DNA from: Staphylococcus sp. MI 10-1553
Lineage (GTDB): Bacteria > Bacillota > Bacilli > Staphylococcales > Staphylococcaceae
DNA: 64,000 bases
Assembly (NCBI RefSeq): GCF_010365305.1
Contig: NZ_CP048279.1
Coordinates: forward strand, 2,418,001-2,482,000
Reading direction: 5' to 3'
The notes under the pieces are model-generated. The model ran no database searches. It had not been told where the DNA came from and worked only from the letters and a program-made list of their open reading frames with translations. Within the stretch, counting starts at the first letter, position 1, and every line of letters starts with the position of its first letter. This document shows positions 1-64,000 of the stretch, piece by piece. Made by a program: the position numbers and the translations under genes.

Positions 1-86
1 TTACGTCCCATGACTTCCATCTCGCTTTCAAATACGTTTTTGAGTACCCTTTATTATACATGTAAAATTTAGACAATAGCAACATT
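1..86 (-). promoter_or_regulatory. Possible promoter at the window edge, reading left
   Basis: On the minus strand a TATAAT hexamer (positions 53-58 on the plus strand read attata) lies 18 bases downstream of TTGCTA (77-82). It would drive a gene lying to the left of the window. No complete coding frame is visible in these 86 bases. The -10 is perfect, the -35 weak, so this is tentative. Confidence 0.3.
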
Positions 87-1091
87 CTAAATAGGAATGG
101 GTTGTTCAAACAATTTTCGAGCGACGGATTGTGCCGTGTGAATATCCTCTGCGTCATATACTAATAACCGTCCATCTTGATACAATGTCATATCATACGT
201 TTCAAGTCGAAATCGTTTAATGAAAGGATTATCAATTAAAATTGTGACTTCTGTACGTATGGCCGCTTCAAATTGTTCTGGAGCCAATCTGAATTGATAC
301 ACGCCGCCACATAACACTTGCGTAGACTTAAGCTGTTTGTTTTGTAGACGCGTGAACTGTTGCTTGGCACATACGGGACAGTCCACTTCTTTAAGACTTT
401 GAATCGAGATTTTTTTCACTTTACCTTGATCAATATCACTGGTCGTCATTTGGTAAGAAAAATCACCATGCATCAGGTAATAAAAGACTTCTGCCACGAC
501 AAAACTACTCGCCAAATGAACAGCGGGTGGCAACACTCCGTTAAGGTCACAACTTTCCATCGTCTCTGGCACATCCGGCATCACACAATGTAAACAAGGC
601 CCGTCATGACTGATTGGAAAGACACTCAGCTGACTCCCCACTACTGCACCGTAAACATAAGGAATATCCAATTTTCGTGTCGCTTCATTCACTAAATAAC
701 GTGTTTCAAAACGATCCAAACCATCAAGTACCATATCCGGTTGTAGTTCCTCAAGAATGCCTTCAATATTGCGTGCTGTCACTTCTTCGTATAACGGTTC
801 GATTGTTACTTCATGATTCATCATCGCGAGTCGTTCTTTTAGTGCAAACACTTTCGGCTTCATCGCTTCAGCATCTGCTTCAACATAGCCACTTTGACGA
901 TGTAAGTTAGATAAATGCACCACATCTTTATCGACGATCGTCAGTTTGCCAACACCACTTCTCACCAATTGCTCAGCGATGCCACTACCTAAAGCGCCGA
1001 CGCCGATGACAAATACGTGTAATTGTTGTAACTGACGTTGGCTCTGTTCCCCAAAATGTTGGAAGCGTATTTGTCTATGATAGCGTGTCAT
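87..1091 (-). CDS. thiF: ThiF/MoeB-type sulfur-carrier adenylyltransferase
   Basis: An E1-like enzyme that adenylates the C-terminal glycine of ThiS so that sulfur can be loaded for thiazole synthesis; cytosolic. The 334-residue product has the nucleotide-binding loop VIGVGALGSG near residue 30, followed by the DKDVVHLSNLHRQ segment typical of ThiF/MoeB, and two CxxC pairs (PCLHC near 167 and CPVC near 238) that fit the structural zinc site. It carries about 85 residues after the zinc site, more than a minimal ThiF. It is the last gene of the riboswitch operon and its start overlaps the thiG stop by one base. Position next to thiG and thiS favours ThiF over MoeB. Confidence 0.9.
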   Translation of the reverse strand: MTRYHRQIRFQHFGEQSQRQLQQLHVFVIGVGALGSGIAEQLVRSGVGKLTIVDKDVVHLSNLHRQSGYVEADAEAMKPKVFALKERLAMMNHEVTIEPLYEEVTARNIEGILEELQPDMVLDGLDRFETRYLVNEATRKLDIPYVYGAVVGSQLSVFPISHDGPCLHCVMPDVPETMESCDLNGVLPPAVHLASSFVVAEVFYYLMHGDFSYQMTTSDIDQGKVKKISIQSLKEVDCPVCAKQQFTRLQNKQLKSTQVLCGGVYQFRLAPEQFEAAIRTEVTILIDNPFIKRFRLETYDMTLYQDGRLLVYDAEDIHTAQSVARKLFEQPIPI

Positions 1092-1858
1092 TATAAAAAG
1101 CCTAACCCCTCAGATGGACTGGATTGCACTGCATTATAACGAATTGGAATACGACCTGCTTCATAACTTAAACGACCCGCTTCGATTCCTTTTTTCATCG
1201 CTTCAGCCATCTTCACTGGATCTTGTGCACGAGATACAGCCGAATTGAGCAAGATTGCATCTGCGCCAAGTTCCATCGCTTCGGCACAATCTTTTGCTGA
1301 ACCAATCCCTGCATCTACAATGACAGGCACGTCACATTTTTCAATGATATAACGCAAATTCAGTGGATTCGTAATGCCACGACCTGTACCAATAGGAGAA
1401 GCAAGTGGCATCACCGCATGAACACCTAAGCTTTCTAGTCGTTGCGCTAATACGACATCATCTGAAATATACGGACAAACGATGTAGCCTTTTTCTAATA
1501 AAATTTCACAAGCTTTGTACGTTTCTAACGGATCAGGTAATAATGTATCGTCATCGCCAATCACTTCGACCTTAATCATGTCACACACGCCAGCTTCACG
1601 CGCTAATTCAGCAATACGCACCGCTTCTTCTGCCGTTTTCGCACCTGCTGTATTGGGAAATGTTGTAAATTTTGATAAATCGACATTCGCCAATGGATTC
1701 GGTAAGTTTCGGTCATATAAACTCATACGTCTGACCGCAAATGTGAGCACTTCTGTTTCTGATGCTTCAATCGCCTTAGACTGAATCGCTTCACTTTCAA
1801 ATTTTCCTGTACCTAAAAATAATCTTGAATGAAATGTTAAATGTCCAATTTTAAACAT
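1091..1858 (-). CDS. thiG: Thiazole synthase ThiG
   Basis: Catalyses formation of the thiamine thiazole ring from 1-deoxy-xylulose 5-phosphate, dehydroglycine and ThiS-thiocarboxylate. The 255-residue protein is a full-length TIM barrel; the motif [11 protein letters not shown] places the imine-forming lysine at K96, and the phosphate-binding segments (PIGTGRGI near 185 and DAGIGSA) are present. The final residues EGLGFL match the family. It lies four bases after thiS and runs into thiF, so the three genes are one transcript. S. aureus lacks this gene, so it separates this genome from that species (known gene content, from memory). Confidence 0.95.
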
Positions 1859-1861
1859 CTG

Positions 1862-2062
1862 TTAACCGCCTCCTACAAATTCTAACAATTCTAATCGATC
1901 ATCTTGCCGTACTTCAGTTGTGGCCCATGCTGAACGTTTAACGACTGTTGCATTACGTTCGACTGCCATCCGTTTCGATTCGATACCGAAATGGTCTAAA
2001 ATGTCTTGTACTGTCGTGCCTTCTTCAAATTGTTGCTGCTCTCCGTTCACAAAAACTTCCAT
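1862..2062 (-). CDS. thiS: Sulfur-carrier protein ThiS
   Basis: Ubiquitin-fold sulfur carrier of 66 residues for thiazole synthesis. The essential C-terminal Gly-Gly is visible: the protein ends FVGGG, the tail that ThiF adenylates and that becomes a thiocarboxylate. The beta-grasp pattern (MEVFVNGEQQQFEEGTTVQD) is normal. It starts immediately after the tenI stop and four bases before thiG. The extra third glycine is a small variation. Confidence 0.93.
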   Translation of the reverse strand: MEVFVNGEQQQFEEGTTVQDILDHFGIESKRMAVERNATVVKRSAWATTEVRQDDRLELLEFVGGG

Positions 2063-2653
2063 TCATTTCACCTTCTTTAATGACCAATTATCAACCATCT
2101 TTTCAAACGATTGAAGTTCATGTCTAAATGCACTGCTGATACACGCGATTCCTGTAAAATGAGACGATATATGTTGTACTGTGTCAGCTGTAATGCCTCC
2201 CAATGCCACTACCGGAAAATCAATGGTCAAAACTTCATCAATTTCAAGTTGTGTTCGCGGTGGCAAGTCAGGTTTTGACGAGGTTGGAAAAAGATGTCCA
2301 AATAACACAAAATCTAATCGTTGCGCTTTTGCTTCACGAACCATCGCTGCTGAATGTGTCGATGTGCTCACTTGATAATGAGGGTGCGCTTGCTTTAATG
2401 ATGCAGCACGGTAATCTCCCTCTTTAAAATGCACATTTGAAATGCCGAGTTCAATCGCTAATGTCACATCCGTATGTATGATGACTTTAGATTTTGGAAA
2501 GCCATTCGCCAATAATTGGGTGATCCATTGCTTGAGTGGGTGCCGATTCATAGGCGTCCGTAAAATGACACCTACTATCTGACTTTCAATAGCACAGAGC
2601 CTTTTGATATGCCAGTCATCTAGTACAACATACGGTGTAATCACAATCATCAT
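2063..2653 (-). CDS. tenI: Thiazole tautomerase TenI
   Basis: A thiamine-phosphate-synthase-fold protein of 196 residues. The segment FGHLFPTSSK...LPPR matches TenI, the enzyme that aromatises the ThiG product, with the likely catalytic histidine at H120; the barrel end has the phosphate motif ALGGIT. The usual ThiE substrate residues near the N-terminus are not obvious, so TenI is preferred over thiamine phosphate synthase ThiE. First gene after the TPP riboswitch. In B. subtilis the order is tenA-tenI-thiO-thiS-thiG-thiF; here tenA and thiO are missing between riboswitch and thiF, so the dehydroglycine source must be encoded elsewhere. Confidence 0.82.
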   Translation of the reverse strand: MMIVITPYVVLDDWHIKRLCAIESQIVGVILRTPMNRHPLKQWITQLLANGFPKSKVIIHTDVTLAIELGISNVHFKEGDYRAASLKQAHPHYQVSTSTHSAAMVREAKAQRLDFVLFGHLFPTSSKPDLPPRTQLEIDEVLTIDFPVVALGGITADTVQHISSHFTGIACISSAFRHELQSFEKMVDNWSLKKVK

Positions 2654-2681
2654 CGCCTTTTCCCTCCCTTTCTATTCACAA

Positions 2682-2724
2682 TAAAAAAACTACTTTCCTC
2701 GTTATTTACAATAGAAAAGTAGCC
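2682..2724 (-). terminator. Intrinsic terminator of the TPP riboswitch (expression platform)
   Basis: On the minus strand GCTACTTTTCT (2713-2724 region) pairs with AGGAAAGTAGTT (2688-2698 region) and is followed by a run of seven T. It sits between the riboswitch aptamer and tenI, so it probably stops transcription when thiamine pyrophosphate is bound. Confidence 0.8.
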
Positions 2725-2739
2725 TCATTTGACACGAAT

Positions 2740-2836
2740 ACAGCCACTTTCCTACGCCAGTACGAACTGGATCAGGTTCAGGAATTTTGAAATCAACATT
2801 TCAATCTCAGCCATTATGAACGGCACTTCCAGTGGA
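2740..2836 (-). promoter_or_regulatory. TPP riboswitch (THI element)
   Basis: Read on the minus strand the region shows the conserved blocks of the thiamine pyrophosphate aptamer in order: CCACTGGAAGTGCC, GGCTGAGATTG, CCTGAACCTGATCCAGTTC and CTGGCGTAGGAAAGTGG, with the first and last parts closing helix P1. It precedes the tenI-thiS-thiG-thiF operon and is followed by a terminator hairpin, which implies repression of the operon at high thiamine pyrophosphate. Confidence 0.93.
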
Positions 2837-2858
2837 TTGTTTCAAATATTCAATTGTT

Positions 2859-3479
2859 TTATCGTTTCATTATACGAGCTAATTCTAACACATAACGAAT
2901 GATGTGGAAAAGGTTTATAAATAAATTAAAACCTAATTCTCGTGGTGAAAACTGACCTCGCTTCATACGATTGAAGTCATAAAGTGTATACAATAGAAAA
3001 AGTAATAACCCGACAACTGCAATAATCGTGTAGTAAATCGGGCTGTGAATCCACCAACCAACGAGACTTGCTAAAATGAGCGCGATTAATGTCACGAATA
3101 AATATTTCCCTAAGCTCGACGCATCTTTAATCCAAAAATAACCGAAGATACCAAAAATGACAAATCCAGATACGGCTAAAATAACCATATTGAAAAATAA
3201 ACGCGCACCTAAATCTTGCAATGTATACATGAATGTCGCATAAGATAATAATCCGACGACAATCGTATAAATATGAGAAATAATCGGGCCACTAAAGCGC
3301 ACACGTTGAAATACCATCGAAGCTAAGATTAAGATGAGTAGTCCGATAGAGAGTGGTTGTCGCCAAGCTATCGGTAAAAATTGTCCAAAATATGTTGAAA
3401 TCCCAAAAATCAGCCAATAGTACATAAAAAACAACCATACTTTACCATAAGCAGAACGGGATTGATTTTGTGTTGCCAT
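2859..3479 (-). CDS. Bax inhibitor-1/YccA-like membrane protein
   Basis: A 206-residue integral membrane protein with about seven hydrophobic segments and the C-terminal pattern LYTLYDFNRMKRG...NLFINLFHIIRYVLEL, which resembles the YDxxx...FINLF ending of Bax-inhibitor-1/YccA (TMBIM) proteins. Members of this family are proposed calcium/proton leak channels or interactors of the FtsH protease; the role in staphylococci is not settled. It is monocistronic, divergent from the LysM-CHAP gene, and its start follows GGAGGC. The assignment rests on topology and the C-terminal motif. Confidence 0.7.
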   Translation of the reverse strand: MATQNQSRSAYGKVWLFFMYYWLIFGISTYFGQFLPIAWRQPLSIGLLILILASMVFQRVRFSGPIISHIYTIVVGLLSYATFMYTLQDLGARLFFNMVILAVSGFVIFGIFGYFWIKDASSLGKYLFVTLIALILASLVGWWIHSPIYYTIIAVVGLLLFLLYTLYDFNRMKRGQFSPRELGFNLFINLFHIIRYVLELARIMKR

Positions 3480-3819
3480 CTCATTTTGCCTCCTTTTCTT
3501 CTATTTTACGGTATGTCACAACAGAATCAAATGCAGAAATGATACAACTATTCCATTGATAAACGATGCATTTATATTACAAAAACTTTAATTATCTCAA
3601 AAGATTTGCAAATCAAATTTTCTATAAATTGGATAGTGACAACATTTAAGCACAATACGATAGCAAAACTATATTTTTCGCAACATTACAGATTCGTAAC
3701 ATCCCCCCAATATTACAATATTTTTGTTATCATAATGATTGAATTAATAATCAAATTACACATTTCGTTATTCATTGCTCAACACATCTTATCATTCGTG
3801 TAAATAAGGAGGCAATACA
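3480..3819. other. Intergenic region between two divergent genes
   Basis: This 340-base AT-rich gap holds the promoter region of the LysM-CHAP gene, including a WalR-type box at 3685-3701, and the upstream region of the BI-1-like gene. No convincing gene is seen; the open frame at 3606-3803 lacks a ribosome binding site and any recognisable protein features. Confidence 0.6.
3685..3701 (+). promoter_or_regulatory. WalR-type binding box
   Basis: ATTACA-GATTC-GTAACA is two DTWACA half sites separated by five bases, the reverse complement of the published WalR consensus TGTWAH-N5-TGTWAH. It lies about 120 bases upstream of a LysM-CHAP hydrolase, the class of gene activated by the essential WalKR system in S. 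aureus. The match is exact; function is inferred. Confidence 0.65.
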
Positions 3820-4647
3820 TTGAAAAAACTCGCATTTGCATGTACGTTAACTTCAGGTGCGGCAGCCGTCGCTATGCTCAATCATCAAGATGCTGACGCG
3901 TCAACACAATACACAGTCCAATCTGGTGATTCACTTTGGTCCATCGCGCAAAAATATGGAACGACAGTTGATGCACTTAAGCAATCCAATCAATTACAAA
4001 ACAACATGGTCTTCCCAGGCCAAGTCTTATCCATTGGTGGCGGTAGTGGTGCACCATCTTCTGCTACTGTACCACAACAAACTGGTGGCGCTTATACTGT
4101 ACAAGCTGGCGAATCTTTAAATATGATTGCCACAAAATACGGTGTGTCAGTTCAAGACTTAATGCGTGCTAACGGATTGACGAGCTACTTAATCCATCCT
4201 AACCAACAACTTCAAATCCCTGGCGGTAATGCTGGCAACACTGCATCAAAAACAGGTGGCGCTGGCGGTACAGGTAGTATCTCAACAAGCGGCCAATACA
4301 ACACACCTCTATTTAGCCATCAAAACTTATACGACTGGGGGCAATGTACGTATTATGTATTCGATCGTCGCGCACAAATCGGTCAACCTATTAGTACGTA
4401 TTGGTGGAACGCTGATCATTGGGCAGCTAATGCCGCAGCTGATGGTTATACAGTAGACCACAATCCAACAACAGGTTCAATTATGCAAAACTTTGAAGGT
4501 CCAATAGGTCACGTTGCTTTTGTTGAACGTGTGAACAGTGATGGTAGTATTTTAATTTCAGAAATGAACTACAATACACCACCAGGACAACAAGATTATC
4601 GTACAATTCCAGCATCAATTGCTTCATCATACAATTATATTCATTAA
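3820..4647 (+). CDS. Secreted LysM-CHAP cell-wall hydrolase (Sle1/SsaA-like)
   Basis: Predicted peptidoglycan hydrolase of 275 residues. A signal peptide (about residues 1-28, ending ADA) is followed by two LysM domains (about 30-72 and 91-134) that bind peptidoglycan, a Gly/Thr/Ser-rich linker, and a CHAP domain (about 165-275) with the catalytic Cys in GQCTYYVF, His in GHVAFVE and the SEMNY segment. CHAP domains act as amidase or endopeptidase. Sle1 of S. aureus has three LysM copies; this protein has two, and the S. aureus protein in the same position near pit and graRS is the better counterpart. The start is a TTG at 3820, supported by AAGGAGG eight bases upstream. A WalR box upstream suggests WalKR control. 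Confidence 0.9.
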   Translation: MKKLAFACTLTSGAAAVAMLNHQDADASTQYTVQSGDSLWSIAQKYGTTVDALKQSNQLQNNMVFPGQVLSIGGGSGAPSSATVPQQTGGAYTVQAGESLNMIATKYGVSVQDLMRANGLTSYLIHPNQQLQIPGGNAGNTASKTGGAGGTGSISTSGQYNTPLFSHQNLYDWGQCTYYVFDRRAQIGQPISTYWWNADHWAANAAADGYTVDHNPTTGSIMQNFEGPIGHVAFVERVNSDGSILISEMNYNTPPGQQDYRTIPASIASSYNYIH

Positions 4648-4661
4648 TATAGTGAACAGAG

Positions 4662-4705
4662 AGATTAACTAAGGTGTTTTCGGACATCATTAGTTAATCT
4701 TTTTT
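4662..4705 (+). terminator. Terminator of the LysM-CHAP gene
   Basis: A perfect 11-base inverted repeat, AGATTAACTAA and TTAGTTAATCT, spaced by 17 bases, is followed by TTTTTT just after the stop codon. Confidence 0.88.
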
Positions 4706-4873
4706 GTTGCCCTTTTAACGGAATAGAACATGCTGGAACCATTGCGTTTTACAAATTGTCAAAATGGGTGCGACGCTTGAGGAAAGTCTCATCATCTTTG
4801 CCTGAGCAACACGACGTAACCTTTGTCACACATAAAAATTCTGTACTACTTCCAAAATCAATTGGCTTTTGAT

Positions 4874-4904
4874 AAAAAAGAAGCCAAGACATACATCTCA
4901 GCTC
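4874..4904 (-). terminator. Probable terminator of the pit operon
   Basis: On the minus strand GAGCTGAGA and TCTTGGCTT form a stem with G-U pairs, then a T run. The sequence belongs to a recurring staphylococcal motif with GCTGAGA...TGTCT...GCTTCTTTTTT also found near 21670 and 22940. Confidence 0.6.
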
Positions 4905-4925
4905 CTTGCTTATTTATATTTATCA

Positions 4926-5927
4926 TTATAAGAATAAATTTAAAATGAAGTAAAAAAGACCGGCAATCAGTGCAGAAATAGGTAATGTAATCACCCATGT
5001 CACAATCATACGTTTTGCTGTATTCCAATGCACACCTTTAATTCGATTCGATGAGCCCACACCGAGAATTGAAGATGAAACAACGTGTGTAGTTGACAAT
5101 GGAAAATGTAATGATGATGCGACAAAAATCGTTAACGCTGATGCTAAGTCTGCTGACGCCCCATTCGCAGGACGGATTTTCATGATATTACCACCGACAG
5201 TTTTAATGATTTTCCAACCACCGACTGCTGTACCTAAGCCCATTGCAGCAGCACAGGCAACTTTTACCCATAATGCTGGCTCGACACTTGTTTGCATATT
5301 CGCTACGATTAACGCCATTGTAATGATACCCATTGATTTTTGCGCATCATTCGTCCCGTGTGAGAACGACTGTAACGACGCAGTGAAAATTTGGAAAATA
5401 CGGAAGTTACGGTTCGTACGTGTCAAATTCGCATTTCTAAATACACGTTTGACAATCGTATACATTACAAAACCTACAACGAACGCAATCACAGGCGATA
5501 AAATTAAAACAAGTACGATTTTTGTAAAACCTTGATAGTGTAATACATCAACTGAACCTGCAGAAGCAATCGCCGCACCAGCAATCGCACCGATTAACGC
5601 GTGTGAAGACGAACTCGGTATCCCATAAAACCAAGTGACTAAATTCCACACAATTGCAGCTAATATCGCGGATAATACAACGATGAGACCATTATCTAAT
5701 GTAAATGGATCCACAATTTCTTTTGTAATTGTTGAAGCCACACCTGTAAATGTCAAAGCACCAATAAAGTTCATAATGGCCGCTAAGAAAATGGCTTGTC
5801 TCGGCGTTAAAGCACGTGTCGATACTGCTGTCGCTACGGCATTCGCTGTATCGTGAAATCCATTAATAAAATCAAATAATAACGAAAAGATAATGATAGC
5901 TACTGTAATAAGCAACAAAAACTCCAT
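4926..5927 (-). CDS. pit: Pit-family low-affinity phosphate transporter
   Basis: A 333-residue polytopic membrane protein of the PiT family. The two inverted signature repeats are visible: FDFINGFHDTANAVATAVSTRAL near residue 16 and FSHGTNDAQKSMGII near 190, each holding the conserved G-x-N-D/F-H-D-T-A residues of sodium- or proton-coupled phosphate carriers. About ten membrane segments. It is 14 bases downstream of a DUF47 gene with which it forms an operon, as in S. aureus. Distinguished from high-affinity Pst because it is a single permease with no ATPase. Confidence 0.93.
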   Translation of the reverse strand: MEFLLLITVAIIIFSLLFDFINGFHDTANAVATAVSTRALTPRQAIFLAAIMNFIGALTFTGVASTITKEIVDPFTLDNGLIVVLSAILAAIVWNLVTWFYGIPSSSSHALIGAIAGAAIASAGSVDVLHYQGFTKIVLVLILSPVIAFVVGFVMYTIVKRVFRNANLTRTNRNFRIFQIFTASLQSFSHGTNDAQKSMGIITMALIVANMQTSVEPALWVKVACAAAMGLGTAVGGWKIIKTVGGNIMKIRPANGASADLASALTIFVASSLHFPLSTTHVVSSSILGVGSSNRIKGVHWNTAKRMIVTWVITLPISALIAGLFYFILNLFL

Positions 5928-5941
5928 AAATGAGGACTCCC

Positions 5942-6559
5942 TTAGCTATTTTTCATTATGATTGTTTCAAAATTATTCGCAACAGCTTGGCAGCGGTCAG
6001 CAATATTTTCTAAACTTTCATAAATGTCTTTGATCTTAATTAAAGTGACAGGGTCTGTTTCACTATTAAAGATATGTTTAATGGATTGACGTAAAATACC
6101 ATCACAATTTGTTTCGTATTCTTTAATATTGATTGAATGTACGCGCATGTGTGAAAGCTTTTTCTCTGTCATTAAGCCAATTGCTAATTTCATTTCCCCG
6201 ATTGCTTTTTGAATATTATCTACAAACTCTAACATGTATTCATCTGTATATTCTATTGAGTACATTTCAAACATAGCGGACGTTTCTTCCATCGCATCTA
6301 AGACGTCATCAATCGCATTACACAACGACATAATGTCTTCACGTTCAATTGGTGTAATAAATGTTTGATTGAGATCTGTAATCACTTGATGCATCAATTC
6401 GTCACCATGTGATTCATACGTCTTCACGTTGTCGGCATAAGCTCGCAAATCTAAATGTGTGTTGAAATCCATTTTACCGAATTCAATTGCAGCTCGGTCT
6501 AAATTGAAAATCATATCCTCTAGACGCTCCATGAACTTATCCTTTTTCTTCCTAATCAT
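5942..6559 (-). CDS. DUF47/PhoU-like accessory protein of Pit
   Basis: A cytosolic, almost wholly helical protein of 205 residues (MIRKKKDKFMERL...), of the DUF47 family related to PhoU. Genes of this family are commonly paired with pit and are thought to regulate phosphate uptake (pitR in S. aureus usage). The ATG near 6559 is chosen over the upstream ATG at 6574 because GGAGG stands seven bases before it. A highly acidic stretch (DDVLDAMEETSAM) may bind metal as in PhoU; that is inference. Confidence 0.88.
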   Translation of the reverse strand: MIRKKKDKFMERLEDMIFNLDRAAIEFGKMDFNTHLDLRAYADNVKTYESHGDELMHQVITDLNQTFITPIEREDIMSLCNAIDDVLDAMEETSAMFEMYSIEYTDEYMLEFVDNIQKAIGEMKLAIGLMTEKKLSHMRVHSINIKEYETNCDGILRQSIKHIFNSETDPVTLIKIKDIYESLENIADRCQAVANNFETIIMKNS

Positions 6560-7234
6560 GTTAAAATCCTCCATTCAGCGATTACCTAAATCACTATTGT
6601 AAAAGTTATGTTACTTTAATTATAAAATATTGTTAATCCTTTGTTAACTCAAAATATAATGTGCAGGCAGCATCACCTTTTTAACTTTCAATTTTATTAG
6701 TGCTCAATGTTTTCACATTTTTTCATAATCCTATTCGAAAATAGCACATATTTAAAGAAGCTACAATTAAATTTACAAAACCTTAACATTTTATTTTGTT
6801 AATGTATTTCACCTCTTAAAATCATCAACATATTTCATTAAATATATGTTTATTTTCGAAAATTCTGTAACCATTAAGGTATTATTAATCTCAAATGTAG
6901 GGGTATTATAAACTTTTTAAAGAATTTGAAAATATTTTTAAAGTTTAATTTAAAAGATTCATCCTATCAGCCACTCCCAAATATGATAAGCTTTTGTTAT
7001 CATTCAAATGATTTATTGTTATATTTATAAAATATGTCATCCTTTTAAAACTAAATATATATCATCAGACAAAATGGCTGTGCGCTTATCTTTTTAGATG
7101 AAGCTGACGCGTTTTATATACTAAAAAAGCATGATAGAACCTCTATATTTCAAGATTTCTATCATGCCTTTAAAACGATTCAAAATAGTGACATGTTTTC
7201 ATTACGTCATAATATCGGATTAAATTTTACTATT
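6560..7234. other. AT-rich intergenic region
   Basis: About 670 bases between the start of the pit operon and the end of vraG. It contains the vraG terminator at 7122-7167 and presumably the pit operon promoter near 6600-6660. No open frame with a ribosome binding site is seen. It is unusually long and very rich in A and T. Confidence 0.6.
7122..7167 (-). terminator. Terminator of vraG
   Basis: GCATGATAGAA and TTCTATCATGC (7129-7139 and 7157-7167) are a perfect 11-base inverted repeat; on the minus strand it is followed by CTTTTTTAG. Confidence 0.9.
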
Positions 7235-9133
7235 TTAAATCGAATATTTAATGCTACGTCGTGAATGCATGTAAGCGAGTAATGCAAATATAAAGTAGAT
7301 GATTGCATAAATTCCCATTGCAACGAATACAGGTACAAAATTTTTACCATTCATTAATTCGTTAAAAGCTCTTGCAGCAAAACCAGCATGCAGTAAGCCG
7401 ATGACTAAAGGCAAGCCAAAGTTAAACAACACCTTGAATGCCAATCCTTTAAACATATCTTGATGTGTATAACCCATTTTACGTAAAATTCGATAGTTTT
7501 GCATTTCGTCTTCAGTTTCATCCATTTGTTTAATATAGATAATACATCCTGCTGCAATAAGGAATGCTATACCTAAGAAGCTGCTTACGAATAAAAACAT
7601 ACCTGAGTATTGAAGTTGTTGTTCCAGTAGCGTTGTTCGGTTTTGTGGAATCTCTTTATTCAATTGCTGATTCCATTTTTCAGCTATTTTTAAGTCTTTT
7701 TTATTTTTTAAATCGAAACCAATCTGCGTTGCAGGACCATTTTGTTTATCATTGAGCTGTGTTGATTGTAGTGTCTTAAAATCTTGTTGATTCACAACTG
7801 CTAGAGATTGACCTAATATAATTTGATTGGCAACATAAAACTGATTTGAAATTTCTTTGACTTTTAATTGAACATGTTTCTTTTGGTCACCGAGATTTAA
7901 CTGGATACCTTCTTTTAACCCAGAGATATTGTTTGCTACACCATAACCATTCACAAATACGACTTCACCTTTATTTACCTTTACATCATCAATTTCTGAA
8001 TCACTTGTAACGGGTGTCACATCAAAATCTTTATTAATATCACTATTTTCTGTTAAAATCGGTACATCGATCATGTGTAATGCTTTCTTTTGATAAGGTA
8101 TATTATTTGCTTTTAATTTATCTTCGAACTGTTGCGCGGGTTTCGTTTTCATATAGGTGAATTCATTTGGAGTCATCATGTCAACATTATTTTCTATATT
8201 GGCCTGACCTATCGTTGCAAATGATAAAACTGTTATAGTTATAGCAGATATTATACCAATTGCAGTTAAAGAAAATGCATTTTTCTTCATTCTATGCATA
8301 ATTGATGAGGTAAATACCACATCTGTAACATTAACATAGCCTCTTTTACTCTGCTTTAGCGTCTTGAAAATCAATGATACAGAACTTCTAAAGAAAAAGT
8401 ACGCCCCTAAAACCGTTGTAAATAGAATCGTAGGTACCAATATGAGCAATAATCTTACATCTTTTAACATAATAACTGATAAGTAATAACCGACACCTAT
8501 CATTAAAATACCGAGTACACCTAAAATAACATCTCTTTTAGTAATATGTGCTTGCGGTGCTTCGGTTTGCTTAACATCATTCATCATTTGTATAATCGAG
8601 CGTCGCTTCAGAAAAAGGAAGCTTTGCACCATAATTAATAGAAACGATAAAATTACAAGAGACAAAGTAATCAGTAATGCTTGAGGTTCAAATGTTATTT
8701 TGATTTCAATTGGCAAATGTGCAACATTTTTAATAATCAATAACAATAAGCGAGAACCGAATAAGCCAAGTATCACCCCCACAAAGGTTGTAGAAATGAA
8801 TATAACACTTTGTTCTATTCCCAGCATGCGCATTAGGTCTTTACGAGACAATCCAATCAATTGAAATAATGCAAAACTTTGCGTGCGTCTCTTAATAAAT
8901 AAACGATTCGCATAAAGTAAAAAGACGATGATAATTATAAAGAGAAATTTTTCTCCAATTCCTGCAGCTTTATTCAATAATTCTGCTGACTCTGAATGTG
9001 CAATATCGTCAGTATATTTTAAAGTCACAAAGCTAAAATATAGCATTGTGCTTAGCAGCAAAGAAAATAAATATATTGCATAATGTCTTAAGTTCTGTCT
9101 AAAGTTTTTAAGTACAATATGATTAAAACGCAT
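7235..9133 (-). CDS. vraG: VraG, permease of the antimicrobial-peptide resistance ABC system
   Basis: FtsX-like BceB-type permease of 632 residues with ten membrane segments: a first group near 16-300, a large extracellular domain of about 190 residues (about 310-500) between segments seven and eight, and three segments at the end. With VraF it pumps or releases cationic antimicrobial peptides and passes the signal to GraS. The N-terminus [19 protein letters not shown] matches S. aureus VraG closely; the start at 9133, with AGGTGGTG five bases upstream, overlaps the vraF end, and fits better than the longer frame from 9145. It is the last gene of the gra/vra cluster, followed by a strong terminator. 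Confidence 0.93.
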
Positions 9134-9884
9134 GTTGCACACCACCTAACACACTTTGGTTTTGAATAATTTCTTGGTAAAAGTGTGAAGCGGGTTTATC
9201 GCCTTGATATAACTCTGTATGAATTTGACCATCCTTCAACATAATAACACGATTCGCATAACTTGCTGCTACCGGATCGTGTGTGACCATCACAATCGTC
9301 GTCTTCATGTGGCGATTAATCATATCTAAACGTTTCAACAAATCTTGTGCACTCTTAGAATCCAATGCCCCAGTAGGTTCATCCGCAAAAATAATAGCTG
9401 GTTTGCCAATTAAAGCACGCGCCGCTGCCGTTCTTTGCTTTTGACCTCCAGAGATTTCATTTGGATATTTTTGACTTAAATCAGTTATTCCAAGCGCATC
9501 CGTCACTTCTTGGTAGCGTTGCTCTGCTTCAGATTTGTTAATTTTTCTAATAGACAAAGGTAACATTATATTTTCACGTACTGTCAAAGTATCTAAAACA
9601 TTATAATCTTGAAATATAAAACCGACATTTTGTTTTCTGAATTGAGAGAGCTGTTTGTTGGACATTCGCGTGATGTCTTGCTTGTTCACTTCAATTGTTC
9701 CTCTTGATACATAATCAATTGAACTTAAAACATTTAATAATGTCGTCTTACCTGAACCAGAAGGCCCCATAATTGCTATAAATTCGCCTTCTTCAACTTT
9801 GAAATTAATGTCTTTTAAAACTTCAAAGCTTTGTTTTTTATTCCCATATATTTTACTCACATGACTCACATTTAAAATGGACAC
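9123..9884 (-). CDS. vraF: VraF, ATPase of the antimicrobial-peptide resistance ABC system
   Basis: ABC ATPase of 253 residues, the same length as S. aureus VraF. Walker [10 protein letters not shown] near residue 40, Q-loop IFQDYN, signature ISGGQKQR and Walker [14 protein letters not shown] are all present, and the C-terminal YQGD...QSVLGGV resembles the S. aureus protein. It energises VraG and is needed for GraS sensing. The gene overlaps vraG and is separated from graS by about 100 bases, so it may have its own GraR-controlled promoter. Confidence 0.94.
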
Positions 9885-9988
9885 GATTCCTCACTCCTTC
9901 ATCAAATTTATATTGTTATTTTATCGAGAATACAATGATTAATCGTGCGTATCATGTGACAAAACGCATGCCTCATGTGACACTTTTG

Positions 9989-11011
9989 TCACTTTGACAT
10001 ACGCGCAATATTTTCGTTCTGCTTTGGGAAATGAATCGAGACCGTTGTACCTTCACCTACTTCGGAATCAACAGTCACTTGAATACCTAAAGCGTCACGT
10101 ACAGCATCTACTAAGTAAAGCCCCATTCCCGAAGAAACACGTTGATAGCGCTTATTTTTACCAGTGTAGCCTCTTTTAAATATACGTGGCAAATCGTGTG
10201 CAGCTATACCGCTTCCTCTATCTTGAATATGTAAGTGCACTTGCTCATATTTAAATGTCGTATAAATCGAAATATCAGCATGATTAGAGTATTTAATTGC
10301 GTTCGATATAATTTGACGAATCACCATCCGAATCCACCGCTTATCCGTATAAACGGTCAATGTGTTTGACACAGATAAATCAAAACCTATCCCTTTTTGT
10401 AAACAGAGGTGGCGTGTTTGTTGTATTTCTTCAATCAAAATGCTACGTAATTTAACACTTTCGAAATACATATCGTTAGATTGATGATTAAGTCTCGCTA
10501 TAAACAACTGTTGATCGAGCATATAATCAATACGGGACCATTCAAACATTAATTGATGTCGGCGTTCACTGTTTTCTTCTTTTTCAATCAACAATTTTAA
10601 AGCTGTAACAGGCGTTTTAATGTCATGAATGAACTCCGTCATACTTTGTTCACTTAAATTAATCCAATGCTGCTGTTCACCAATAGATTGTTGGAGTTGT
10701 CGTATTTTCACTTGTAAATAATCTAAAGTCACTTTTTCAAAAGGCGACTCAGCTAAGTGACGATGCAATAAAGATTCTACTTCTGAATATGTTTCCAGTC
10801 GTTGATAAAAACGAGTTTCTTTCATATAGGTGCGTATTAAAAAAGCGAGCGTTATAAACCACTTTAAGCCTATGAAATACCACAAGCTATTAAGCGATAT
10901 CATTTCGTCCAAAGCACCGAGCAATAAAAAAAGTAAATCCAGAGTAATTAATAAGCCAATCCAAGCAATGCGTTCTTTTAAAAAAAAGAGTACCCACTTA
11001 ATTGTTTTCAT
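9989..11011 (-). CDS. graS: GraS, intramembrane-sensing histidine kinase
   Basis: Sensor kinase of about 340 residues with two N-terminal membrane segments (about 15-33 and 45-61) joined by a very short external loop (GALDEMISLNSLW), the hallmark of BceS/GraS kinases that rely on a partner transporter. The H-box TEFIHDIKTPV puts the phosphorylated histidine at H129; N, G1 (RGSGIA) and G2 (GMGLYL) boxes follow. The acidic loop residues are fewer than in S. aureus GraS, which may change its peptide preference. The gene overlaps graR; ATG at 11011 is preferred since it gives MKTIKWV, like the S. aureus start. Confidence 0.94.
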   Translation of the reverse strand: MKTIKWVLFFLKERIAWIGLLITLDLLFLLLGALDEMISLNSLWYFIGLKWFITLAFLIRTYMKETRFYQRLETYSEVESLLHRHLAESPFEKVTLDYLQVKIRQLQQSIGEQQHWINLSEQSMTEFIHDIKTPVTALKLLIEKEENSERRHQLMFEWSRIDYMLDQQLFIARLNHQSNDMYFESVKLRSILIEEIQQTRHLCLQKGIGFDLSVSNTLTVYTDKRWIRMVIRQIISNAIKYSNHADISIYTTFKYEQVHLHIQDRGSGIAAHDLPRIFKRGYTGKNKRYQRVSSGMGLYLVDAVRDALGIQVTVDSEVGEGTTVSIHFPKQNENIARMSK

Positions 11012-11678
11012 GTGCAAGATAGCCTTTCCCTACTTTTGTTTCTATTACCCTATCCAAGCCAATATCGGCTAATTTTTTACGTAAACGATTAACATTCACA
11101 GTTAATGTATTATCACTCACAAATGCTTCATCATCCCATAAAGCTGTCATCAACGTATCACGGGATACAATTTGATTTTTATGCTTGAGTAAAATCTCCA
11201 AAATAAGCATTTCCGTTTTAGATAACACTGCTGTTTGTTCTGTTCTTACTATCGTTCCTTTAGACAAATCTACAACACTGTCTCGCCACAAGATGGTCCG
11301 TCGTTCTTCTTGATTATATTGATACACACGCCGAAAAATAGCTTGTAATTTCGCAATAAGTACAGGCATATGAAACGGTTTTTGTATATAGTCATCTGCA
11401 CCGATTTCCATACTCATCACTTGATCCATTGGATGATCACGTGATGATATAAATATAATCGGTACATTCGCATGCTGCCGAATTTGTCGTGTCCAATGGA
11501 AACCATCAAATTTGGGCAATGTAATATCCATCAAAATAATATGCGGGTCCGCTTGTTGATACTCTTGAAAAACTTTGTCAAAATCTTGAATACAAGTAAC
11601 ATGATAATCCCATGACATCAATGCCTCAGTGATTTGTTGACATAATGTTTGATCATCTTCTACCAATAATATATCCAA
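10998..11678 (-). CDS. graR: GraR, response regulator
   Basis: OmpR-type regulator of 226 residues. The receiver domain (1-115) has the acidic pair D8/D9, phospho-acceptor D51 in ILMDITLP and K in QKPF; a winged-helix domain follows (TALWDDEAFVSDNTLTVNVNRLRKKL). It controls cell-envelope charge genes such as dlt and mprF in S. aureus. A TTG at 11678 is chosen as start, because GGAG lies seven bases upstream and the product MDILLVEDD aligns with S. aureus MQILLVEDD; the GTG at 11687 sits inside the ribosome binding site. Overlaps graS and follows graX by a few bases. Confidence 0.93.
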   Translation of the reverse strand: MDILLVEDDQTLCQQITEALMSWDYHVTCIQDFDKVFQEYQQADPHIILMDITLPKFDGFHWTRQIRQHANVPIIFISSRDHPMDQVMSMEIGADDYIQKPFHMPVLIAKLQAIFRRVYQYNQEERRTILWRDSVVDLSKGTIVRTEQTAVLSKTEMLILEILLKHKNQIVSRDTLMTALWDDEAFVSDNTLTVNVNRLRKKLADIGLDRVIETKVGKGYLAHENN

Positions 11679-11683
11679 ACCCG

Positions 11684-12604
11684 TCACTCCTTCGTATAAT
11701 GCAAATCTTCACCGTTTTGTTGGCGATCATAATAATTTTGAATACGACATTTCGTATCAAACCCTCTCACAAGCATTTGAAAAAATGGGACTTGAATAAA
11801 ATAGCTAACCGGCCACCATGCTCTTGGAATATAGTCAAATAAATGGACAATGACCACATCTAATTGCTGAATATAACGAAATTCTATAATTGCGTGTTTT
11901 CCATCTTTAACTTTTGCTATACGTCCTTTGATCAATTTGAGTCTATAAAGCATGTTATCTATTTTATTCATTTCAAATACCATCAACAACCGCTTTTGCT
12001 TTTTGTCGTACACCTCAATTTGATGATTCACGTATCGAATTGAAACACGTGTCCCAGGTGTTTGCGTCAACCATACCCCCATTTGATGGATAAAACTGTC
12101 TAAAGGCCACTTCAATGGTTTCGGAATATGATGTACTAGGCGTATATCATTATATTTGGCACCTTGGAATTCAACAGAAATATGTGGACGGTTGATTTGT
12201 TTGCTTGTAAAACGCACAGGCACACCGTACACGCCTAATTGCTGTATCGTTTCATCGTCAAATTGACTGCCTTTAACATAGATGATTTCTTTGACACCTT
12301 GTTGTGCAGCAGCCCGTCCGAAATTATCAGCAGCAATCATGTTTAAGTCTTTAGCTAATGCTCTTGTCATCTTAGCCGAATGCTTCGTTGGATCTAAAAA
12401 GTAAACCGCGATATCTATGTCGCGCATCGCTCTTAGAACGTCGAGATAATTGTAAATATCAGCCTCAATCCAATTCACTGCTGAATGCGCTTGATTTTTA
12501 GGATACTTAGAAATCGTATGGATGCAACAACGCTCAGCAAGTGTATGAATGAGTGTTTTTCCAATATAACCTGTCCCACCAGCTAGTAACACATTGGGTT
12601 TCAT
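11684..12604 (-). CDS. graX: GraX, NAD(P)-binding auxiliary protein of GraRS
   Basis: A 306-residue protein with an N-terminal Rossmann motif AGGTGYIGKTL (about residues 8-18), typical of atypical short-chain dehydrogenases of the NmrA/YbjT type, and a C-terminal domain of unknown activity. In S. aureus GraX is a cofactor that interacts with GraR. It heads the graXRS-vraFG cluster in the same order as S. aureus. Start at 12604 is preferred over 12625 because AAAGGAG is six bases upstream. Enzymatic activity is not known. Confidence 0.9.
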   Translation of the reverse strand: MKPNVLLAGGTGYIGKTLIHTLAERCCIHTISKYPKNQAHSAVNWIEADIYNYLDVLRAMRDIDIAVYFLDPTKHSAKMTRALAKDLNMIAADNFGRAAAQQGVKEIIYVKGSQFDDETIQQLGVYGVPVRFTSKQINRPHISVEFQGAKYNDIRLVHHIPKPLKWPLDSFIHQMGVWLTQTPGTRVSIRYVNHQIEVYDKKQKRLLMVFEMNKIDNMLYRLKLIKGRIAKVKDGKHAIIEFRYIQQLDVVIVHLFDYIPRAWWPVSYFIQVPFFQMLVRGFDTKCRIQNYYDRQQNGEDLHYTKE

Positions 12605-12749
12605 AGTGAACTCCTTTCCGATCAATACCTTGTATTTAACAGCTTATCTGTGCTATAGAAATTTCCTAAATATCTTATTTTGCGTTACAATAAATGTAAA
12701 TATCTATTAATGATGAGGCGCACGAAAAACATGAAATGGAGTTGAAAGC

Positions 12750-13277
12750 ATGTCAGTAACAATTAGAGAAGTCAGTATTAACGATGTCAATGCATTCACC
12801 GCACTGATGCAACAAGTCTTTGAAGAGTCAGAATATATGCTTTATGATCCTGGCGAATATATGCCCTCATTTGAAAATGCCATTTCAAAGATGGAAGAAG
12901 TCATCACTTCACCCCATTTAGCCATTTTTGTTGCTCAAAAAGAAGAGCAACTTGTCGGCTATCTAACAGTTAAAACAAAGACGCTTCATCGGATTGCACA
13001 TATTGCTGAAATATCTATTGGTGTATTACGTCAATACCAAAATGCAGGCATAGGCTATCAACTTCTTCAACAATGTATTGAATGGTGTCGTCAACACGAG
13101 GTTACACGCCTTTCTCTAAGCGTTGTTACTGAAAATAAAGCAGCTGTTCAATTCTATAAACGCGCAGGATTCAATATTGAGGGTGAACTCCAACATACAC
13201 TCAAAATTGACAATCGTTACTACAACTCATTTGTCATGGCTTATTTGTTATCTTCTCCTTCAAGTCCGACACCTTAA
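12750..13277 (+). CDS. GNAT-family N-acetyltransferase
   Basis: A 175-residue acetyl-CoA-dependent acetyltransferase. The core is visible: VGYLTVKTKTLHRIAHIAEISIGVLRQYQNAGIGYQLL, where the Q/R-x-x-G-x-A-like loop (RQYQNAGIG near residue 92) binds the cofactor pyrophosphate, and VVTENKAAVQFYKRAGF is the classic motif B. The ending resembles RimI/RimJ or SpeG-like members, but the substrate cannot be told. It is divergent from graX and convergent with the esterase gene. Confidence 0.88.
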   Translation: MSVTIREVSINDVNAFTALMQQVFEESEYMLYDPGEYMPSFENAISKMEEVITSPHLAIFVAQKEEQLVGYLTVKTKTLHRIAHIAEISIGVLRQYQNAGIGYQLLQQCIEWCRQHEVTRLSLSVVTENKAAVQFYKRAGFNIEGELQHTLKIDNRYYNSFVMAYLLSSPSSPTP

Positions 13278-13337
13278 TAACTCTATTTTATCATTTTATG
13301 AAGTTCGGCTCACATAATCGTCATTTTTTATATTTAA

Positions 13338-13434
13338 AAGCACTGAAATCTATTAAAATGATGTATATTCCATAAAGTTAGGTTTTTAGTCCTATTTTTA
13401 GAATGCACATCGACAGTTAAAGATTTCAGTGCTT
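13338..13434. terminator. Long-loop inverted repeat between convergent genes
   Basis: AAGCACTGAAATCT (13338-13351) and AGATTTCAGTGCTT (13421-13434) are a perfect 14-base inverted repeat with 69 bases between. On the minus strand the outer arm is followed by TTTTAAATATAAAAAA, so it may end transcription of the esterase; on the plus strand there is no T run. The loop is much longer than usual. Confidence 0.5.
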
Positions 13435-13438
13435 GTAA

Positions 13439-14464
13439 TTAGTTATCATATGGATTTAAGTTAATTTCAGTGTGATCCGTATCCTTATTATCTGTACCAA
13501 CTTGTGTGCCTGTTGTATTTCTACTTAAAAAGCTTAGAACTTTTTGAATATTCTTTTTGGATTCTGGTTTATTGAGATGAAATTGGTATTGATGTTTCAA
13601 GTGATGTGTTCCATCAAAGAAAAATCGATCCACTGAGACCCCTTTCTCTTCTAATGCATGCGCGAAACTTTCATTTTGACTCATAAAAGGGTCATCATCC
13701 CCTACAGATAAAAATGTCGATGGAAAATCTTTAGTAATTTGATTCTCTGTTGACATTTCAGCAATATTTTTAGAACTCATCTCCCATTTTTTTACACCTA
13801 AGTAACTTCTCATAAATAAATTAATTCTCGGAAATTCCGTCGAACGCACGGTTTTCATATCATAAAATCCACCAAAGAAAATAGCTGCTTTCAGTTGTTC
13901 TGGCTTAAATTGCTGTTCAAATCCCATATCAGCACGCAATTGTGGATTCGTTTGAATAGCTGTAAACTGACTGTTAATTTGTGCGCCCGCAGAATCCCCA
14001 CCGATAATCACTTCATCTAAATTAATGGGTAACTCTTGCTCGTGCGCCTTAATAAAACGAACTGCATTGTCCATTTGAATGAGTGGTGTCGGATATTGAT
14101 ATTCCGGAGCCAACGCATAATTGACATTAACCACAACATAACCGCGCTCTACAAATTGCGCCAATAAAGGGTTTTTATATTGCTTATCCCCTGCGATAAA
14201 GCCACCGCCGTGTGCCCAAAAAATTACAGGGAGTTGTTCATCAGCACTTACATGCTTAGGCATAATAACGTCGAGTTGACTATTCGGCAAGCCTTCCATG
14301 TAAGTAATGTCTTTAAATACTGAAACATTTTTATTTTGAATTGATACTTTATTTTGTTCCTCTCTTGATAGTCGAGGTTCAAAAAAATAGCCGGCGATGA
14401 GACCGGCTATAACGAGTAAAATGATTGATGTAATCAAAATCCATCTTTTTCTACGATTTGTCAT
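13439..14464 (-). CDS. Membrane-anchored alpha/beta hydrolase (esterase)
   Basis: A 341-residue protein with one N-terminal membrane segment (about 9-28) and an extracellular hydrolase of the hormone-sensitive-lipase type. The oxyanion-hole motif FWAHGGGF (near 84-91), nucleophile elbow GGDSAGA (near 153-159), a later acidic residue in GDDDPF and HHLKHQ for the histidine are visible. Carboxylesterase activity is likely, substrate unknown. The C-terminal about 30 residues are hydrophilic. No lipobox is present, so the N-terminal segment is a signal anchor. Single gene with GAAAGGAAAG before the start. Confidence 0.85.
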   Translation of the reverse strand: MTNRRKRWILITSIILLVIAGLIAGYFFEPRLSREEQNKVSIQNKNVSVFKDITYMEGLPNSQLDVIMPKHVSADEQLPVIFWAHGGGFIAGDKQYKNPLLAQFVERGYVVVNVNYALAPEYQYPTPLIQMDNAVRFIKAHEQELPINLDEVIIGGDSAGAQINSQFTAIQTNPQLRADMGFEQQFKPEQLKAAIFFGGFYDMKTVRSTEFPRINLFMRSYLGVKKWEMSSKNIAEMSTENQITKDFPSTFLSVGDDDPFMSQNESFAHALEEKGVSVDRFFFDGTHHLKHQYQFHLNKPESKKNIQKVLSFLSRNTTGTQVGTDNKDTDHTEINLNPYDN

Positions 14465-14506
14465 TCCAATCTTTCCTTTCGGAAAAATTGTAACATATCC
14501 TATTAA

Positions 14507-15574
14507 TTAAGCAATGAATTTCTTATCTTGTGATTTTCTATAGAAGTATTTCACGACTACTGCAACAACGATAAATAGACCGATAACCCCCATCATTGGA
14601 TAAACGACAGCGATTAAACCTTCAAAGCCTACGAAACTCAATGCGTATGCTAATGGGACAATAATAGAAATCATTAAATAATAACGCTTAGTATATGGTG
14701 ATGTAAAACGTGCGGCGAATGAATAAGATAAACCTAAAATCGTATTATACATGACTGCTAACATCACGATAGAAAGTACAAATGTTAAAATAGGTGATAT
14801 TTTTCCAGCTAAAACTAATGTAGGAATTGCTGCATCTTTAATCTCTGTATATTCAGAGTGAAGCGCAAAGTTGATTAAACCTAATAGTACGAGATAGACA
14901 ACACCACCGATTAAGCCGCCTAAACCTGAAACTAAACGTTTAGATGCATCGCCACCGATAGCTACAAGTGTACTAAAACCTACTGCGAAAGCTAAACCAC
15001 CATAGTTAAAACCATTCCAAATCGCGATACCTAAATTCGGCTTTTCCACTACACTGTTGATTTTTGAAAATGGAATAGAACCTTGGAATAATGATGCTGC
15101 GGCAATCAGTACAACTAACACAATCAGTACCGGTGTCACAATACCTAATGCACGCACAATCTTATTGAAGTCCATTAATAACGTAATATAAACGACAATA
15201 CACATAATCAATGCGCCAAGCCATGTTGGCACGCCGAAACTTTCATTAAATGTTGAACCTGCACCTGCAATCATCGTAATCGTTACAGCATACAATGATA
15301 AAATTAAAACGTAATCAATCACAAGTCCAAGTTTTTTACCAAATAAATACTCTAGTGTTGATCCATGGTTTTCCGCGTCAAAAGCTGTTCCAATTTTCGC
15401 AACTTGACGACCGATAAATGTCAAGATTAACCCCGAAATCACCACACCTATATAGGAATAAATACCGAACTGACTAAAAAATTGCAGTACTTCTTGACCT
15501 GTAGAGAAGCCGGCACCGACCACTACCCCTACATAGGCAAAAGCTATCTTTATAGCTTCACTATATTTTTTCAT
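14507..15574 (-). CDS. YkvI-family polytopic membrane protein
   Basis: A 355-residue protein with about ten membrane segments. The opening KIAFAYVGVVVGAGFSTGQEVLQFF has the GAGF(S/A)TGQE motif of the YkvI family, part of the amino-acid/polyamine transporter superfamily (LeuT-like fold). The substrate is unknown. GAGGAGGTC stands before the ATG. Transcribed alone or with the esterase 43 bases downstream. Confidence 0.8.
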   Translation of the reverse strand: MKKYSEAIKIAFAYVGVVVGAGFSTGQEVLQFFSQFGIYSYIGVVISGLILTFIGRQVAKIGTAFDAENHGSTLEYLFGKKLGLVIDYVLILSLYAVTITMIAGAGSTFNESFGVPTWLGALIMCIVVYITLLMDFNKIVRALGIVTPVLIVLVVLIAAASLFQGSIPFSKINSVVEKPNLGIAIWNGFNYGGLAFAVGFSTLVAIGGDASKRLVSGLGGLIGGVVYLVLLGLINFALHSEYTEIKDAAIPTLVLAGKISPILTFVLSIVMLAVMYNTILGLSYSFAARFTSPYTKRYYLMISIIVPLAYALSFVGFEGLIAVVYPMMGVIGLFIVVAVVVKYFYRKSQDKKFIA

Positions 15575-16078
15575 ACTGTTTTGACCTCCTCGTTAGCAAA
15601 ACACGTTAAACATTAAAACATATTCATTCATTAATTTCAAATTTCATCAAGTTACAAAAACATCTGCATCCCTTGATACAACAGCGTTCATGACATCATC
15701 AAATTCATTTCCACTCTATTTTTTATACCCTTAATCGAATAAACAAACGCTATAATGTATTGTTTTTGTATTTTTATTCATATTCAAAGAAAAATTAAGG
15801 GCAATTTCTTATAAGAATGCAAAAAACATGGAAAAATTGCATTATTTTTTCATCATGACACTTGAAGTAATTATTTTATAACACGCATTTTATCGAAATT
15901 TCATATTAATTGTAACATTATACATAACTAAACAGAAATATTAATTTTTAAAAATGAAGCGCATTCTATTTGAAAACGAGACCGACTTTCTGCCCTTAGC
16001 CTTGTCTTTTAAAGTGACAATGCATAAGAAAAAAGACTAAGAAAACTTCATTTCCTAGCCCCTAAAACCACGATTTAA
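15575..16078. other. Intergenic region
   Basis: About 500 AT-rich bases between the start of the YkvI-like gene and the end of the MFS gene. It holds the MFS terminator (16027-16060) and the YkvI promoter region. No gene is seen on either strand. Confidence 0.6.
16027..16060 (-). terminator. Terminator of the DHA2-type MFS gene
   Basis: On the minus strand GCTAGGAAA and TTTTCTTAGT form a stem with one or two G-U pairs, then CTTTTTTCTT. Confidence 0.7.
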
Positions 16079-17527
16079 TCATTGTTCTGATGATTGTGAA
16101 GCAGCTTCTCGTAATTTCTTTTCTTTAGAAGCGTTTGTTAATCTAAACGCGAAGAAAATACCTATTACAATCAAAACAATTGCGAAAATATAAGCACTGT
16201 GCATCCCCATAGTCATCGCTTTGTTGAGGATGACTTGTGTCACATGCTCATGTTTTGAAATTTCGTTATTTTGTACGCCTGAAACGATACCTACAAACAC
16301 CGCAATACCTGTTGCCCCTGCAATCGGTTGTAGGACGTTAAAAATCGCTGTGCCGTGTGGGTACTTATCTTGCGGCAAAGCATTTAAACCATTGGTACTT
16401 GCTGGCATCATAATAGAAGCAATGCCGACCATGAGTACAATATAAGCAATCACAAAGACATAAACCGGAATACCTGGATGAATCGTCGTGTAGAATATCG
16501 CTACTGCTAAGAGTAAAAACAAACCAGGAATAACCATTTTACGAGGTCCAAATTTGTCAAACAAACCTCCCATAAACGGTGAAAGTAGACCATTTAACAA
16601 AGCTCCCGGTAGTAAAATAAGGCCTGCAACTTTAGCAGAGAATCCCATTGGTCCTTGTAAATACATCGGCATAACAATTTCAGACGCAAACATACTCATC
16701 ATCACAATAACAAAAATAATCATCCCTTTACGGAAATTGTGATAATGCAACACGCGAAAATCTAAAATAGGTTCCTCTAAAATAAACTGTCGACGTATAA
16801 AAGCGCCAATACTAATTAATCCAATAACGAGTGGTACGGCGATTTGCCAATTCAATAAGCCGCCATCTACAGAACTCACTTTGGACACACTGAAGATTAA
16901 TCCTGTAATACCGACCGTTGATAAAACAATTGACAGTATATCGATTTTGGGTCGTGTGACTTCTCCAACATTTTTCAAGAAAATAAATGCAAATACAAAT
17001 GTAAATAACATAAACGGAATGACGATAAAAAACAACCAACGCCATCCTAAATAGTCAACAATGACACCTGATAAAGTCGGCCCTAGTGCAGGTGCGAACA
17101 TAATAATCAATCCAAACGTCCCCATAACACGCCCTCTCACTGACTCATCAAATAAAAGTAGCATCGCATTCATAATAAGCGGAATCATCAAGCCAGTCCC
17201 CACTGCTTGAATCATTCGCCCTGTTAATAACATCGGAAAATTCACAGCAAAACCTGACACGAATGAACCTACTGTAAAAATGACGAGTAGCCCTAAAAAT
17301 AATCGTCTTGTCGTAAACCATTGAATAATTAACGCTGAAAGTGGTGAAACAATCCCCATAATCATCATAAAACCACTAGCCATCCACTGCACAGTCGTTC
17401 TAGAAATATCAAAGTAATGCATCAGCTCTTGTAATGCAATATTCAATAATGTTTCATTTAAAATCATGAAAAAAGCACCAATGAGAAATACCGTCATAAT
17501 CATTTTTGAATAACTTTTGTTCTCCAT
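16079..17527 (-). CDS. DHA2-family multidrug MFS transporter
   Basis: A 482-residue major-facilitator protein with about 14 membrane segments, the topology of the DHA2 (EmrB/QacA/LmrB) drug:proton antiporters. Motif C, the antiporter signature, is visible as MFAPALGPTLSGVIVDYLGWRWLF near residue 143, and the motif A region is near 68 (WFTTRRLFLGLL, weakly conserved). FLNxNETLLNIAL near the start (residues 17-32) matches the D1/D2 family motif. Substrates cannot be predicted. Single gene with GAGGGAG before the ATG. Confidence 0.87.
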   Translation of the reverse strand: MENKSYSKMIMTVFLIGAFFMILNETLLNIALQELMHYFDISRTTVQWMASGFMMIMGIVSPLSALIIQWFTTRRLFLGLLVIFTVGSFVSGFAVNFPMLLTGRMIQAVGTGLMIPLIMNAMLLLFDESVRGRVMGTFGLIIMFAPALGPTLSGVIVDYLGWRWLFFIVIPFMLFTFVFAFIFLKNVGEVTRPKIDILSIVLSTVGITGLIFSVSKVSSVDGGLLNWQIAVPLVIGLISIGAFIRRQFILEEPILDFRVLHYHNFRKGMIIFVIVMMSMFASEIVMPMYLQGPMGFSAKVAGLILLPGALLNGLLSPFMGGLFDKFGPRKMVIPGLFLLLAVAIFYTTIHPGIPVYVFVIAYIVLMVGIASIMMPASTNGLNALPQDKYPHGTAIFNVLQPIAGATGIAVFVGIVSGVQNNEISKHEHVTQVILNKAMTMGMHSAYIFAIVLIVIGIFFAFRLTNASKEKKLREAASQSSEQ

Positions 17528-17828
17528 AATTCAACTCCCTCTTTTTTTCGAATTGGTTTATTATACACAAATCGACAATAAATAGATACATATACAATTT
17601 TCTTTTCAATAATTCATTTCAACTTCATTAAAATATCAGTATTATACTTCAAATTACACCACTTATATTCCCGCGTTGCGTAGTTCTCAAAACCACTTCA
17701 TTAGTGAATCAATATTTTTTGATAAAACAGAGAAATAGGTTCGCGCAATCTGTATCCACACCTTAAACATCAACGCAAAAAAACCATCCAATGCTTGAAT
17801 CACATCGAATGGTTACTATTCAAAAAAA
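17528..17828. other. Intergenic region with a terminator
   Basis: About 300 bases with no gene. Positions 17776-17814 hold the terminator of the hypothetical gene to the right; the rest contains the presumed MFS promoter. Confidence 0.55.
17776..17814 (-). terminator. Terminator of the 165-residue hypothetical gene
   Basis: On the minus strand AACCATTCGATGT and GCATTGGATGGTT pair with a few G-U pairs and are followed by seven T. Confidence 0.85.
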
Positions 17829-18326
17829 TTATGCATCTTTATAATGACTTAATTGGTCAAAGTCAACAACCACTTGATCCATACGTTTTGCAGTATCTTT
17901 CAATACATTACGCGCTACTTTATTGCTCGGATCAAGTTTTAAAATTTGTTTCGAAACTTCGAAAGCTTTTTTATCAGAAATCACAGGTTCCGGAAGTGCA
18001 TGTAACAATAACATTTGCAACAAGCTCTTCACCTCTTTCCCCTTCGTCAAATCAATAGAAGATTCGGCATGATAATACGCTGCCTCAATTGCACCTGGCA
18101 CGTCACTTAAAGGGTATACGAGTAATAGAAAAGCTAAGTCATGGATTTCAGTTGTTTCTTCTTCTTTAATCATGTACAACAAACAAGTGTAATACATGAC
18201 ACTTTCATCTTCATACGCACTGGAAATATAGGCTTCTTCAAATTCTAAAAAATCAGTGGCAGACATTAAATTTTTCACTGCATCAAATTCGCCGTTTAAG
18301 ACATGTCTCTTTATTAAATCTTGCAT
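17829..18326 (-). CDS. Helical hypothetical protein, possibly TPR-like
   Basis: A 165-residue acidic cytosolic protein with no recognised family. It is predicted to be almost entirely helical, with repeating patterns such as DLAFLLLVYPLSDVPGAIEAAYYHAE and a final segment (SKQILKLDPSNKVARNVLKDTAKRM) that looks like a single TPR or half-TPR motif. The ATG at 18326 is chosen because AGGAGG lies seven bases before it; the longer frame from 18350 would run through that site. It stands alone between the MFS gene and fhuG with its own terminator. Function unknown. Confidence 0.75.
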   Translation of the reverse strand: MQDLIKRHVLNGEFDAVKNLMSATDFLEFEEAYISSAYEDESVMYYTCLLYMIKEEETTEIHDLAFLLLVYPLSDVPGAIEAAYYHAESSIDLTKGKEVKSLLQMLLLHALPEPVISDKKAFEVSKQILKLDPSNKVARNVLKDTAKRMDQVVVDFDQLSHYKDA

Positions 18327-18492
18327 GGCTCGTCCTCCTGAATGTGCCATAGTCCAATCACTTTCATCTTAACATACTTGCTAAAAGAATACAGATTGGC
18401 GAATCACATTAAGTCCAATTTTATCAAATTTTTTAATACAATGAACATTTTAACATATTTTATAGAAATATACTTCAATCTTGAGGCTGAAA

Positions 18493-19509
18493 TTATAGAG
18501 AACGTGTGCGGTACATCAAATATAAGAAATAAGGTGCACCAATCACAGCAACGATTAACCCGGTAGGTAAGCCACTCGGTTGTAAGAGAATTTTGCCGAG
18601 AGTATCTGAAACAACGAGCAATAATGCCCCTATTATAATGGCTATCGGTAAGAAAAGTTGATGTCTCGGACCGACGATGGATTTTGCGATATGAGGGCCC
18701 ATTAAACCGATGAAACCTATTGCACCGGCGACAGCGACTGCAACACTTGAAAGCGTCACGGCTACTAAAACTAAAATGAAGCGTTCTTTATTCAGTCGAA
18801 TACCCAATGCTTTAGACACCGTATCGTTCGTATTTAAAATGTTAAGTGTTTCTAACTTGATGAATAAAAATGGCACTAAAACAATGAGCCATGGTAAAAA
18901 GGCAAACACAAACGGCCATGTATCACCCCATATATTTCCTGCTAACCAAGTTGCAATAAATTCAGATTGCTCTTTATTAAAGGTCGCCATAATCGTGAGT
19001 GCCGCACCAGATAATGCAGTGGCCATCCCGACACCGATCAACACCATACTTGCAGGAGAAAGCCCTTTGTCGCCTTGGTAACTCAATATGAAAATGGCGA
19101 GCGCCGTTCCTAATCCCCCAATCATACTGACGATAGGTAAAGCGTAGACAAATTGATTGGCGTGTATTTGACCTAAAGAGATGAACAACGCGATAGCAAA
19201 ACCGCTTCCTGCATTGATGCCTAAAATGCCTGGTTCAGCGAGAGGGTTTTTAGTGACACTTTGTAATACAGCACCACTCATACTTAAAGCAATACCCGCT
19301 AGCAATGTAATGACGACACGCGGTAAACGAAAATCAATTAAAATGAGTCGATCTGCCGCATCACCTTGTCCTAGAAAAGTCTGAATAATCTGGCCGTATG
19401 ACATCGCATATTCACCCGTCGTCAAATTCCATGCGATTGCGAGCATTAAAAGTACAAGCGCGCTAATGAATGTCAACTGCTGCTTTCGTTTTAAACGCGG
19501 ATGAATCAT
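18493..19509 (-). CDS. fhuG: FhuG, hydroxamate siderophore permease
   Basis: FecCD-type permease of 338 residues with about nine to ten membrane segments; imports ferric hydroxamates such as ferrichrome together with FhuB and FhuC. Family motifs are visible: DFRLPRVVITLLAGIALSMSGAVLQ near residue 58 and NPLAEPGILGINAGSGFA near 88, and the coupling loop GAIGFIGLMGPHIAKSIVGPRH near 265. Last gene of fhuCBG; its ATG overlaps the fhuB stop by four bases. As in S. aureus, the binding protein genes (fhuD) are not adjacent. Confidence 0.94.
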   Translation of the reverse strand: MIHPRLKRKQQLTFISALVLLMLAIAWNLTTGEYAMSYGQIIQTFLGQGDAADRLILIDFRLPRVVITLLAGIALSMSGAVLQSVTKNPLAEPGILGINAGSGFAIALFISLGQIHANQFVYALPIVSMIGGLGTALAIFILSYQGDKGLSPASMVLIGVGMATALSGAALTIMATFNKEQSEFIATWLAGNIWGDTWPFVFAFLPWLIVLVPFLFIKLETLNILNTNDTVSKALGIRLNKERFILVLVAVTLSSVAVAVAGAIGFIGLMGPHIAKSIVGPRHQLFLPIAIIIGALLLVVSDTLGKILLQPSGLPTGLIVAVIGAPYFLYLMYRTRSL

Positions 19510-20510
19510 AGTGTACGTCCTCCTTTACGAATTAAATAGAAAAAGTAAGGGACACCTATGAAGGAGATAACGGCACTCATTGGCGCTTCACCTAACAGTC
19601 TCGCTACGAGGTCCGCACCTAAGACGAGTGTACCACCTACTACCGCAGTCATTGGAAGTACTTTCATGTAATCAGTACCGACCCAAAAACGTACGATATG
19701 CGGGACGATGAGACCGACAAATGCAATCTGACCGACCATCGCTACAGAAACCCCTGCGAGTAACATCGATAAAATTAAAGCTACTGCGCGGACCACCTTT
19801 ATATTTTGACCGAGTCCTACAGCTAATGCATCACCCAAACTTAAAATTGTCAACTGTCGACTCATCAATATCAATAAAATTAAAGACACTAAAATGATTG
19901 GCACGCTGATTTGAATTTGTTGCCAATTTGTGCCTGATACACCACCAGCGCTCCAAAAGTTAATGGATTGATTGAGACGAAAAATGAGCGCCACACCTTG
20001 ACTGAGTGCCGTTAACAGCGCACTGACAGCAGCACCGGCTAAAATGAGGCGCATTGGGTTAAAACCATCTCGTCTCGACGCACCAATTGTCATCACAATA
20101 GCGCCACCTAGCATCGCACCGATAAATCCAGCAATAATATGCATAATAAATGACGCGCCTGGAAACAGTGCGAAAGTGAGCGCTAAAGCAAAAGCAGCCC
20201 CAGCATTTAAACCAACTAAGCCGGGGTCTGCAAGTCCATTTTTAGAGACACCTTGAATAACGGCACCCGCTGTTGCAAGCGCCATCCCTACAAGCACAGC
20301 ACCGATATTTCGAGGGATTCGAACTTCTGAAATCACATTATGTGCTTGGATTTTTGGATTATAATGAAAAATTGCTTCAAAAATGGTACTTAAATTCACA
20401 TGCGCTTCACCTAACAAAGTCGCGATGATAAACACTATAAACAATACGATAACGGCACAGACAAACTGTACCACATCGTTCCACTTCATATTCACTCTTT
20501 TTTTCAACAT
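19506..20510 (-). CDS. fhuB: FhuB, hydroxamate siderophore permease
   Basis: FecCD-type permease of 334 residues, the partner of FhuG. Motifs EVRIPRNIGAVLVGMALATAGAVIQ (about 63-87), NGLADPGLVGLNAGAAFA and the ATPase-contact loop GQIAFVGLIVPHIVRFWVG are present. CGGAG lies eight bases before the ATG. It sits 25 bases after fhuC in the same Fur-controlled operon. FhuB and FhuG form a heterodimeric channel. Confidence 0.94.
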   Translation of the reverse strand: MLKKRVNMKWNDVVQFVCAVIVLFIVFIIATLLGEAHVNLSTIFEAIFHYNPKIQAHNVISEVRIPRNIGAVLVGMALATAGAVIQGVSKNGLADPGLVGLNAGAAFALALTFALFPGASFIMHIIAGFIGAMLGGAIVMTIGASRRDGFNPMRLILAGAAVSALLTALSQGVALIFRLNQSINFWSAGGVSGTNWQQIQISVPIILVSLILLILMSRQLTILSLGDALAVGLGQNIKVVRAVALILSMLLAGVSVAMVGQIAFVGLIVPHIVRFWVGTDYMKVLPMTAVVGGTLVLGADLVARLLGEAPMSAVISFIGVPYFFYLIRKGGRTL

Positions 20511-20535
20511 GTTCTATACTCCGTTTATCCAACCT

Positions 20536-21339
20536 TTAGGCTTTTTCGTAATGTTTACACAAGAGGTTGTACGTCACGAGCATCGGTTTACCTGTACGTG
20601 GATCTGTACTTAACTCTGCATCAATATTAAATACGCGTTCTAAAATTTCATTCGTCAGTACTTCATGCGTATCACCTTGTTTAATAATATCGCCATCTTT
20701 CATCGCGATGAGATGATCTGAAAAACGAATCGCTTGGTTAATATCGTGTAATACCATAATAATTGTCGTACCGTGTTCAGCATTCAGTTCTTGTACGAGT
20801 TCTAAAATTTCAAGTTGATGCGAAATATCTAAATACGTTGTCGGTTCATCGAGAAAAATAATGTCTGTCTTTTGTGCGAGCGCCATCGCAATCCAAACAC
20901 GTTGACGTTGCCCACCACTTAAATCATTTACTGCACGATGCTTAAAATCTATCGTTCCTGTCACACGCATCGCCCAATCAATCGCTTTTTTATCTTCTTC
21001 GTTCAAACGACCAAAGCCCTTTTGATGTGGAAAACGACCATAAGAAACAAGTTCTCCAGCCGTTAAACCATCCGCCACATCCGGAGATTGAGGTAAAATC
21101 GCTATTTTTTTAGCTATTTCTTTTGTTGACTGGACATGGATATTTTTGCCGTCTAAACAAATTTCACCACTTTTTGTATTTAATAATCGAGATAGTGCTT
21201 TTAATAATGTTGATTTGCCACAGCCATTTGGTCCAATAATTGAAGTAATGGCACCGTCTGGAATTGCGACATCTAAATTATCAACAATGACACGGTCACC
21301 GTACCCAATTGTGACCTCTTTACCTGTTAATCTACTCAT
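20536..21339 (-). CDS. fhuC: FhuC, ATPase for siderophore import
   Basis: ABC ATPase of 267 residues. Walker A GPNGCGKST (about 37-45), signature LSGGQRQRVW and Walker B IIFLDEPTTYLD are intact, and the sequence is very close to S. aureus FhuC. In S. aureus FhuC powers ferric hydroxamate import and is shared with the staphyloferrin importers Hts and others that lack their own ATPase; SirABC in this window also lacks one, so FhuC probably serves it too (inference). ATG at 21339 follows AAAGGA by five bases; the 21345 start is less likely. Confidence 0.95.
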   Translation of the reverse strand: MSRLTGKEVTIGYGDRVIVDNLDVAIPDGAITSIIGPNGCGKSTLLKALSRLLNTKSGEICLDGKNIHVQSTKEIAKKIAILPQSPDVADGLTAGELVSYGRFPHQKGFGRLNEEDKKAIDWAMRVTGTIDFKHRAVNDLSGGQRQRVWIAMALAQKTDIIFLDEPTTYLDISHQLEILELVQELNAEHGTTIIMVLHDINQAIRFSDHLIAMKDGDIIKQGDTHEVLTNEILERVFNIDAELSTDPRTGKPMLVTYNLLCKHYEKA

Positions 21340-21477
21340 CGTCATCCTTCTTTCTTAAAACGATTACGCCCTTGCACGCAATCCATCACGTGATTAAGGC
21401 GTTACTGTTCACACTCACCACGAATCGTAAGCTTTTCATTCCCTAATACTATGAAATCTATATACATTTTATGCAAT

Positions 21478-21492
21478 TGATAATCATTATCA
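21478..21492. promoter_or_regulatory. Fur box upstream of fhuCBG
   Basis: TGATAATCATTATCA is a perfect 7-1-7 palindrome matching the Fur consensus TGATAATNATTATCA. It lies about 140 bases upstream of fhuC, implying iron-dependent repression of fhuCBG. Confidence 0.9.
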
Positions 21493-21652
21493 TGTTTACG
21501 TCAAGTATATCATCATTTATCAAAAATTTCTAACTCAAAATAATCTCAATTGAACTTCATCAATATACTTACGTGTACGCATTCATCTAAAAGTTTTGAT
21601 TCACTCATATTAAAAAAGCTACTTTTAAACTTCTATACTGCCCAAATCACAC

Positions 21653-21690
21653 ATAAAAAGAAGCTGAGACATCGTGAAATGCCCAGCCCT
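21653..21690 (-). terminator. Probable terminator of yitT
   Basis: On the minus strand GGGCTGGGCA and TGTCTCAGC can pair imperfectly and are followed by TTCTTTTTATG. It shares GATGTCTCAGCTTCTTTTTATG-type sequence with the ends of nupC and pit. Confidence 0.55.
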
Positions 21691-21700
21691 TCATCAACTT

Positions 21701-22534
21701 TTAATCTTCTACTAAAAATCCATTACCATAAACGTCACGCACGTCATGCACGACTACGAACGCACTATGATCAATTTTACGAATCAAACGTTTAGTCCGT
21801 GACAATTGCGTTTTACTAATTACGGCATAAAGCACGTCCGTTTCTTGTTTAGAGAAATAACCGCGCCCATTTAAAATAGTCACACCTCTACCTATATCTT
21901 CATCAATCATTTTAGCGATACGGTCAGGTTCCTTAGAAATAATCGTCACTGCCTTTTTAGGATTTAACCCTTCAATGACGAAATCCATCACTTTTGTACC
22001 GATATATAAACTAATCACGGTTAAAAGTGCGCGATCTAACGGAATCACTGTCAATGAAATCAAGACGACAATTAAGTCAAAAAAGAGCAATGCATAAGGT
22101 GTACTGACGTCTAAATATTTATTCGCAATACGTGCCAAAATTGTCGTTCCAGCTGTCGTACCACCGGCTAAAACGATAACGCCAATACCTAAACCGACTG
22201 AAAACCCACCAAACACAGCATTAATAATGAGATCATCTGATTTGACTTGCCAAGTATGCGTTAAACTTAAAAATACAGAAATTAATATTGTAGCGACAAT
22301 CGTTAAATACATACTTCTTTTACTTAAAAATTTGTAACCAATCGCAATCAATACCGCATTAACGACAAAGTTAATAATGGCAGGCGACCAGTGAAACGCA
22401 TAATAAAGTACGATAGCGAGACCTGTCACGCCACCTTCACCGAGATCACCGGCGATGACAAATGCATTGACCCCCGCTGAAAAAATAAATGCTCCAACGA
22501 TAACTAATAACAAATCTCTTATTGTTCTGCTCAC
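21701..22534 (-). CDS. YitT-family membrane protein (DUF161/DUF2179)
   Basis: A 277-residue protein with five to six membrane segments (about 1-195) holding the repeated AGGTTAGTTILARI-type glycine-rich stretch, and a soluble C-terminal DUF2179 domain (about 200-277, KKAVTIISKEPDRIAKMI...). YitT-like proteins are widespread in Firmicutes and of unknown function, perhaps transporters. A GTG at 22534 is chosen as start since GGGAGG stands nine bases upstream; the frame extends to 22627, but the upstream ATGs lack a good ribosome binding site. Confidence 0.82.
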   Translation of the reverse strand: MSRTIRDLLLVIVGAFIFSAGVNAFVIAGDLGEGGVTGLAIVLYYAFHWSPAIINFVVNAVLIAIGYKFLSKRSMYLTIVATILISVFLSLTHTWQVKSDDLIINAVFGGFSVGLGIGVIVLAGGTTAGTTILARIANKYLDVSTPYALLFFDLIVVLISLTVIPLDRALLTVISLYIGTKVMDFVIEGLNPKKAVTIISKEPDRIAKMIDEDIGRGVTILNGRGYFSKQETDVLYAVISKTQLSRTKRLIRKIDHSAFVVVHDVRDVYGNGFLVED

Positions 22535-22675
22535 CCAATGATTCCTCCCATTCTTTTGTATCATTTCTAACTCGTCATAAGCCATACTATCACAACTTTG
22601 TGACAAAACGAACCCCTTGAGTGACAACTCTTTTCAACAACAGCAAAATAAAATTTTAAATTTCTGAATATTTTG

Positions 22676-22704
22676 TTTACTTTTGATAAAGATGTGTGTA
22701 TAAT
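22676..22704 (+). promoter_or_regulatory. Strong promoter of the small RNA
   Basis: TTTACT, 17 bases and a perfect TATAAT preceded by TGTG (extended -10). It reads rightward, opposite to both neighbouring genes, into a structured non-coding stretch that ends in a terminator. Confidence 0.7.
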
Positions 22705-22710
22705 AGAAAT

Positions 22711-22878
22711 TACCTTATTTGTTGCTAGTCATCTAGTCAACAAGAGGCCATCTCCTTTGTGTTTTTTTATAGTACAAGAGATTTTTTGCTCGAGATTGAT
22801 ATCATGCTCGAATATCAATCAAAATTATTCATTTCCCGTCTAAGGCAGTTCAGCATCAGCTGGGCTGCTCTATTTTTA
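22711..22878 (+). ncRNA. rsaD: Candidate small RNA of about 168 nt, possibly RsaD
   Basis: Transcript predicted from the promoter at 22676-22704 to the terminator at 22844-22877. Three hairpins are visible: 22719-22743 (TTGTTGCTAG with CTAGTCAACAA, one bulge), 22794-22820 (GATTGATAT with ATATCAATC, perfect) and the terminator (GCAGTTCAGC with GCTGGGCTGC, two G-U pairs, then TCTATTTTT). An unpaired stretch between the last two contains TTTCCC (22832-22837), like the UCCC target-binding motif shared by the S. aureus RNAs RsaD, RsaE and RsaH. Length and position beside nupC fit RsaD as I remember it; the name is an inference, the RNA itself is better supported. No ribosome binding site with an open frame is present. 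Confidence 0.65.
22844..22877 (+). terminator. Terminator of the small RNA
   Basis: A ten-pair stem (22845-22854 with 22859-22868) with an ATCA tetraloop and a T-rich tail. Confidence 0.82.
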
Positions 22879-22921
22879 TGCGCAATGTGTCCGCTTGTCA
22901 TTGAAAGTGTCTCACCAACAT

Positions 22922-22962
22922 AAGAAAGAGGCTCAGACATCGTTTAGTCCAAACCCCTAGTC
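22922..22962 (-). terminator. Probable terminator of nupC
   Basis: On the minus strand GGGGTTTGGACTAAACGATG is followed by TCTGAGCCTCTTTCTTATG; GGTTTGGAC can pair weakly with GTCTGAGCC. Same motif family as the pit and yitT ends. Support is mainly by position and similarity. Confidence 0.45.
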
Positions 22963-23004
22963 CCTATATTCAAAACGTTGTGATTTATTCACAAGCGGTT
23001 GATT

Positions 23005-24231
23005 TTACCACGCGAATAAACCTACAAAACCAGCTGTTAATAATGATACTAAAATACCTGCTAATAACATCATTGGTACATATTTAGATACAAAGTCAGA
23101 TGTTTTTTCATTCACAATACCTTTTAACGTACCGATAATCATACCGATTGTTGAGAAGTTTGCAAATGAGATTAAGAATGTTGAAATGACTGCACGACGG
23201 TGTGGTGCGTAATCATTAACTTCTCCTGCGATTTGACCCATAACCACAAATTCATTCGTTACAATTTTCTTCGCCATATTTTGTGCAACTAACCATGCTT
23301 CATCTAATGGTAAACCGAGTAATAATGCGAATGGATACATGAATACACCTAAAATTTGGTCAAGACCGAAGCTGCCTTTCGCATTGAATAAGTGACCAAT
23401 ACCACCAGTAACTAAGTGAATTAAACGGTCTGCTAATTCTGCTAATGCGACGAAACTGATAACGAAAGCGATAATGATTAATACTAATTTACCAGCATTC
23501 AACACAGAGTCACCAAGGAATGAGAAGAATGGTTGACGTGCTTCATTTGCGCGTAAATCATAAATCACATCTTCGTCTACTTCAACTTTCACAGGGTTTA
23601 ATATAGATGCAACGATCATCGCGTTGACAATGTTTAAAGGAATCGCTGTCAATACCAATTCACCTGGAATCATTGTGACATAAGCACCAACAATCGCACC
23701 AGATACTGAACTCATCGACATCATTGCTAATGTAAGTACACGTGTTTCTTTCATACGTTTCAATTGTTCACTTGAAACCGCAAGTGCTTCAGTGTTTCCT
23801 AAGAACATCATTTCAATACCGAAGAATGCCTCGAATTTAGGTTGACGTGTAATTTTTGCAAGCACCCAACCAATTCCGCGCATAATCCATGGCAAGATAC
23901 GTAAATACATCAAGATATCAAAAAGTGGCACAACTAATAAAATTGGGAATAACGCTGCTACTGCCATGTCCAATTGTTTTGGCGCTGTGAAGCTATGGAA
24001 TGCAAAGCCAATCCCTGCAAACGAAGCATCAATGACCCAAGAAATCCCTTCAGCTGCTTTTTTAACGACGAGCGTACCAGCTGGGAAATACACAAAGAAC
24101 CATGCCAAAATCAAGTTAAGGATAACAAGTGTCGCAATAGAAGCCCATTGAATGTTTTTACGGTCACGTGAGAATAAAAATGCAACCCCTAAAAAGACAA
24201 ACAATCCAATAATGTTAATAATCAAATACAT
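23005..24231 (-). CDS. nupC: NupC-family concentrative nucleoside transporter
   Basis: A 408-residue CNT-family protein that imports nucleosides with a cation. About ten membrane segments; the family motif GNTEALAVSSEQLKRM (near 150) and NEFVVMGQIAGE (near 315) hold the conserved residues for nucleoside and sodium binding (E and N residues of G-x-x-E and N-E-F). ATG at 24231 is chosen, giving MYLIINIIGL as in S. aureus, with AGAGG nine bases upstream; the TTG at 24255 is less likely. It lies where S. aureus has nupC, between the fhu and abcA regions. Confidence 0.92.
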   Translation of the reverse strand: MYLIINIIGLFVFLGVAFLFSRDRKNIQWASIATLVILNLILAWFFVYFPAGTLVVKKAAEGISWVIDASFAGIGFAFHSFTAPKQLDMAVAALFPILLVVPLFDILMYLRILPWIMRGIGWVLAKITRQPKFEAFFGIEMMFLGNTEALAVSSEQLKRMKETRVLTLAMMSMSSVSGAIVGAYVTMIPGELVLTAIPLNIVNAMIVASILNPVKVEVDEDVIYDLRANEARQPFFSFLGDSVLNAGKLVLIIIAFVISFVALAELADRLIHLVTGGIGHLFNAKGSFGLDQILGVFMYPFALLLGLPLDEAWLVAQNMAKKIVTNEFVVMGQIAGEVNDYAPHRRAVISTFLISFANFSTIGMIIGTLKGIVNEKTSDFVSKYVPMMLLAGILVSLLTAGFVGLFAW

Positions 24232-24472
24232 AAGGATATACCTCTTACCTTTCAACTGTTTTTTAACACCATTAGTATACCACGACGTTTACATACTGAG
24301 AATATATTTTTTTCACTGTCATTTAAGTTCAATTCATCTAAACACGATGCGATTTAATTCAATTTTTATTTTGGCAATTTAAAATGTTTCGACTGAAATT
24401 CGATATTTTTTCACATTTGGCACCAAAAAGTTATTGCCTACAAATAAAAACCGGCTTATTCTATAGTTAAGT

Positions 24473-24491
24473 GAAAATGATTATCATTAAC
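24473..24491. promoter_or_regulatory. Fur box upstream of feoAB
   Basis: GAAAATGATTATCATTAAC differs from the 19-base Fur consensus GATAATGATTATCATTATC at two positions. It lies 17-35 bases upstream of feoA, over the likely promoter, implying iron repression. Confidence 0.87.
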
Positions 24492-24508
24492 GATAAGTAG
24501 GTGTGCGT

Positions 24509-24745
24509 ATGTTACATATTGGAAATGCTAAAATCGGAAAACAATATCGTGTCAAAGAATTAGATACAGACAATGTCCATTTAAAGCATCGTTTACGAGC
24601 CCTAGGTTGTGTAGAAGGATGTCAAATTTCTGTCCACCAAAAAGGATTATTCAAAGGACCCTGTACATTAAAAGTGAATGGTCAATATATTTGTATTCGT
24701 AACTGTGATGCTTGCGAAATTAGATTGGAGCATGCTTATGAGTAA
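24509..24745 (+). CDS. feoA: FeoA, ferrous iron transport protein A
   Basis: A 78-residue SH3-like cytosolic protein that assists FeoB. The core [14 protein letters not shown]...[18 protein letters not shown] and the final CDACEIRL fit FeoA, although it is divergent and unusually Cys-rich (four Cys). ATG at 24509 is chosen, with AAGTAGGTG upstream; a GTG at 24503 is an alternative. It overlaps feoB by eight bases, showing translational coupling. Under the Fur box at 24473. Confidence 0.88.
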
Positions 24746-26741
24746 TGCATATTGTATTTTAGGGAATCCGAACGTAGGAAAAACTTCTCTTTTTAACGTT
24801 TTAACCGGCTCATATGAATATGTAGGAAACTGGAGCGGTGTCACAGTAGATAAAAAGGTCGGTCAACTTAAGAAAAATTCTGGTCACTTAATTGACTTAC
24901 CAGGGATTTACGACTTAGTTCCCATTTCCCGTGATGAAACTGTCGTAACAGATTATTTACTGCATGAAAAATTCGACGGCATGATCAACATTATCGATGC
25001 AGCTCAAATTAAACGAAATTTTAATTTAACTGTGCAATTGTTAGAATATGGCGCGCCATTGCTCATCGGTTTGAACATGATTGACGTGGCAAATAAACGC
25101 GGAATCCAGATTGACCATCAACGTTTAATGCGTCAATTGCATATCCCGATTATTCCCGTTATCGCACGTACCGGTAAAGGTAGTGATGAAGTGCTCAATG
25201 CGCTTGCTGACCTTGCTGACCATCACGTTTCAAGACAACGACCTTTAAAAATCCATTATGGTAACGCCGTTGAAACTTTACTAACGCAACTTGTCAAAGC
25301 GTTACCTACGACGCTTTCATTAGAGCAACGTCATTACCGTTTTTTGGCCATTCAATATTTACTTAATAATCCAGCTGTATTGCGCTACTTAGATGAAGAA
25401 ACGATTCAACAATTTGAGACATTGACGACACAGTTCAAACAATTAAATACCATCGACCTTGAACAACATATTTTGAAATGTCGCCAACAGTATATCGATA
25501 CATTGCTTGCTGAAGTCGTGACTTATCCAGATTCAGAGCGTCAACATTTGACTGAACGGATCGATGCGTTGCTCACACATAAAGTACTGGGTATCCCTAT
25601 CTTTTTAGGGATGATGTGGCTCATCTTTCAAATCACGTTTACTTGGATTGGAACACCGCTTTCTGATCAATTGGACGCATTTTTTGGAGGTCCTTTAACG
25701 GATCAAACGGTCAATTTAATGGATAAAATTGGTATTTATCCGGAACTTCAAGACTTAGTGACAGACGGTATTATTGCGGGTGTAGGTGGCGTACTCGTGT
25801 TCATCCCACAAATTTTAGTCCTGTTCTTCTTCATTTCATTACTAGAAGATTCAGGCTACATGGCACGTATTGCAGTTATTATGGATCGAATGATGGAAAA
25901 ATTCGGCCTTAACGGCAAGTCATTTATTCCGATGATTATCGGTTTCGGTTGTAACGTACCAGGTATTATGGCTGCCCGTAGTATCGAAGAAGAAAAAGAG
26001 CGACTTACGACCATTTTAATCGCACCGTTCATGTCATGTTCTGCGCGACTTCCAGTATATGGTCTGTTCGTAGCGATTTTCTTCGCACAACATCAAGCAC
26101 TTGTCGTGTTAAGTTTATACGTATTAGGCATTGTCGTCGCATTACTCGTGAGTTGGTTGTTGTCTAAAACGGTACTTAAAAAAGACACATCTATTTTCGT
26201 TATAGAATTACCGCCATATCGATTACCTTCAATTAAAACATTATGGCGTAGCACTTGGGAAAAAGGAAAAGGCTTCGTTAAAAAAGCAGGTACATTTATT
26301 TTTGCAGGTTCTGTTGTCATTTGGTTACTCAATTACACGGGGCCATCTGGTGTTGATGTACCTATCAATCAAAGTTTCTTACATATAATTGGTGCGGCTA
26401 TTGCGCCACTGATCACACCACTTGGATTCAGTTCATGGCAAACCGCTGCGACACTGATTCCTGGATTTTTAGCTAAAGAAGTCATTATTAGTTCCATGGC
26501 CATTATTTTTGCGGTCAGTGAAGATAGTCTCGTCTCTACTGTATCAACACATTTCACAGCACTATCAGCCTATTCATTCATGGTCTTTATTTTACTTTAC
26601 ACACCATGTTTAGCGACAGTCGCTGCAATACGTAAAGAAACCCCTTCATGGAAATGGACCATGCTTGCTGTGACGTACCCAATCACCATTGCATATGTGT
26701 TGTCATTCTTAGTCTATCAAATTGGTTCGTATTTTTTATAG
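24738..26741 (+). CDS. feoB: FeoB, ferrous iron transporter
   Basis: A 667-residue membrane GTPase for Fe(II) uptake. The N-terminal G domain has G1 GNPNVGKTS (about 8-16), G3 DLPG and G4 NMID; a helical domain follows (about 170-280) and then the membrane part with two Gate regions, including [10 protein letters not shown] (near 433) and [13 protein letters not shown] (near 628). ATG at 24738 is preferred since GGAG is seven bases upstream and the protein then begins [11 protein letters not shown]; the frame extends back to 24678 within feoA. Second gene of the Fur-controlled feo operon. In S. aureus feoAB lies elsewhere in the chromosome. Confidence 0.95.
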
Positions 26742-26753
26742 GAGGCGTTGAAA

Positions 26754-26912
26754 TTGACGTTATTAATTAATTTGTTATTGATTGCATTGATTTTAGGTTA
26801 TGCGACATGGGTGATGGTTCGATTTTTCAAAAAGTCTAAGCAAGGAAAATGTAGTGCGTGTGAAGTGAATCAAAGTTGTCCGACCGAAAAGTTACCGAAA
26901 CATATGCAGTGA
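26754..26912 (+). CDS. FeoB-associated Cys-rich membrane protein
   Basis: A 52-residue protein: one membrane segment (about 3-22), a short basic stretch (RFFKKSKQGK) and a cytosolic tail with CSACEVNQSC, three cysteines. This fits the small Cys-rich proteins found after feoB in Firmicutes (FeoB-associated family), which may play the part of FeoC. The start is a TTG at 26754, eight bases after GGAGG; the TTG at 26748 is too close. It is 12 bases after feoB. Confidence 0.85.
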   Translation: MTLLINLLLIALILGYATWVMVRFFKKSKQGKCSACEVNQSCPTEKLPKHMQ

Positions 26913-26954
26913 TAAGGTGGCGTTGAGGACACCTATGTTTATATTCAAACTCTT

Positions 26955-27022
26955 GATTGCTGAACCATCCTCCATTTACCAAGGTGCTGATCCCTCAGGC
27001 GTCTTGCGCGGTTCATTCAATC
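26955..27022 (-). repeat. Dispersed hairpin repeat, copy 1
   Basis: Read on the minus strand it runs from GATTGAATGAACCGCGCAAG through GACGCCTGAGGGATCAGC to GGTTCAGCAATC. The ends are inverted repeats (GATTG...AACC with GGTT...CAATC). It matches copy 2 at 57159-57223 base for base in its ends and core, and copy 3 at 61004-61064 in its core. Confidence 0.7.
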
Positions 27023-27162
27023 TTTGGTATAGTACCTTTAACTATTGCACCGATTATCATCTAATGAACTCAACTACTATTTATGCATATATGTTCACTT
27101 TTCATTCGTTACCTTTTCCTATCTTCTTTTTAAGTGATATACGTGTGCAAAATTAAAAAGCG

Positions 27163-27217
27163 AAAAGACTGGGTTGAAAACGCACTACTTCAAGTGGTTC
27201 CATATACCCAGTCTTTT
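27163..27217. terminator. Bidirectional terminator between feo and abcA
   Basis: AAAAGACTGGGT and ACCCAGTCTTTT form a perfect 12-base inverted repeat with A and T tails on both sides, placed between the convergent feo operon and abcA. Confidence 0.92.
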
Positions 27218-27230
27218 TGTTATTGTTTTG

Positions 27231-28973
27231 TTATTGTTCTGTTACTTCTCGATGCTGTGTTAAATTTTGTGTTTCAACAAATTGCTGATACATCGTGTGA
27301 GTTTGCATTAATTCTTCATGACGCCCTTTGCCTGTAACTTCTCCGTGGTCTAAGAAAATAATCTGACCCGCTTTTTTAATTGTAGAGAGACGGTGCGCAA
27401 TGACGATTGTCGTACGGTTTTCCATTAAAATATCTAATGCTTCTTGGATTTTACGCTCACTTTCACTATCTAAGTTTGCGGTTGCCTCGTCTAATAAGAG
27501 AATGTCAGGATTTTTCACAAAGCTTCGTGCAATATCGATGCGCTGACGTTGACCCCCTGACAGTTTCAAGCCGCGTTCCCCAACGATTGTGTCGTAACCT
27601 TGTTCAAATTCCATAATGAATTCATGACAGTTCGCAAGTTTGGCATAGTGAATCAATTCTTCTTCAGATACTTCTCGATCTACACCGTATAAAATATTAT
27701 CGCGTATCGTTCCGTTCATCATCGCATTACTTTGCATGACGTAACCGATTTTTCTACGCCAATCTGTTAACGACAGTGCATCAATTGAAGTACCATCATA
27801 ATAAATGCCACCTTGATCAACCTCATACATCCGTTCAATCAAACTGAACAATGTACTTTTACCTGAACCAGAAGGCCCCACAAAAGCGGTTACTTCACCA
27901 CGCAATACATTAAATGACACATCTTTAAGTACCGGTGTATCATCATATCCAAAGTAGACATGATCGAATTTCAAGTCTCCAGTCGAAATCTCATCTAGTA
28001 AATTCGGTGCGGCGATATCTTCAAGTGGTTCATGTAAGATTTCATAAATACGTTGACTCGCCCCTACTGCTTTTTTATAATCCGTCACTAATGTAGAAAG
28101 GTTAATCAAAGGCATGGATAAATTTAAAACGTAAAAAATCATCGCCACGAGTGTCCCCGCTGAAATCGCGCCCGAAGCAATACGCATACCTCCAAAACCT
28201 AAAATAATACCAATTGTAATCAGCATGATAATCCCTGAAATAGGTTGAACGACGGCAGCAATTTTTGCTTGTTTCAGTCCTAAGTCATAAATCTTTTTAA
28301 GGTTACTATGTGCCTTATCCAATTCTAGTTTCTCAGTATTGGCCACTTTAACTAAACGCATTTCTGTCAATACACGCCCGAGTAGCCCACTAAAATTTGC
28401 AATTTCAGTTTGCGTATTCGTTGATATTTTTTGCATAATTTTACCGAGCGGCACCATCACTAATATAAATATAGGAATGGTAATAAATGTAAGGAGTGTC
28501 ATTTGCCAATCCAAGACGAACAACATAATTAATGACCCGATTAGTGTAATCACCGAGGGGAAAAATCCTGGTAACTTTTGTGATATAAAATCATTAATTA
28601 CTTTCGTATCATCTGTTAAACGACTCATCAATTGTCCGCTCTCATTTTTATCAAAAAACGGCATTTTTAAGTGGATAATATGGTCCCATAACACGGAACG
28701 AATCGCGTAAATAATTTTTTCGCCTATTTTATTAAGTAAATAGTAACCGAAACCACTTAACACGGCATTCACTAAAAATACCGCTACTAATGCGATGATA
28801 AATACGGGACTAATCGATTCAAAAGTAAATTTGTCGACCACCTGCCCTGTAAACAAAGGCACTAATAATCCGGTCAAACTACCTAATGAAGCAATCGTCA
28901 CGGCCACAACAATCAGTCCCACTGGCCATGAAATTTTCTTTAATAAAAATACAAGTGGGTTACGTGCTTTCAT
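27231..28973 (-). CDS. abcA: AbcA, BmrA-type multidrug ABC exporter
   Basis: A 580-residue homodimeric exporter half: six membrane segments (about 15-310) fused to an ATPase domain (about 340-570) with Walker A GPSGSGKST, signature LSGGQRQR and Walker B ILLLDEATANLDSE. It resembles B. subtilis BmrA and S. aureus AbcA. In S. aureus AbcA exports beta-lactams and phenol-soluble modulins and is divergent from pbp4 exactly as here; MgrA, NorG and SarA-type regulators act in the shared region. The ATPase and membrane parts look complete. Confidence 0.93.
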   Translation of the reverse strand: MKARNPLVFLLKKISWPVGLIVVAVTIASLGSLTGLLVPLFTGQVVDKFTFESISPVFIIALVAVFLVNAVLSGFGYYLLNKIGEKIIYAIRSVLWDHIIHLKMPFFDKNESGQLMSRLTDDTKVINDFISQKLPGFFPSVITLIGSLIMLFVLDWQMTLLTFITIPIFILVMVPLGKIMQKISTNTQTEIANFSGLLGRVLTEMRLVKVANTEKLELDKAHSNLKKIYDLGLKQAKIAAVVQPISGIIMLITIGIILGFGGMRIASGAISAGTLVAMIFYVLNLSMPLINLSTLVTDYKKAVGASQRIYEILHEPLEDIAAPNLLDEISTGDLKFDHVYFGYDDTPVLKDVSFNVLRGEVTAFVGPSGSGKSTLFSLIERMYEVDQGGIYYDGTSIDALSLTDWRRKIGYVMQSNAMMNGTIRDNILYGVDREVSEEELIHYAKLANCHEFIMEFEQGYDTIVGERGLKLSGGQRQRIDIARSFVKNPDILLLDEATANLDSESERKIQEALDILMENRTTIVIAHRLSTIKKAGQIIFLDHGEVTGKGRHEELMQTHTMYQQFVETQNLTQHREVTEQ

Positions 28974-29170
28974 AACTTCATACCTCTTTTATTTTCGTTA
29001 TAGTGATGCCATAAGACACCCTTCAGTCTCCGTTCACTCTGAAGTCAGTCTTACTGCATTTACGATTACCTCTACTTTTACCCTTCAACAGATTGTTCTC
29101 AAAGTGACCACAACGGCTCAACTCAGTTTCATATCTTCTCTCACGCCCATCATATCACTCTGCATTAACA

Positions 29171-29199
29171 TTTATAAACGACAAACTTTGTGGTAAAAT
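29171..29199 (+). promoter_or_regulatory. Probable pbp4 promoter
   Basis: TTTATA, 17 bases and TAAAAT stand about 50 bases upstream of pbp4, in the 274-base region shared with the divergent abcA gene. Confidence 0.5.
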
Positions 29200-29247
29200 G
29201 AATCGTGTTGTTTATCATTTATAGTTTTTTAGATTGAGGGAATACAT

Positions 29248-30525
29248 ATGAAAAAAATAATATTATCCATTGTGGTTGTATTCTTCGCTTCCACTATTAT
29301 AACACCTTTTGCACGTGCATATACACCCACACCGGTTGAACTTGCACAACAAAGTGGTTATCCTGTCACGTGGGCTTATCAACCTGAGGGCATGATTAAC
29401 ATCAGTCAAACAGGACAAATTTTGTACGAGTTTCAAAGTGAACAACAATGGTATCCTGCTTCTATGACCAAACTCATGACAATGTACTTAACGTTACAAG
29501 CCGTCAAAGAAAAGAAATTATCTTTAAACGACACGGTCCAAATCACTGACCAACATTACCGGATGTCCACCTTACCAGAGTTGAGTAATACGAAACTTTA
29601 TCCTGGTGAAACATACACCATTGCAGAATTGCTTCAGATTACAGTCTCCGCTTCAAGTAACGCAGCTGCACTGATTTTAGCCAATCAAGTTTCAGATAAC
29701 ACATCAGACTTTGTCGATAAAATGAATGACACTGCCAAATCTCTAGGTATGACGCACACCCACTATGTGAATCCTACTGGTGCAGAAAACCGCTTATTAT
29801 TGGAATTCGCACCAAAGAAATATCAACACGAACCATCTTCAACATCTTCAGCACGCGACTATGCCATTCTTGCCCAGCATGTTGTTAAAGACACACCTAA
29901 AATTTTGTATTTCACTAAACAAATTGCACCGACACAACACGGTGTCACATACTATACCTTTAACGATTTGTTAGAAGGTGGCAATATGAGTTTACCTGGC
30001 ACAGATGGGTTGAAAACGGGTTCGAGTGACATTGCAGACTATAACAACTCATTAACGACAAAACGTGGGAAATTCCGCATTTTTCATATTATTATGGGCG
30101 CTGGAGATTATAAACATCTAGGTGGCGAGAAACAGCGTAACATGATGAGTGCGAGCGCCATTAACTATACTTTTTCACAATATGACTATAAAAAGATATT
30201 ATCTAAAGGTAAACATAAAATTGATGGGAAATCGTACTATGTGACAGAAGATTTATACGATGTCGTGCCAAAAGACATGTCTGAACCTTATGATCTTGTC
30301 GTCAAAGATAGTCAAGTGCATCTCGATTATCCACGGAAGTTTATTACGAAAAACGACGGACCCCCAACAGTAAAAGTTGAAAATCCGTTCATCTATGAAT
30401 CTAAATCTGTAGTAGTCTCAAGTTGGCATGCATTTCCAGTATTGACGACACTCGCATTTCTCGTCATTGTACTCATCCTTGCATTTATTTTACGTCGATT
30501 GTTGAAATTGCTTTTTAGAAAATAA
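29248..30525 (+). CDS. pbp4: Penicillin-binding protein 4 (PBP4)
   Basis: Low-molecular-mass D-Ala-D-Ala carboxypeptidase/transpeptidase of 425 residues, anchored in the membrane. Signal peptide (about 1-24), penicillin-binding domain with the active-site motifs S72-M-T-K75, S136-S-N138 and K256-T-G258, a beta-rich second domain (about 315-385), and a C-terminal membrane segment (about 396-417) with a basic tail. S. aureus PBP4 makes highly cross-linked peptidoglycan in a way that depends on wall teichoic acid. Divergent from abcA. In S. aureus tarD comes next; here the AT-rich cassette intervenes. Confidence 0.95.
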   Translation: MKKIILSIVVVFFASTIITPFARAYTPTPVELAQQSGYPVTWAYQPEGMINISQTGQILYEFQSEQQWYPASMTKLMTMYLTLQAVKEKKLSLNDTVQITDQHYRMSTLPELSNTKLYPGETYTIAELLQITVSASSNAAALILANQVSDNTSDFVDKMNDTAKSLGMTHTHYVNPTGAENRLLLEFAPKKYQHEPSSTSSARDYAILAQHVVKDTPKILYFTKQIAPTQHGVTYYTFNDLLEGGNMSLPGTDGLKTGSSDIADYNNSLTTKRGKFRIFHIIMGAGDYKHLGGEKQRNMMSASAINYTFSQYDYKKILSKGKHKIDGKSYYVTEDLYDVVPKDMSEPYDLVVKDSQVHLDYPRKFITKNDGPPTVKVENPFIYESKSVVVSSWHAFPVLTTLAFLVIVLILAFILRRLLKLLFRK

Positions 30526-30659
30526 AAATCGCGATTTCCATTGATTTGTTAATACGATAATTATTAAACTTGCGACTTCTAATCTGTTTTTCAGTATAGC
30601 AGCTGAGCAACCAAAAATGGACCGACTTTATAATGCGATAAGAACAAATAACAAATAAA

Positions 30660-30707
30660 GTGGATATGCGTAGAATGTGATGATTTTACACATATCCCCT
30701 TTTTTAT
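30660..30707 (+). terminator. Terminator between pbp4 and the S9 peptidase gene
   Basis: GGATATG (30662-30668) and CATATCC (30691-30697) flank a 22-base loop and are followed by CCTTTTTTAT. It points rightward, so it would end pbp4 read-through. Confidence 0.65.
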
Positions 30708-30727
30708 GATGCAATTTTTTTGAAATT

Positions 30728-32359
30728 TTATATCAAATCATTTATCAACATAAATCTATTTTTCCTTTGCTCATCAGTCAACGGCACATGATCAACATTA
30801 ACTTCTGTGAATAAAGTCCAAGGTAAATGATTTTTATTTGCATATTTTACAGCTTCCAATGTATCTCTATAATCCAGTACACTATCGTTGTCACCTTGGA
30901 TAATGTAAACTTCTGTTTTAATATCGTTAATAAAATTTTTCCAATTAAAAATTGTTTGTATTTCTTCTACACTAAACCTTTCATTGAACCATTCACTTTC
31001 TTCAGACGATACCTTTTTTAAATGATGACTTAAATTCATTAAAGGTGCTATAGCAATAACTTTATTGATTTTTATATTTAAATTAGCAGCTATTAGCAAA
31101 GCAAGGGCAGCCCCAAAACTCCCTCCTATTAAAATAATATCTGAATCTTTAATATGAAACACATTTTGAAATTCTTTTATAACGTCTATTGTTATTCTTA
31201 TGACATTCATCCAATTCTTCCATGCTTTTTTTCTACTACTATAATTCTGATATGCAGAACCATAATAATTTAGCACAACTATAGCTGTTTCCTTTTTAAT
31301 TGCTTCACTGTATAAATCATAATAACGTAAATCATCAAATTCAAAAGATTCAGGACCGCCATGTAACGAAAATAAAAGTTTTTGAGGCTTACTTTCTAAG
31401 GGTTTATGTACAGTTATAGGATACGGTTTAGAAAAATAATCTGTATTTATTTTTTCTCTTTTATTTTTGTTATGATTAAAAAAAACAGTTCCATTTTTGT
31501 CAATATACCCCCACTTAATCCCTTCCTTCATACTTGTACCTTTGATAGTGATATAATTACTGTTCACAGAATGTATTTCTATATTACAGTTGTGAAGTTC
31601 ACGAACCTTAATCGTTCCTCCCATTTTTATTGAAATAATGTCAACCATTATTTCCTTACCCTTATTAAGTAATAAAACAATATATTCACTTTCTAATAGA
31701 TGGGCATTTATAATAGGCTCATTGTAACGTTTAGATAATATTATTTTATTATTTTGCATATTTTTCAATACAATTACTTCATATTCATTATACTCTATTA
31801 AGAAAAGAAAATAGTTTGAAGAATAAGAGAGAAATCTATCACATTCAAATAGTATATTAAAGTTAATATCAATAACTTTTGCCGCTTTACCAAAACCGGG
31901 TCTATCATTAGATATTAGAAAAAAACTAGAATTAAAGAAAGTCTCTATATCATAACTTAAGCATAAAGTATTCGTACATACTGTGTAATTATCTTTTAAA
32001 ATGGCCAGTGTGTTGCAATTATTGTTAATGTCTTGATAAACGATATAGAGCACATTTTCATCTATATCCATATATAAATCTTGTACAATACGAATATCAA
32101 TATCCTCAATATTTATGTTGCGCACTTTAAGTTCTGAAAAATTTAAACTGTACTCCTTTACAACTAAAGTATTTTTAATTGAACTTATAATGAGAAACTT
32201 CGGCTTAGTCTTCAATGAAAAGAAACCTAAAAAATAATTGTCCAATTTTTCAATACTTTCTTTATCACATATAATTTTATTCTCAGACAAAAATATTGGT
32301 TTATTTTCATCTGAGAAAGCCAATAGTATAGGATTACCAAAACGACTATTAATGAACAC
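30728..32359 (-). CDS. S9-type (prolyl oligopeptidase-like) serine peptidase
   Basis: A 543-residue protein without signal peptide. The C-terminal half (about 320-543) is an alpha/beta hydrolase with oxyanion motif HGGP (333-336), nucleophile elbow G-G-S414-F-G, acid D490 or D492 in QGDND, and H524 in NVDHVP, i.e. the S9 triad; the N-terminal half (1-310) looks like a degenerate beta-propeller. Such enzymes cut small peptides. Start is a GTG after AAGGAAGG. Last gene of the AT-rich cassette (line 31741-31800 has 9 G or C in 60), overlapping the MFS gene by 11 bases. It probably matures or destroys the cassette peptide; an acyl-peptide hydrolase or esterase role cannot be excluded. Confidence 0.8.
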   Translation of the reverse strand: MFINSRFGNPILLAFSDENKPIFLSENKIICDKESIEKLDNYFLGFFSLKTKPKFLIISSIKNTLVVKEYSLNFSELKVRNINIEDIDIRIVQDLYMDIDENVLYIVYQDINNNCNTLAILKDNYTVCTNTLCLSYDIETFFNSSFFLISNDRPGFGKAAKVIDINFNILFECDRFLSYSSNYFLFLIEYNEYEVIVLKNMQNNKIILSKRYNEPIINAHLLESEYIVLLLNKGKEIMVDIISIKMGGTIKVRELHNCNIEIHSVNSNYITIKGTSMKEGIKWGYIDKNGTVFFNHNKNKREKINTDYFSKPYPITVHKPLESKPQKLLFSLHGGPESFEFDDLRYYDLYSEAIKKETAIVVLNYYGSAYQNYSSRKKAWKNWMNVIRITIDVIKEFQNVFHIKDSDIILIGGSFGAALALLIAANLNIKINKVIAIAPLMNLSHHLKKVSSEESEWFNERFSVEEIQTIFNWKNFINDIKTEVYIIQGDNDSVLDYRDTLEAVKYANKNHLPWTLFTEVNVDHVPLTDEQRKNRFMLINDLI

Positions 32360-33554
32360 TCCCCCCTTCCTTATAATGTCTTTTCATAGCAGTGAAGAAT
32401 AATGGCAATAGAAAAGCATTGAATACTAATAGCGATGTACATATGATTAATGCAATCGTGATAGACATATTGTATAAATAACCGCCAAACGTACCTCCCA
32501 GGGTATCTCCTATAAAAAATGAAGATTGTGATAACCCAAAAAAGAAGCCTAAGTGAGGTTTAGGAAAAAGTTCTAATTCTATCAACTCTTGTGCGATTGC
32601 CGATCCAGTATATAAAAATGCCCTAAACACTAAAATCAACAATATGATTAAACTTGGTAACGACGTTAAAAACATTAAAAGTAATAGACCTGCAACGAGT
32701 TCACTTATAAAAAAAATCCATTGTTTATAGCGGCTAACATTTTTACTCGCATATATAGGTGCTGCAATAATAGCCGTTAAACTAATCATCGCTATAAATA
32801 TCCCTATCAGTGACACCGATATACCTTGATGCTTTAAAATAACTGGAATGAAAGGACTAATTAAACTGACTGACATCCCTGCAATAAAACCTAAAATCAC
32901 TATTCCAATAATCAATATCTTGTATTCTGTTAAAGGCTTTTTAAAATGCGTCTGATTTTCCTCAGCTTCCGTTACTTTTTTAGGGAATTTAGGCACTAAA
33001 AAAGTAGTTAACAAACAGCACATCGCCGCCAAAATCAGCACATATGCCATAGGTGCTTTAACTAAGTATGAAAACAACCACACTAGAATACCTGATAGAG
33101 ATGTTCCAATCATAATCCCTGTATGATTGCCCATTTCACTTATTGAGACAAAAGCTGGACGTTCTTCTTCTGTACCTAAAGACACAATCCAAAATCGCAT
33201 GGAGATAATCACAAGCGAAGCCCCTAACCCTGCAATAAAACCAGATAATCCTGCAATCCAAAAAGAATGTGTGAACACCCTTAATGCTAAACCAACTGCA
33301 TAAACGGTCACACCAAGTCTTAATGCAAAGTGAGGTGAAATCTTATCACCCAATTTCCCTGTAAAAAAGGAGAGTATCCCCGCAATTGCCATCATCGTAT
33401 ATGAGAAGCCAAATGAGGTTAAAGCCTGGTTTTCTTCAAACCATAACGCATGTATCGTTTTTGAAAGGTACATTGAGAAATAGAAAAATATACTAAACCA
33501 CAAAAATTTTTGAGCTGAAGGGAATTTTCTTAATGTATTCAACAGTTTCATCAT
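32349..33554 (-). CDS. MFS transporter of the AT-rich cassette
   Basis: A 401-residue major-facilitator protein with 12 membrane segments. Motif A is seen as GKLGDKISPHFALRLG near residue 65, a second copy region as APIYASKNVSRYKQW near 260. It is closest in feel to drug/peptide exporters of the DHA1 or YfcJ-like type. The gene overlaps both neighbours (the TPR gene by four bases, the peptidase gene by 11), so the three are translationally coupled. Export of a small molecule or peptide made by the cassette is the simplest role; immunity is another. Confidence 0.82.
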   Translation of the reverse strand: MMKLLNTLRKFPSAQKFLWFSIFFYFSMYLSKTIHALWFEENQALTSFGFSYTMMAIAGILSFFTGKLGDKISPHFALRLGVTVYAVGLALRVFTHSFWIAGLSGFIAGLGASLVIISMRFWIVSLGTEEERPAFVSISEMGNHTGIMIGTSLSGILVWLFSYLVKAPMAYVLILAAMCCLLTTFLVPKFPKKVTEAEENQTHFKKPLTEYKILIIGIVILGFIAGMSVSLISPFIPVILKHQGISVSLIGIFIAMISLTAIIAAPIYASKNVSRYKQWIFFISELVAGLLLLMFLTSLPSLIILLILVFRAFLYTGSAIAQELIELELFPKPHLGFFFGLSQSSFFIGDTLGGTFGGYLYNMSITIALIICTSLLVFNAFLLPLFFTAMKRHYKEGGSVH

Positions 33555-35053
33555 TTCGACTCCCTTTTAACAGATATTAAATTATCTTTATTTTGCTTCA
33601 ATAAATCGTTATGAGGGTATTTGTTACACCCCTTTTCAAAAATATCAATTGCTTTTGTAATATGATCGGTGTTGAGATAGGCTTCTACTAATAAAATGAC
33701 TAAGTCAATATAAACTTCCTCATCCGATGCTACTTCATTTAACACATTTTCATTAACAAGTTCAGTTGTTTTATTGTATTCCTCTAATTCATTTAACACA
33801 AAACAATAATCATATAAAAAGTCCACTTCTTTACCAGAGTAAATATAAGATTGATGAAAATGTTCTTTAGATTCAGGTAAGTAATTCAAATTTAAATAAT
33901 ATATCCCTAATAAAGAATGAATCTCTGGCACATAAGGATTGAAATTTAGTGCAATTTGGAGATGATTAAAAGCATTTTTATAATCTTTAATTTTTATAAG
34001 AAAGTTGGCATATTCTAAATGATTTTCTAAAAAAAGCGGATCCATTTTCAAAAGTTTTTCGAAACCCAATTTAACATCTTCTATTGAATTAATCTTCATA
34101 TAACATTGAATTAAATTGTAGGTTAATACACTCTCATGAAAAGAGTTATCTAATTTAGATAATTTATTAGTAGAAATTTCTTTAATGGCAACTTTTAATA
34201 ATTGTATTGCTTTTTCTATTTCATTTCTTTTATACAATAATAATGCGAACCCATTTCTATTAAAAATTTTGTAAAAATTAATCTCACTATCAGAAAAACA
34301 AGAATAGGCTTCGTTAAGTAGTTTTTCAGCAAGTTTATCAGATTTCAAAAAAATAGGGTGATGCCTAGCATATAACATTGCAAGCGCATAGTTAGAATCT
34401 ATTTGTCTATCTTCACTTAAACTTTCCTTACTTTTTGTAAGATAATATTCCGCTCTTTCTGTTTCTCCTATCTGAGTATATGCAATTCCCAAATCATAAT
34501 AGTAACAGTCATTTTCATTTTTTTCGTCTATTAAATTTTTAATAATATTAATAGCTGTCCATCCATCACCGACACTCAAAAATTTTAATGCTATATCATA
34601 AGCTTCATACTTATTTTCATTAAGTGCGTCTTTTACTACCTTCTCTAAATAGTCTTTATAATATTCTTCTTGAACAAGGTTTTCAAAATATATATTTCCT
34701 ATTTCATATTTTCTATAAATCTCTAAAAATATATTAGAGCCCACATCTATTTGTCCTTTATGATATATATATAAATCTATAGGTTCTTTAAACCTATTTT
34801 TAATTGCCAGTAAATTATAAGAAATATAACGTTCAATCCGAGCTTTAGTCGAAAACCTGAGTTGATTCGAGTAATTTTGTTTATCAGTTAAACTTCCGTA
34901 ATAATTCATTTTATTTTTTGTTATAGGATCCATAAGTGAATACAATTGATATTCAAAATTTTTTCTTGGTTCGAAACTTATTCGGTGCATAAACAATCGT
35001 AATAGTTGAAAGTTAACTAAATCATTAGAATAACATTTTAATAAGATTTTCAT
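33551..35053 (-). CDS. TPR-repeat protein with a novel N-terminal region
   Basis: A 500-residue cytosolic protein. Residues 1 to about 150 (MKILLKCYSNDLVNFQLLRL...) match no family I can name; from about 165 onward tetratricopeptide repeats are clear, for example CYYYDLGIAYTQIGETERAE, NHLEYANFLIKIKDYKNAF and PEIHSLLGIYYLNLNYLPES. No helix-turn-helix is evident, so it is not an obvious RRNPP regulator. Very AT-rich (34681-34740 has 10 G or C in 60, against 35 in 60 at 49321-49380 in sbnD). It follows the 25-residue peptide gene through an attenuator-like hairpin pair and overlaps the MFS gene. It may bind or modify the peptide; that is inference. Confidence 0.75.
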   Translation of the reverse strand: MKILLKCYSNDLVNFQLLRLFMHRISFEPRKNFEYQLYSLMDPITKNKMNYYGSLTDKQNYSNQLRFSTKARIERYISYNLLAIKNRFKEPIDLYIYHKGQIDVGSNIFLEIYRKYEIGNIYFENLVQEEYYKDYLEKVVKDALNENKYEAYDIALKFLSVGDGWTAINIIKNLIDEKNENDCYYYDLGIAYTQIGETERAEYYLTKSKESLSEDRQIDSNYALAMLYARHHPIFLKSDKLAEKLLNEAYSCFSDSEINFYKIFNRNGFALLLYKRNEIEKAIQLLKVAIKEISTNKLSKLDNSFHESVLTYNLIQCYMKINSIEDVKLGFEKLLKMDPLFLENHLEYANFLIKIKDYKNAFNHLQIALNFNPYVPEIHSLLGIYYLNLNYLPESKEHFHQSYIYSGKEVDFLYDYCFVLNELEEYNKTTELVNENVLNEVASDEEVYIDLVILLVEAYLNTDHITKAIDIFEKGCNKYPHNDLLKQNKDNLISVKRESK

Positions 35054-35077
35054 TCAACATCCCTTTTCTCCTTTAAG

Positions 35078-35119
35078 TATCAAAAAGAAAAAGCTTCTTT
35101 TTGATATGAGAAGCTTTTT
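35078..35119 (-). promoter_or_regulatory. Attenuator-like pair of exclusive hairpins
   Basis: Two perfect inverted repeats share sequence. Hairpin A pairs 35109-35119 with 35088-35098 (AAAAAGCTTCT / AGAAGCTTTTT) and is followed on the minus strand by CTTTTTG, like a terminator. Hairpin B pairs 35095-35106 with 35078-35089 (TATCAAAAAGAA / TTCTTTTTGATA). They cannot form together. They lie between the peptide gene and the TPR gene, so they could cap expression of the downstream genes relative to the peptide. Confidence 0.7.
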
Positions 35120-35150
35120 TCCTTTTTTCAACTTCAATTTTATAAAGTTA

Positions 35151-35228
35151 TTACTTTACGACTTTCCCTGAATACATGACTGAAAATTTTGAATTTTTAG
35201 CTTTTGGTGCTTTTTTAACCAATTTCAT
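35151..35228 (-). CDS. Small basic peptide, 25 residues, first gene of the cassette
   Basis: A short frame that begins MKLVKKAPKAKN and ends YSGKVVK (stop TAA at 35151). It has eight lysines, no Cys, no Trp and no acidic residue. A strong ribosome binding site GGGGTGAT stands just before the ATG at 35228. A possible promoter (CTGATA-17-TATAAT, 35315-35343) and a 14-base inverted repeat lie upstream, a terminator-like hairpin downstream, then the TPR, MFS and S9 peptidase genes. The layout is that of a precursor or signal peptide with its handling genes. It could be the substrate of the cassette (bacteriocin- or pheromone-like) or a leader peptide; no known family is recognised. Confidence 0.65.
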   Translation of the reverse strand: MKLVKKAPKAKNSKFSVMYSGKVVK

Positions 35229-35243
35229 AACCATCACCCCGTT

Positions 35244-35285
35244 ATATTATTAAAAAGTATTTCGCGAGCTTCTTTTTAATAATAT
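35244..35285 (-). promoter_or_regulatory. 14-base inverted repeat in the leader of the peptide gene
   Basis: ATATTATTAAAAAG (35244-35257) and CTTTTTAATAATAT (35272-35285) are perfect inverted copies around a 14-base GC-containing loop (TATTTCGCGAGCTT). It lies between the probable -10 at 35315-35320 and the peptide start, so it is either a 5' leader hairpin or an operator. Confidence 0.65.
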
Positions 35286-35663
35286 ATCACTAGATGAAAT
35301 ATTTTACAAATAGTATTATAAGATTTATTTAATTATGTATCAGTATCGTGAATGAGAGAGAACATAGCCTTGTAACTCCTTTAAGAAAAAACGCTCACTT
35401 ATGTAGGTTCACTTTCGAACATTTACTGTCATCAACATGGATCCTCAGTTTAGATTGATTTAATTTGTGTTAGACTTCGTACTTTATTCCTGAAGATAGA
35501 CTACAAAGCAGACATTGTAAATGAATGGTAATAGAAAACGCTCAAAGCTTCTCTGTCCTTTATTTTTTGGCGTGTTTATACGACTTAAACTTCATATCAA
35601 CAACCAAACAAAAACGGACCGAAAATATGATCCCCTCACACTTTCGCCCCATTTTTATTCATA
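35286..35663. other. Intergenic region between the cassette and tarD
   Basis: About 380 bases. The right-hand boundary of the cassette is somewhere here. It includes a possible promoter of the peptide gene (-10 at 35315-35320) and a segment CAACCAAACAAAAACGGACC (35601-35620) resembling CAACCAAAAATGGACCGA at 30608, on the other side of the cassette. No gene is accepted; the frame at 35521-35736 runs antisense into tarD. Confidence 0.55.
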
Positions 35664-36062
35664 TTATTTTGCGTCTTTACCGTATAATTCTTGTTTGATT
35701 TGTGTCGTAGAAATACCTTCCGTACGCTTCAAGTAAATCACTTCACATTTATCTTTTAAGAAATCGAATTCACCTTCCCAGTCATGACCCATAACAAAAG
35801 TATCGATTTCATACTTCTCAACGTCCATTTCTTTTTGTTCCCAATCATTTTCAGGAATGACGAGGTCAACGTAACGGATTGATTCCAACATCATTTTACG
35901 TTGTTCAAAGTTGTAATATGATTTTTTGTTTTTAATGCGGTTGAATTCATCACTTGAGAGTGCTACAACGAGGTAATCCCCCATTTCACGTGCACGTCTC
36001 AGTAATTCAATATGTCCATAGTGTAAAAGATCATACGTTCCATATGTAATGACACGTTTCAT
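35664..36062 (-). CDS. tarD: TarD, glycerol-3-phosphate cytidylyltransferase
   Basis: Makes CDP-glycerol from CTP and glycerol 3-phosphate for wall teichoic acid. The 132-residue protein has GTYDLLHYGHIELL (the HxGH nucleotide-binding motif, about 8-21) and RTEGISTTQI (about 113-122), both signatures of this transferase. GGAGGTG precedes the ATG. It is next to tarB; in S. aureus tarX lies between the two, and pbp4 comes next on the other side, but here an AT-rich cassette separates tarD from pbp4. Confidence 0.95.
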   Translation of the reverse strand: MKRVITYGTYDLLHYGHIELLRRAREMGDYLVVALSSDEFNRIKNKKSYYNFEQRKMMLESIRYVDLVIPENDWEQKEMDVEKYEIDTFVMGHDWEGEFDFLKDKCEVIYLKRTEGISTTQIKQELYGKDAK

Positions 36063-36155
36063 CTTTACACCTCCTTAACATTTTTAATATTTTCTTCATT
36101 TTGTAGAATTATAGCATAAACATTTTCCAATTCCTAAAAATATCCGGTGTTTACG

Positions 36156-37247
36156 CTAAATTCGCACGAGTTTTTCTACATAATTGACCACTTGATTTAA
36201 GCTTTCACTTGTATTATATTGATGCCATTTTTGGAATAATGGTTGTAATTGTCCTTCATTGATACGTTCGTACAATGTGTGCTCGTCATAAGCTTTATAT
36301 TCTTGGGGAATATCATAATAATACTTGTTGAGCCCTCGTACTATTTCATATTCCGCCTCATCGTAAACGTAAAATAAAGTTGGCGTATTTACAATGCTTG
36401 CTTCTATCGCTAAAGAACTGTAATCCGTAATAATTAAATCTGCCAATATAACAAGATCAAGCGTACACATTTTAATATTTTCTGCCGATGCGGAAACGGT
36501 AGGATGATATTTACTCAACAACGTGTAACCAGGCACCGCAGTCTCAAATGTTTCTTTGTCAATCGTACGGTTCGTTTGTCCGCCTTCACGATAAGTGGGT
36601 AAATAGACAGCGACTTTGTTTTGAATGCCTAATTGTGCTTTGAGTTTTTGCTGATGTGCTTGTCGATCGATGTGTCGGTATGTCGTTAATCTCGGACTCC
36701 CAAAACTGAGCAACTGTTCATAACGTGCCCCGAACGCCTTTTCAAAGCAATCTGCCATCTGTTGACCACCAACTAAGTATTTATCTGTCGCTTGATACAC
36801 TGCGCAATATTGGTCAACATGTTCCTTTTGATTCAAATCTACTGAATGGTCCTCTAAACCAAACTTCTTCAATGCACCTGCCGCATGCCACGTTTGAATG
36901 ACTGTTTGGCCTTCTTTTTTGCGCCATCCTGCCATGATTAAATAATAAGTGTCAATAAACACCACTTTTGCGGTAGCTAATACGGCTAACTGCTTTAAAA
37001 TTGAAGATTGCTTCAAAGGATAATACATAATATGTTTTCTATTTTCTAAATAGTGAAAATCTTTAGGCTTTGCAAAAACGGTAATGTTAAAACCGCGTTG
37101 ACTCAGTTGATATATAATTGGTAATTGGTCTTCTTTAAAAGTCATTAAAAAGACAATATGTTTTCTATCGATACGTAATGAACTGTACAGGCGACTTAAA
37201 CACGCGACCATACAAATATAGAATGCTTTGATATAATAACGCATCAT
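36156..37247 (-). CDS. tarB: TarB, teichoic acid glycerol-phosphate primase
   Basis: CDP-glycerol glycerophosphotransferase family, 363 residues (S. aureus TarB is of similar length), adding the first glycerol phosphate to the ManNAc-GlcNAc lipid made by TarA. Visible motifs: TWHAAGALKKFGLEDHS near 120, SFGSPR near 178, PTYREGG near 206, and ITDYSSLAIEA near 266. The N-terminal membrane-associating helix is typical. Preceded by a hairpin terminator after tarG, so it may have its own promoter. Length and the HAAG motif argue for the primase TarB rather than the longer polymerase TarF. Confidence 0.92.
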   Translation of the reverse strand: MMRYYIKAFYICMVACLSRLYSSLRIDRKHIVFLMTFKEDQLPIIYQLSQRGFNITVFAKPKDFHYLENRKHIMYYPLKQSSILKQLAVLATAKVVFIDTYYLIMAGWRKKEGQTVIQTWHAAGALKKFGLEDHSVDLNQKEHVDQYCAVYQATDKYLVGGQQMADCFEKAFGARYEQLLSFGSPRLTTYRHIDRQAHQQKLKAQLGIQNKVAVYLPTYREGGQTNRTIDKETFETAVPGYTLLSKYHPTVSASAENIKMCTLDLVILADLIITDYSSLAIEASIVNTPTLFYVYDEAEYEIVRGLNKYYYDIPQEYKAYDEHTLYERINEGQLQPLFQKWHQYNTSESLNQVVNYVEKLVRI

Positions 37248-37271
37248 TTCTTCACCACCCTAAAATGTTAT

Positions 37272-37311
37272 TTAAAACAAAACCCTCAACACAAATCTAA
37301 TGTATTGAGGG
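37272..37311 (-). terminator. Hairpin terminator between tarG and tarB
   Basis: On the minus strand CCCTCAATAC and TTGAGGG form a stem with a loop of about 12 bases, followed by TTTTGTTTT. It would reduce or stop read-through from tarG into the essential downstream genes. Confidence 0.75.
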
Positions 37312-37321
37312 ACTGTTCTCA

Positions 37322-38125
37322 TTACATAAAATCTGCGAAGTGATCTCTGTAGCGCATATGTAACATCGAACCAATAATAAATAACATCGCTGTAACGCAC
37401 ACATTGTATAGTGCCAGTTCCCAATGCGTAATAAAATACCATTCGTGAAATAGTATCGCTGCACGGTAACTCTCCGCTACAAAATAAATAGGGTTAAACA
37501 TTAAAATCTTTTCTGCTAACGATCCTGCTGGAGGTGTCCAAAGAATCGGTGAAGCATAGAAAAGAACCCTTAATAAAGCTTGCATTGCCATTTGCGTATC
37601 ACGGACAAGCACGCCTAATGTTGATGTTAGGAGTGTTACTGATGCCGTCAAACAAAACGCAAACGGGATATAAATGAACAGTTGAAGAATATAAATCGTT
37701 GGTGTAATACCACTCACTGTACATAAAATAACAATAGCTACCACAAGCATCATGTGCCCATACAGTTTACTTGTGACGATGTATGTCGGAATGATAGAAA
37801 GTGGGAAATTCATTTTCGCCACCTGTCCATATTTCATGGTTATCGATTTTGTTCCCTCTAAAATACCTTGATTAATGAAGAACCACATACTAATACCGAC
37901 GAGCAACCAATAAATAAAAGGCACGCCATCAATCGGGTGGTTACTTCTGATCCCAAAACCGAAGACAAACCAGTAAACCATAATTTGTATCACAGGATTA
38001 ATGATCTCCCAAGCAAATCCGAGATAGTTATTATGATTTGAAATCTTAAGCTGGAATTGTGCTAACCGCTGAATCAGATAAAAACTTTTAAAATGTTCTT
38101 TCATTACGGTAATAACAGAATTCAT
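37322..38125 (-). CDS. tarG: TarG, teichoic acid ABC exporter permease
   Basis: A 267-residue ABC-2 type permease with six membrane segments; with TarH it flips lipid-linked wall teichoic acid across the membrane. The amphipathic start HFKSFYLIQRLAQFQLKISNHNNYLGFAWEIINPVIQI is characteristic of the polysaccharide exporters (TagG/Wzm). Divergent from tarH with 279 bases between them, the same arrangement as in S. aureus. Confidence 0.94.
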   Translation of the reverse strand: MNSVITVMKEHFKSFYLIQRLAQFQLKISNHNNYLGFAWEIINPVIQIMVYWFVFGFGIRSNHPIDGVPFIYWLLVGISMWFFINQGILEGTKSITMKYGQVAKMNFPLSIIPTYIVTSKLYGHMMLVVAIVILCTVSGITPTIYILQLFIYIPFAFCLTASVTLLTSTLGVLVRDTQMAMQALLRVLFYASPILWTPPAGSLAEKILMFNPIYFVAESYRAAILFHEWYFITHWELALYNVCVTAMLFIIGSMLHMRYRDHFADFM

Positions 38126-38344
38126 AATTTACCACGCTTTCACATGCTGGATAATCCATCTAGTGCCAATCACCAAAGTGCTATTGTGCAATTAATATTT
38201 GACCTAGTATGTCTCATCGCCTATTCTTTAATTGAAAAGCTAAGTTGATTTAAGTAGAATTAAATACATTGTATCCATAATACTTTACAATAGCTCCACA
38301 AATTTAACAACCACTTAGTAATATATTATAATGTATAGACATAA

Positions 38345-39199
<855 letters not shown>

Positions 39200-39340
39200 C
39201 TTTTCCGCATACGCTTAATGACTTCAATCCACACTGCATCAGTCACGATGAATCTATTGGTCTCGTGGTCGATGCAGTGAACTTTTACCCCATTTCAACT
39301 GAGACTATGCCTCATTTTTTGTATTTTATGTGAACTTAAC

Positions 39341-39398
39341 AAAAAAGAGCGCTTCATCCCACTTCTAATAACAATTGAAATGGTCTGACACGCTCTAT
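39341..39398 (-). terminator. Terminator of tarA
   Basis: On the minus strand AGAGCG...GCGCTCTTTTTTG forms the base of a long hairpin with an inner pairing of ACCATTTCAAT with ATTAGAAGTGGG, followed by TTTTTT. Confidence 0.7.
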
Positions 39399-39409
39399 GA
39401 TAATCTATA

Positions 39410-40231
39410 CTATTTGCCTAAATACTTTTGTTTATACACACCGACGACAAACTTAGGAATTCTTTTCAAACGGTGAATTCGCTTAATATCTGTCAATGCA
39501 CGGTAGGCCCATTCTAAATTCATCGCTCTCCATACGTACGGTGCGCGTTTCACTTCACCACTATAAACATCGATCGAACCGCCCACACCCATCATCAATG
39601 TATGGTCGAAATGATGACGGTTATGTTGAATCCATTGTTCTTGCTTCGGATAGCCCATACCTACAAAAATAAAGTCCGGGTTAAAATCACGTACTTGTTC
39701 GATGACGTTTTGATCGGTAATATCGATAAATCCGTGATGTGTTTGGATGTCGATATGTGGGTACTGACGTTGAATGCGTCGTGCAGCCTTTTCAACAACT
39801 GGTGACGTCGCGCCAAGTAAAAACACTTTTTTGTGCTCTAAATCTGCAATATTTAAACATGTTTCCATAACTTCAATACCCGGCACACGTTCTTGTAAAG
39901 GTTGACCTAATATCCGAGCAGCTTTAACAATGCCTGTACCATCTGGAACGATAAAATCTGCTTGCTTCAACATTTGTGCATATAATGGGTTTTCTGATGC
40001 ATAATGGACGATTTCTGGGTTAGCCGTCACAATAAATAAATTATGTTTCGTTACAGTATGCATATATTTTAAAATATTTTGATGCATGTCCATCAATGTG
40101 ACATTATCAAACATCACATTCATCACTTGGACTTGCGCTTTTTTTTCTTTAAACGTATATGTTTCCTCTACTGTAGTGTCACGACTAGGAAAAGTACCCT
40201 CATGATGACCAGTAGGCAATACTTTAACCAT
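39410..40231 (-). CDS. tarA: TarA, N-acetylmannosaminyltransferase
   Basis: First committed enzyme of wall teichoic acid synthesis: adds ManNAc to undecaprenyl-PP-GlcNAc. WecG/TagA family motifs are clear: FIVTANPEIVHYA (near 66), PDGTGIVKAA (near 93), PGIEVMETCL and FVGMGYPKQEQWI (near 193), GVGGSIDVYSG. At 273 residues it carries about 20 extra N-terminal residues relative to the 254-residue S. aureus protein; GAAGGTGAG before the ATG at 40231 supports this longer start. Confidence 0.93.
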   Translation of the reverse strand: MVKVLPTGHHEGTFPSRDTTVEETYTFKEKKAQVQVMNVMFDNVTLMDMHQNILKYMHTVTKHNLFIVTANPEIVHYASENPLYAQMLKQADFIVPDGTGIVKAARILGQPLQERVPGIEVMETCLNIADLEHKKVFLLGATSPVVEKAARRIQRQYPHIDIQTHHGFIDITDQNVIEQVRDFNPDFIFVGMGYPKQEQWIQHNRHHFDHTLMMGVGGSIDVYSGEVKRAPYVWRAMNLEWAYRALTDIKRIHRLKRIPKFVVGVYKQKYLGK

Positions 40232-40465
40232 AGTCTCACCTTCAATCTTTCATTTAGTTTCAATTCAATTTGTTTTACATGGTATTTACAATATATTGAT
40301 GTTACTTTAACACATTTTACACCAAAATCAAGCTAAACCATACTTTTTATTGAAAGTTCATTCCAAAGTCCGAGATTATGATACACTGTGTTTAATATTT
40401 TAGGTATTTGCTTATTATACGGATAGTATCAATCAAGTCGACACCATTGGGAAGGAAGTGCTCCA

Positions 40466-41023
40466 ATGACTGAAAAAGAAAAAATGATCAATGAATTACC
40501 TTATTATCCAAGCGATGCGACACTCGTACATGACCGTCAACAAGCGGCATCAGCTCGTAACACTTACAATGCGATGACCGACATCGCACAACGCGAGCAG
40601 TACTTGACGCGCATGTTAGGTCACGTACAACAGCATTGTTACATTGAGCCACCGTTCTATTTCGACTACGGTTACAATATTCATTTAGGCGACAATGTTT
40701 ATGTGAATACGCACAATACATGGCTTGATATTGCACCTATTTTTATCGGCAATAACGTCAAAATCGGGCCAAACGTGCAACTGATTACTGTCAATCATCC
40801 TCTTGATCCTGCAGAGCGCCGTATAGGGATTGAGCAAGGACAAAAAATTACTATTGAAGATGATGTATGGATCGGTGCAGGTGCGCTCATCCTACCCGGC
40901 GTCACAGTGCATCAGGGCGCTACCGTTGCCGCTGGGAGTGTCGTGACACGTGATGTGCCTACATATACTGTTGTCGCGGGTAATCCTGCAAAAGTGATAC
41001 GTCAACTGGACGATACACTTTAG
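40466..41023 (+). CDS. Maltose/galactoside-type sugar O-acetyltransferase
   Basis: A 185-residue left-handed beta-helix acetyltransferase. The N-terminal maltose-acetyltransferase domain (EKMINELPYYPSDATLVHDRQQA) is followed by hexapeptide repeats (GDNVYVNTHN, IGNNVKIGPNVQLITVNHPLDPAERR, IEDDVWIGAGALILPGV) with the likely catalytic histidine in VNHPLD. Typical substrates are maltose, glucose or galactosides; its physiological role is usually unknown. GGGAAGGAAG precedes the ATG. It is not obviously part of the tar locus. Confidence 0.9.
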   Translation: MTEKEKMINELPYYPSDATLVHDRQQAASARNTYNAMTDIAQREQYLTRMLGHVQQHCYIEPPFYFDYGYNIHLGDNVYVNTHNTWLDIAPIFIGNNVKIGPNVQLITVNHPLDPAERRIGIEQGQKITIEDDVWIGAGALILPGVTVHQGATVAAGSVVTRDVPTYTVVAGNPAKVIRQLDDTL

Positions 41024-41096
41024 GACTTAAGTCTATAGTTCAGTCGCAATAAACCCGTTATAATGGAAGATAAGTTTTGCGAAAGGATTGACATCT

Positions 41097-41840
41097 ATGC
41101 ACGGATATTCGTGGATTACTTCACCTATCCCTATTTCATTCATTTTACTTCTATGTATCACTGGCCTCTACCTCGTAAGCCGCCATTATGCATACCGTCC
41201 TATTTTTTCATTATTAGACATTGCACTGAATTATATTCCAGTCTTAACGCATGAATTTGGCCATGTGCTATTTAATCGCTTATCAGGTGGGCGTATACGA
41301 GATTTTGTCGTTGTCGCAACGAGACGTGAACGTAACGCAACAGGTCAACAAGGTTATGCTGTCACCGCTAGTAGAAGCCGTTCAGGCCATATCATCACAA
41401 CATTGGGCGGTTATCTCATGTCGCCTATCATGTTTATTTTAGGTTTGTATATCCAAAGTAAGGGACAAGGCGCATTGTTTATTATGCTGTATATTCTTGT
41501 TTTCATTTACTTTACATGGAAAACTTCAAGAAAAGGTGTTCCGTTACTCATCATTGCCTTTTTAATACTGATTGGCTATTTAGGTATACAGTCTGAAAAC
41601 TTAACGAACTACTCATTGATTTATATGTTTGTTTACCATTTCATACTTGGGACACTGTTAGGCGAAATTATTCAGTCGACGATTACGATTGTGCAACTGA
41701 CATTCGCACGCCCTCAGCCTGAATGGGATGGCACAGCATTAAAAATGTTGACGAAACTGCCAACTGTTTTCTTTTCAATCTTATGGATCATCGTGAATTT
41801 TTTAGCCATTTATTACTTTATTCAACATGTACTTCTCTAG
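41097..41840 (+). CDS. M50-like membrane zinc metalloprotease
   Basis: A 247-residue membrane protein with about six hydrophobic segments. The zinc motif H52-E-F-G-H56 lies in the second segment and the distal PEWDG (near 210) supplies the third ligand, the arrangement of the M50B family related to site-2 proteases. Its substrate is unknown. ATG at 41097 is chosen because AAAGGA lies nine bases upstream; the TTG at 41088 is less likely. In S. aureus a similar gene stands near mntR and tarA. Confidence 0.82.
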   Translation: MHGYSWITSPIPISFILLLCITGLYLVSRHYAYRPIFSLLDIALNYIPVLTHEFGHVLFNRLSGGRIRDFVVVATRRERNATGQQGYAVTASRSRSGHIITTLGGYLMSPIMFILGLYIQSKGQGALFIMLYILVFIYFTWKTSRKGVPLLIIAFLILIGYLGIQSENLTNYSLIYMFVYHFILGTLLGEIIQSTITIVQLTFARPQPEWDGTALKMLTKLPTVFFSILWIIVNFLAIYYFIQHVLL

Positions 41841-41974
41841 TTATTGATGAATCTTAAGTCCATGAGTAGGATAGGGGCTGGGACATAAAAATTTTTGGTT
41901 ATCTGAAATTAATATATTTTAATCTAATTCTCCTCATTGATAACCATTTTGAATTTCACAATTGCCGTCATGAG

Positions 41975-42061
41975 CTCACGTTCCTAGGGGACTTGCCTCA
42001 ACTCAATTCGGCTTAATTGAAAGGTACACTAGATGGAAGCCGAATTGGGTTTTGGGCGCAG
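41975..42061. repeat. Dispersed repeat R2, copy A
   Basis: Begins CTCACGTTCCTAGGGGACTT and continues through an inverted pair CAATTCGGCTT / AAGCCGAATTG. Its first 40 bases match copy B at 60652 with a single difference. About 160 bases further on it is followed by CCCTCAGGAGTCTCG, which copy B has directly after. Confidence 0.75.
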
Positions 42062-42298
42062 TACAGAAATCTCATGTGTAACATCGTGGTACTGCCTGCC
42101 CCTCGCAAGGCTGACTAGACTTCTCAAAAGCATGCGTATTTAGAAGTTAGACAGCTACTGCGATAAACAGTAATCACTATCAAAGTGATTAGACGTGATA
42201 TTGTTTTTTACTTTTCCCTCAGGAGTCTCGCACATTTGAGCAATTGAATATCAAAGACCGAAATTTCAATGAGCAACTTCTCGACAAATAGTAACAAG

Positions 42299-42333
42299 AA
42301 AAACTGGGAAAACGTATTTGTTTCCCAGCTTTA
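42299..42333 (-). terminator. Terminator of the sbn operon
   Basis: On the minus strand GCTGGGAAAC and GTTTTCCCAG flank a six-base loop and are followed by TTTTTCTTG, about 35 bases after the sbnI stop. Confidence 0.88.
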
Positions 42334-42366
42334 TTGACTTCATATGAATGACAACGATGATGTGCT

Positions 42367-43131
42367 TTATTCTGCTTCTATTAAATATATCTTTTCAGTA
42401 TAGCAACGCATGCTTTCAATTTTCTTCTGTAAAAATGTATGCCACTGTTCCTGATCTGCTGGATTGATATTTTTCAATAAATGGAGCGGAACTTGTAAAT
42501 TCAAACAACGCCCTGCAATGTTAAAACGCGTGACGCCCGCTGGTACAGTTTGACCTCTTTGCACAACAGCTTCAATTTCACCAATTTGAAGGGGCTGATA
42601 TTTCATTAATATATCATTGCTGTCGAGACACAAACAGGCGCTATGCGGAACACGTTCAACGTTGCAATTGGCACTGTAACTGTTCACAACCTTTTTCCAA
42701 ACATCAAGTTTATCTGCCGTTAAATCTGCTGCATATAAATAATGTTCCGTCTGTTGATCACACATCGTAATAAAAGGTGTTTCATCACGGACTTCTGTCG
42801 TCCACGGTAATAGTTCCTCATCCGTTAGCCCCTCGCACCAAGCGCCATTAGGGATTTTATGGTACCAGCTACCAATGGAATACTGTGTGCGCTGAATCAC
42901 TTGTACCGGAATAACTTCACAGCCTAACGCTTTCAAACTCATAAATCGGTGCACACCATCAATGACCATATAGCGACCAAATAATGTTTTAACGACGAGC
43001 ACAGGATGACGTAAATGCTGTTCTTTAGCAATGCTCTCTTTCGTTTTTTCTAATCGACTCGGTTCAAATGCTTCGTGGAGGTCAATCTTGTCGACTGGAA
43101 TGAGTTGCAATGTGTCGTAAATCTGTTTCAT
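42367..43131 (-). CDS. sbnI: SbnI, L-serine kinase and regulator of staphyloferrin B
   Basis: A ParB/sulfiredoxin-fold protein of 254 residues, the same length as in S. aureus. In S. aureus SbnI makes O-phospho-L-serine with ATP for SbnA, and also binds DNA and haem to tune sbn expression. The catalytic glutamate E20 (DLHEAFEP) and the DGVHR motif (58-62) are conserved here. It overlaps sbnH by four bases and is the last gene of the operon. Confidence 0.94.
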   Translation of the reverse strand: MKQIYDTLQLIPVDKIDLHEAFEPSRLEKTKESIAKEQHLRHPVLVVKTLFGRYMVIDGVHRFMSLKALGCEVIPVQVIQRTQYSIGSWYHKIPNGAWCEGLTDEELLPWTTEVRDETPFITMCDQQTEHYLYAADLTADKLDVWKKVVNSYSANCNVERVPHSACLCLDSNDILMKYQPLQIGEIEAVVQRGQTVPAGVTRFNIAGRCLNLQVPLHLLKNINPADQEQWHTFLQKKIESMRCYTEKIYLIEAE

Positions 43132-44330
43132 GATTCTCCCTCCTTTTCACGTGACCAATATACAAATTGTGGATGAGGATGGCTCAAAAAGTCGTGATGT
43201 GAAATCGACCAACCATACGCACCGGCATACGTGAAAATGATCGCATCACCTGTAGACAGCGCCGGTATATCCACCGCTTTAGCAAACACATCTTTAGGCG
43301 TACACAATTGACCGACGAGCGTAACTGCCTGTTGTTCAATCATTCTTGGTGCGACTTTATTTGCCTGTTCAGACAGAGGTAATATTTCAAATGGATGATT
43401 ATGTTGCCATGAGGCAGGAAGCCTGAAATGTTGTGTGCCCCCTTTTAAAATGGCAAACCATGCGCCATGCACACGTTTAATATCCAATACTTCGGTCACG
43501 TAATAGCCGATATGTGCCACCATGTAGCGACCACATTCAAAGTTTAAGGTCATATTTTGTAACCCTTCTTCTTTAATCAAAGCGGCCAGTTCTGTCGTGA
43601 AATACGTCCAGTCAAATTGTTCATTTAAGTCAGCGTAATTCACACCAATGCCGCCACCTACGTTCAGATGTTGCAATGTAAAGCCATGTTGTGCTGCCCA
43701 TGCTTTTGCCTTTTGGAAATACAACGTCATCACTTGTAAATGCAAGGCAGCATCTAAGTTGTTAGAAATCGAATGAAAGTGAAAGCCTTCTAATTGAATA
43801 CGTGGCATATTTTGCGTTGCTGCAATGACAGTGTCGACTTCTGTTTCATCAATACCAAATTGTGTCGGTTGTCCTGCCATATGTAATGTCGCAGCTGGAA
43901 AAGGTCCGGCTAAATTCACTCTAAGCAGGATAGACATGGTCGCATTTTCTTGTTCAAGCAATTCGTTTAAACGCTCTAATTCATATAAACTTTCAACATG
44001 AATGCGTCGAATCCCTTGTTGAATCGCGTATTGTAAAGATTCGTCAGTCTTTCCAGGTCCACCAAAGATAACATGTGCTGCTGTCGTATGTGCCAAAGCC
44101 TTTGCAATTTCACCTTCTGACGCGACTTCGAAGCCAGCGACATGCGGCTGAATCGCGGCTAAAATCTCAGACTCACTGTTCGCTTTCATCGCATAATACA
44201 TTTCACAATTGTCAGGCAGCTGTGATGTCACGGTTTCGAGATGTTGTCGTAGCGCGTCCATATCATAAATAAAATGGCAGAGTGGGTCTTGTTGTTTGAG
44301 CTGTTTAACTAATGTATGAATCGCCGTCAT
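43128..44330 (-). CDS. sbnH: SbnH, PLP-dependent decarboxylase
   Basis: A 400-residue alanine-racemase-fold decarboxylase of the diaminopimelate/ornithine type. It decarboxylates the citryl-diaminopropionate intermediate to give the diaminoethane part of staphyloferrin B. The PLP lysine is in YYAMKANSE (near residue 50), the PLP phosphate loop in HLNVGGGIGVNY and the partner-site Cys in GQLCTPKD. Overlaps sbnG and sbnI. Confidence 0.94.
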   Translation of the reverse strand: MTAIHTLVKQLKQQDPLCHFIYDMDALRQHLETVTSQLPDNCEMYYAMKANSESEILAAIQPHVAGFEVASEGEIAKALAHTTAAHVIFGGPGKTDESLQYAIQQGIRRIHVESLYELERLNELLEQENATMSILLRVNLAGPFPAATLHMAGQPTQFGIDETEVDTVIAATQNMPRIQLEGFHFHSISNNLDAALHLQVMTLYFQKAKAWAAQHGFTLQHLNVGGGIGVNYADLNEQFDWTYFTTELAALIKEEGLQNMTLNFECGRYMVAHIGYYVTEVLDIKRVHGAWFAILKGGTQHFRLPASWQHNHPFEILPLSEQANKVAPRMIEQQAVTLVGQLCTPKDVFAKAVDIPALSTGDAIIFTYAGAYGWSISHHDFLSHPHPQFVYWSREKEGES

Positions 44331-45099
44331 GTCCCGTCACCTCTTTCAACTGTGCTAAATTGTGTTTTAAATGACGATACAGTTTCCCTCGGTCATCGCC
44401 CATGAGAAAACATTGGACGCCTTGTTGTTGCCATCGTTGAACTTGTTGGTCATCTCGCGGTAAAGCACAAAACTGTTTACCTGCAGTTGTCGTTGTCGTG
44501 TATACATGCTGAAGCGCTTGTTGAACTTGATCATGGCTCGTTTCCCAAGGGATGCCGAGCGATTGTGATAAGTCAGCCGCACCTTCAATGACCATATCCA
44601 AACCTTCTACTTGTACAATTTCATCAATCGCGCGGACCCCTTGCATATTTTCTATCATTGCGATGACACATATCGATGCGTTCGCTTCAGCCATTGCTTC
44701 TTTTAAAGGAATCTCGCCAAATCGTGCGACGCGTCCGCCATTCAAACTGCGCATACCTTCTGGATAATAACGACTTAACTTCACAATCCGTTCTGCTGTT
44801 TCGCGGTCATTCACATGTGGGACAACAATCCCTTTTGCACCCATGTCCAACACTTTAATGATGTCGCGTTCAATTGCAGCTGTAACGCGGACAATCGGAA
44901 TAATATTGGATGTCTCCGCAGCACGAATCATATGTGCTAACGTTTCGTCGTTGATTGAGACATGTTCTGTATCAATAACGACAAAATCATAGCCACTTGC
45001 AGCAATGATTTCGATGACGAGTGGATCCGGAATCGAATTCATCAATCCATACTGTACTTTTCCTTCTGCTAAGTTACGTTTCAGTGACAATGGTTTCAT
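44305..45099 (-). CDS. sbnG: SbnG, citrate synthase of the HpcH/HpaI fold
   Basis: A 264-residue aldolase-fold enzyme that makes citrate from oxaloacetate and acetyl-CoA for siderophore assembly, so that citrate is supplied when TCA activity is low. Motifs include VVIDTEHVSIND (near 39), the arginine-containing IIPIVRVTA, and VIAMIENMQG (metal-binding Glu). TGAGGAGGTC precedes the ATG. Overlaps sbnF and sbnH. Confidence 0.94.
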   Translation of the reverse strand: MKPLSLKRNLAEGKVQYGLMNSIPDPLVIEIIAASGYDFVVIDTEHVSINDETLAHMIRAAETSNIIPIVRVTAAIERDIIKVLDMGAKGIVVPHVNDRETAERIVKLSRYYPEGMRSLNGGRVARFGEIPLKEAMAEANASICVIAMIENMQGVRAIDEIVQVEGLDMVIEGAADLSQSLGIPWETSHDQVQQALQHVYTTTTTAGKQFCALPRDDQQVQRWQQQGVQCFLMGDDRGKLYRHLKHNLAQLKEVTGHDGDSYIS

Positions 45100-46850
45100 G
45101 CTTCAGACCTCCTCAATGGATTGCGTACTTCGTGAAGACGTAATGCCACATCTTCGCGTAAACGGCGTGTCGTCAGTTTTTCCACTTGAATGGTCGGTAC
45201 GAATAAATCAAAGTGACGATAATTCTCAAGGTCTGGGAATTGATGTTGATACTGTTCAATGACTGTGCGTACCATTTCCCACTGTTCTGACGCTTTTATC
45301 TCATATTGATGTGCAACAAAGTCAATGATTTCTGCAATATTAATAAAGAAAAAGGCGTCATGTAAAAAATCACGGACGAGATCTACATCTTCTGTTTCGA
45401 TAAATGAGTTTTGGTTCACTTTACGATGCGCTTCAGGTGTGTCACGTAATTGCGGGTTTTGGGCACTCTCACTTAACAAGATCGGATTAAAGCGAACCCC
45501 GTCATGGAAGTCTTTCAATGCAATACGTGTCGGCCAACCCTCTTCATGAATCAACATCATATTTTGCGCGTGTGACTCAAACGCAATGCCATGGTAATAC
45601 AACATATGGATCATCGGCGTCACTGCGACACTTAAAAATTGTGCCATCCACTCTTCTGCACCATATTTGGACAGCCATGCATCAATGAGTGGTCGGTTGT
45701 CAGCGTCCACTGAATATAAAGCATTAAATGGAATAGCTGACTCATGCGATGCTAAATAATGATGAATATTTTCTCGCCAAATGACACCGAGTGCACCGTA
45801 AATACGTTGTTGTTTCACCTCGGACAAGGTCGGATTGTGATATGCATGGCCTAACACTTCACCTAGAAATACTGTCTTTAAATCTTGTTGTAAATACGTA
45901 TCTTTTGACTGAATACGTTTTAACCAATCCGTAATTTGTGCCGCATTTTCAATCGTGTGCGGGGCTAACACACGTTTCGTTGATGTATTCGTAATACTTA
46001 TCGGTGTTTTCAAATAATATTTGTTACGATCGGTCGGTGTGAGTGTTCGAATAGACTGTTGCGGCACATACATTTCGTCACTTGTTCCGAGCCATAACAT
46101 CTCTCCATGCATCCATGCTTCCGCAAATTCCACTTGAATGATATGTTCAAACTGCCACGGGTGTACCGGGATGAGCACCATCGTTTCAAGTGAATGCCCA
46201 TGTTGTTGGAGTGTCTTTTCAAATGCTGCCAACGTCTCTGCACCGAGCTGGCGTTGAAGCAATGCAACTGTATCGACACTCGTGGATACCGTCGTCTCCA
46301 CATAATCAGGTGCAATCGCAATCCACTGCAGTTGAAATGACGGTCGGAAATCCGGACCATAGCGGGCATTGTCGTCCAATGTAAAACCGAGACGTGATTT
46401 ATAACTCGGGTGATACATATGGCCTTCTATGGCATACGCTTCATAATCATCAAATGTCGTTAATGGCATAGATGATTGCTGTGCACGATAACGTTGCGCT
46501 TGCGTATCTTTAAGTTCGGTTTGTAACAATTCGACGATAAAGTCTTCTAGTTTTTGTTCATCTTTATCAAATGTAAAACGAACCTCTCGTAACAGTTGCA
46601 CATAGTCGAGAGTAACCGCTTCTTCCTCACCTGCAATACGCCAAACTGGAGAGATGAGCCTGAGTCGTTCAAAACTCTCGGACTGTTGCAGTTGCACACG
46701 ATACGTCGCGGCTTCACCCTCAATATCGTACGTATCACACCCGTCATCATCGAGCGGTGTCTGTTCATAACGCACCACGTCTTCATATATGAGTGACGTT
46801 ACCAACTGTTCCATGATACGTTGCCTCACTTGTTCAATCAGATGTTTCAT
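45096..46850 (-). CDS. sbnF: SbnF, NIS siderophore synthetase
   Basis: IucA/IucC-family synthetase of 584 residues that joins diaminopropionate derivatives during staphyloferrin B assembly. Family motifs: GHMYHPSYKSRLGF (near 137), IPVHPWQFEHI (near 227), SIRTLTP, KTPISITNTSTKR, and SHAQNMMLIHEEG...LKDFHDG (near 430). A FhuF-type ferric reductase region follows (about 400-560). Overlaps sbnE by 17 bases and sbnG by 4. Confidence 0.94.
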   Translation of the reverse strand: MKHLIEQVRQRIMEQLVTSLIYEDVVRYEQTPLDDDGCDTYDIEGEAATYRVQLQQSESFERLRLISPVWRIAGEEEAVTLDYVQLLREVRFTFDKDEQKLEDFIVELLQTELKDTQAQRYRAQQSSMPLTTFDDYEAYAIEGHMYHPSYKSRLGFTLDDNARYGPDFRPSFQLQWIAIAPDYVETTVSTSVDTVALLQRQLGAETLAAFEKTLQQHGHSLETMVLIPVHPWQFEHIIQVEFAEAWMHGEMLWLGTSDEMYVPQQSIRTLTPTDRNKYYLKTPISITNTSTKRVLAPHTIENAAQITDWLKRIQSKDTYLQQDLKTVFLGEVLGHAYHNPTLSEVKQQRIYGALGVIWRENIHHYLASHESAIPFNALYSVDADNRPLIDAWLSKYGAEEWMAQFLSVAVTPMIHMLYYHGIAFESHAQNMMLIHEEGWPTRIALKDFHDGVRFNPILLSESAQNPQLRDTPEAHRKVNQNSFIETEDVDLVRDFLHDAFFFINIAEIIDFVAHQYEIKASEQWEMVRTVIEQYQHQFPDLENYRHFDLFVPTIQVEKLTTRRLREDVALRLHEVRNPLRRSEA

Positions 46851-48552
46851 AAATACTGTCCTCCTCCTGACTTATCGGGTTAGGAATTTTAATATAAATC
46901 GGGTCTTCACCACGTTCTTGTAATTTACTCATCAAATTCGCCTTCGCAGCAAATGTCGGATTATAACGTAAATCTTCCAAACATTGCATTAATACATCAT
47001 GACCTTGTACACGTTCTTGCCACGTTTCCAATGTACGATTGACTGTTTGCCATAACATCTCTTCATCACCCGTTGCTTTTCCTAACGTAGAAACGAGATG
47101 GCCCAAATGGTTCACAATGACATAATATTTAAAACGGTGCCATGCTTCATGATGCGTATACACAACTGGACTGTCTGCACTCATTTGATGCGGAATCATC
47201 CCTTGTGCTGTGGCAATACGTTCAGAAACACAAATGCCTTCTAAATCGCGCACATAACAAATCGCTGGACGTCCATCTTTTAGCGCAATAAGTGTATTTT
47301 GGACGTGTGCTTCGAGACTAATCCCAGTGTGTGCAAATAATTCCAACATCGGCCAAATGACTTGATTTAAATACAATGTCAGCCAATCTTCACGAGATAA
47401 TCCACTACGCAACCAAGCTTGACCTAATTTTGACGTCGGCTCATCTGGCATCGTTTCAAATAAGCTTGCTAAGACGTGAATTTCTTCTAATGATTCGTAC
47501 TGTTCAATCCCTTCACGCACAATCATCGCACTATTGGCTAAAATATCTGTCGCAACATCATTGTCTATTTGTAATGCGCGGTAGCCTTGTTCAAACATTA
47601 GTTTAAATGTTGCCGTTTCATATTCTGGCTTAATCGCTGCTACAATTTCTGCCGCATCCAACGTTCTTTCAATTTGTTCGAAGTCATTTGTTCTCACAAA
47701 ATTCGTTATTTTAACTTGAACCGGCAACTTCAAATAAATATTCAACGCTTTTACGAATACTGTTCGCACAGATGACGTCGGATAAACGACATGGCCACGT
47801 TGTCCCAAGTCTTGAATCGTGCCATTTGCAATATGTTGCTGAATCGTCGGCTGTTGTTTGAGCACTTCAATTTGATAAGGATGAACTGGCAATAAACGAT
47901 ATGTTGCGGTATATTCATCTTCCTCGATTTGTGCAAGTTGACGCAAAGTTTCATCAACACGTGCTTCGTAATTAGGAACATAACGTTCGACTAATAAAGC
48001 TGGATCCACCGCTAAGTAGTGCAATTGGAACGCAACATGACATTCAGGTGCATACTGTTCGATATCTTCATCAGTAAAACCTGTAGCACTTTTCGGCGTC
48101 GGATGAAAAGGATGGCCAAGATAAAGTGATTGTTCTGATGCGATATAATGATTCTGATGGGGTGGTGCATGACGTCTTGCTTGATCGAGATAACGTGTTG
48201 TTCGTGAGATACTGTTACGTATATCTTGATAAACCGCTTCTACTATCGTTGTCTCAGTCGGCGAAGTTTCATCGTACGCAATCGCTTCAAGTAAATATCG
48301 AATCGTCTCAAGTGGTGTCAGTTGCGACACATGGCCGATGCTTTCTAAGTAAACGACTGAATCATACATGTGATGACCCATCGATGAGACATAGCGCAAC
48401 TTTCCACGTAACGTCAAATCATCTTTTAAAGCCACTTGCCACTGAGATGACCCTTCTCTTTTCGGACTACAGCCTTTTTCTCTAAAATAAATATTGAGTA
48501 GTCGTTCTAATGCAGCATGTTCCGCGCATTTGTTCATCTTAAAGTTTTGCAC
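46834..48552 (-). CDS. sbnE: SbnE, NIS siderophore synthetase
   Basis: IucA/IucC-family enzyme of 572 residues; it performs the first condensation of citrate with L-diaminopropionate. Motifs LYLGHPFHPTPKSATGF (near 137), LLPVHPYQIEVL (near 212), TSSVRTVF, KLPVQVKITNF, EAHVQNTL and RDLEG are present. The GTG at 48552 is taken as start because the product MQNFKMNKCAEHAALERLL aligns with S. aureus SbnE from its first residue. Overlaps sbnD by 14 bases. Confidence 0.93.
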   Translation of the reverse strand: MQNFKMNKCAEHAALERLLNIYFREKGCSPKREGSSQWQVALKDDLTLRGKLRYVSSMGHHMYDSVVYLESIGHVSQLTPLETIRYLLEAIAYDETSPTETTIVEAVYQDIRNSISRTTRYLDQARRHAPPHQNHYIASEQSLYLGHPFHPTPKSATGFTDEDIEQYAPECHVAFQLHYLAVDPALLVERYVPNYEARVDETLRQLAQIEEDEYTATYRLLPVHPYQIEVLKQQPTIQQHIANGTIQDLGQRGHVVYPTSSVRTVFVKALNIYLKLPVQVKITNFVRTNDFEQIERTLDAAEIVAAIKPEYETATFKLMFEQGYRALQIDNDVATDILANSAMIVREGIEQYESLEEIHVLASLFETMPDEPTSKLGQAWLRSGLSREDWLTLYLNQVIWPMLELFAHTGISLEAHVQNTLIALKDGRPAICYVRDLEGICVSERIATAQGMIPHQMSADSPVVYTHHEAWHRFKYYVIVNHLGHLVSTLGKATGDEEMLWQTVNRTLETWQERVQGHDVLMQCLEDLRYNPTFAAKANLMSKLQERGEDPIYIKIPNPISQEEDSIYETSD

Positions 48553-49801
48553 GTTGCTCTTTAACCTCCCAAAAACCCGTCAATATTGGGTTAATTTTTT
48601 GATTTTTAATATGTGACGTCCATAATAGCGTGCTACTGAATGCGAAAATAACGCCCATTAGGATAAATGTTGTCGTCGGTGCGGTATAACTCGTCACCAT
48701 TGCACCACTCAAACTACCGACGATTTGCCCGACCACTAAGAAACTATTCGTTGAGCCTACAAATGTCGCTTTCAGTTGGTGATGACTCGCATTCACAACG
48801 ACAAACATGACACTTTGAATGAGCGCACTATAAGTTAAACCTTGTAACACACGTGCGATACCCAACATCCACAAGTCTGTCGCCACACCTTGCCAAAGTA
48901 CACTCATACCACATAAAATACTCGCAATAATATATACATTTTTGACATAAGCTTTATCATTGAAGTAACCCCAAAAAGGCGCACTCATCATCGAAGCCGT
49001 CCAAAACGCTGACTGTAAAATCCCGACTGCCGCACGATCATCAATGTGAACATGATTGACGGTGCTCACTAATGGGGCCAAAGCAGTCATCATGCCATAC
49101 ATCGCAAAATTCGCTAATACGCCGACGATAATGAAACGACAAGTCAGTTGGGTACACAACAAACATTTCATCGATTGTCGAACACTTTTCTTAACTAGTG
49201 GCTGTTCTGTATTCGCGTACGTATGTGTTGTTTCAATTAAGAAAAAGACACCCAGAATACTCATCAACAAAGTGATAAGACCTATCAAGAATAAGAGCGC
49301 TTGAAAACCGAGCACCGTCGCGAGCACACCGCCGATCAGTGGACCCACGAGAGAGCCGGCACTCACAGCACTTTGTAATTTACCGAGTACCGCACCACGC
49401 TCAGATTCCGGGGCTTCACCACTTGCAAATGCACTCGAAGCTTCGACGACACCGCCAAATAAACCTTGCAATAAGCGTACGAGAACAAATTGAAACGGTG
49501 TCGTACAAAAAGCCATTAATAAGAGACATAGCCCTAAGCCGAACAATGCACGCAAAACCATCCATTTTCGGCTCAGTCGGTCACCGAGCTTTCCCCATAA
49601 TGGAGAAGCTAACATCGTTGTAATCGCAGGCGCCGCAATGGCAATCCCACTCCACAACTGAATTTCAAAAACGGTCAACTGTTTCAAAGACGCCATATAG
49701 ATTGGAAGTAATGGAACTAAAACGGTCAGCCCCGCTATGGCCATAAACTGACCGAGCCATAGCGTTCTGAAATTACGTCGCCACGTTTGTTCTATGGTCA
49801 T
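48539..49801 (-). CDS. sbnD: SbnD, staphyloferrin B exporter (MFS)
   Basis: A 420-residue major-facilitator protein with 12 membrane segments, DHA1 type. Motif A GKLGDRLSRKWMVLRA (near 70) and the antiporter motif GPLIGGVLATVLGFQALLF (near 158) are visible. In S. aureus SbnD secretes staphyloferrin B. Its start lies within the 3' end of sbnC, fixing it in the operon. This stretch is richer in G and C than the rest of the window. Confidence 0.93.
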   Translation of the reverse strand: MTIEQTWRRNFRTLWLGQFMAIAGLTVLVPLLPIYMASLKQLTVFEIQLWSGIAIAAPAITTMLASPLWGKLGDRLSRKWMVLRALFGLGLCLLLMAFCTTPFQFVLVRLLQGLFGGVVEASSAFASGEAPESERGAVLGKLQSAVSAGSLVGPLIGGVLATVLGFQALLFLIGLITLLMSILGVFFLIETTHTYANTEQPLVKKSVRQSMKCLLCTQLTCRFIIVGVLANFAMYGMMTALAPLVSTVNHVHIDDRAAVGILQSAFWTASMMSAPFWGYFNDKAYVKNVYIIASILCGMSVLWQGVATDLWMLGIARVLQGLTYSALIQSVMFVVVNASHHQLKATFVGSTNSFLVVGQIVGSLSGAMVTSYTAPTTTFILMGVIFAFSSTLLWTSHIKNQKINPILTGFWEVKEQRAKL

Positions 49802-51548
49802 CTGTCCCTTTCATTGGATTTGGTACACGACCAATACTCGATGGCATACTTCCACCACCGTCACCACGCTGATGTAACAATGGCAGTAAAATGCGTTTGA
49901 ATGGCCATGTTTCGTGCGTAAAAATAATGCGTTCCACTTTTTCGGACGTCCCCGGCAACCAATCTACTGTGTCGATGTGACGTTGCGTCGCTTGTCTCAA
50001 CTGTGTCATCAATTCCGTTTCAGATACTTTAAATACATCGACTAAAGCATCGACAATCGCATACAAATTGACACTCACTGCTAACGTTTGAAAATAAGCA
50101 AAAAATGTTTCGATATCTTCATTCAATAGTGTGTTCGGCGTATCTTTTCTCACCGCATAATTCGGCAGTTCAAAACCTTGCGCTGTTAACCACTCAGGGA
50201 AAATGCGGACGGTATCATGATCACGCAATACAAATTCAGTCACACGCCCTTCTCGAAAAACAACTAACACATTTTGACCGTGCAGTTCAGGCAACACACC
50301 GTATTTCATCAATGAGAGTGTCATCTTTAAAAATGCATCGCTCATTTGCTCAAATAATGCAGTGATTTGTTCGGTCGTTGGATTGTCAGTCTCTAAAATG
50401 CGTTTATAGAGTGTCGGTTCATGTGCCGCGAGTGCCGCCATCGAAGTGAGGATTTGTGCATCTTTTACTGACTCAGGGTAATGACGTAACTGCATGGTGA
50501 GGTGTCCCGATTGATCTTGAAAAGTATCTTGTGCTTCATTCATGTATGACCACCACACCGTTTCGTCACACAACTTCACACGACCGTTCAATGACGTATC
50601 TTGGGCGATAATGTCACGCAATAACGCTTCTCCGGCTTCTCCATTTTTCATGTAACGTGTCGGCGTCAGTCTCAGCGCACCCAGTGATTGCATTGAAAAC
50701 GGCACTTTCAGATGCGTGAATGGCGCGTCTATTGGTATCAATGTTCGCATAGATGAAGAAGAGAGATATTGTCCCATCGTCACATCAAGCAAGACGACGA
50801 TATCTTGTTTGATCTCTGCACTAAATTGAATCGGTAAGACATGTTCATATTGCCAAGGATGTACCGGAAAAATGATATAGTCCGCGGTGTCATAACCTTT
50901 CTCAATCAGTGCTTGTTGACATCGAGACAAAGTGTCACCCCAAAACTGCGCGTACTGTTCGTCTGTCACGCCTTTACCTTTTATTAAGTGTGACTTTTGA
51001 ATCGCAACGGTCTGAATAGCTAATGGTTGATGATATTCCGCTTGATACAGTGCATAATCTTTTGCTGACAACCCTCTTTTTTCTTTTGCGACTGGATGAA
51101 AAGGTCTGTCTTTCAAACTGGCAAGCTGTTCTGACAAGACGAATGGATGTTCTGAAGCTTTAAACCCATCATATTGTGCTGTTAACTCGGTCACAGCTGT
51201 CTCCAATCCCTCTGCAAAGCGCGCATGTGCCCACTCAGTCGCTAAATCTGCATTCATTGTGACAAATAATTCCCACAATTCATGCACTGTCAAAGGCATA
51301 CACGTTTTACTTTCAATGTGAAACACTGCCTCTCCATTGAAGCGATACACATTCAGACCACTAAAATAAACCGGAATGAGCAACACAATCCCCTTTTTCT
51401 CATAACGTAAATACGCCTGTTGCTGTATCATTAATCGTTCACTCGTCGATGCAATGCCACCTAAATCTTCAAATAATAACGCATCCACAAGGTCTTGTAA
51501 TATGTATTGTTGTGCACGCGTTACATTGTGTTCGTGTTCGCTTACCAT
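49773..51548 (-). CDS. sbnC: SbnC, NIS siderophore synthetase
   Basis: Third IucA/IucC-family synthetase, 591 residues, completing staphyloferrin B with alpha-ketoglutarate-bearing intermediates. Motifs: RPFHPVAKEKRG (near 143), FPVHPWQYEHV (near 223), SSSMRTLIPI, LGALRLTPTRYMKNGE, LHGQNVLV and LRDHDTVR. The ATG at 51548 is preferred: AGGAG is eight bases upstream, while the GTG at 51557 is inside that site. It overlaps sbnD by 29 bases. The C-terminal GGGSMPSSIGRVPNPM is like S. aureus SbnC. Confidence 0.94.
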   Translation of the reverse strand: MVSEHEHNVTRAQQYILQDLVDALLFEDLGGIASTSERLMIQQQAYLRYEKKGIVLLIPVYFSGLNVYRFNGEAVFHIESKTCMPLTVHELWELFVTMNADLATEWAHARFAEGLETAVTELTAQYDGFKASEHPFVLSEQLASLKDRPFHPVAKEKRGLSAKDYALYQAEYHQPLAIQTVAIQKSHLIKGKGVTDEQYAQFWGDTLSRCQQALIEKGYDTADYIIFPVHPWQYEHVLPIQFSAEIKQDIVVLLDVTMGQYLSSSSMRTLIPIDAPFTHLKVPFSMQSLGALRLTPTRYMKNGEAGEALLRDIIAQDTSLNGRVKLCDETVWWSYMNEAQDTFQDQSGHLTMQLRHYPESVKDAQILTSMAALAAHEPTLYKRILETDNPTTEQITALFEQMSDAFLKMTLSLMKYGVLPELHGQNVLVVFREGRVTEFVLRDHDTVRIFPEWLTAQGFELPNYAVRKDTPNTLLNEDIETFFAYFQTLAVSVNLYAIVDALVDVFKVSETELMTQLRQATQRHIDTVDWLPGTSEKVERIIFTHETWPFKRILLPLLHQRGDGGGSMPSSIGRVPNPMKGTDDHRTNVAT

Positions 51549-51559
51549 ATATGCCACTC

Positions 51560-52570
51560 CTAATAAAGACTTAATGTTGTGCCTATATTTTCAGCTTGCG
51601 CACGTTGATAAATGAAGTACGCACTCGCAATGTCTTCAATCGCCATGCCCATTGGATTCAACAAAATAATCTCATCGTCATGTTCACGTCCGACCTTCTC
51701 ACCTGTCACAAGTTGTCCGAGTTCAGCGTGCAACTGCTCTCGACTAAATAGGCCGTCTTGAACAAGTTGATGTATCGTTTTCTTTTCGCGATTACTTTGT
51801 GACCAATCATCTACAACGACTTTATCTGCTTTAATGAACACTTCTTTATGCACATCCATAATCGAAATGTTGCTTACAAATGCGCCTTGACGTAACCAGT
51901 CGTATTCGATGTACGGTTGATCCGTCACTGTACATGGAATAACGACATCACCATTTTCAACTGCTTCACGTGCAGATTGGGCTTGAACCCATGTGATATC
52001 TGGTCTTTGTGCGGACCATTTTTCAATCATTTTTTGTGATGCTGCTTCAAATTGATCATATAAATAAACATTTTGTATATGATTGAACTGTTCAAGCATC
52101 GTTTGGAGCTGTTTATCACCAATCAAGCCGCAACCGATAATCGTTAAGTTTTCAAAACCTGGTCGCGCCAAGTGACGTGCCGCAATCGCTGAAACGGCTG
52201 CTGTACGCATACTACTGATTAAACTTGCTTCCATTACAGCAATCGGGTAATTCGTTTCTGGATCATTTAAAATAATGACGGCACTGGCACGTTCAATTTG
52301 ACGTTTTGAAGGGTTGTCGTGTTTACTACCAATCCACTTAATTCCTGACACTGAATGATTACCACCGATATGACTTGGCATCGCAATAATGCGGTCGGCG
52401 ATATGACCATTTTCAGCATCTTGACGTAAATAAGGTTTCAACGGTTGGACGAAATCTTGATTCGCATGTGCGGTTAATGCTTCTGTTAATGCATCGACAT
52501 AAATTTGTGACTGTGCTCCTCCTGCTTGTTCAATGTCCGTACGATTTAAATACAATAATGGATGTTTCAT
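51560..52570 (-). CDS. sbnB: SbnB, ACEGA dehydrogenase
   Basis: Ornithine-cyclodeaminase-fold NAD enzyme of 336 residues, the S. aureus length. It oxidatively hydrolyses N-(1-amino-1-carboxy-2-ethyl)-glutamate from SbnA to L-2,3-diaminopropionate and alpha-ketoglutarate. The NAD motif IIGCGLIGDKQL (near 150), the substrate region GIKWIGSKHDN and the SSMRTAAVSAIAA helix are clear. ATG at 52570, just after the sbnA stop, gives MKHPLLYLNRTDIEQAGG, aligning with S. aureus; the frame extends to 52585. Confidence 0.95.
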   Translation of the reverse strand: MKHPLLYLNRTDIEQAGGAQSQIYVDALTEALTAHANQDFVQPLKPYLRQDAENGHIADRIIAMPSHIGGNHSVSGIKWIGSKHDNPSKRQIERASAVIILNDPETNYPIAVMEASLISSMRTAAVSAIAARHLARPGFENLTIIGCGLIGDKQLQTMLEQFNHIQNVYLYDQFEAASQKMIEKWSAQRPDITWVQAQSAREAVENGDVVIPCTVTDQPYIEYDWLRQGAFVSNISIMDVHKEVFIKADKVVVDDWSQSNREKKTIHQLVQDGLFSREQLHAELGQLVTGEKVGREHDDEIILLNPMGMAIEDIASAYFIYQRAQAENIGTTLSLY

Positions 52571-52571
52571 A

Positions 52572-53579
<1,008 letters not shown>

Positions 53580-53595
53580 TTAAACGATTATTATT

Positions 53596-53614
53596 GAGAA
53601 TGATTCTCATTATC
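53596..53614. promoter_or_regulatory. Fur box upstream of sbnA
   Basis: GAGAATGATTCTCATTATC is close to the Fur consensus (two differences) and lies 47-65 bases upstream of sbnA, within its likely promoter. Confidence 0.9.
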
Positions 53615-53726
53615 GTTTATGGTGGCATTATATTGATATTCAATTTATAAGTCAAACATTTATAACTTTTGTTAAAAAGATAAAATTATTATTGACTTAT
53701 GGTTTGAAATTCGACATACTTTAATT

Positions 53727-53745
53727 GATAATGATTCTCATTATT
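53727..53745. promoter_or_regulatory. Fur box upstream of sirA
   Basis: GATAATGATTCTCATTATT differs from the 19-base Fur consensus at two positions and lies 41-59 bases upstream of sirA. Together with the box at 53596 it places both arms of the divergent locus under iron control. Confidence 0.9.
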
Positions 53746-53785
53746 TTTGAAAATACCGATGATACATAGGAGGAAATTTAGTCTC

Positions 53786-54769
53786 ATGAATAAACTTTTA
53801 CAGCTACTCGTTTTACCTTTAGTCTTATTACTTGTCTTATCTGCGTGTGGCAATTCAAGTAACAAAGAAGAGTCAGGAAAGAAAGCAGATACAACAACAA
53901 TTAAACACACAATGGGAACGACTGAAATCAAAGGCGAACCTAAACGTGTTGTAACTTTATATCAAGGCGCAACGGATGTCGCAGTTTCATTAGGTGTTAA
54001 ACCAGTGGGCGCAGTAGAATCTTGGACACAAGCACCACAATTTGAATACCTTAGAGATGATTTGAAAGACACGAAAAATGTCGGTCAAGAACCTACGCCG
54101 AACTTAGAAGAAATCTCAAAATTAAAACCTGATCTCATCGTTGCTTCTAAAGTGAGAAACGAAAAAGTGTATGATCAATTGTCAAAAATCGCACCAACGA
54201 TTACGACAGATACAGTTTATAAATTTAAAGATACAACTGAAATGATGGGGAAAGCTTTAGGGAAAGAAAGAGAAGCACAATCATTACTTAAAAAATATGA
54301 CGATAAAGTCAAAACATTCCAAAAAGATGCTAAAGCAAAATACGGCGATGCATGGCCTATTTCAGCTTCTGTTGTGAACTTCCGTGCTGACCAAACACGT
54401 ATTTATGCAGGTGGTTATGCTGGAGATATTTTACAAGATTTAGGATTCAAACGTCCTGAGGCACAACAAAAAGAAGTGGATAAAGGGAAAGACATTATTC
54501 AATTGACTTCAAAAGAAAGTATTCCGTTGATGGATGCTGATCAAATCTTCATTTTCAAATCAGATCCTAAAGCCGCAGATGCCGACCTTGTACAAAAAAC
54601 AGAACAAGAATGGACATCCAGCACAGAATGGAAAAACTTAGACGCTGTGAAAAAAGGACATGTCGTTGATGGTGTAGACGAAATCACTTGGAACTTAGCA
54701 GGTGGTTACCAATCTTCACTTAAATTGATTGACGATTTATACGAAAAACTCGATATTAAAAAGCAATAA
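53786..54769 (+). CDS. sirA: SirA, staphyloferrin B-binding lipoprotein
   Basis: Class III substrate-binding lipoprotein of 327 residues. The signal peptide ends in the lipobox LSAC, so the mature protein starts at a lipidated cysteine (about residue 18). The two-lobed siderophore-binding fold follows: GEPKRVVTLYQGATDVAVSLGVKPVGAVE and PNLEEISKLKPDLIVAS. It captures ferric staphyloferrin B for SirBC. ATG at 53786 is chosen from the signal peptide; AGGAGG is 12 bases upstream, slightly far. Confidence 0.95.
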   Translation: MNKLLQLLVLPLVLLLVLSACGNSSNKEESGKKADTTTIKHTMGTTEIKGEPKRVVTLYQGATDVAVSLGVKPVGAVESWTQAPQFEYLRDDLKDTKNVGQEPTPNLEEISKLKPDLIVASKVRNEKVYDQLSKIAPTITTDTVYKFKDTTEMMGKALGKEREAQSLLKKYDDKVKTFQKDAKAKYGDAWPISASVVNFRADQTRIYAGGYAGDILQDLGFKRPEAQQKEVDKGKDIIQLTSKESIPLMDADQIFIFKSDPKAADADLVQKTEQEWTSSTEWKNLDAVKKGHVVDGVDEITWNLAGGYQSSLKLIDDLYEKLDIKKQ

Positions 54770-54785
54770 CATAAGGAGTTACATT

Positions 54786-55781
54786 ATGTCGCTTAAACCG
54801 ATACACCACTTATTTATCGCAAGTGTATGTCTTGTCATTGTATCGTTTTTAAGCCTAATGATTGGAAACACGCTTGTATCACTGCCTCAGTTGATACAGG
54901 CGTTGTTCCACTTTGACGGCCAAAACGATATCCATACGCTTGTGACAGGTTCACGTGCTTCGCGAACAATCATCGCTCTACTTACAGGTGCCGCCCTCGC
55001 AGTTGCAGGTCTATTCATGCAAGTGCTCACTCGGAATGCGGTCGCTTCACCTGGACTGTTCGGTGTCAATGCAGGTGCCGTCTTTTTTATCGTCACGGGC
55101 GTCACATTGATTCGTGTTCATTCATTTGAAGCACTCGTCGTGATGGCTTTTGTAGGGGCTATTCTCGTCACGATACTTGTCGTCGCATTAGGCATGTTTA
55201 AACAAGCACGTTTTTCACCTCAACGCGTCATCCTTGCCGGCGCATCAATTTCAATGCTGTTCACCGCCTTTACACAAGGCATTTTAATTATGAACGAAAC
55301 GAATCTCCAAGGCTTATTGTTTTGGCTGAGTGGTTCTGTATCATTGCGGAATATTTGGGACATACCGTGGATGATGGCGATCATACTTTTGTTTCTCATT
55401 GTTGCATTTTTCATGGCGCCACATCTCAATATTTTGATGACAAGCGATGAGATTGCGACAGGGTTAGGTCAAAATGTAAAGCGCATCAAATGGGTCATTG
55501 TGTTCGTGATTAGTGTGCTCGCAGGAAGTTCCGTCGCACTTGCCGGTTCGATTGTATTTGTCGGACTCATCATTCCAAATATCGCCAAACTCATACTGCC
55601 CCCTCGCTATCAGTTATTGGTTCCATACACTGCATTGCTCGGGTCTTGTTTAATGATCAGTGCGGATATTTTTGCGCGATTAATCATTCGACCGCTAGAG
55701 TTACCCGTGGGCATTATTACAGGTATTTTGGGCGCTTTAGTGTTGATTTATCTTATGAAAAAGGGGATTTACCGTGTATGA
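54786..55781 (+). CDS. sirB: SirB, staphyloferrin B permease
   Basis: FecCD-type permease of 331 residues, equal to S. aureus SirB. Motifs GSRASRTIIALLTGAALAVAGLFMQ (near 56), NAVASPGLFGVNAGAVF and GSIVFVGLIIPNIAKLILPPRYQ are present. ATG at 54786 follows AAGGAG by seven bases, 16 bases after sirA. No ATPase gene is in the sir operon; FhuC is the likely energy source, as shown for S. aureus. Confidence 0.95.
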   Translation: MSLKPIHHLFIASVCLVIVSFLSLMIGNTLVSLPQLIQALFHFDGQNDIHTLVTGSRASRTIIALLTGAALAVAGLFMQVLTRNAVASPGLFGVNAGAVFFIVTGVTLIRVHSFEALVVMAFVGAILVTILVVALGMFKQARFSPQRVILAGASISMLFTAFTQGILIMNETNLQGLLFWLSGSVSLRNIWDIPWMMAIILLFLIVAFFMAPHLNILMTSDEIATGLGQNVKRIKWVIVFVISVLAGSSVALAGSIVFVGLIIPNIAKLILPPRYQLLVPYTALLGSCLMISADIFARLIIRPLELPVGIITGILGALVLIYLMKKGIYRV

Positions 55782-56776
55782 AAAATGAGCGCTATACTAA
55801 AGACAACATACATCTATGCATCGGCCTCGTGAGTCTCGTCATCGTAGGCTTTTTAAGCATGATGTTCGGATCAGACGTCATTCGTTTTACAGATTTGATC
55901 GCATATTTTATAAATCCGAGTGCAAGTGCTTATCAATTTACGTTAGAAGTTTTACGTCTTCCCCGCATTACACTTGCCATTCTTGCAGGGACAGCGCTCG
56001 GTCTTAGTGGACTCCTATTACAAAATGTCCTGAAAAACCCTATTGCTTCCCCTGATATTATTGGAGTCACAGGAGGCGCGAGTTTAAGTGCTGTGCTATT
56101 TATCACATGGTTTAGTTATTTAAGCATTCACCTTCTCCCACTATTCGCCATTACGGGAGGAACGATCGCAATGTTCATCTTAATGTCATTTCAAAAGAAC
56201 CATCAAATTCGTCCCTCGACCCTTATCATTATTGGCATCGCATTACAAACAGTGCTCATGGGTATCACACAAGGTCTATTACTTACAACCAAACAACTCT
56301 CTGCCTCTAAAGCGTATACGTGGCTCGTTGGGAGTTTATACGGCGCTTCTTTTCAAGACAGTCTCATCTTATGTGGTGCACTCCTCTTGATGACACCTCT
56401 ATTATGGGTCATCATACCACGCATGAAAATTGCTGCTTTACATGAATCTGTCGCAACAGGACTCGGCCTACATATTCAACAAACACGGCTGTTACAAATT
56501 ATCGTTGCGACATTACTCGTATCCGTCGCTATTAGTTTTGTAGGGAATATTGGCTTTATCGGGTTGATTGCACCCCATATCGCTAAAACACTGATTCGAA
56601 CAAGTACAGTCAAACAATTCATCATGACGGCTTGTATCGGTGCTATTTCGTTAATGGTGGCTGATTTAATCGGTCGCACACTCTTTTTACCGAAAGAAGT
56701 CCCAGCCGGTGTATTCATCGCAGCATTTGGCGCCCCCTTCTTTATCTATTTATTACTCACCGTCAAAAAACTATAG
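55778..56776 (+). CDS. sirC: SirC, staphyloferrin B permease
   Basis: Second FecCD-type permease, 332 residues as in S. aureus. Motifs LEVLRLPRITLAILAGTALGLSGLLLQ (near 48), NPIASPDIIGVTGGASL and GNIGFIGLIAPHIAKTLIR are clear. The ATG at 55778 overlaps the sirB stop as ATGA, giving coupled translation; the open frame extends upstream to 55646 inside sirB, which is not used. A strong terminator follows at 56796. Confidence 0.95.
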   Translation: MKNERYTKDNIHLCIGLVSLVIVGFLSMMFGSDVIRFTDLIAYFINPSASAYQFTLEVLRLPRITLAILAGTALGLSGLLLQNVLKNPIASPDIIGVTGGASLSAVLFITWFSYLSIHLLPLFAITGGTIAMFILMSFQKNHQIRPSTLIIIGIALQTVLMGITQGLLLTTKQLSASKAYTWLVGSLYGASFQDSLILCGALLLMTPLLWVIIPRMKIAALHESVATGLGLHIQQTRLLQIIVATLLVSVAISFVGNIGFIGLIAPHIAKTLIRTSTVKQFIMTACIGAISLMVADLIGRTLFLPKEVPAGVFIAAFGAPFFIYLLLTVKKL

Positions 56777-56795
56777 ACGTCGCGGTATAACAAAA

Positions 56796-56840
56796 ACGGT
56801 TGTAGATGAGAAATCCCCTTCTCTCCTACAACCGCTTTTT
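56796..56840 (+). terminator. Terminator of sirABC
   Basis: CGGTTGTAG and CTACAACCG (56797-56805 and 56826-56834) are perfect inverted repeats about 20 bases apart, followed by CTTTTT. Confidence 0.9.
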
Positions 56841-56993
56841 ATGTGATTTGTTCTTTTTTCGACTTCGATACTGTTTGATGTAGCCATATAGAAGCACAAT
56901 GATGATGATAAAAAATTCTATATTCACATAAGTCGACAACATTTCATGATGAATCAGTCTATTTTCTAAAAGCTTAAACAATAGGACAATCAT
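56826..56993 (-). CDS. Possible small membrane protein, 55 residues
   Basis: Frame with one strong hydrophobic segment (EFFIIIIVLLYGYI, about 26-39) and a very basic tail (KQYRSRKKNKSHKKRL). Its stop codon lies inside the sirC terminator arm. No good ribosome binding site is seen before the ATG at 56993; a GTG at 57005 is an alternative. Upstream, in another frame, MKAYTIKSFYRAF continues to the same point, so a frameshifted remnant is also possible. Function unknown. Confidence 0.35.
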   Translation of the reverse strand: MIVLLFKLLENRLIHHEMLSTYVNIEFFIIIIVLLYGYIKQYRSRKKNKSHKKRL

Positions 56994-57158
56994 TAAAAGC
57001 ACGATAAAAACTTTTTATTGTATATGCTTTCATTTCTTTTAACTCACTTCCTACCTTCTCTCCCACAAAAGAAAATGGCGTGTGATTGAGTTGAAAATGC
57101 AAATCATATCTAGCTTTTCTCATTTCCGCACTTTCAAGAATAGACATCACCACACCCA

Positions 57159-57223
57159 GATTGCAAGAACCGGGCAAGACTCCTGAGGCAAGGCTCTGGG
57201 AAGCGCAGACCGGTTCAGCAATC
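57159..57223 (+). repeat. Dispersed hairpin repeat, copy 2
   Basis: Runs from GATTGCAAGAACCGGGCAAG through GACTCCTGAGGCAAGG to CCGGTTCAGCAATC, with inverted ends (GATTGC...AACCGG with CCGGTT...GCAATC). It lies between sirC and mntR and is the best-preserved copy. Confidence 0.75.
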
Positions 57224-57277
57224 TACAGCAGCGTCCCACTCTAATTCACGTACAATGAAATGCTTAACAACACCAAA

Positions 57278-57928
57278 TCACTCTGCAATTTCTCCAAAAA
57301 TCACTTCTGCATTCTGATAACTCAACACAATCTTCTCGCCCTCATTTTCTAGCTCCAACAAGCGATTAATATCATCTTTCTCAATCACTTTAACTGTATC
57401 ACCAATCGATAGTGCCTTACTCGATAAGAACACCAACAATTCCGAACGATCTCTAACACGACGAATCGTCACGACATCGCCTTCTTCAAAAGAGAGGAGC
57501 GGTATCTTGTATATTTCTTCAAAATGATTATCACGCGGTATCACACCGCCATGAGGACACGTTTTGGGATATTTTAGAAGCTCATCTAATCGTTCGACAA
57601 AGAGTTTCGACACTCGATGTTCTAATACTTCCGCTTCTACGTGTACTTCTTCCCAAGTATAGTTCAATACTTCAATGAGAAACAGTTCAATGAGGCGATG
57701 GCGTTTAATCACATCTAACGTATATGACAAGCCAAGCTCGGACAATTTGACACCTTTATATGGCTTCGTCATCACATAGCCTTCCTTTTCCAATCGACCG
57801 ACCATTTCACTGACGGATGGTGGCTTGATGTTTAAAAAGCGAGACAATGTTTTGTTCGAAACATACGTATCTATACCATCATGACTTAAAATCGCTTTAA
57901 GATAGTCTTCTTTTTCCTCAGTTAACAT
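57278..57928 (-). CDS. mntR: MntR, manganese-responsive regulator (DtxR family)
   Basis: A 216-residue DtxR-family repressor of mntABC in high manganese. Domains: winged helix (about 1-62, with recognition segment IKPPSVSEMVGRLEKEG), dimer/metal domain (about 63-140, RHRLIELFLIEVL...EAEVLEHRVS, the E-x-x-E-H metal ligands) and a C-terminal FeoA/SH3-like domain (about 145-216). Residue 11 is Lys where B. subtilis MntR has a metal-binding Glu, as in S. aureus. ATG at 57928 follows GAGAGGTG; the frame extends to 57946. Divergent from mntA, with the operator between. Confidence 0.93.
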   Translation of the reverse strand: MLTEEKEDYLKAILSHDGIDTYVSNKTLSRFLNIKPPSVSEMVGRLEKEGYVMTKPYKGVKLSELGLSYTLDVIKRHRLIELFLIEVLNYTWEEVHVEAEVLEHRVSKLFVERLDELLKYPKTCPHGGVIPRDNHFEEIYKIPLLSFEEGDVVTIRRVRDRSELLVFLSSKALSIGDTVKVIEKDDINRLLELENEGEKIVLSYQNAEVIFGEIAE

Positions 57929-57980
57929 ATGTTCACCTCTCTCCAATATTCACTTCATTGTACCACGAAACGAATTCATA

Positions 57981-58004
57981 TTGACAATTTTCAATTTATC
58001 ATAT
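57981..58004 (+). promoter_or_regulatory. mntA promoter
   Basis: A perfect -35 TTGACA (57981-57986) and TATAAA/ATAAAT about 15-17 bases later, directly followed by the MntR operator. Confidence 0.6.
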
Positions 58005-58010
58005 AAATTT

Positions 58011-58026
58011 ATTAGGGTATCCTAAT
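58011..58026. promoter_or_regulatory. MntR operator
   Basis: ATTAGG-GTAT-CCTAAT, a perfect palindrome with six-base arms of the TTAGG...CCTAA type bound by DtxR/MntR proteins. It sits just after the mntA promoter and 24 bases before the mntA start. Confidence 0.85.
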
Positions 58027-58049
58027 ATTTAGTGAAGGTGGTGTTAATT

Positions 58050-58826
58050 ATGCTGTCTATAGAAAACTTAAACTTGCACCTTGGTCAAAAGCACATCCTT
58101 AAAAACATATCTTTAAATTTACCTTTTAATGGCGAAATGATAGGCATTATGGGACCGAATGGGAGCGGAAAATCATCCCTCATCAAATCAATCATTGGGG
58201 AATTGCCTGCGAAAGGGAAAGTCACACTGAATCAACAGCCAGCGCAACAACAATTGACGAATATTACATATATTCCACAAAAATCTGTACTGGATCTGGA
58301 CTTTCCAATTAATGTACAAGATTTAGTTTTAACAGGTTGCTATCAAGAAATTGGTTGGTTTCGACGTGTTCCTAAAGCAATTCGAGAAAAAAGGGATGCA
58401 CTTTTAAAAGAACTCGAACTTTATGAATTACGCAAACGACAACTTCATGCATTGAGTGGCGGACAATTACAACGTGTCTTTATTGCACGCGCACTGATGT
58501 CTGATAGTCTCGTCTACCTTCTAGATGAGCCGTTTGTCGGTATCGATTTCAAAAGTGAGCGGATTATTTTTGAGAAGTTGCAACACTTAAAACAACAAGG
58601 GAAACTGATTTTAATTGTACACCATGACCTTTCAACAGCAGGACAATATTTTGATCGCATTCTTCTTCTGAATCAATCTATCGCATTTTTGGGAGACAGC
58701 GTTGAAGCATTACAGCCTGAAAATATCGAATCTGTATTTTTAAGTCGTTACCATCAAGCCAAAGAAGATACACCTATGCACAGAAAGGAGTCGGCACAAC
58801 ATGTCGTTCGTTCAACACCTCTTTGA
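58050..58826 (+). CDS. mntA: MntA, manganese ABC transporter ATPase
   Basis: ABC ATPase of 258 residues. Walker A GPNGSGKSS (about 36-44), signature LSGGQLQRVF and Walker B LVYLLDEPFVGID are intact. ATG at 58050 is chosen, giving MLSIENLNLHLGQKHILKN like S. aureus MntA; the frame runs back to 58032. It overlaps mntB by 26 bases. Imports Mn(II) with MntB and MntC. Confidence 0.93.
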   Translation: MLSIENLNLHLGQKHILKNISLNLPFNGEMIGIMGPNGSGKSSLIKSIIGELPAKGKVTLNQQPAQQQLTNITYIPQKSVLDLDFPINVQDLVLTGCYQEIGWFRRVPKAIREKRDALLKELELYELRKRQLHALSGGQLQRVFIARALMSDSLVYLLDEPFVGIDFKSERIIFEKLQHLKQQGKLILIVHHDLSTAGQYFDRILLLNQSIAFLGDSVEALQPENIESVFLSRYHQAKEDTPMHRKESAQHVVRSTPL

Positions 58827-59640
58827 GTATCAGTTTTTATCACGTGCGATGTTAACAGCCATCTTAGTCGGCATCGTTTGCGGTGTCGTCGGTTGTCTCA
58901 TTATTTTAAGAGGATTATCGCTGATGGGAGATGCGATGAGTCACGCGGTCCTACCTGGTGTGGCACTCTCATTTTTAATGAATATTCCGATGTTTATCGG
59001 CGCAATGATTACGGGGATGTTAAGCAGCATTATGATTGGATATATTTCTGATGCTTCAAAAACGAAAAAAGATGCTGCTATTGGGATTACTTTCACTACT
59101 TTTTTAGCACTAGGGATTGTACTCATTAGTGTGATTCATTCAGCCACTGATTTATATCACATTCTTTTTGGTAACATTCTCGCGATTACCCAATCTGCGT
59201 TTCATACTACATTCGCTGTCAGCACGGTCGTTCTCGCATTGATTTTAATACTATACAGACCGCTCAAAATGTCGACGTTTGATCCGATTTTTAGTCGTAT
59301 GAGTGGCTTAAACACGACATTGATTCATTATTTTGTCATGTTATTACTCGCACTTGTCATTGTCGCAAGTGTGCAAACAGTCGGTGTCATTTTAGTGGTG
59401 GCTTTACTCATCACACCCGCTTCAACAGCGTTTTTATTTACTAAAAAATTGTCCACGATGATGATTGTCTCTAGTATATTTAGCGTCATCAGTTCAACGT
59501 TGGGTATTTATATGAGTTTTAAAATGAATTTACCAAGTGGTGCCGTCATCGTGCTCATTTCAGCTGTGTTATATGGCCTTACTTTCGGCATCATTAAACT
59601 AAAAAATTTATTACAAAAAGGAGCATTTCAAACATCATGA
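58801..59640 (+). CDS. mntB: MntB, manganese ABC transporter permease
   Basis: ABC-3 (ZnuB-like) permease of 279 residues with about eight membrane segments. The motif RGLSLMGDAMSHAVLPGVAL (near 38-57) is the family signature, and QTVGVILVVALLITPASTAFLF holds the coupling region. GAAAGGAGTCGGC precedes the ATG. Overlaps mntA and mntC. Confidence 0.94.
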   Translation: MSFVQHLFEYQFLSRAMLTAILVGIVCGVVGCLIILRGLSLMGDAMSHAVLPGVALSFLMNIPMFIGAMITGMLSSIMIGYISDASKTKKDAAIGITFTTFLALGIVLISVIHSATDLYHILFGNILAITQSAFHTTFAVSTVVLALILILYRPLKMSTFDPIFSRMSGLNTTLIHYFVMLLLALVIVASVQTVGVILVVALLITPASTAFLFTKKLSTMMIVSSIFSVISSTLGIYMSFKMNLPSGAVIVLISAVLYGLTFGIIKLKNLLQKGAFQTS

Positions 59641-60557
59641 TGAAACGAATTTTCGCCTTAGTGATTCTCTCTGTGTTACTCGCTGCCTGTGGTATCAACA
59701 AAGGAAACGAATCCGAGCATAAATTAAAAATCGTCACTACGAACTCTATTCTTTACGACATGACTAAAAATATTACAGGAGATGACGCAGAAATTCATTC
59801 CATCGTCCCTGTTGGTCAAGACCCTCACGAATACGAAATTAAACCGAAAGACGTTCAAGCGTTAACTGACGCTGATGTCATTATTTACAATGGTTTCAAC
59901 CTTGAAAGTGGTAACGGTTGGTTTGAGAAAGCATTGAAACAAGCAAACAAATCGATTAAAGATGATACAGTCATTCAAGCTTCTAAAAATGTAAAACCGA
60001 TTTACTTAAAGCAAGGTGAAAAATCAGAACATAATATCGACCCACATGCTTGGCTCAGCTTAGGAAATGGAATTGAGTATGTTAAAACGATTAAAGCAGC
60101 TCTTGAAAATGTAGATAAAGCACATGCTAAAGACTACGACAAACAAGGTTCTGAATACTTAACAAAACTTGAAAAATTAAATAAAGAAAGTAAAGATAAG
60201 TTCAATGATATTCCGAAAGAAAAACGTGTCATGATTACAAGTGAAGGTGCGTTTAAGTATTTCGCTCAACAATTTGATGTGAAACCAGGTTACATTTGGG
60301 AGATTAATACAGAAAACCAAGGTACACCTGAACAAATGAAGCAAGCTGTTGATTTTGTTAAGAAGAATCATATTAAAAACTTATTACTTGAAACAAGTGT
60401 GAGCGATAAGAGTATGAAGAGTCTTGGTGAAGAAACAGGTGCTAAGATTTACGGTACTGTTTATACGGATTCGATTGGTAAAGAAGGTAGCGATGGAGAT
60501 TCGTATTATAAAATGATGGAATCGAATATTAAGACGATTCATGAAAGCATGCAGTAA
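59637..60557 (+). CDS. mntC: MntC, manganese-binding lipoprotein
   Basis: Cluster-A substrate-binding lipoprotein of 306 residues. Signal peptide with lipobox LAAC (Cys near residue 18), then the metal site: His in PVGQDPHEYE, His in NIDPHAWLS, Glu in TSEGAFKYF and Asp in TVYTDSIG, the H-H-E-D set of manganese-binding proteins. It delivers Mn(II) to MntB. In S. aureus the 3' region of the mntABC message yields the small RNA RsaC. Confidence 0.95.
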   Translation: MMKRIFALVILSVLLAACGINKGNESEHKLKIVTTNSILYDMTKNITGDDAEIHSIVPVGQDPHEYEIKPKDVQALTDADVIIYNGFNLESGNGWFEKALKQANKSIKDDTVIQASKNVKPIYLKQGEKSEHNIDPHAWLSLGNGIEYVKTIKAALENVDKAHAKDYDKQGSEYLTKLEKLNKESKDKFNDIPKEKRVMITSEGAFKYFAQQFDVKPGYIWEINTENQGTPEQMKQAVDFVKKNHIKNLLLETSVSDKSMKSLGEETGAKIYGTVYTDSIGKEGSDGDSYYKMMESNIKTIHESMQ

Positions 60558-60651
60558 TTTTTAGAATTCTAAAGATTGCTTCTAGTCACTTTTAATTGCT
60601 GAATCAGCCCCTCGTTATTACGTCTTTGTCATCGTTGATTACTATCTTGGA

Positions 60652-60738
60652 CTCGCGTTCCTAGGGGACTTGCCTCAACTCAATTCGGCTTGATTAAAAT
60701 GCACACTGGATGGAGGCCGAATTGGATTTTCGGCTGCG
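60652..60738. repeat. Dispersed repeat R2, copy B
   Basis: Begins CTCGCGTTCCTAGGGGACTT, includes the inverted pair CAATTCGGCTT / GGCCGAATTG and is followed by CCCTCAGGAGTCTCG at 60747-60761. First 40 bases match copy A at 41975 with one difference. Confidence 0.75.
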
Positions 60739-60854
60739 TCTGATCCCTCAGGAGTCTCGTCCAGATTTGTAATCCATACGATGACAACTACACTGAAAGC
60801 AAGGGCTGATTCCAGCAATTTTAAATGAGACCTCCATCTCAACCAAAATAGAAT

Positions 60855-60919
60855 GATAAAATCCCTTTCTCTATGAAATAAAAGTTTCGACTTCTTATTC
60901 ATAGAGAGAGGGTTTTATC
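60855..60919. terminator. Strong inverted repeat, likely mntABC terminator
   Basis: 60855-60877 (GATAAAATCCCTTTCTCTAT and on) and 60898-60919 are nearly perfect inverted copies of about 22 bases with a 20-base loop; TTTT follows on the plus strand and the structure may work both ways. Confidence 0.75.
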
Positions 60920-61003
60920 TTTTGATACGTACACGATAATATTAAAATTGCAAACTTAAGATAACAATATATTTCATTCCAAAAATTCGCCCTTGTTGCT
61001 CTT

Positions 61004-61064
61004 GCAAATTGCCAATCAGGCTAAGACTTCTGAGGCAATAGCTGAAGCGGAAAATCCAATTTGC
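61004..61064 (+). repeat. Dispersed hairpin repeat, copy 3
   Basis: Ends GCAAATTG and CAATTTGC are inverted; the core CTAAGACTTCTGAGGCAA matches copies 1 and 2. Between the mnt and mnh2 operons. Confidence 0.6.
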
Positions 61065-61145
61065 CTTCTTCTTTATTTATCAATCTTAGGCAAATTGAAT
61101 TGAAGCTTCAGCGCCTCGGAAAGCGAAGCCATGATGGCAACAATA

Positions 61146-61177
61146 AAAATACATATTCACAGAGAGGGGTATTTTTG
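61146..61177 (-). terminator. Terminator of the mnh2 operon
   Basis: AAAAATAC and GTATTTTT flank a 16-base loop 12 to 40 bases after the mnhG2 stop; on the minus strand the outer arm ends in a T run. Confidence 0.7.
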
Positions 61178-61187
61178 TATATTTCAA

Positions 61188-61634
61188 CTAAGCATCGTCT
61201 TTATCTAACCGTGAATAGATACGTTTACGGCGTTTGGCACGTTTTTCGATACGGATTTGACGTTTGGCTTCTTCGTCCAAATGTTCTTTATTCAAATCTG
61301 TATTTTGTTGAGCGGCATTTTTTTGATACATGTAAGCACCTGTACGATATGCGGCTCTTGAGATGAGATGACCGCCCACTGGTGCAGTAATGTTAATAAA
61401 TACTAATGCTAACAATGTCCGTACACTGTAATAACCTTGTGCAATGATAAAGTAAATGAATACGCCGACGAGTGTTAACAGTACTGATGCAGTCGAAGCT
61501 TTGGTCGCGGCATGAATCCGTAAAAACACGTCTCTAAATCGGACTAAACCAATGGCACTTACTAATGCGATAAGACTTCCCGCGAATACAAGAAAGGCTG
61601 CTAAAAGTTCAATGATATCATTTGTCATCGCCAT
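61188..61634 (-). CDS. mnhG2: MnhG2, cation/proton antiporter subunit G
   Basis: Subunit of the Mnh2 (Mrp-type) antiporter, about 148 residues with three membrane segments ([57 protein letters not shown]) and a long basic cytosolic tail. The motif [18 protein letters not shown] is typical of MnhG. ATG at 61634 is preferred to 61643 because GGAGG then has normal spacing; it overlaps mnhF2. Mnh2 exchanges Na+/K+ for protons and matters at high pH and in hosts. Confidence 0.92.
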
Positions 61635-61911
61635 GAAAGACATTACCTCCTTCGATAAAACGGGAAATTGTGACCGAGCTTAAAAATGAAATGATCGCAA
61701 TGAGCAATACTGAATCTAAAAATGAAAATGTTTCAAATAATAGACTGAGCACCCCTACTGTCGACATTAAAATCGCACTAATGGCATCAAAAGCGACAAC
61801 ACGATCTGCAGTGGTTGGTCCTTTGACAAGACGAAATAATACGACGACTAACGAAATTGCAAAAATCACTAATGCGCTTGATAAAAAGAATTGCGTTAAT
61901 TGCTCAATCAT
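61618..61911 (-). CDS. mnhF2: MnhF2, cation/proton antiporter subunit F
   Basis: A 97-residue protein with three membrane segments. The motif [19 protein letters not shown] (near 26-44) marks MnhF/MrpF. GGAGGTGAC precedes the ATG. It overlaps mnhE2 and mnhG2, so the operon is translated as coupled genes. Confidence 0.93.
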
Positions 61912-62390
61912 TTCGTCACCTCCACGATTAATTCCTCATATTGTTTAATACTTTTAAGTAAGCTCTTTTTCTCTTTTTCAGTCGTATCAATCGCATGAAT
62001 TAAGAAAATGCTCGGTTCACGATTCACACGAATAACTGTTGATCCCGGCGTAATAATGATGAGAATCGTTAAAAACGTAATTTCCCAATCTTTATCTAAT
62101 TGTGTTTCATATGTGACTAATCCTGGATCCATTTGATTCGTTTTGAAAAGGACGTAATTCGTAATTGAAATCGTTGCCGTCAATAATTGATATAAATAAA
62201 CGGCTAGAAACTTAATAGACACCCATATTTTTTTCGGATAAAATTCTTGATCGAAAAATTTATGCACAACATAGATGACTACGATACCGATAATGTAACC
62301 AGTCACAAACGTCGTGAGTCGAAATGCATCTTCATCTTGGAATAGCACCCACAAAAATGCAATCATTACATTTAAACCAATTTGTCTCAT
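61908..62390 (-). CDS. mnhE2: MnhE2, cation/proton antiporter subunit E
   Basis: A 160-residue subunit with two or three membrane segments near the N-terminus (about 5-40 and 60-80) and a cytosolic domain with [29 protein letters not shown], characteristic of MnhE/MrpE. It starts directly after the mnhD2 stop and overlaps mnhF2 by four bases. Confidence 0.93.
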
Positions 62391-63890
62391 CTAACTGCCA
62401 CCTCGCAGTTCTGGATTCACCATTTTTTCATATTGATGAATGTCCATTGATAAATCTGTCGCTTGTTCAGTCACTTTATAAATCATTGGCGCAAAAAGAC
62501 CCATTGCTAAAGTGACACCTGTCATAAACATGACGATGGCCTTACGATTCGCTCTAATCGGTTTATAATCCATTTCTGCACCTTTGACATCATTGCCAGC
62601 ATACATATAAAAGAAGACGCGGAATAAACTAAACATCCCGATTAAACTCGTTAAAATCATCAATGTTAAGCCGATATAATGTTGATGTTGAATCGCACCC
62701 ATGAAAATCAATAATTTCCCGGGAAAACCACTTAGCGGCGGCACACCTCCAATAGCTAATGTAACCACAATAAACGCTACACCGAGCCATGGTTCTTTTT
62801 TGGCGAGCCCTTTTAAATGACGATATTGACGATAACCTGTCGTATAAACGATGATACCAATAATGAAAAACAATAACGCTTTAACAATCATGTCATTGAC
62901 TAAATAAAATATCGCTCCATTAACGCCATAAAATGTATGCGTTCCGAGACCAAATATGACGAAACCAATCGATAAGACGACCTGATACGCAGCAATTTTT
63001 TTAATGTCTTTATACGCAACTGTACCAATCGCCCCGATGAGCATCGTCAGACAAGCCATAACAATGAGTAACGGTTCGACAATGTCACCGCTCTGATTAA
63101 AAATAAGGGTAAAGAATCGAATTAGTGCATAGGCGCCTACTTTTGTCATTAATGAAGCAAACAACGCGGCAAGTTCTGGATTCAATACCGCATACGCTTT
63201 AGGCAACCACATAAATAGCACTAACGCGGCTTTCGAACCAAATGCGACAATGAATGACATCGCGACTAAATGAATTGCGGTTGGATCATGTAACTCTTGA
63301 ATTCTTATCGCAATATGTGTGAAGTTCAACGTCCCGATTTGGCGATACAACAAGCCAATCCCAACTAGGAAAAACCAAGATCCTATCACATTTAAGACGA
63401 CATAAATGATACTCGCACGAAGTTGTTCTACAGATTGACCCAGTGTGACGAGTACAAATGACGCCAATAACATAATTTCAAACATGACATATAAATTGAA
63501 TAAGTCAGCCGTTAAAAATGAACCGACGACACCTGTAGTTAAAAATAAAATAAAGGGTAGTAAATAGTAGCGACTGGCACGTTTTTCCCCACGTCCAAAG
63601 CCGAATGCAACAATCATGAAAACGACTAAAAAGGTTGTCGTCACTAATATAAGACTTAAAGGATCTCCCACGTATTGAATGCCAAACGGGGCTGGCCAAT
63701 CACCAAAGTCTAATGTCATCGGGCCGTGTTTCATGACATCGATTAACATCATTAAAGAGACGATAAACGAAATCAATAGCGCACCTAATGCAATACGTCG
63801 AGATAAACGCACTTGTCGATGCAAAATCACTAGAAATAAAGCGCATATGAGAGGCACAAGAATTGGAACGGCTAATAAATTGTCATTCAT
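62391..63890 (-). CDS. mnhD2: MnhD2, cation/proton antiporter subunit D
   Basis: A 499-residue protein with about 14 membrane segments, homologous to complex I NuoN/NuoM. The conserved membrane-embedded residues are in [17 protein letters not shown] (Glu near 135) and [37 protein letters not shown] (Lys near 220). ATG at 63890 follows GGAGGTG by six bases; the frame's GTG at 63899 is within that site. It overlaps the mnhC2 stop. Confidence 0.94.
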
Positions 63891-64000
63891 CTTCTTCACC
63901 TCCAGTCAAAACATCAATTTCATCTTCTTTCGTCACTTTAAACGTACGATATACTAACACGAGTAAAAAGGCCGTAATCGCAAAACCAATGACAATCGCT
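63883..64000 (-). CDS. mnhC2: MnhC2, cation/proton antiporter subunit C (partial)
   Basis: Only the last 38 residues are in the window: one hydrophobic segment ([19 protein letters not shown]) and the acidic tail KVTKEDEID...GEEDE. Position directly before mnhD2 and the NuoK-like end identify it as the C subunit. The gene continues beyond the right edge, upstream part missing. Confidence 0.82.

Follow-up and report, generated by a model that had tools for sequence, protein, structure and literature searches.

The precursors of PQQ and mycofactocin are 20–30 residues long, have a conserved Tyr close to their C-terminal end and are clipped. In RRNPP systems (Rap, NprR, Rgg), a short peptide is paired with a TPR superhelix, and Rap proteins lack an HTH domain. 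Microcin C (mccABCDEF) and further ThiF-type peptide antibiotics, for example pantocin A, combine a very short precursor of conserved length with a terminator, a dedicated pump and self-immunity; in microcin C, the terminator lies between mccA and mccB and leads to surplus peptide (PMC6495379). In POP-processed RiPPs, namely, myxarylin and some class III lanthipeptides, an S9/prolyl oligopeptidase (POP) enzyme is found with a short precursor. For myxarylin, POP is given as the likely leader protease and the methyltransferase as the last enzyme to act (PMC12951456).

The locus described here was found in a window of 64,000 nucleotides, the whole stretch of DNA that was analysed, from a chromosome of Staphylococcus type, which is a single contig of 2.90 Mb. 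Its cassette comprises a short peptide gene and three longer genes, for a TPR protein, an S9 hydrolase and, between these two, an MFS transporter. Unlike the Asn-ended heptapeptide of microcin C, the window peptide has 25 residues, ends in Lys and is composed of a leader, an internal core and a tail. Moreover, TPR and S9 proteins are not among the mcc parts as described in PMC6495379, and family scans of the window cassette proteins gave no match to ThiF; traits shared with microcin C, namely, an MccB-like ThiF and a peptide ending in Asn, were seen in one relative (L090). The S9/POP enzyme and the short precursor are shared with POP-processed RiPPs, but here no P450, lanthipeptide synthetase or recognised modifying enzyme is encoded, and the proposed binder is the TPR protein. 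In the Pfam and NCBIfam scans, the window cassette proteins matched no known modifying family and neither radical SAM nor PqqD/RRE, by which the cassette differs from those of PQQ and mycofactocin, whose short Tyr-bearing precursors resemble the window peptide. The short peptide and the TPR superhelix are also shared with RRNPP systems, such a superhelix being generic for TPR proteins. However, no DNA-binding domain was found in the TPR protein, the peptide gene is upstream, and an exporter and a hydrolase are in the operon.

The best explanation of the cassette is probably a RiPP-like family that is undescribed as far as could be found in open PMC text, where no prior description was located. 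The initial annotation had recognised no named family, and this agreed with the scans, as neither the peptide nor the TPR N-terminus matched a Pfam or NCBIfam family.

Gene arrangement and putative precursor peptide

The cassette is located between the pbp4 and tagD genes. By family model scores, the flanks encode a staphylococcal PBP4 (29248–30525) and a glycerol-3-phosphate cytidylyltransferase (35664–36062), and TarB and TagH were also recognised in the flanks by the model scan. The four cassette genes are all on the minus strand: the precursor peptide gene (35151–35228, from the frame list), the gene of the 500-residue TPR protein (33551–35053; best TPR family, 2.1e-12), that of the 401-residue MFS transporter, the proposed exporter and self-immunity pump (32349–33554; MFS_1, 7.7e-31), and that of the 543-residue S9/prolyl-oligopeptidase-type hydrolase, which has a GTG start (30728–32359; Peptidase_S9, 2e-8). 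The MFS gene overlaps the TPR gene by 4 nt and the S9 gene by 11 nt. Four frames on one strand, the last three overlapping and the first encoding a lysine-rich peptide of 25 residues, had been reported in the initial annotation, and this arrangement was confirmed with its coordinates. The GC content was 28.8% at 30728–35285, compared with 37.7% window-wide, and low GC (29–36%) was also found at 6–11 kb of the window.

The window peptide, MKLVKKAPKAKNSKFSVMYSGKVVK, contains eight Lys residues, one of which is C-terminal. It can be divided into a basic leader of 14 residues (MKLVKKAPKAKNSK), the core FSVMY at residues 15–19, and the tail SGKVVK. The ATG has GGGGTGAT a short distance upstream and is among the best starts by ribosome-site score, which places the Tyr at residue 19; further in-frame starts are possible.

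Co-occurrence of the short frame with the TPR gene in other genomes had been proposed earlier as a test, and it was observed. Frames were sought within 520 nt upstream of the TPR gene in 30 loci (the window and 29 others), which had been gathered by TPR similarity alone, with the peptide unused. A frame of 18–40 residues containing [FNM][SA]V[MLV]Y, with the core starting at residue 15 or 16, was present in 24 of the 30 loci, the motif having been defined after the peptides were inspected. Such a frame was found in none of 12 distant control loci with larger TPR proteins, four of which (L048, L049, L051, and L053) are 96–98% identical to each other, and in none of 9000 dinucleotide shuffles. 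The core lies at a nearly constant position across the 24 loci and is absent from these controls and shuffles, so the window peptide is more than a chance frame. The 30-locus count left out L014, another Acinetobacter record, whose TPR gene is broken; L043, L045, and L046, which are 100% identical to L018, L031, and L035, respectively; and L090–L097. L059, which carries a peptide of a sister class, was outside the 12 controls.

Among the motif-negative loci, L020 and L023 encode FVLGY and L035 encodes LAVMY, each with Tyr at residue 19, and L009 encodes SIGY with Tyr at residue 18. Apparent frameshifts were seen in both the peptide and the TPR N-terminus of L019, and no peptide frame was found upstream in L013, an Acinetobacter locus with TPR and MFS genes. 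As a side observation, the Acinetobacter lwoffii plasmids L013 and L097 both carry TPR and MFS genes with no recognisable upstream peptide frame.

The related peptides have 20–29 residues, and the Tyr at the core end is residue 19 in most loci when the preferred start is used. Leaders of 14 residues were obtained for 23 of 24 peptides with hand-picked starts, the remaining leader having 15 residues; the tail ranges from 2 to 10 residues. Alternative starts are available in many of the frames, so a start-codon check was run on 29 frames from 27 loci, three of the frames being the Exiguobacterium copies and L019, L023, and L035 being absent. When the start was chosen by ribosome-site score alone, Tyr was residue 19 in 20 of the 29 frames. 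An alternative start restored Tyr19 in L010, L011, L018, L021, L027, L034, and L036, while L008 gave Tyr20 and L009 gave Tyr18. The constant leader length hinges partly on the start codon chosen.

Only synonymous changes were found at residues 15–19 in five Streptomyces and five gammaproteobacterial peptides, and the leader takes replacements. A short encoded precursor with a leader and a conserved core corresponds to the sequence side of the RiPP definition. That the conserved part is a short core, and that ThiF and O-methyltransferase genes occur in relatives, argues against an unmodified short cationic bacteriocin, for which the TPR protein would be a chaperone or immunity protein and the MFS and S9 proteins would serve export and detoxification. 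Moreover, the net charge of the leader is +1 in three Arthrobacter-type peptides and −5 in that of Williamsia, so charge is not the point. Such a bacteriocin is quite unlikely, even though the Lys-rich window peptide and the lack of a known modifying enzyme in the window cassette would suit it. Separately, a sister peptide class with RTTTPY or RTTTSY near the C-terminus was observed upstream of TPR genes (L059:31, L092:3148, L093:2999, and L094:3063), with an MFS exporter near the L094 locus and a LysE exporter near that of L092.

TPR protein and S9 hydrolase

In the AF2 model of the TPR protein (mean pLDDT 90.0), residues 1 to approximately 145 form a small alpha/beta domain with a conserved SLT...QLRF...R motif, and the remainder forms a TPR superhelix. 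The first 150 residues had been left unassigned in the initial annotation, which had named a match to a well-known unrelated family as an outcome that would refute its reading. No clear match of that kind emerged, as residues 1–150 gave no Pfam or NCBIfam match and no Foldseek match at E≤0.001. Moderate profile similarity was found to the N-terminal part of larger TPR homologues (hhalign probability 81, E 1.2e-5), which bears on a possible AAA/STAND-type NTPase domain, and no Walker A motif was seen by eye in the window TPR protein.

The superhelix model resembles NprR and RapI, matches that are generic for helical repeats. From this resemblance, the peptide might be a secreted pheromone that the TPR protein binds or senses inside the cell, similar to RRNPP quorum sensing; the RNPP_C regulators that adjoin Exiguobacterium and Priestia cassettes, and the HTH_3 regulators upstream of two streptococcal ones, would be in line with such signalling. 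However, each of these regulators has its own gene and could govern a product cluster, no HTH family was found in the window TPR protein at E≤1, and inspection of the peptide by eye showed no obvious hydrophobic signal of the Sec type. Moreover, pheromones usually diversify, whereas the core is near-identical across four phyla. A pheromone function is considered unlikely. The streptococcal HTH_3 regulators have 288–295 residues and are possibly Rgg-like (L020:5361–6248 and L023:5014–5880).

In the preferred RiPP-like reading, the TPR superhelix would bind the leader and set residues 15–19 at a fixed distance for processing. Peptide and TPR distances were correlated over 24 sequences (Mantel r 0.69, and 0.74 for the leader alone; 0 of 2000 permutations), a pattern that may be expected for binding partners and to which shared ancestry partly contributes.

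The hydrolase of the window belongs to the S9/prolyl oligopeptidase family, with a C-terminal hydrolase domain carrying Ser-Asp-His. PF00326 scored 34.4 bits against a cut-off of 22.6, and the best profile matches among solved structures were aminoacyl/acylaminoacyl peptidases and other alpha/beta hydrolases. The triad S414-D492-H524, previously called intact, was correct; an alignment of 20 S9 sequences, that of the window among them, has Ser, Asp, and His at the triad columns throughout. Enzymes of the S9 family prefer short peptides. In the cassette, the S9 protein would remove the leader and/or the tail, and the region ending at Tyr19 would become the product.

The window cassette may work like a RiPP cluster, with modification of the core being a candidate step only; the window cassette has no known modifying enzyme, and an unmodified peptide would fit too. 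In the initial annotation, the cassette was proposed to produce the small peptide, export it and cut it. This idea gained from the conserved frame beside the TPR gene in 24 of 30 loci, and the making, export and cutting steps are still predictions from sequence.

Distribution, exporters and the peptide–TPR gap

A tblastn search of plasmids with the TPR protein yielded 17 records, and a scan of a genome collection with the TPR alignment yielded 26 loci. The cassette was found in Bacillota, Actinomycetota, Pseudomonadota, and Fusobacteriota, on both plasmids and chromosomes. The hosts include Bacillus, Seinonella, Paenibacillus, Streptococcus, Listeria, Streptomyces, Arthrobacter, Williamsia, Providencia, Pantoea, Klebsiella pneumoniae, and Streptobacillus; the cassette is plasmid-borne in K. 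pneumoniae, Pantoea, and Listeria and is also present in Streptomyces contigs.

A dedicated TPR protein just downstream and an exporter are encoded near the precursor, together with S9 in most loci. The order TPR–MFS–S9 was found in 16 of 30 loci, annotations being used for L008, L012, and L015. Six loci have TPR–MFS without adjacent S9 (L009, L013, L020, L023, L034, and L036), and L012 and L015 have TPR, a protein of 77–78 residues, O-methyltransferase and MFS. S9 was also not adjacent in L012, L015, L041, and L090, and L035 reaches the contig end. ThiF and O-methyltransferase genes were found in some relatives only. The exporter near the TPR gene is of the MFS type in 24 of 30 loci and of the ABC type in six. 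VMYCYK peptides were found in L008, L030, L031, and L033, which have ABC transporter genes and S9, and in no MFS locus. As a test, the exporter was then sought in L041 (VMYCYK) and L035 (VMYYYK), the two loci where it had not yet been assigned, and in both an ABC transporter adjoins the TPR gene; the core class goes with the exporter class. On a Streptomyces sp. NBC_00503 plasmid, an ATP-grasp gene was observed directly 3' of TPR–MFS–S9 (L094:9598).

The initial annotation is extended by these loci to four phyla, to exporters of either MFS or ABC type, to S9 genes that are not always adjacent, and to relatives that add an O-methyltransferase and a ThiF enzyme. In some relatives, the peptide would be processed by the ThiF-like adenylyltransferase and the O-methyltransferase, and the MFS or ABC exporter would secrete the small product and protect the producer. 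Clear, testable predictions follow from a leader of almost constant length, a core that hardly varies and the pairing of core class with exporter class. If the RiPP-like reading is true, the cassette would represent a class of ribosomally derived small molecules, which standard cluster finders would probably miss because a TPR protein, a hydrolase and a transporter serve as its marker genes and the precursor has no entry in the plasmid gene tables examined, which are incomplete. A wider proposal, which is speculative and somewhat doubtful, is a large superfamily, so far undescribed, of natural products made from peptides, in which the central TPR protein carries a STAND-type domain in reduced form, measures residues from the precursor N-terminus and presents Tyr 18 or 19 for chemistry. 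Its FSVMY, NMAVMYCYK, VLGYN, and sister RTTTPY subfamilies would exchange exporters and tailoring enzymes (S9, ThiF, and O-methyltransferase) and move on plasmids among the four phyla.

Between the peptide and TPR genes of the window, a terminator-like hairpin with a T-run is present (35085–35122, minus strand), scoring p 0.01 when the gap sequence was shuffled 200 times; the general hairpin scan gives this stem solely in the + orientation. A similar hairpin was found at p≤0.05 in 15 of 24 peptide–TPR gaps and no significant one in the other nine, with TPR starts partly chosen by hand and with L013, L023, L026, L028, L029, L035, and L041 omitted for an unclear gap. Because a possible leaky terminator follows the precursor gene in many loci, the precursor would be made in excess.

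On the Exiguobacterium alkaliphilum plasmid (L090:1586–8007), three tandem frames each encode MKTVVIKKNSVRAKVVLGYN with a ribosome site, and the 11 differing codons among the copies are all synonymous. A hairpin (p 0.005), a related TPR gene (4e-12 to that of the window) and an MFS gene follow 3' of the peptides. The divergent genes encode a ThiF adenylyltransferase with MccB (4e-23), followed by PaaA, as its top matches among solved structures, an 84-residue protein with 28% identity over 57 residues to its B. badius counterpart, and an O-methyltransferase with 50% identity to its B. badius counterpart; an RNPP regulator lies beyond them. Tandem precursors under protein-level selection beside MccB-like chemistry fit a product and not a regulatory leader.

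This bears on whether the short frame could be a leader peptide that controls a TPR–MFS–S9 resistance operon by drug-dependent ribosome stalling, for which its size, the near-fixed distance from start to core, the hairpin that 15 of 24 gaps carry ahead of the first large gene and the downstream MFS pump could be cited. Besides the synonymous changes that kept the three Exiguobacterium copies the same, the core class tracks the exporter class, nine gaps have no significant hairpin, no Rfam match was found, and in a staphylococcal relative (G050) the core is lost while the MFS gene is intact. Such a leader peptide is very improbable, and a RiPP-like precursor is preferred.

The cassette in staphylococcal genomes

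A TPR search of 100 genomes gave four matches, namely, the window's own, the broken copy of G050 and two weak generic ones. When the region was aligned in 11 relatives by blastn, G050 had parts of the cassette, G059 had the MFS gene only, and nine had none; the cleanest empty site was that of G015, with aligned flanks 94 bp apart.

In G050, the MFS frame of 400 residues is intact. Its TPR and S9 genes show deletions or interruptions, and FSVKR stands at the core position of its peptide. Compared with the window, dN/dS was 0.13 over 402 MFS codons, among which there is no indel; the two relics gave 0.33 (TPR, 209 of 501 codons aligned) and 0.52 (S9, 159 of 544 codons aligned). An intact MFS gene beside broken partners suggests immunity, and an immunity or efflux role outliving production may be the simplest reading. 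There is room for recombination here, as dS was 0.37 for MFS versus 0.12 for the TPR relic, and given this higher dS the MFS gene may have been replaced by recombination instead of retained. As the cassette is often plasmid-borne and its pump gene also occurs where the genes for production are missing, its role is likely competition with other bacteria, in which it may take part in many settings, including the K. pneumoniae, Pantoea, and Listeria plasmids and Streptomyces.

In G059, the site holds an MFS gene (65% identity) together with a frame that resembles the peptide but lacks the VMY core. MFS proteins of the window subfamily were found in 5 of 61 genomes. Two further observations concern Staphylococcus genomes G029 (L102) and G048 (L103), which encode an MFS of the same subfamily with 56–57% identity; no short frame with a ribosome site was listed upstream in a weak scan, which had only 460 nt in L103 and missed the G059 frame. 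Elsewhere in the window, a staphyloferrin B siderophore cluster was observed at 42367–53549, with the SbnC and SbnA models above their cut-offs; its remaining genes, named from gene order, presumably belong to the same cluster.
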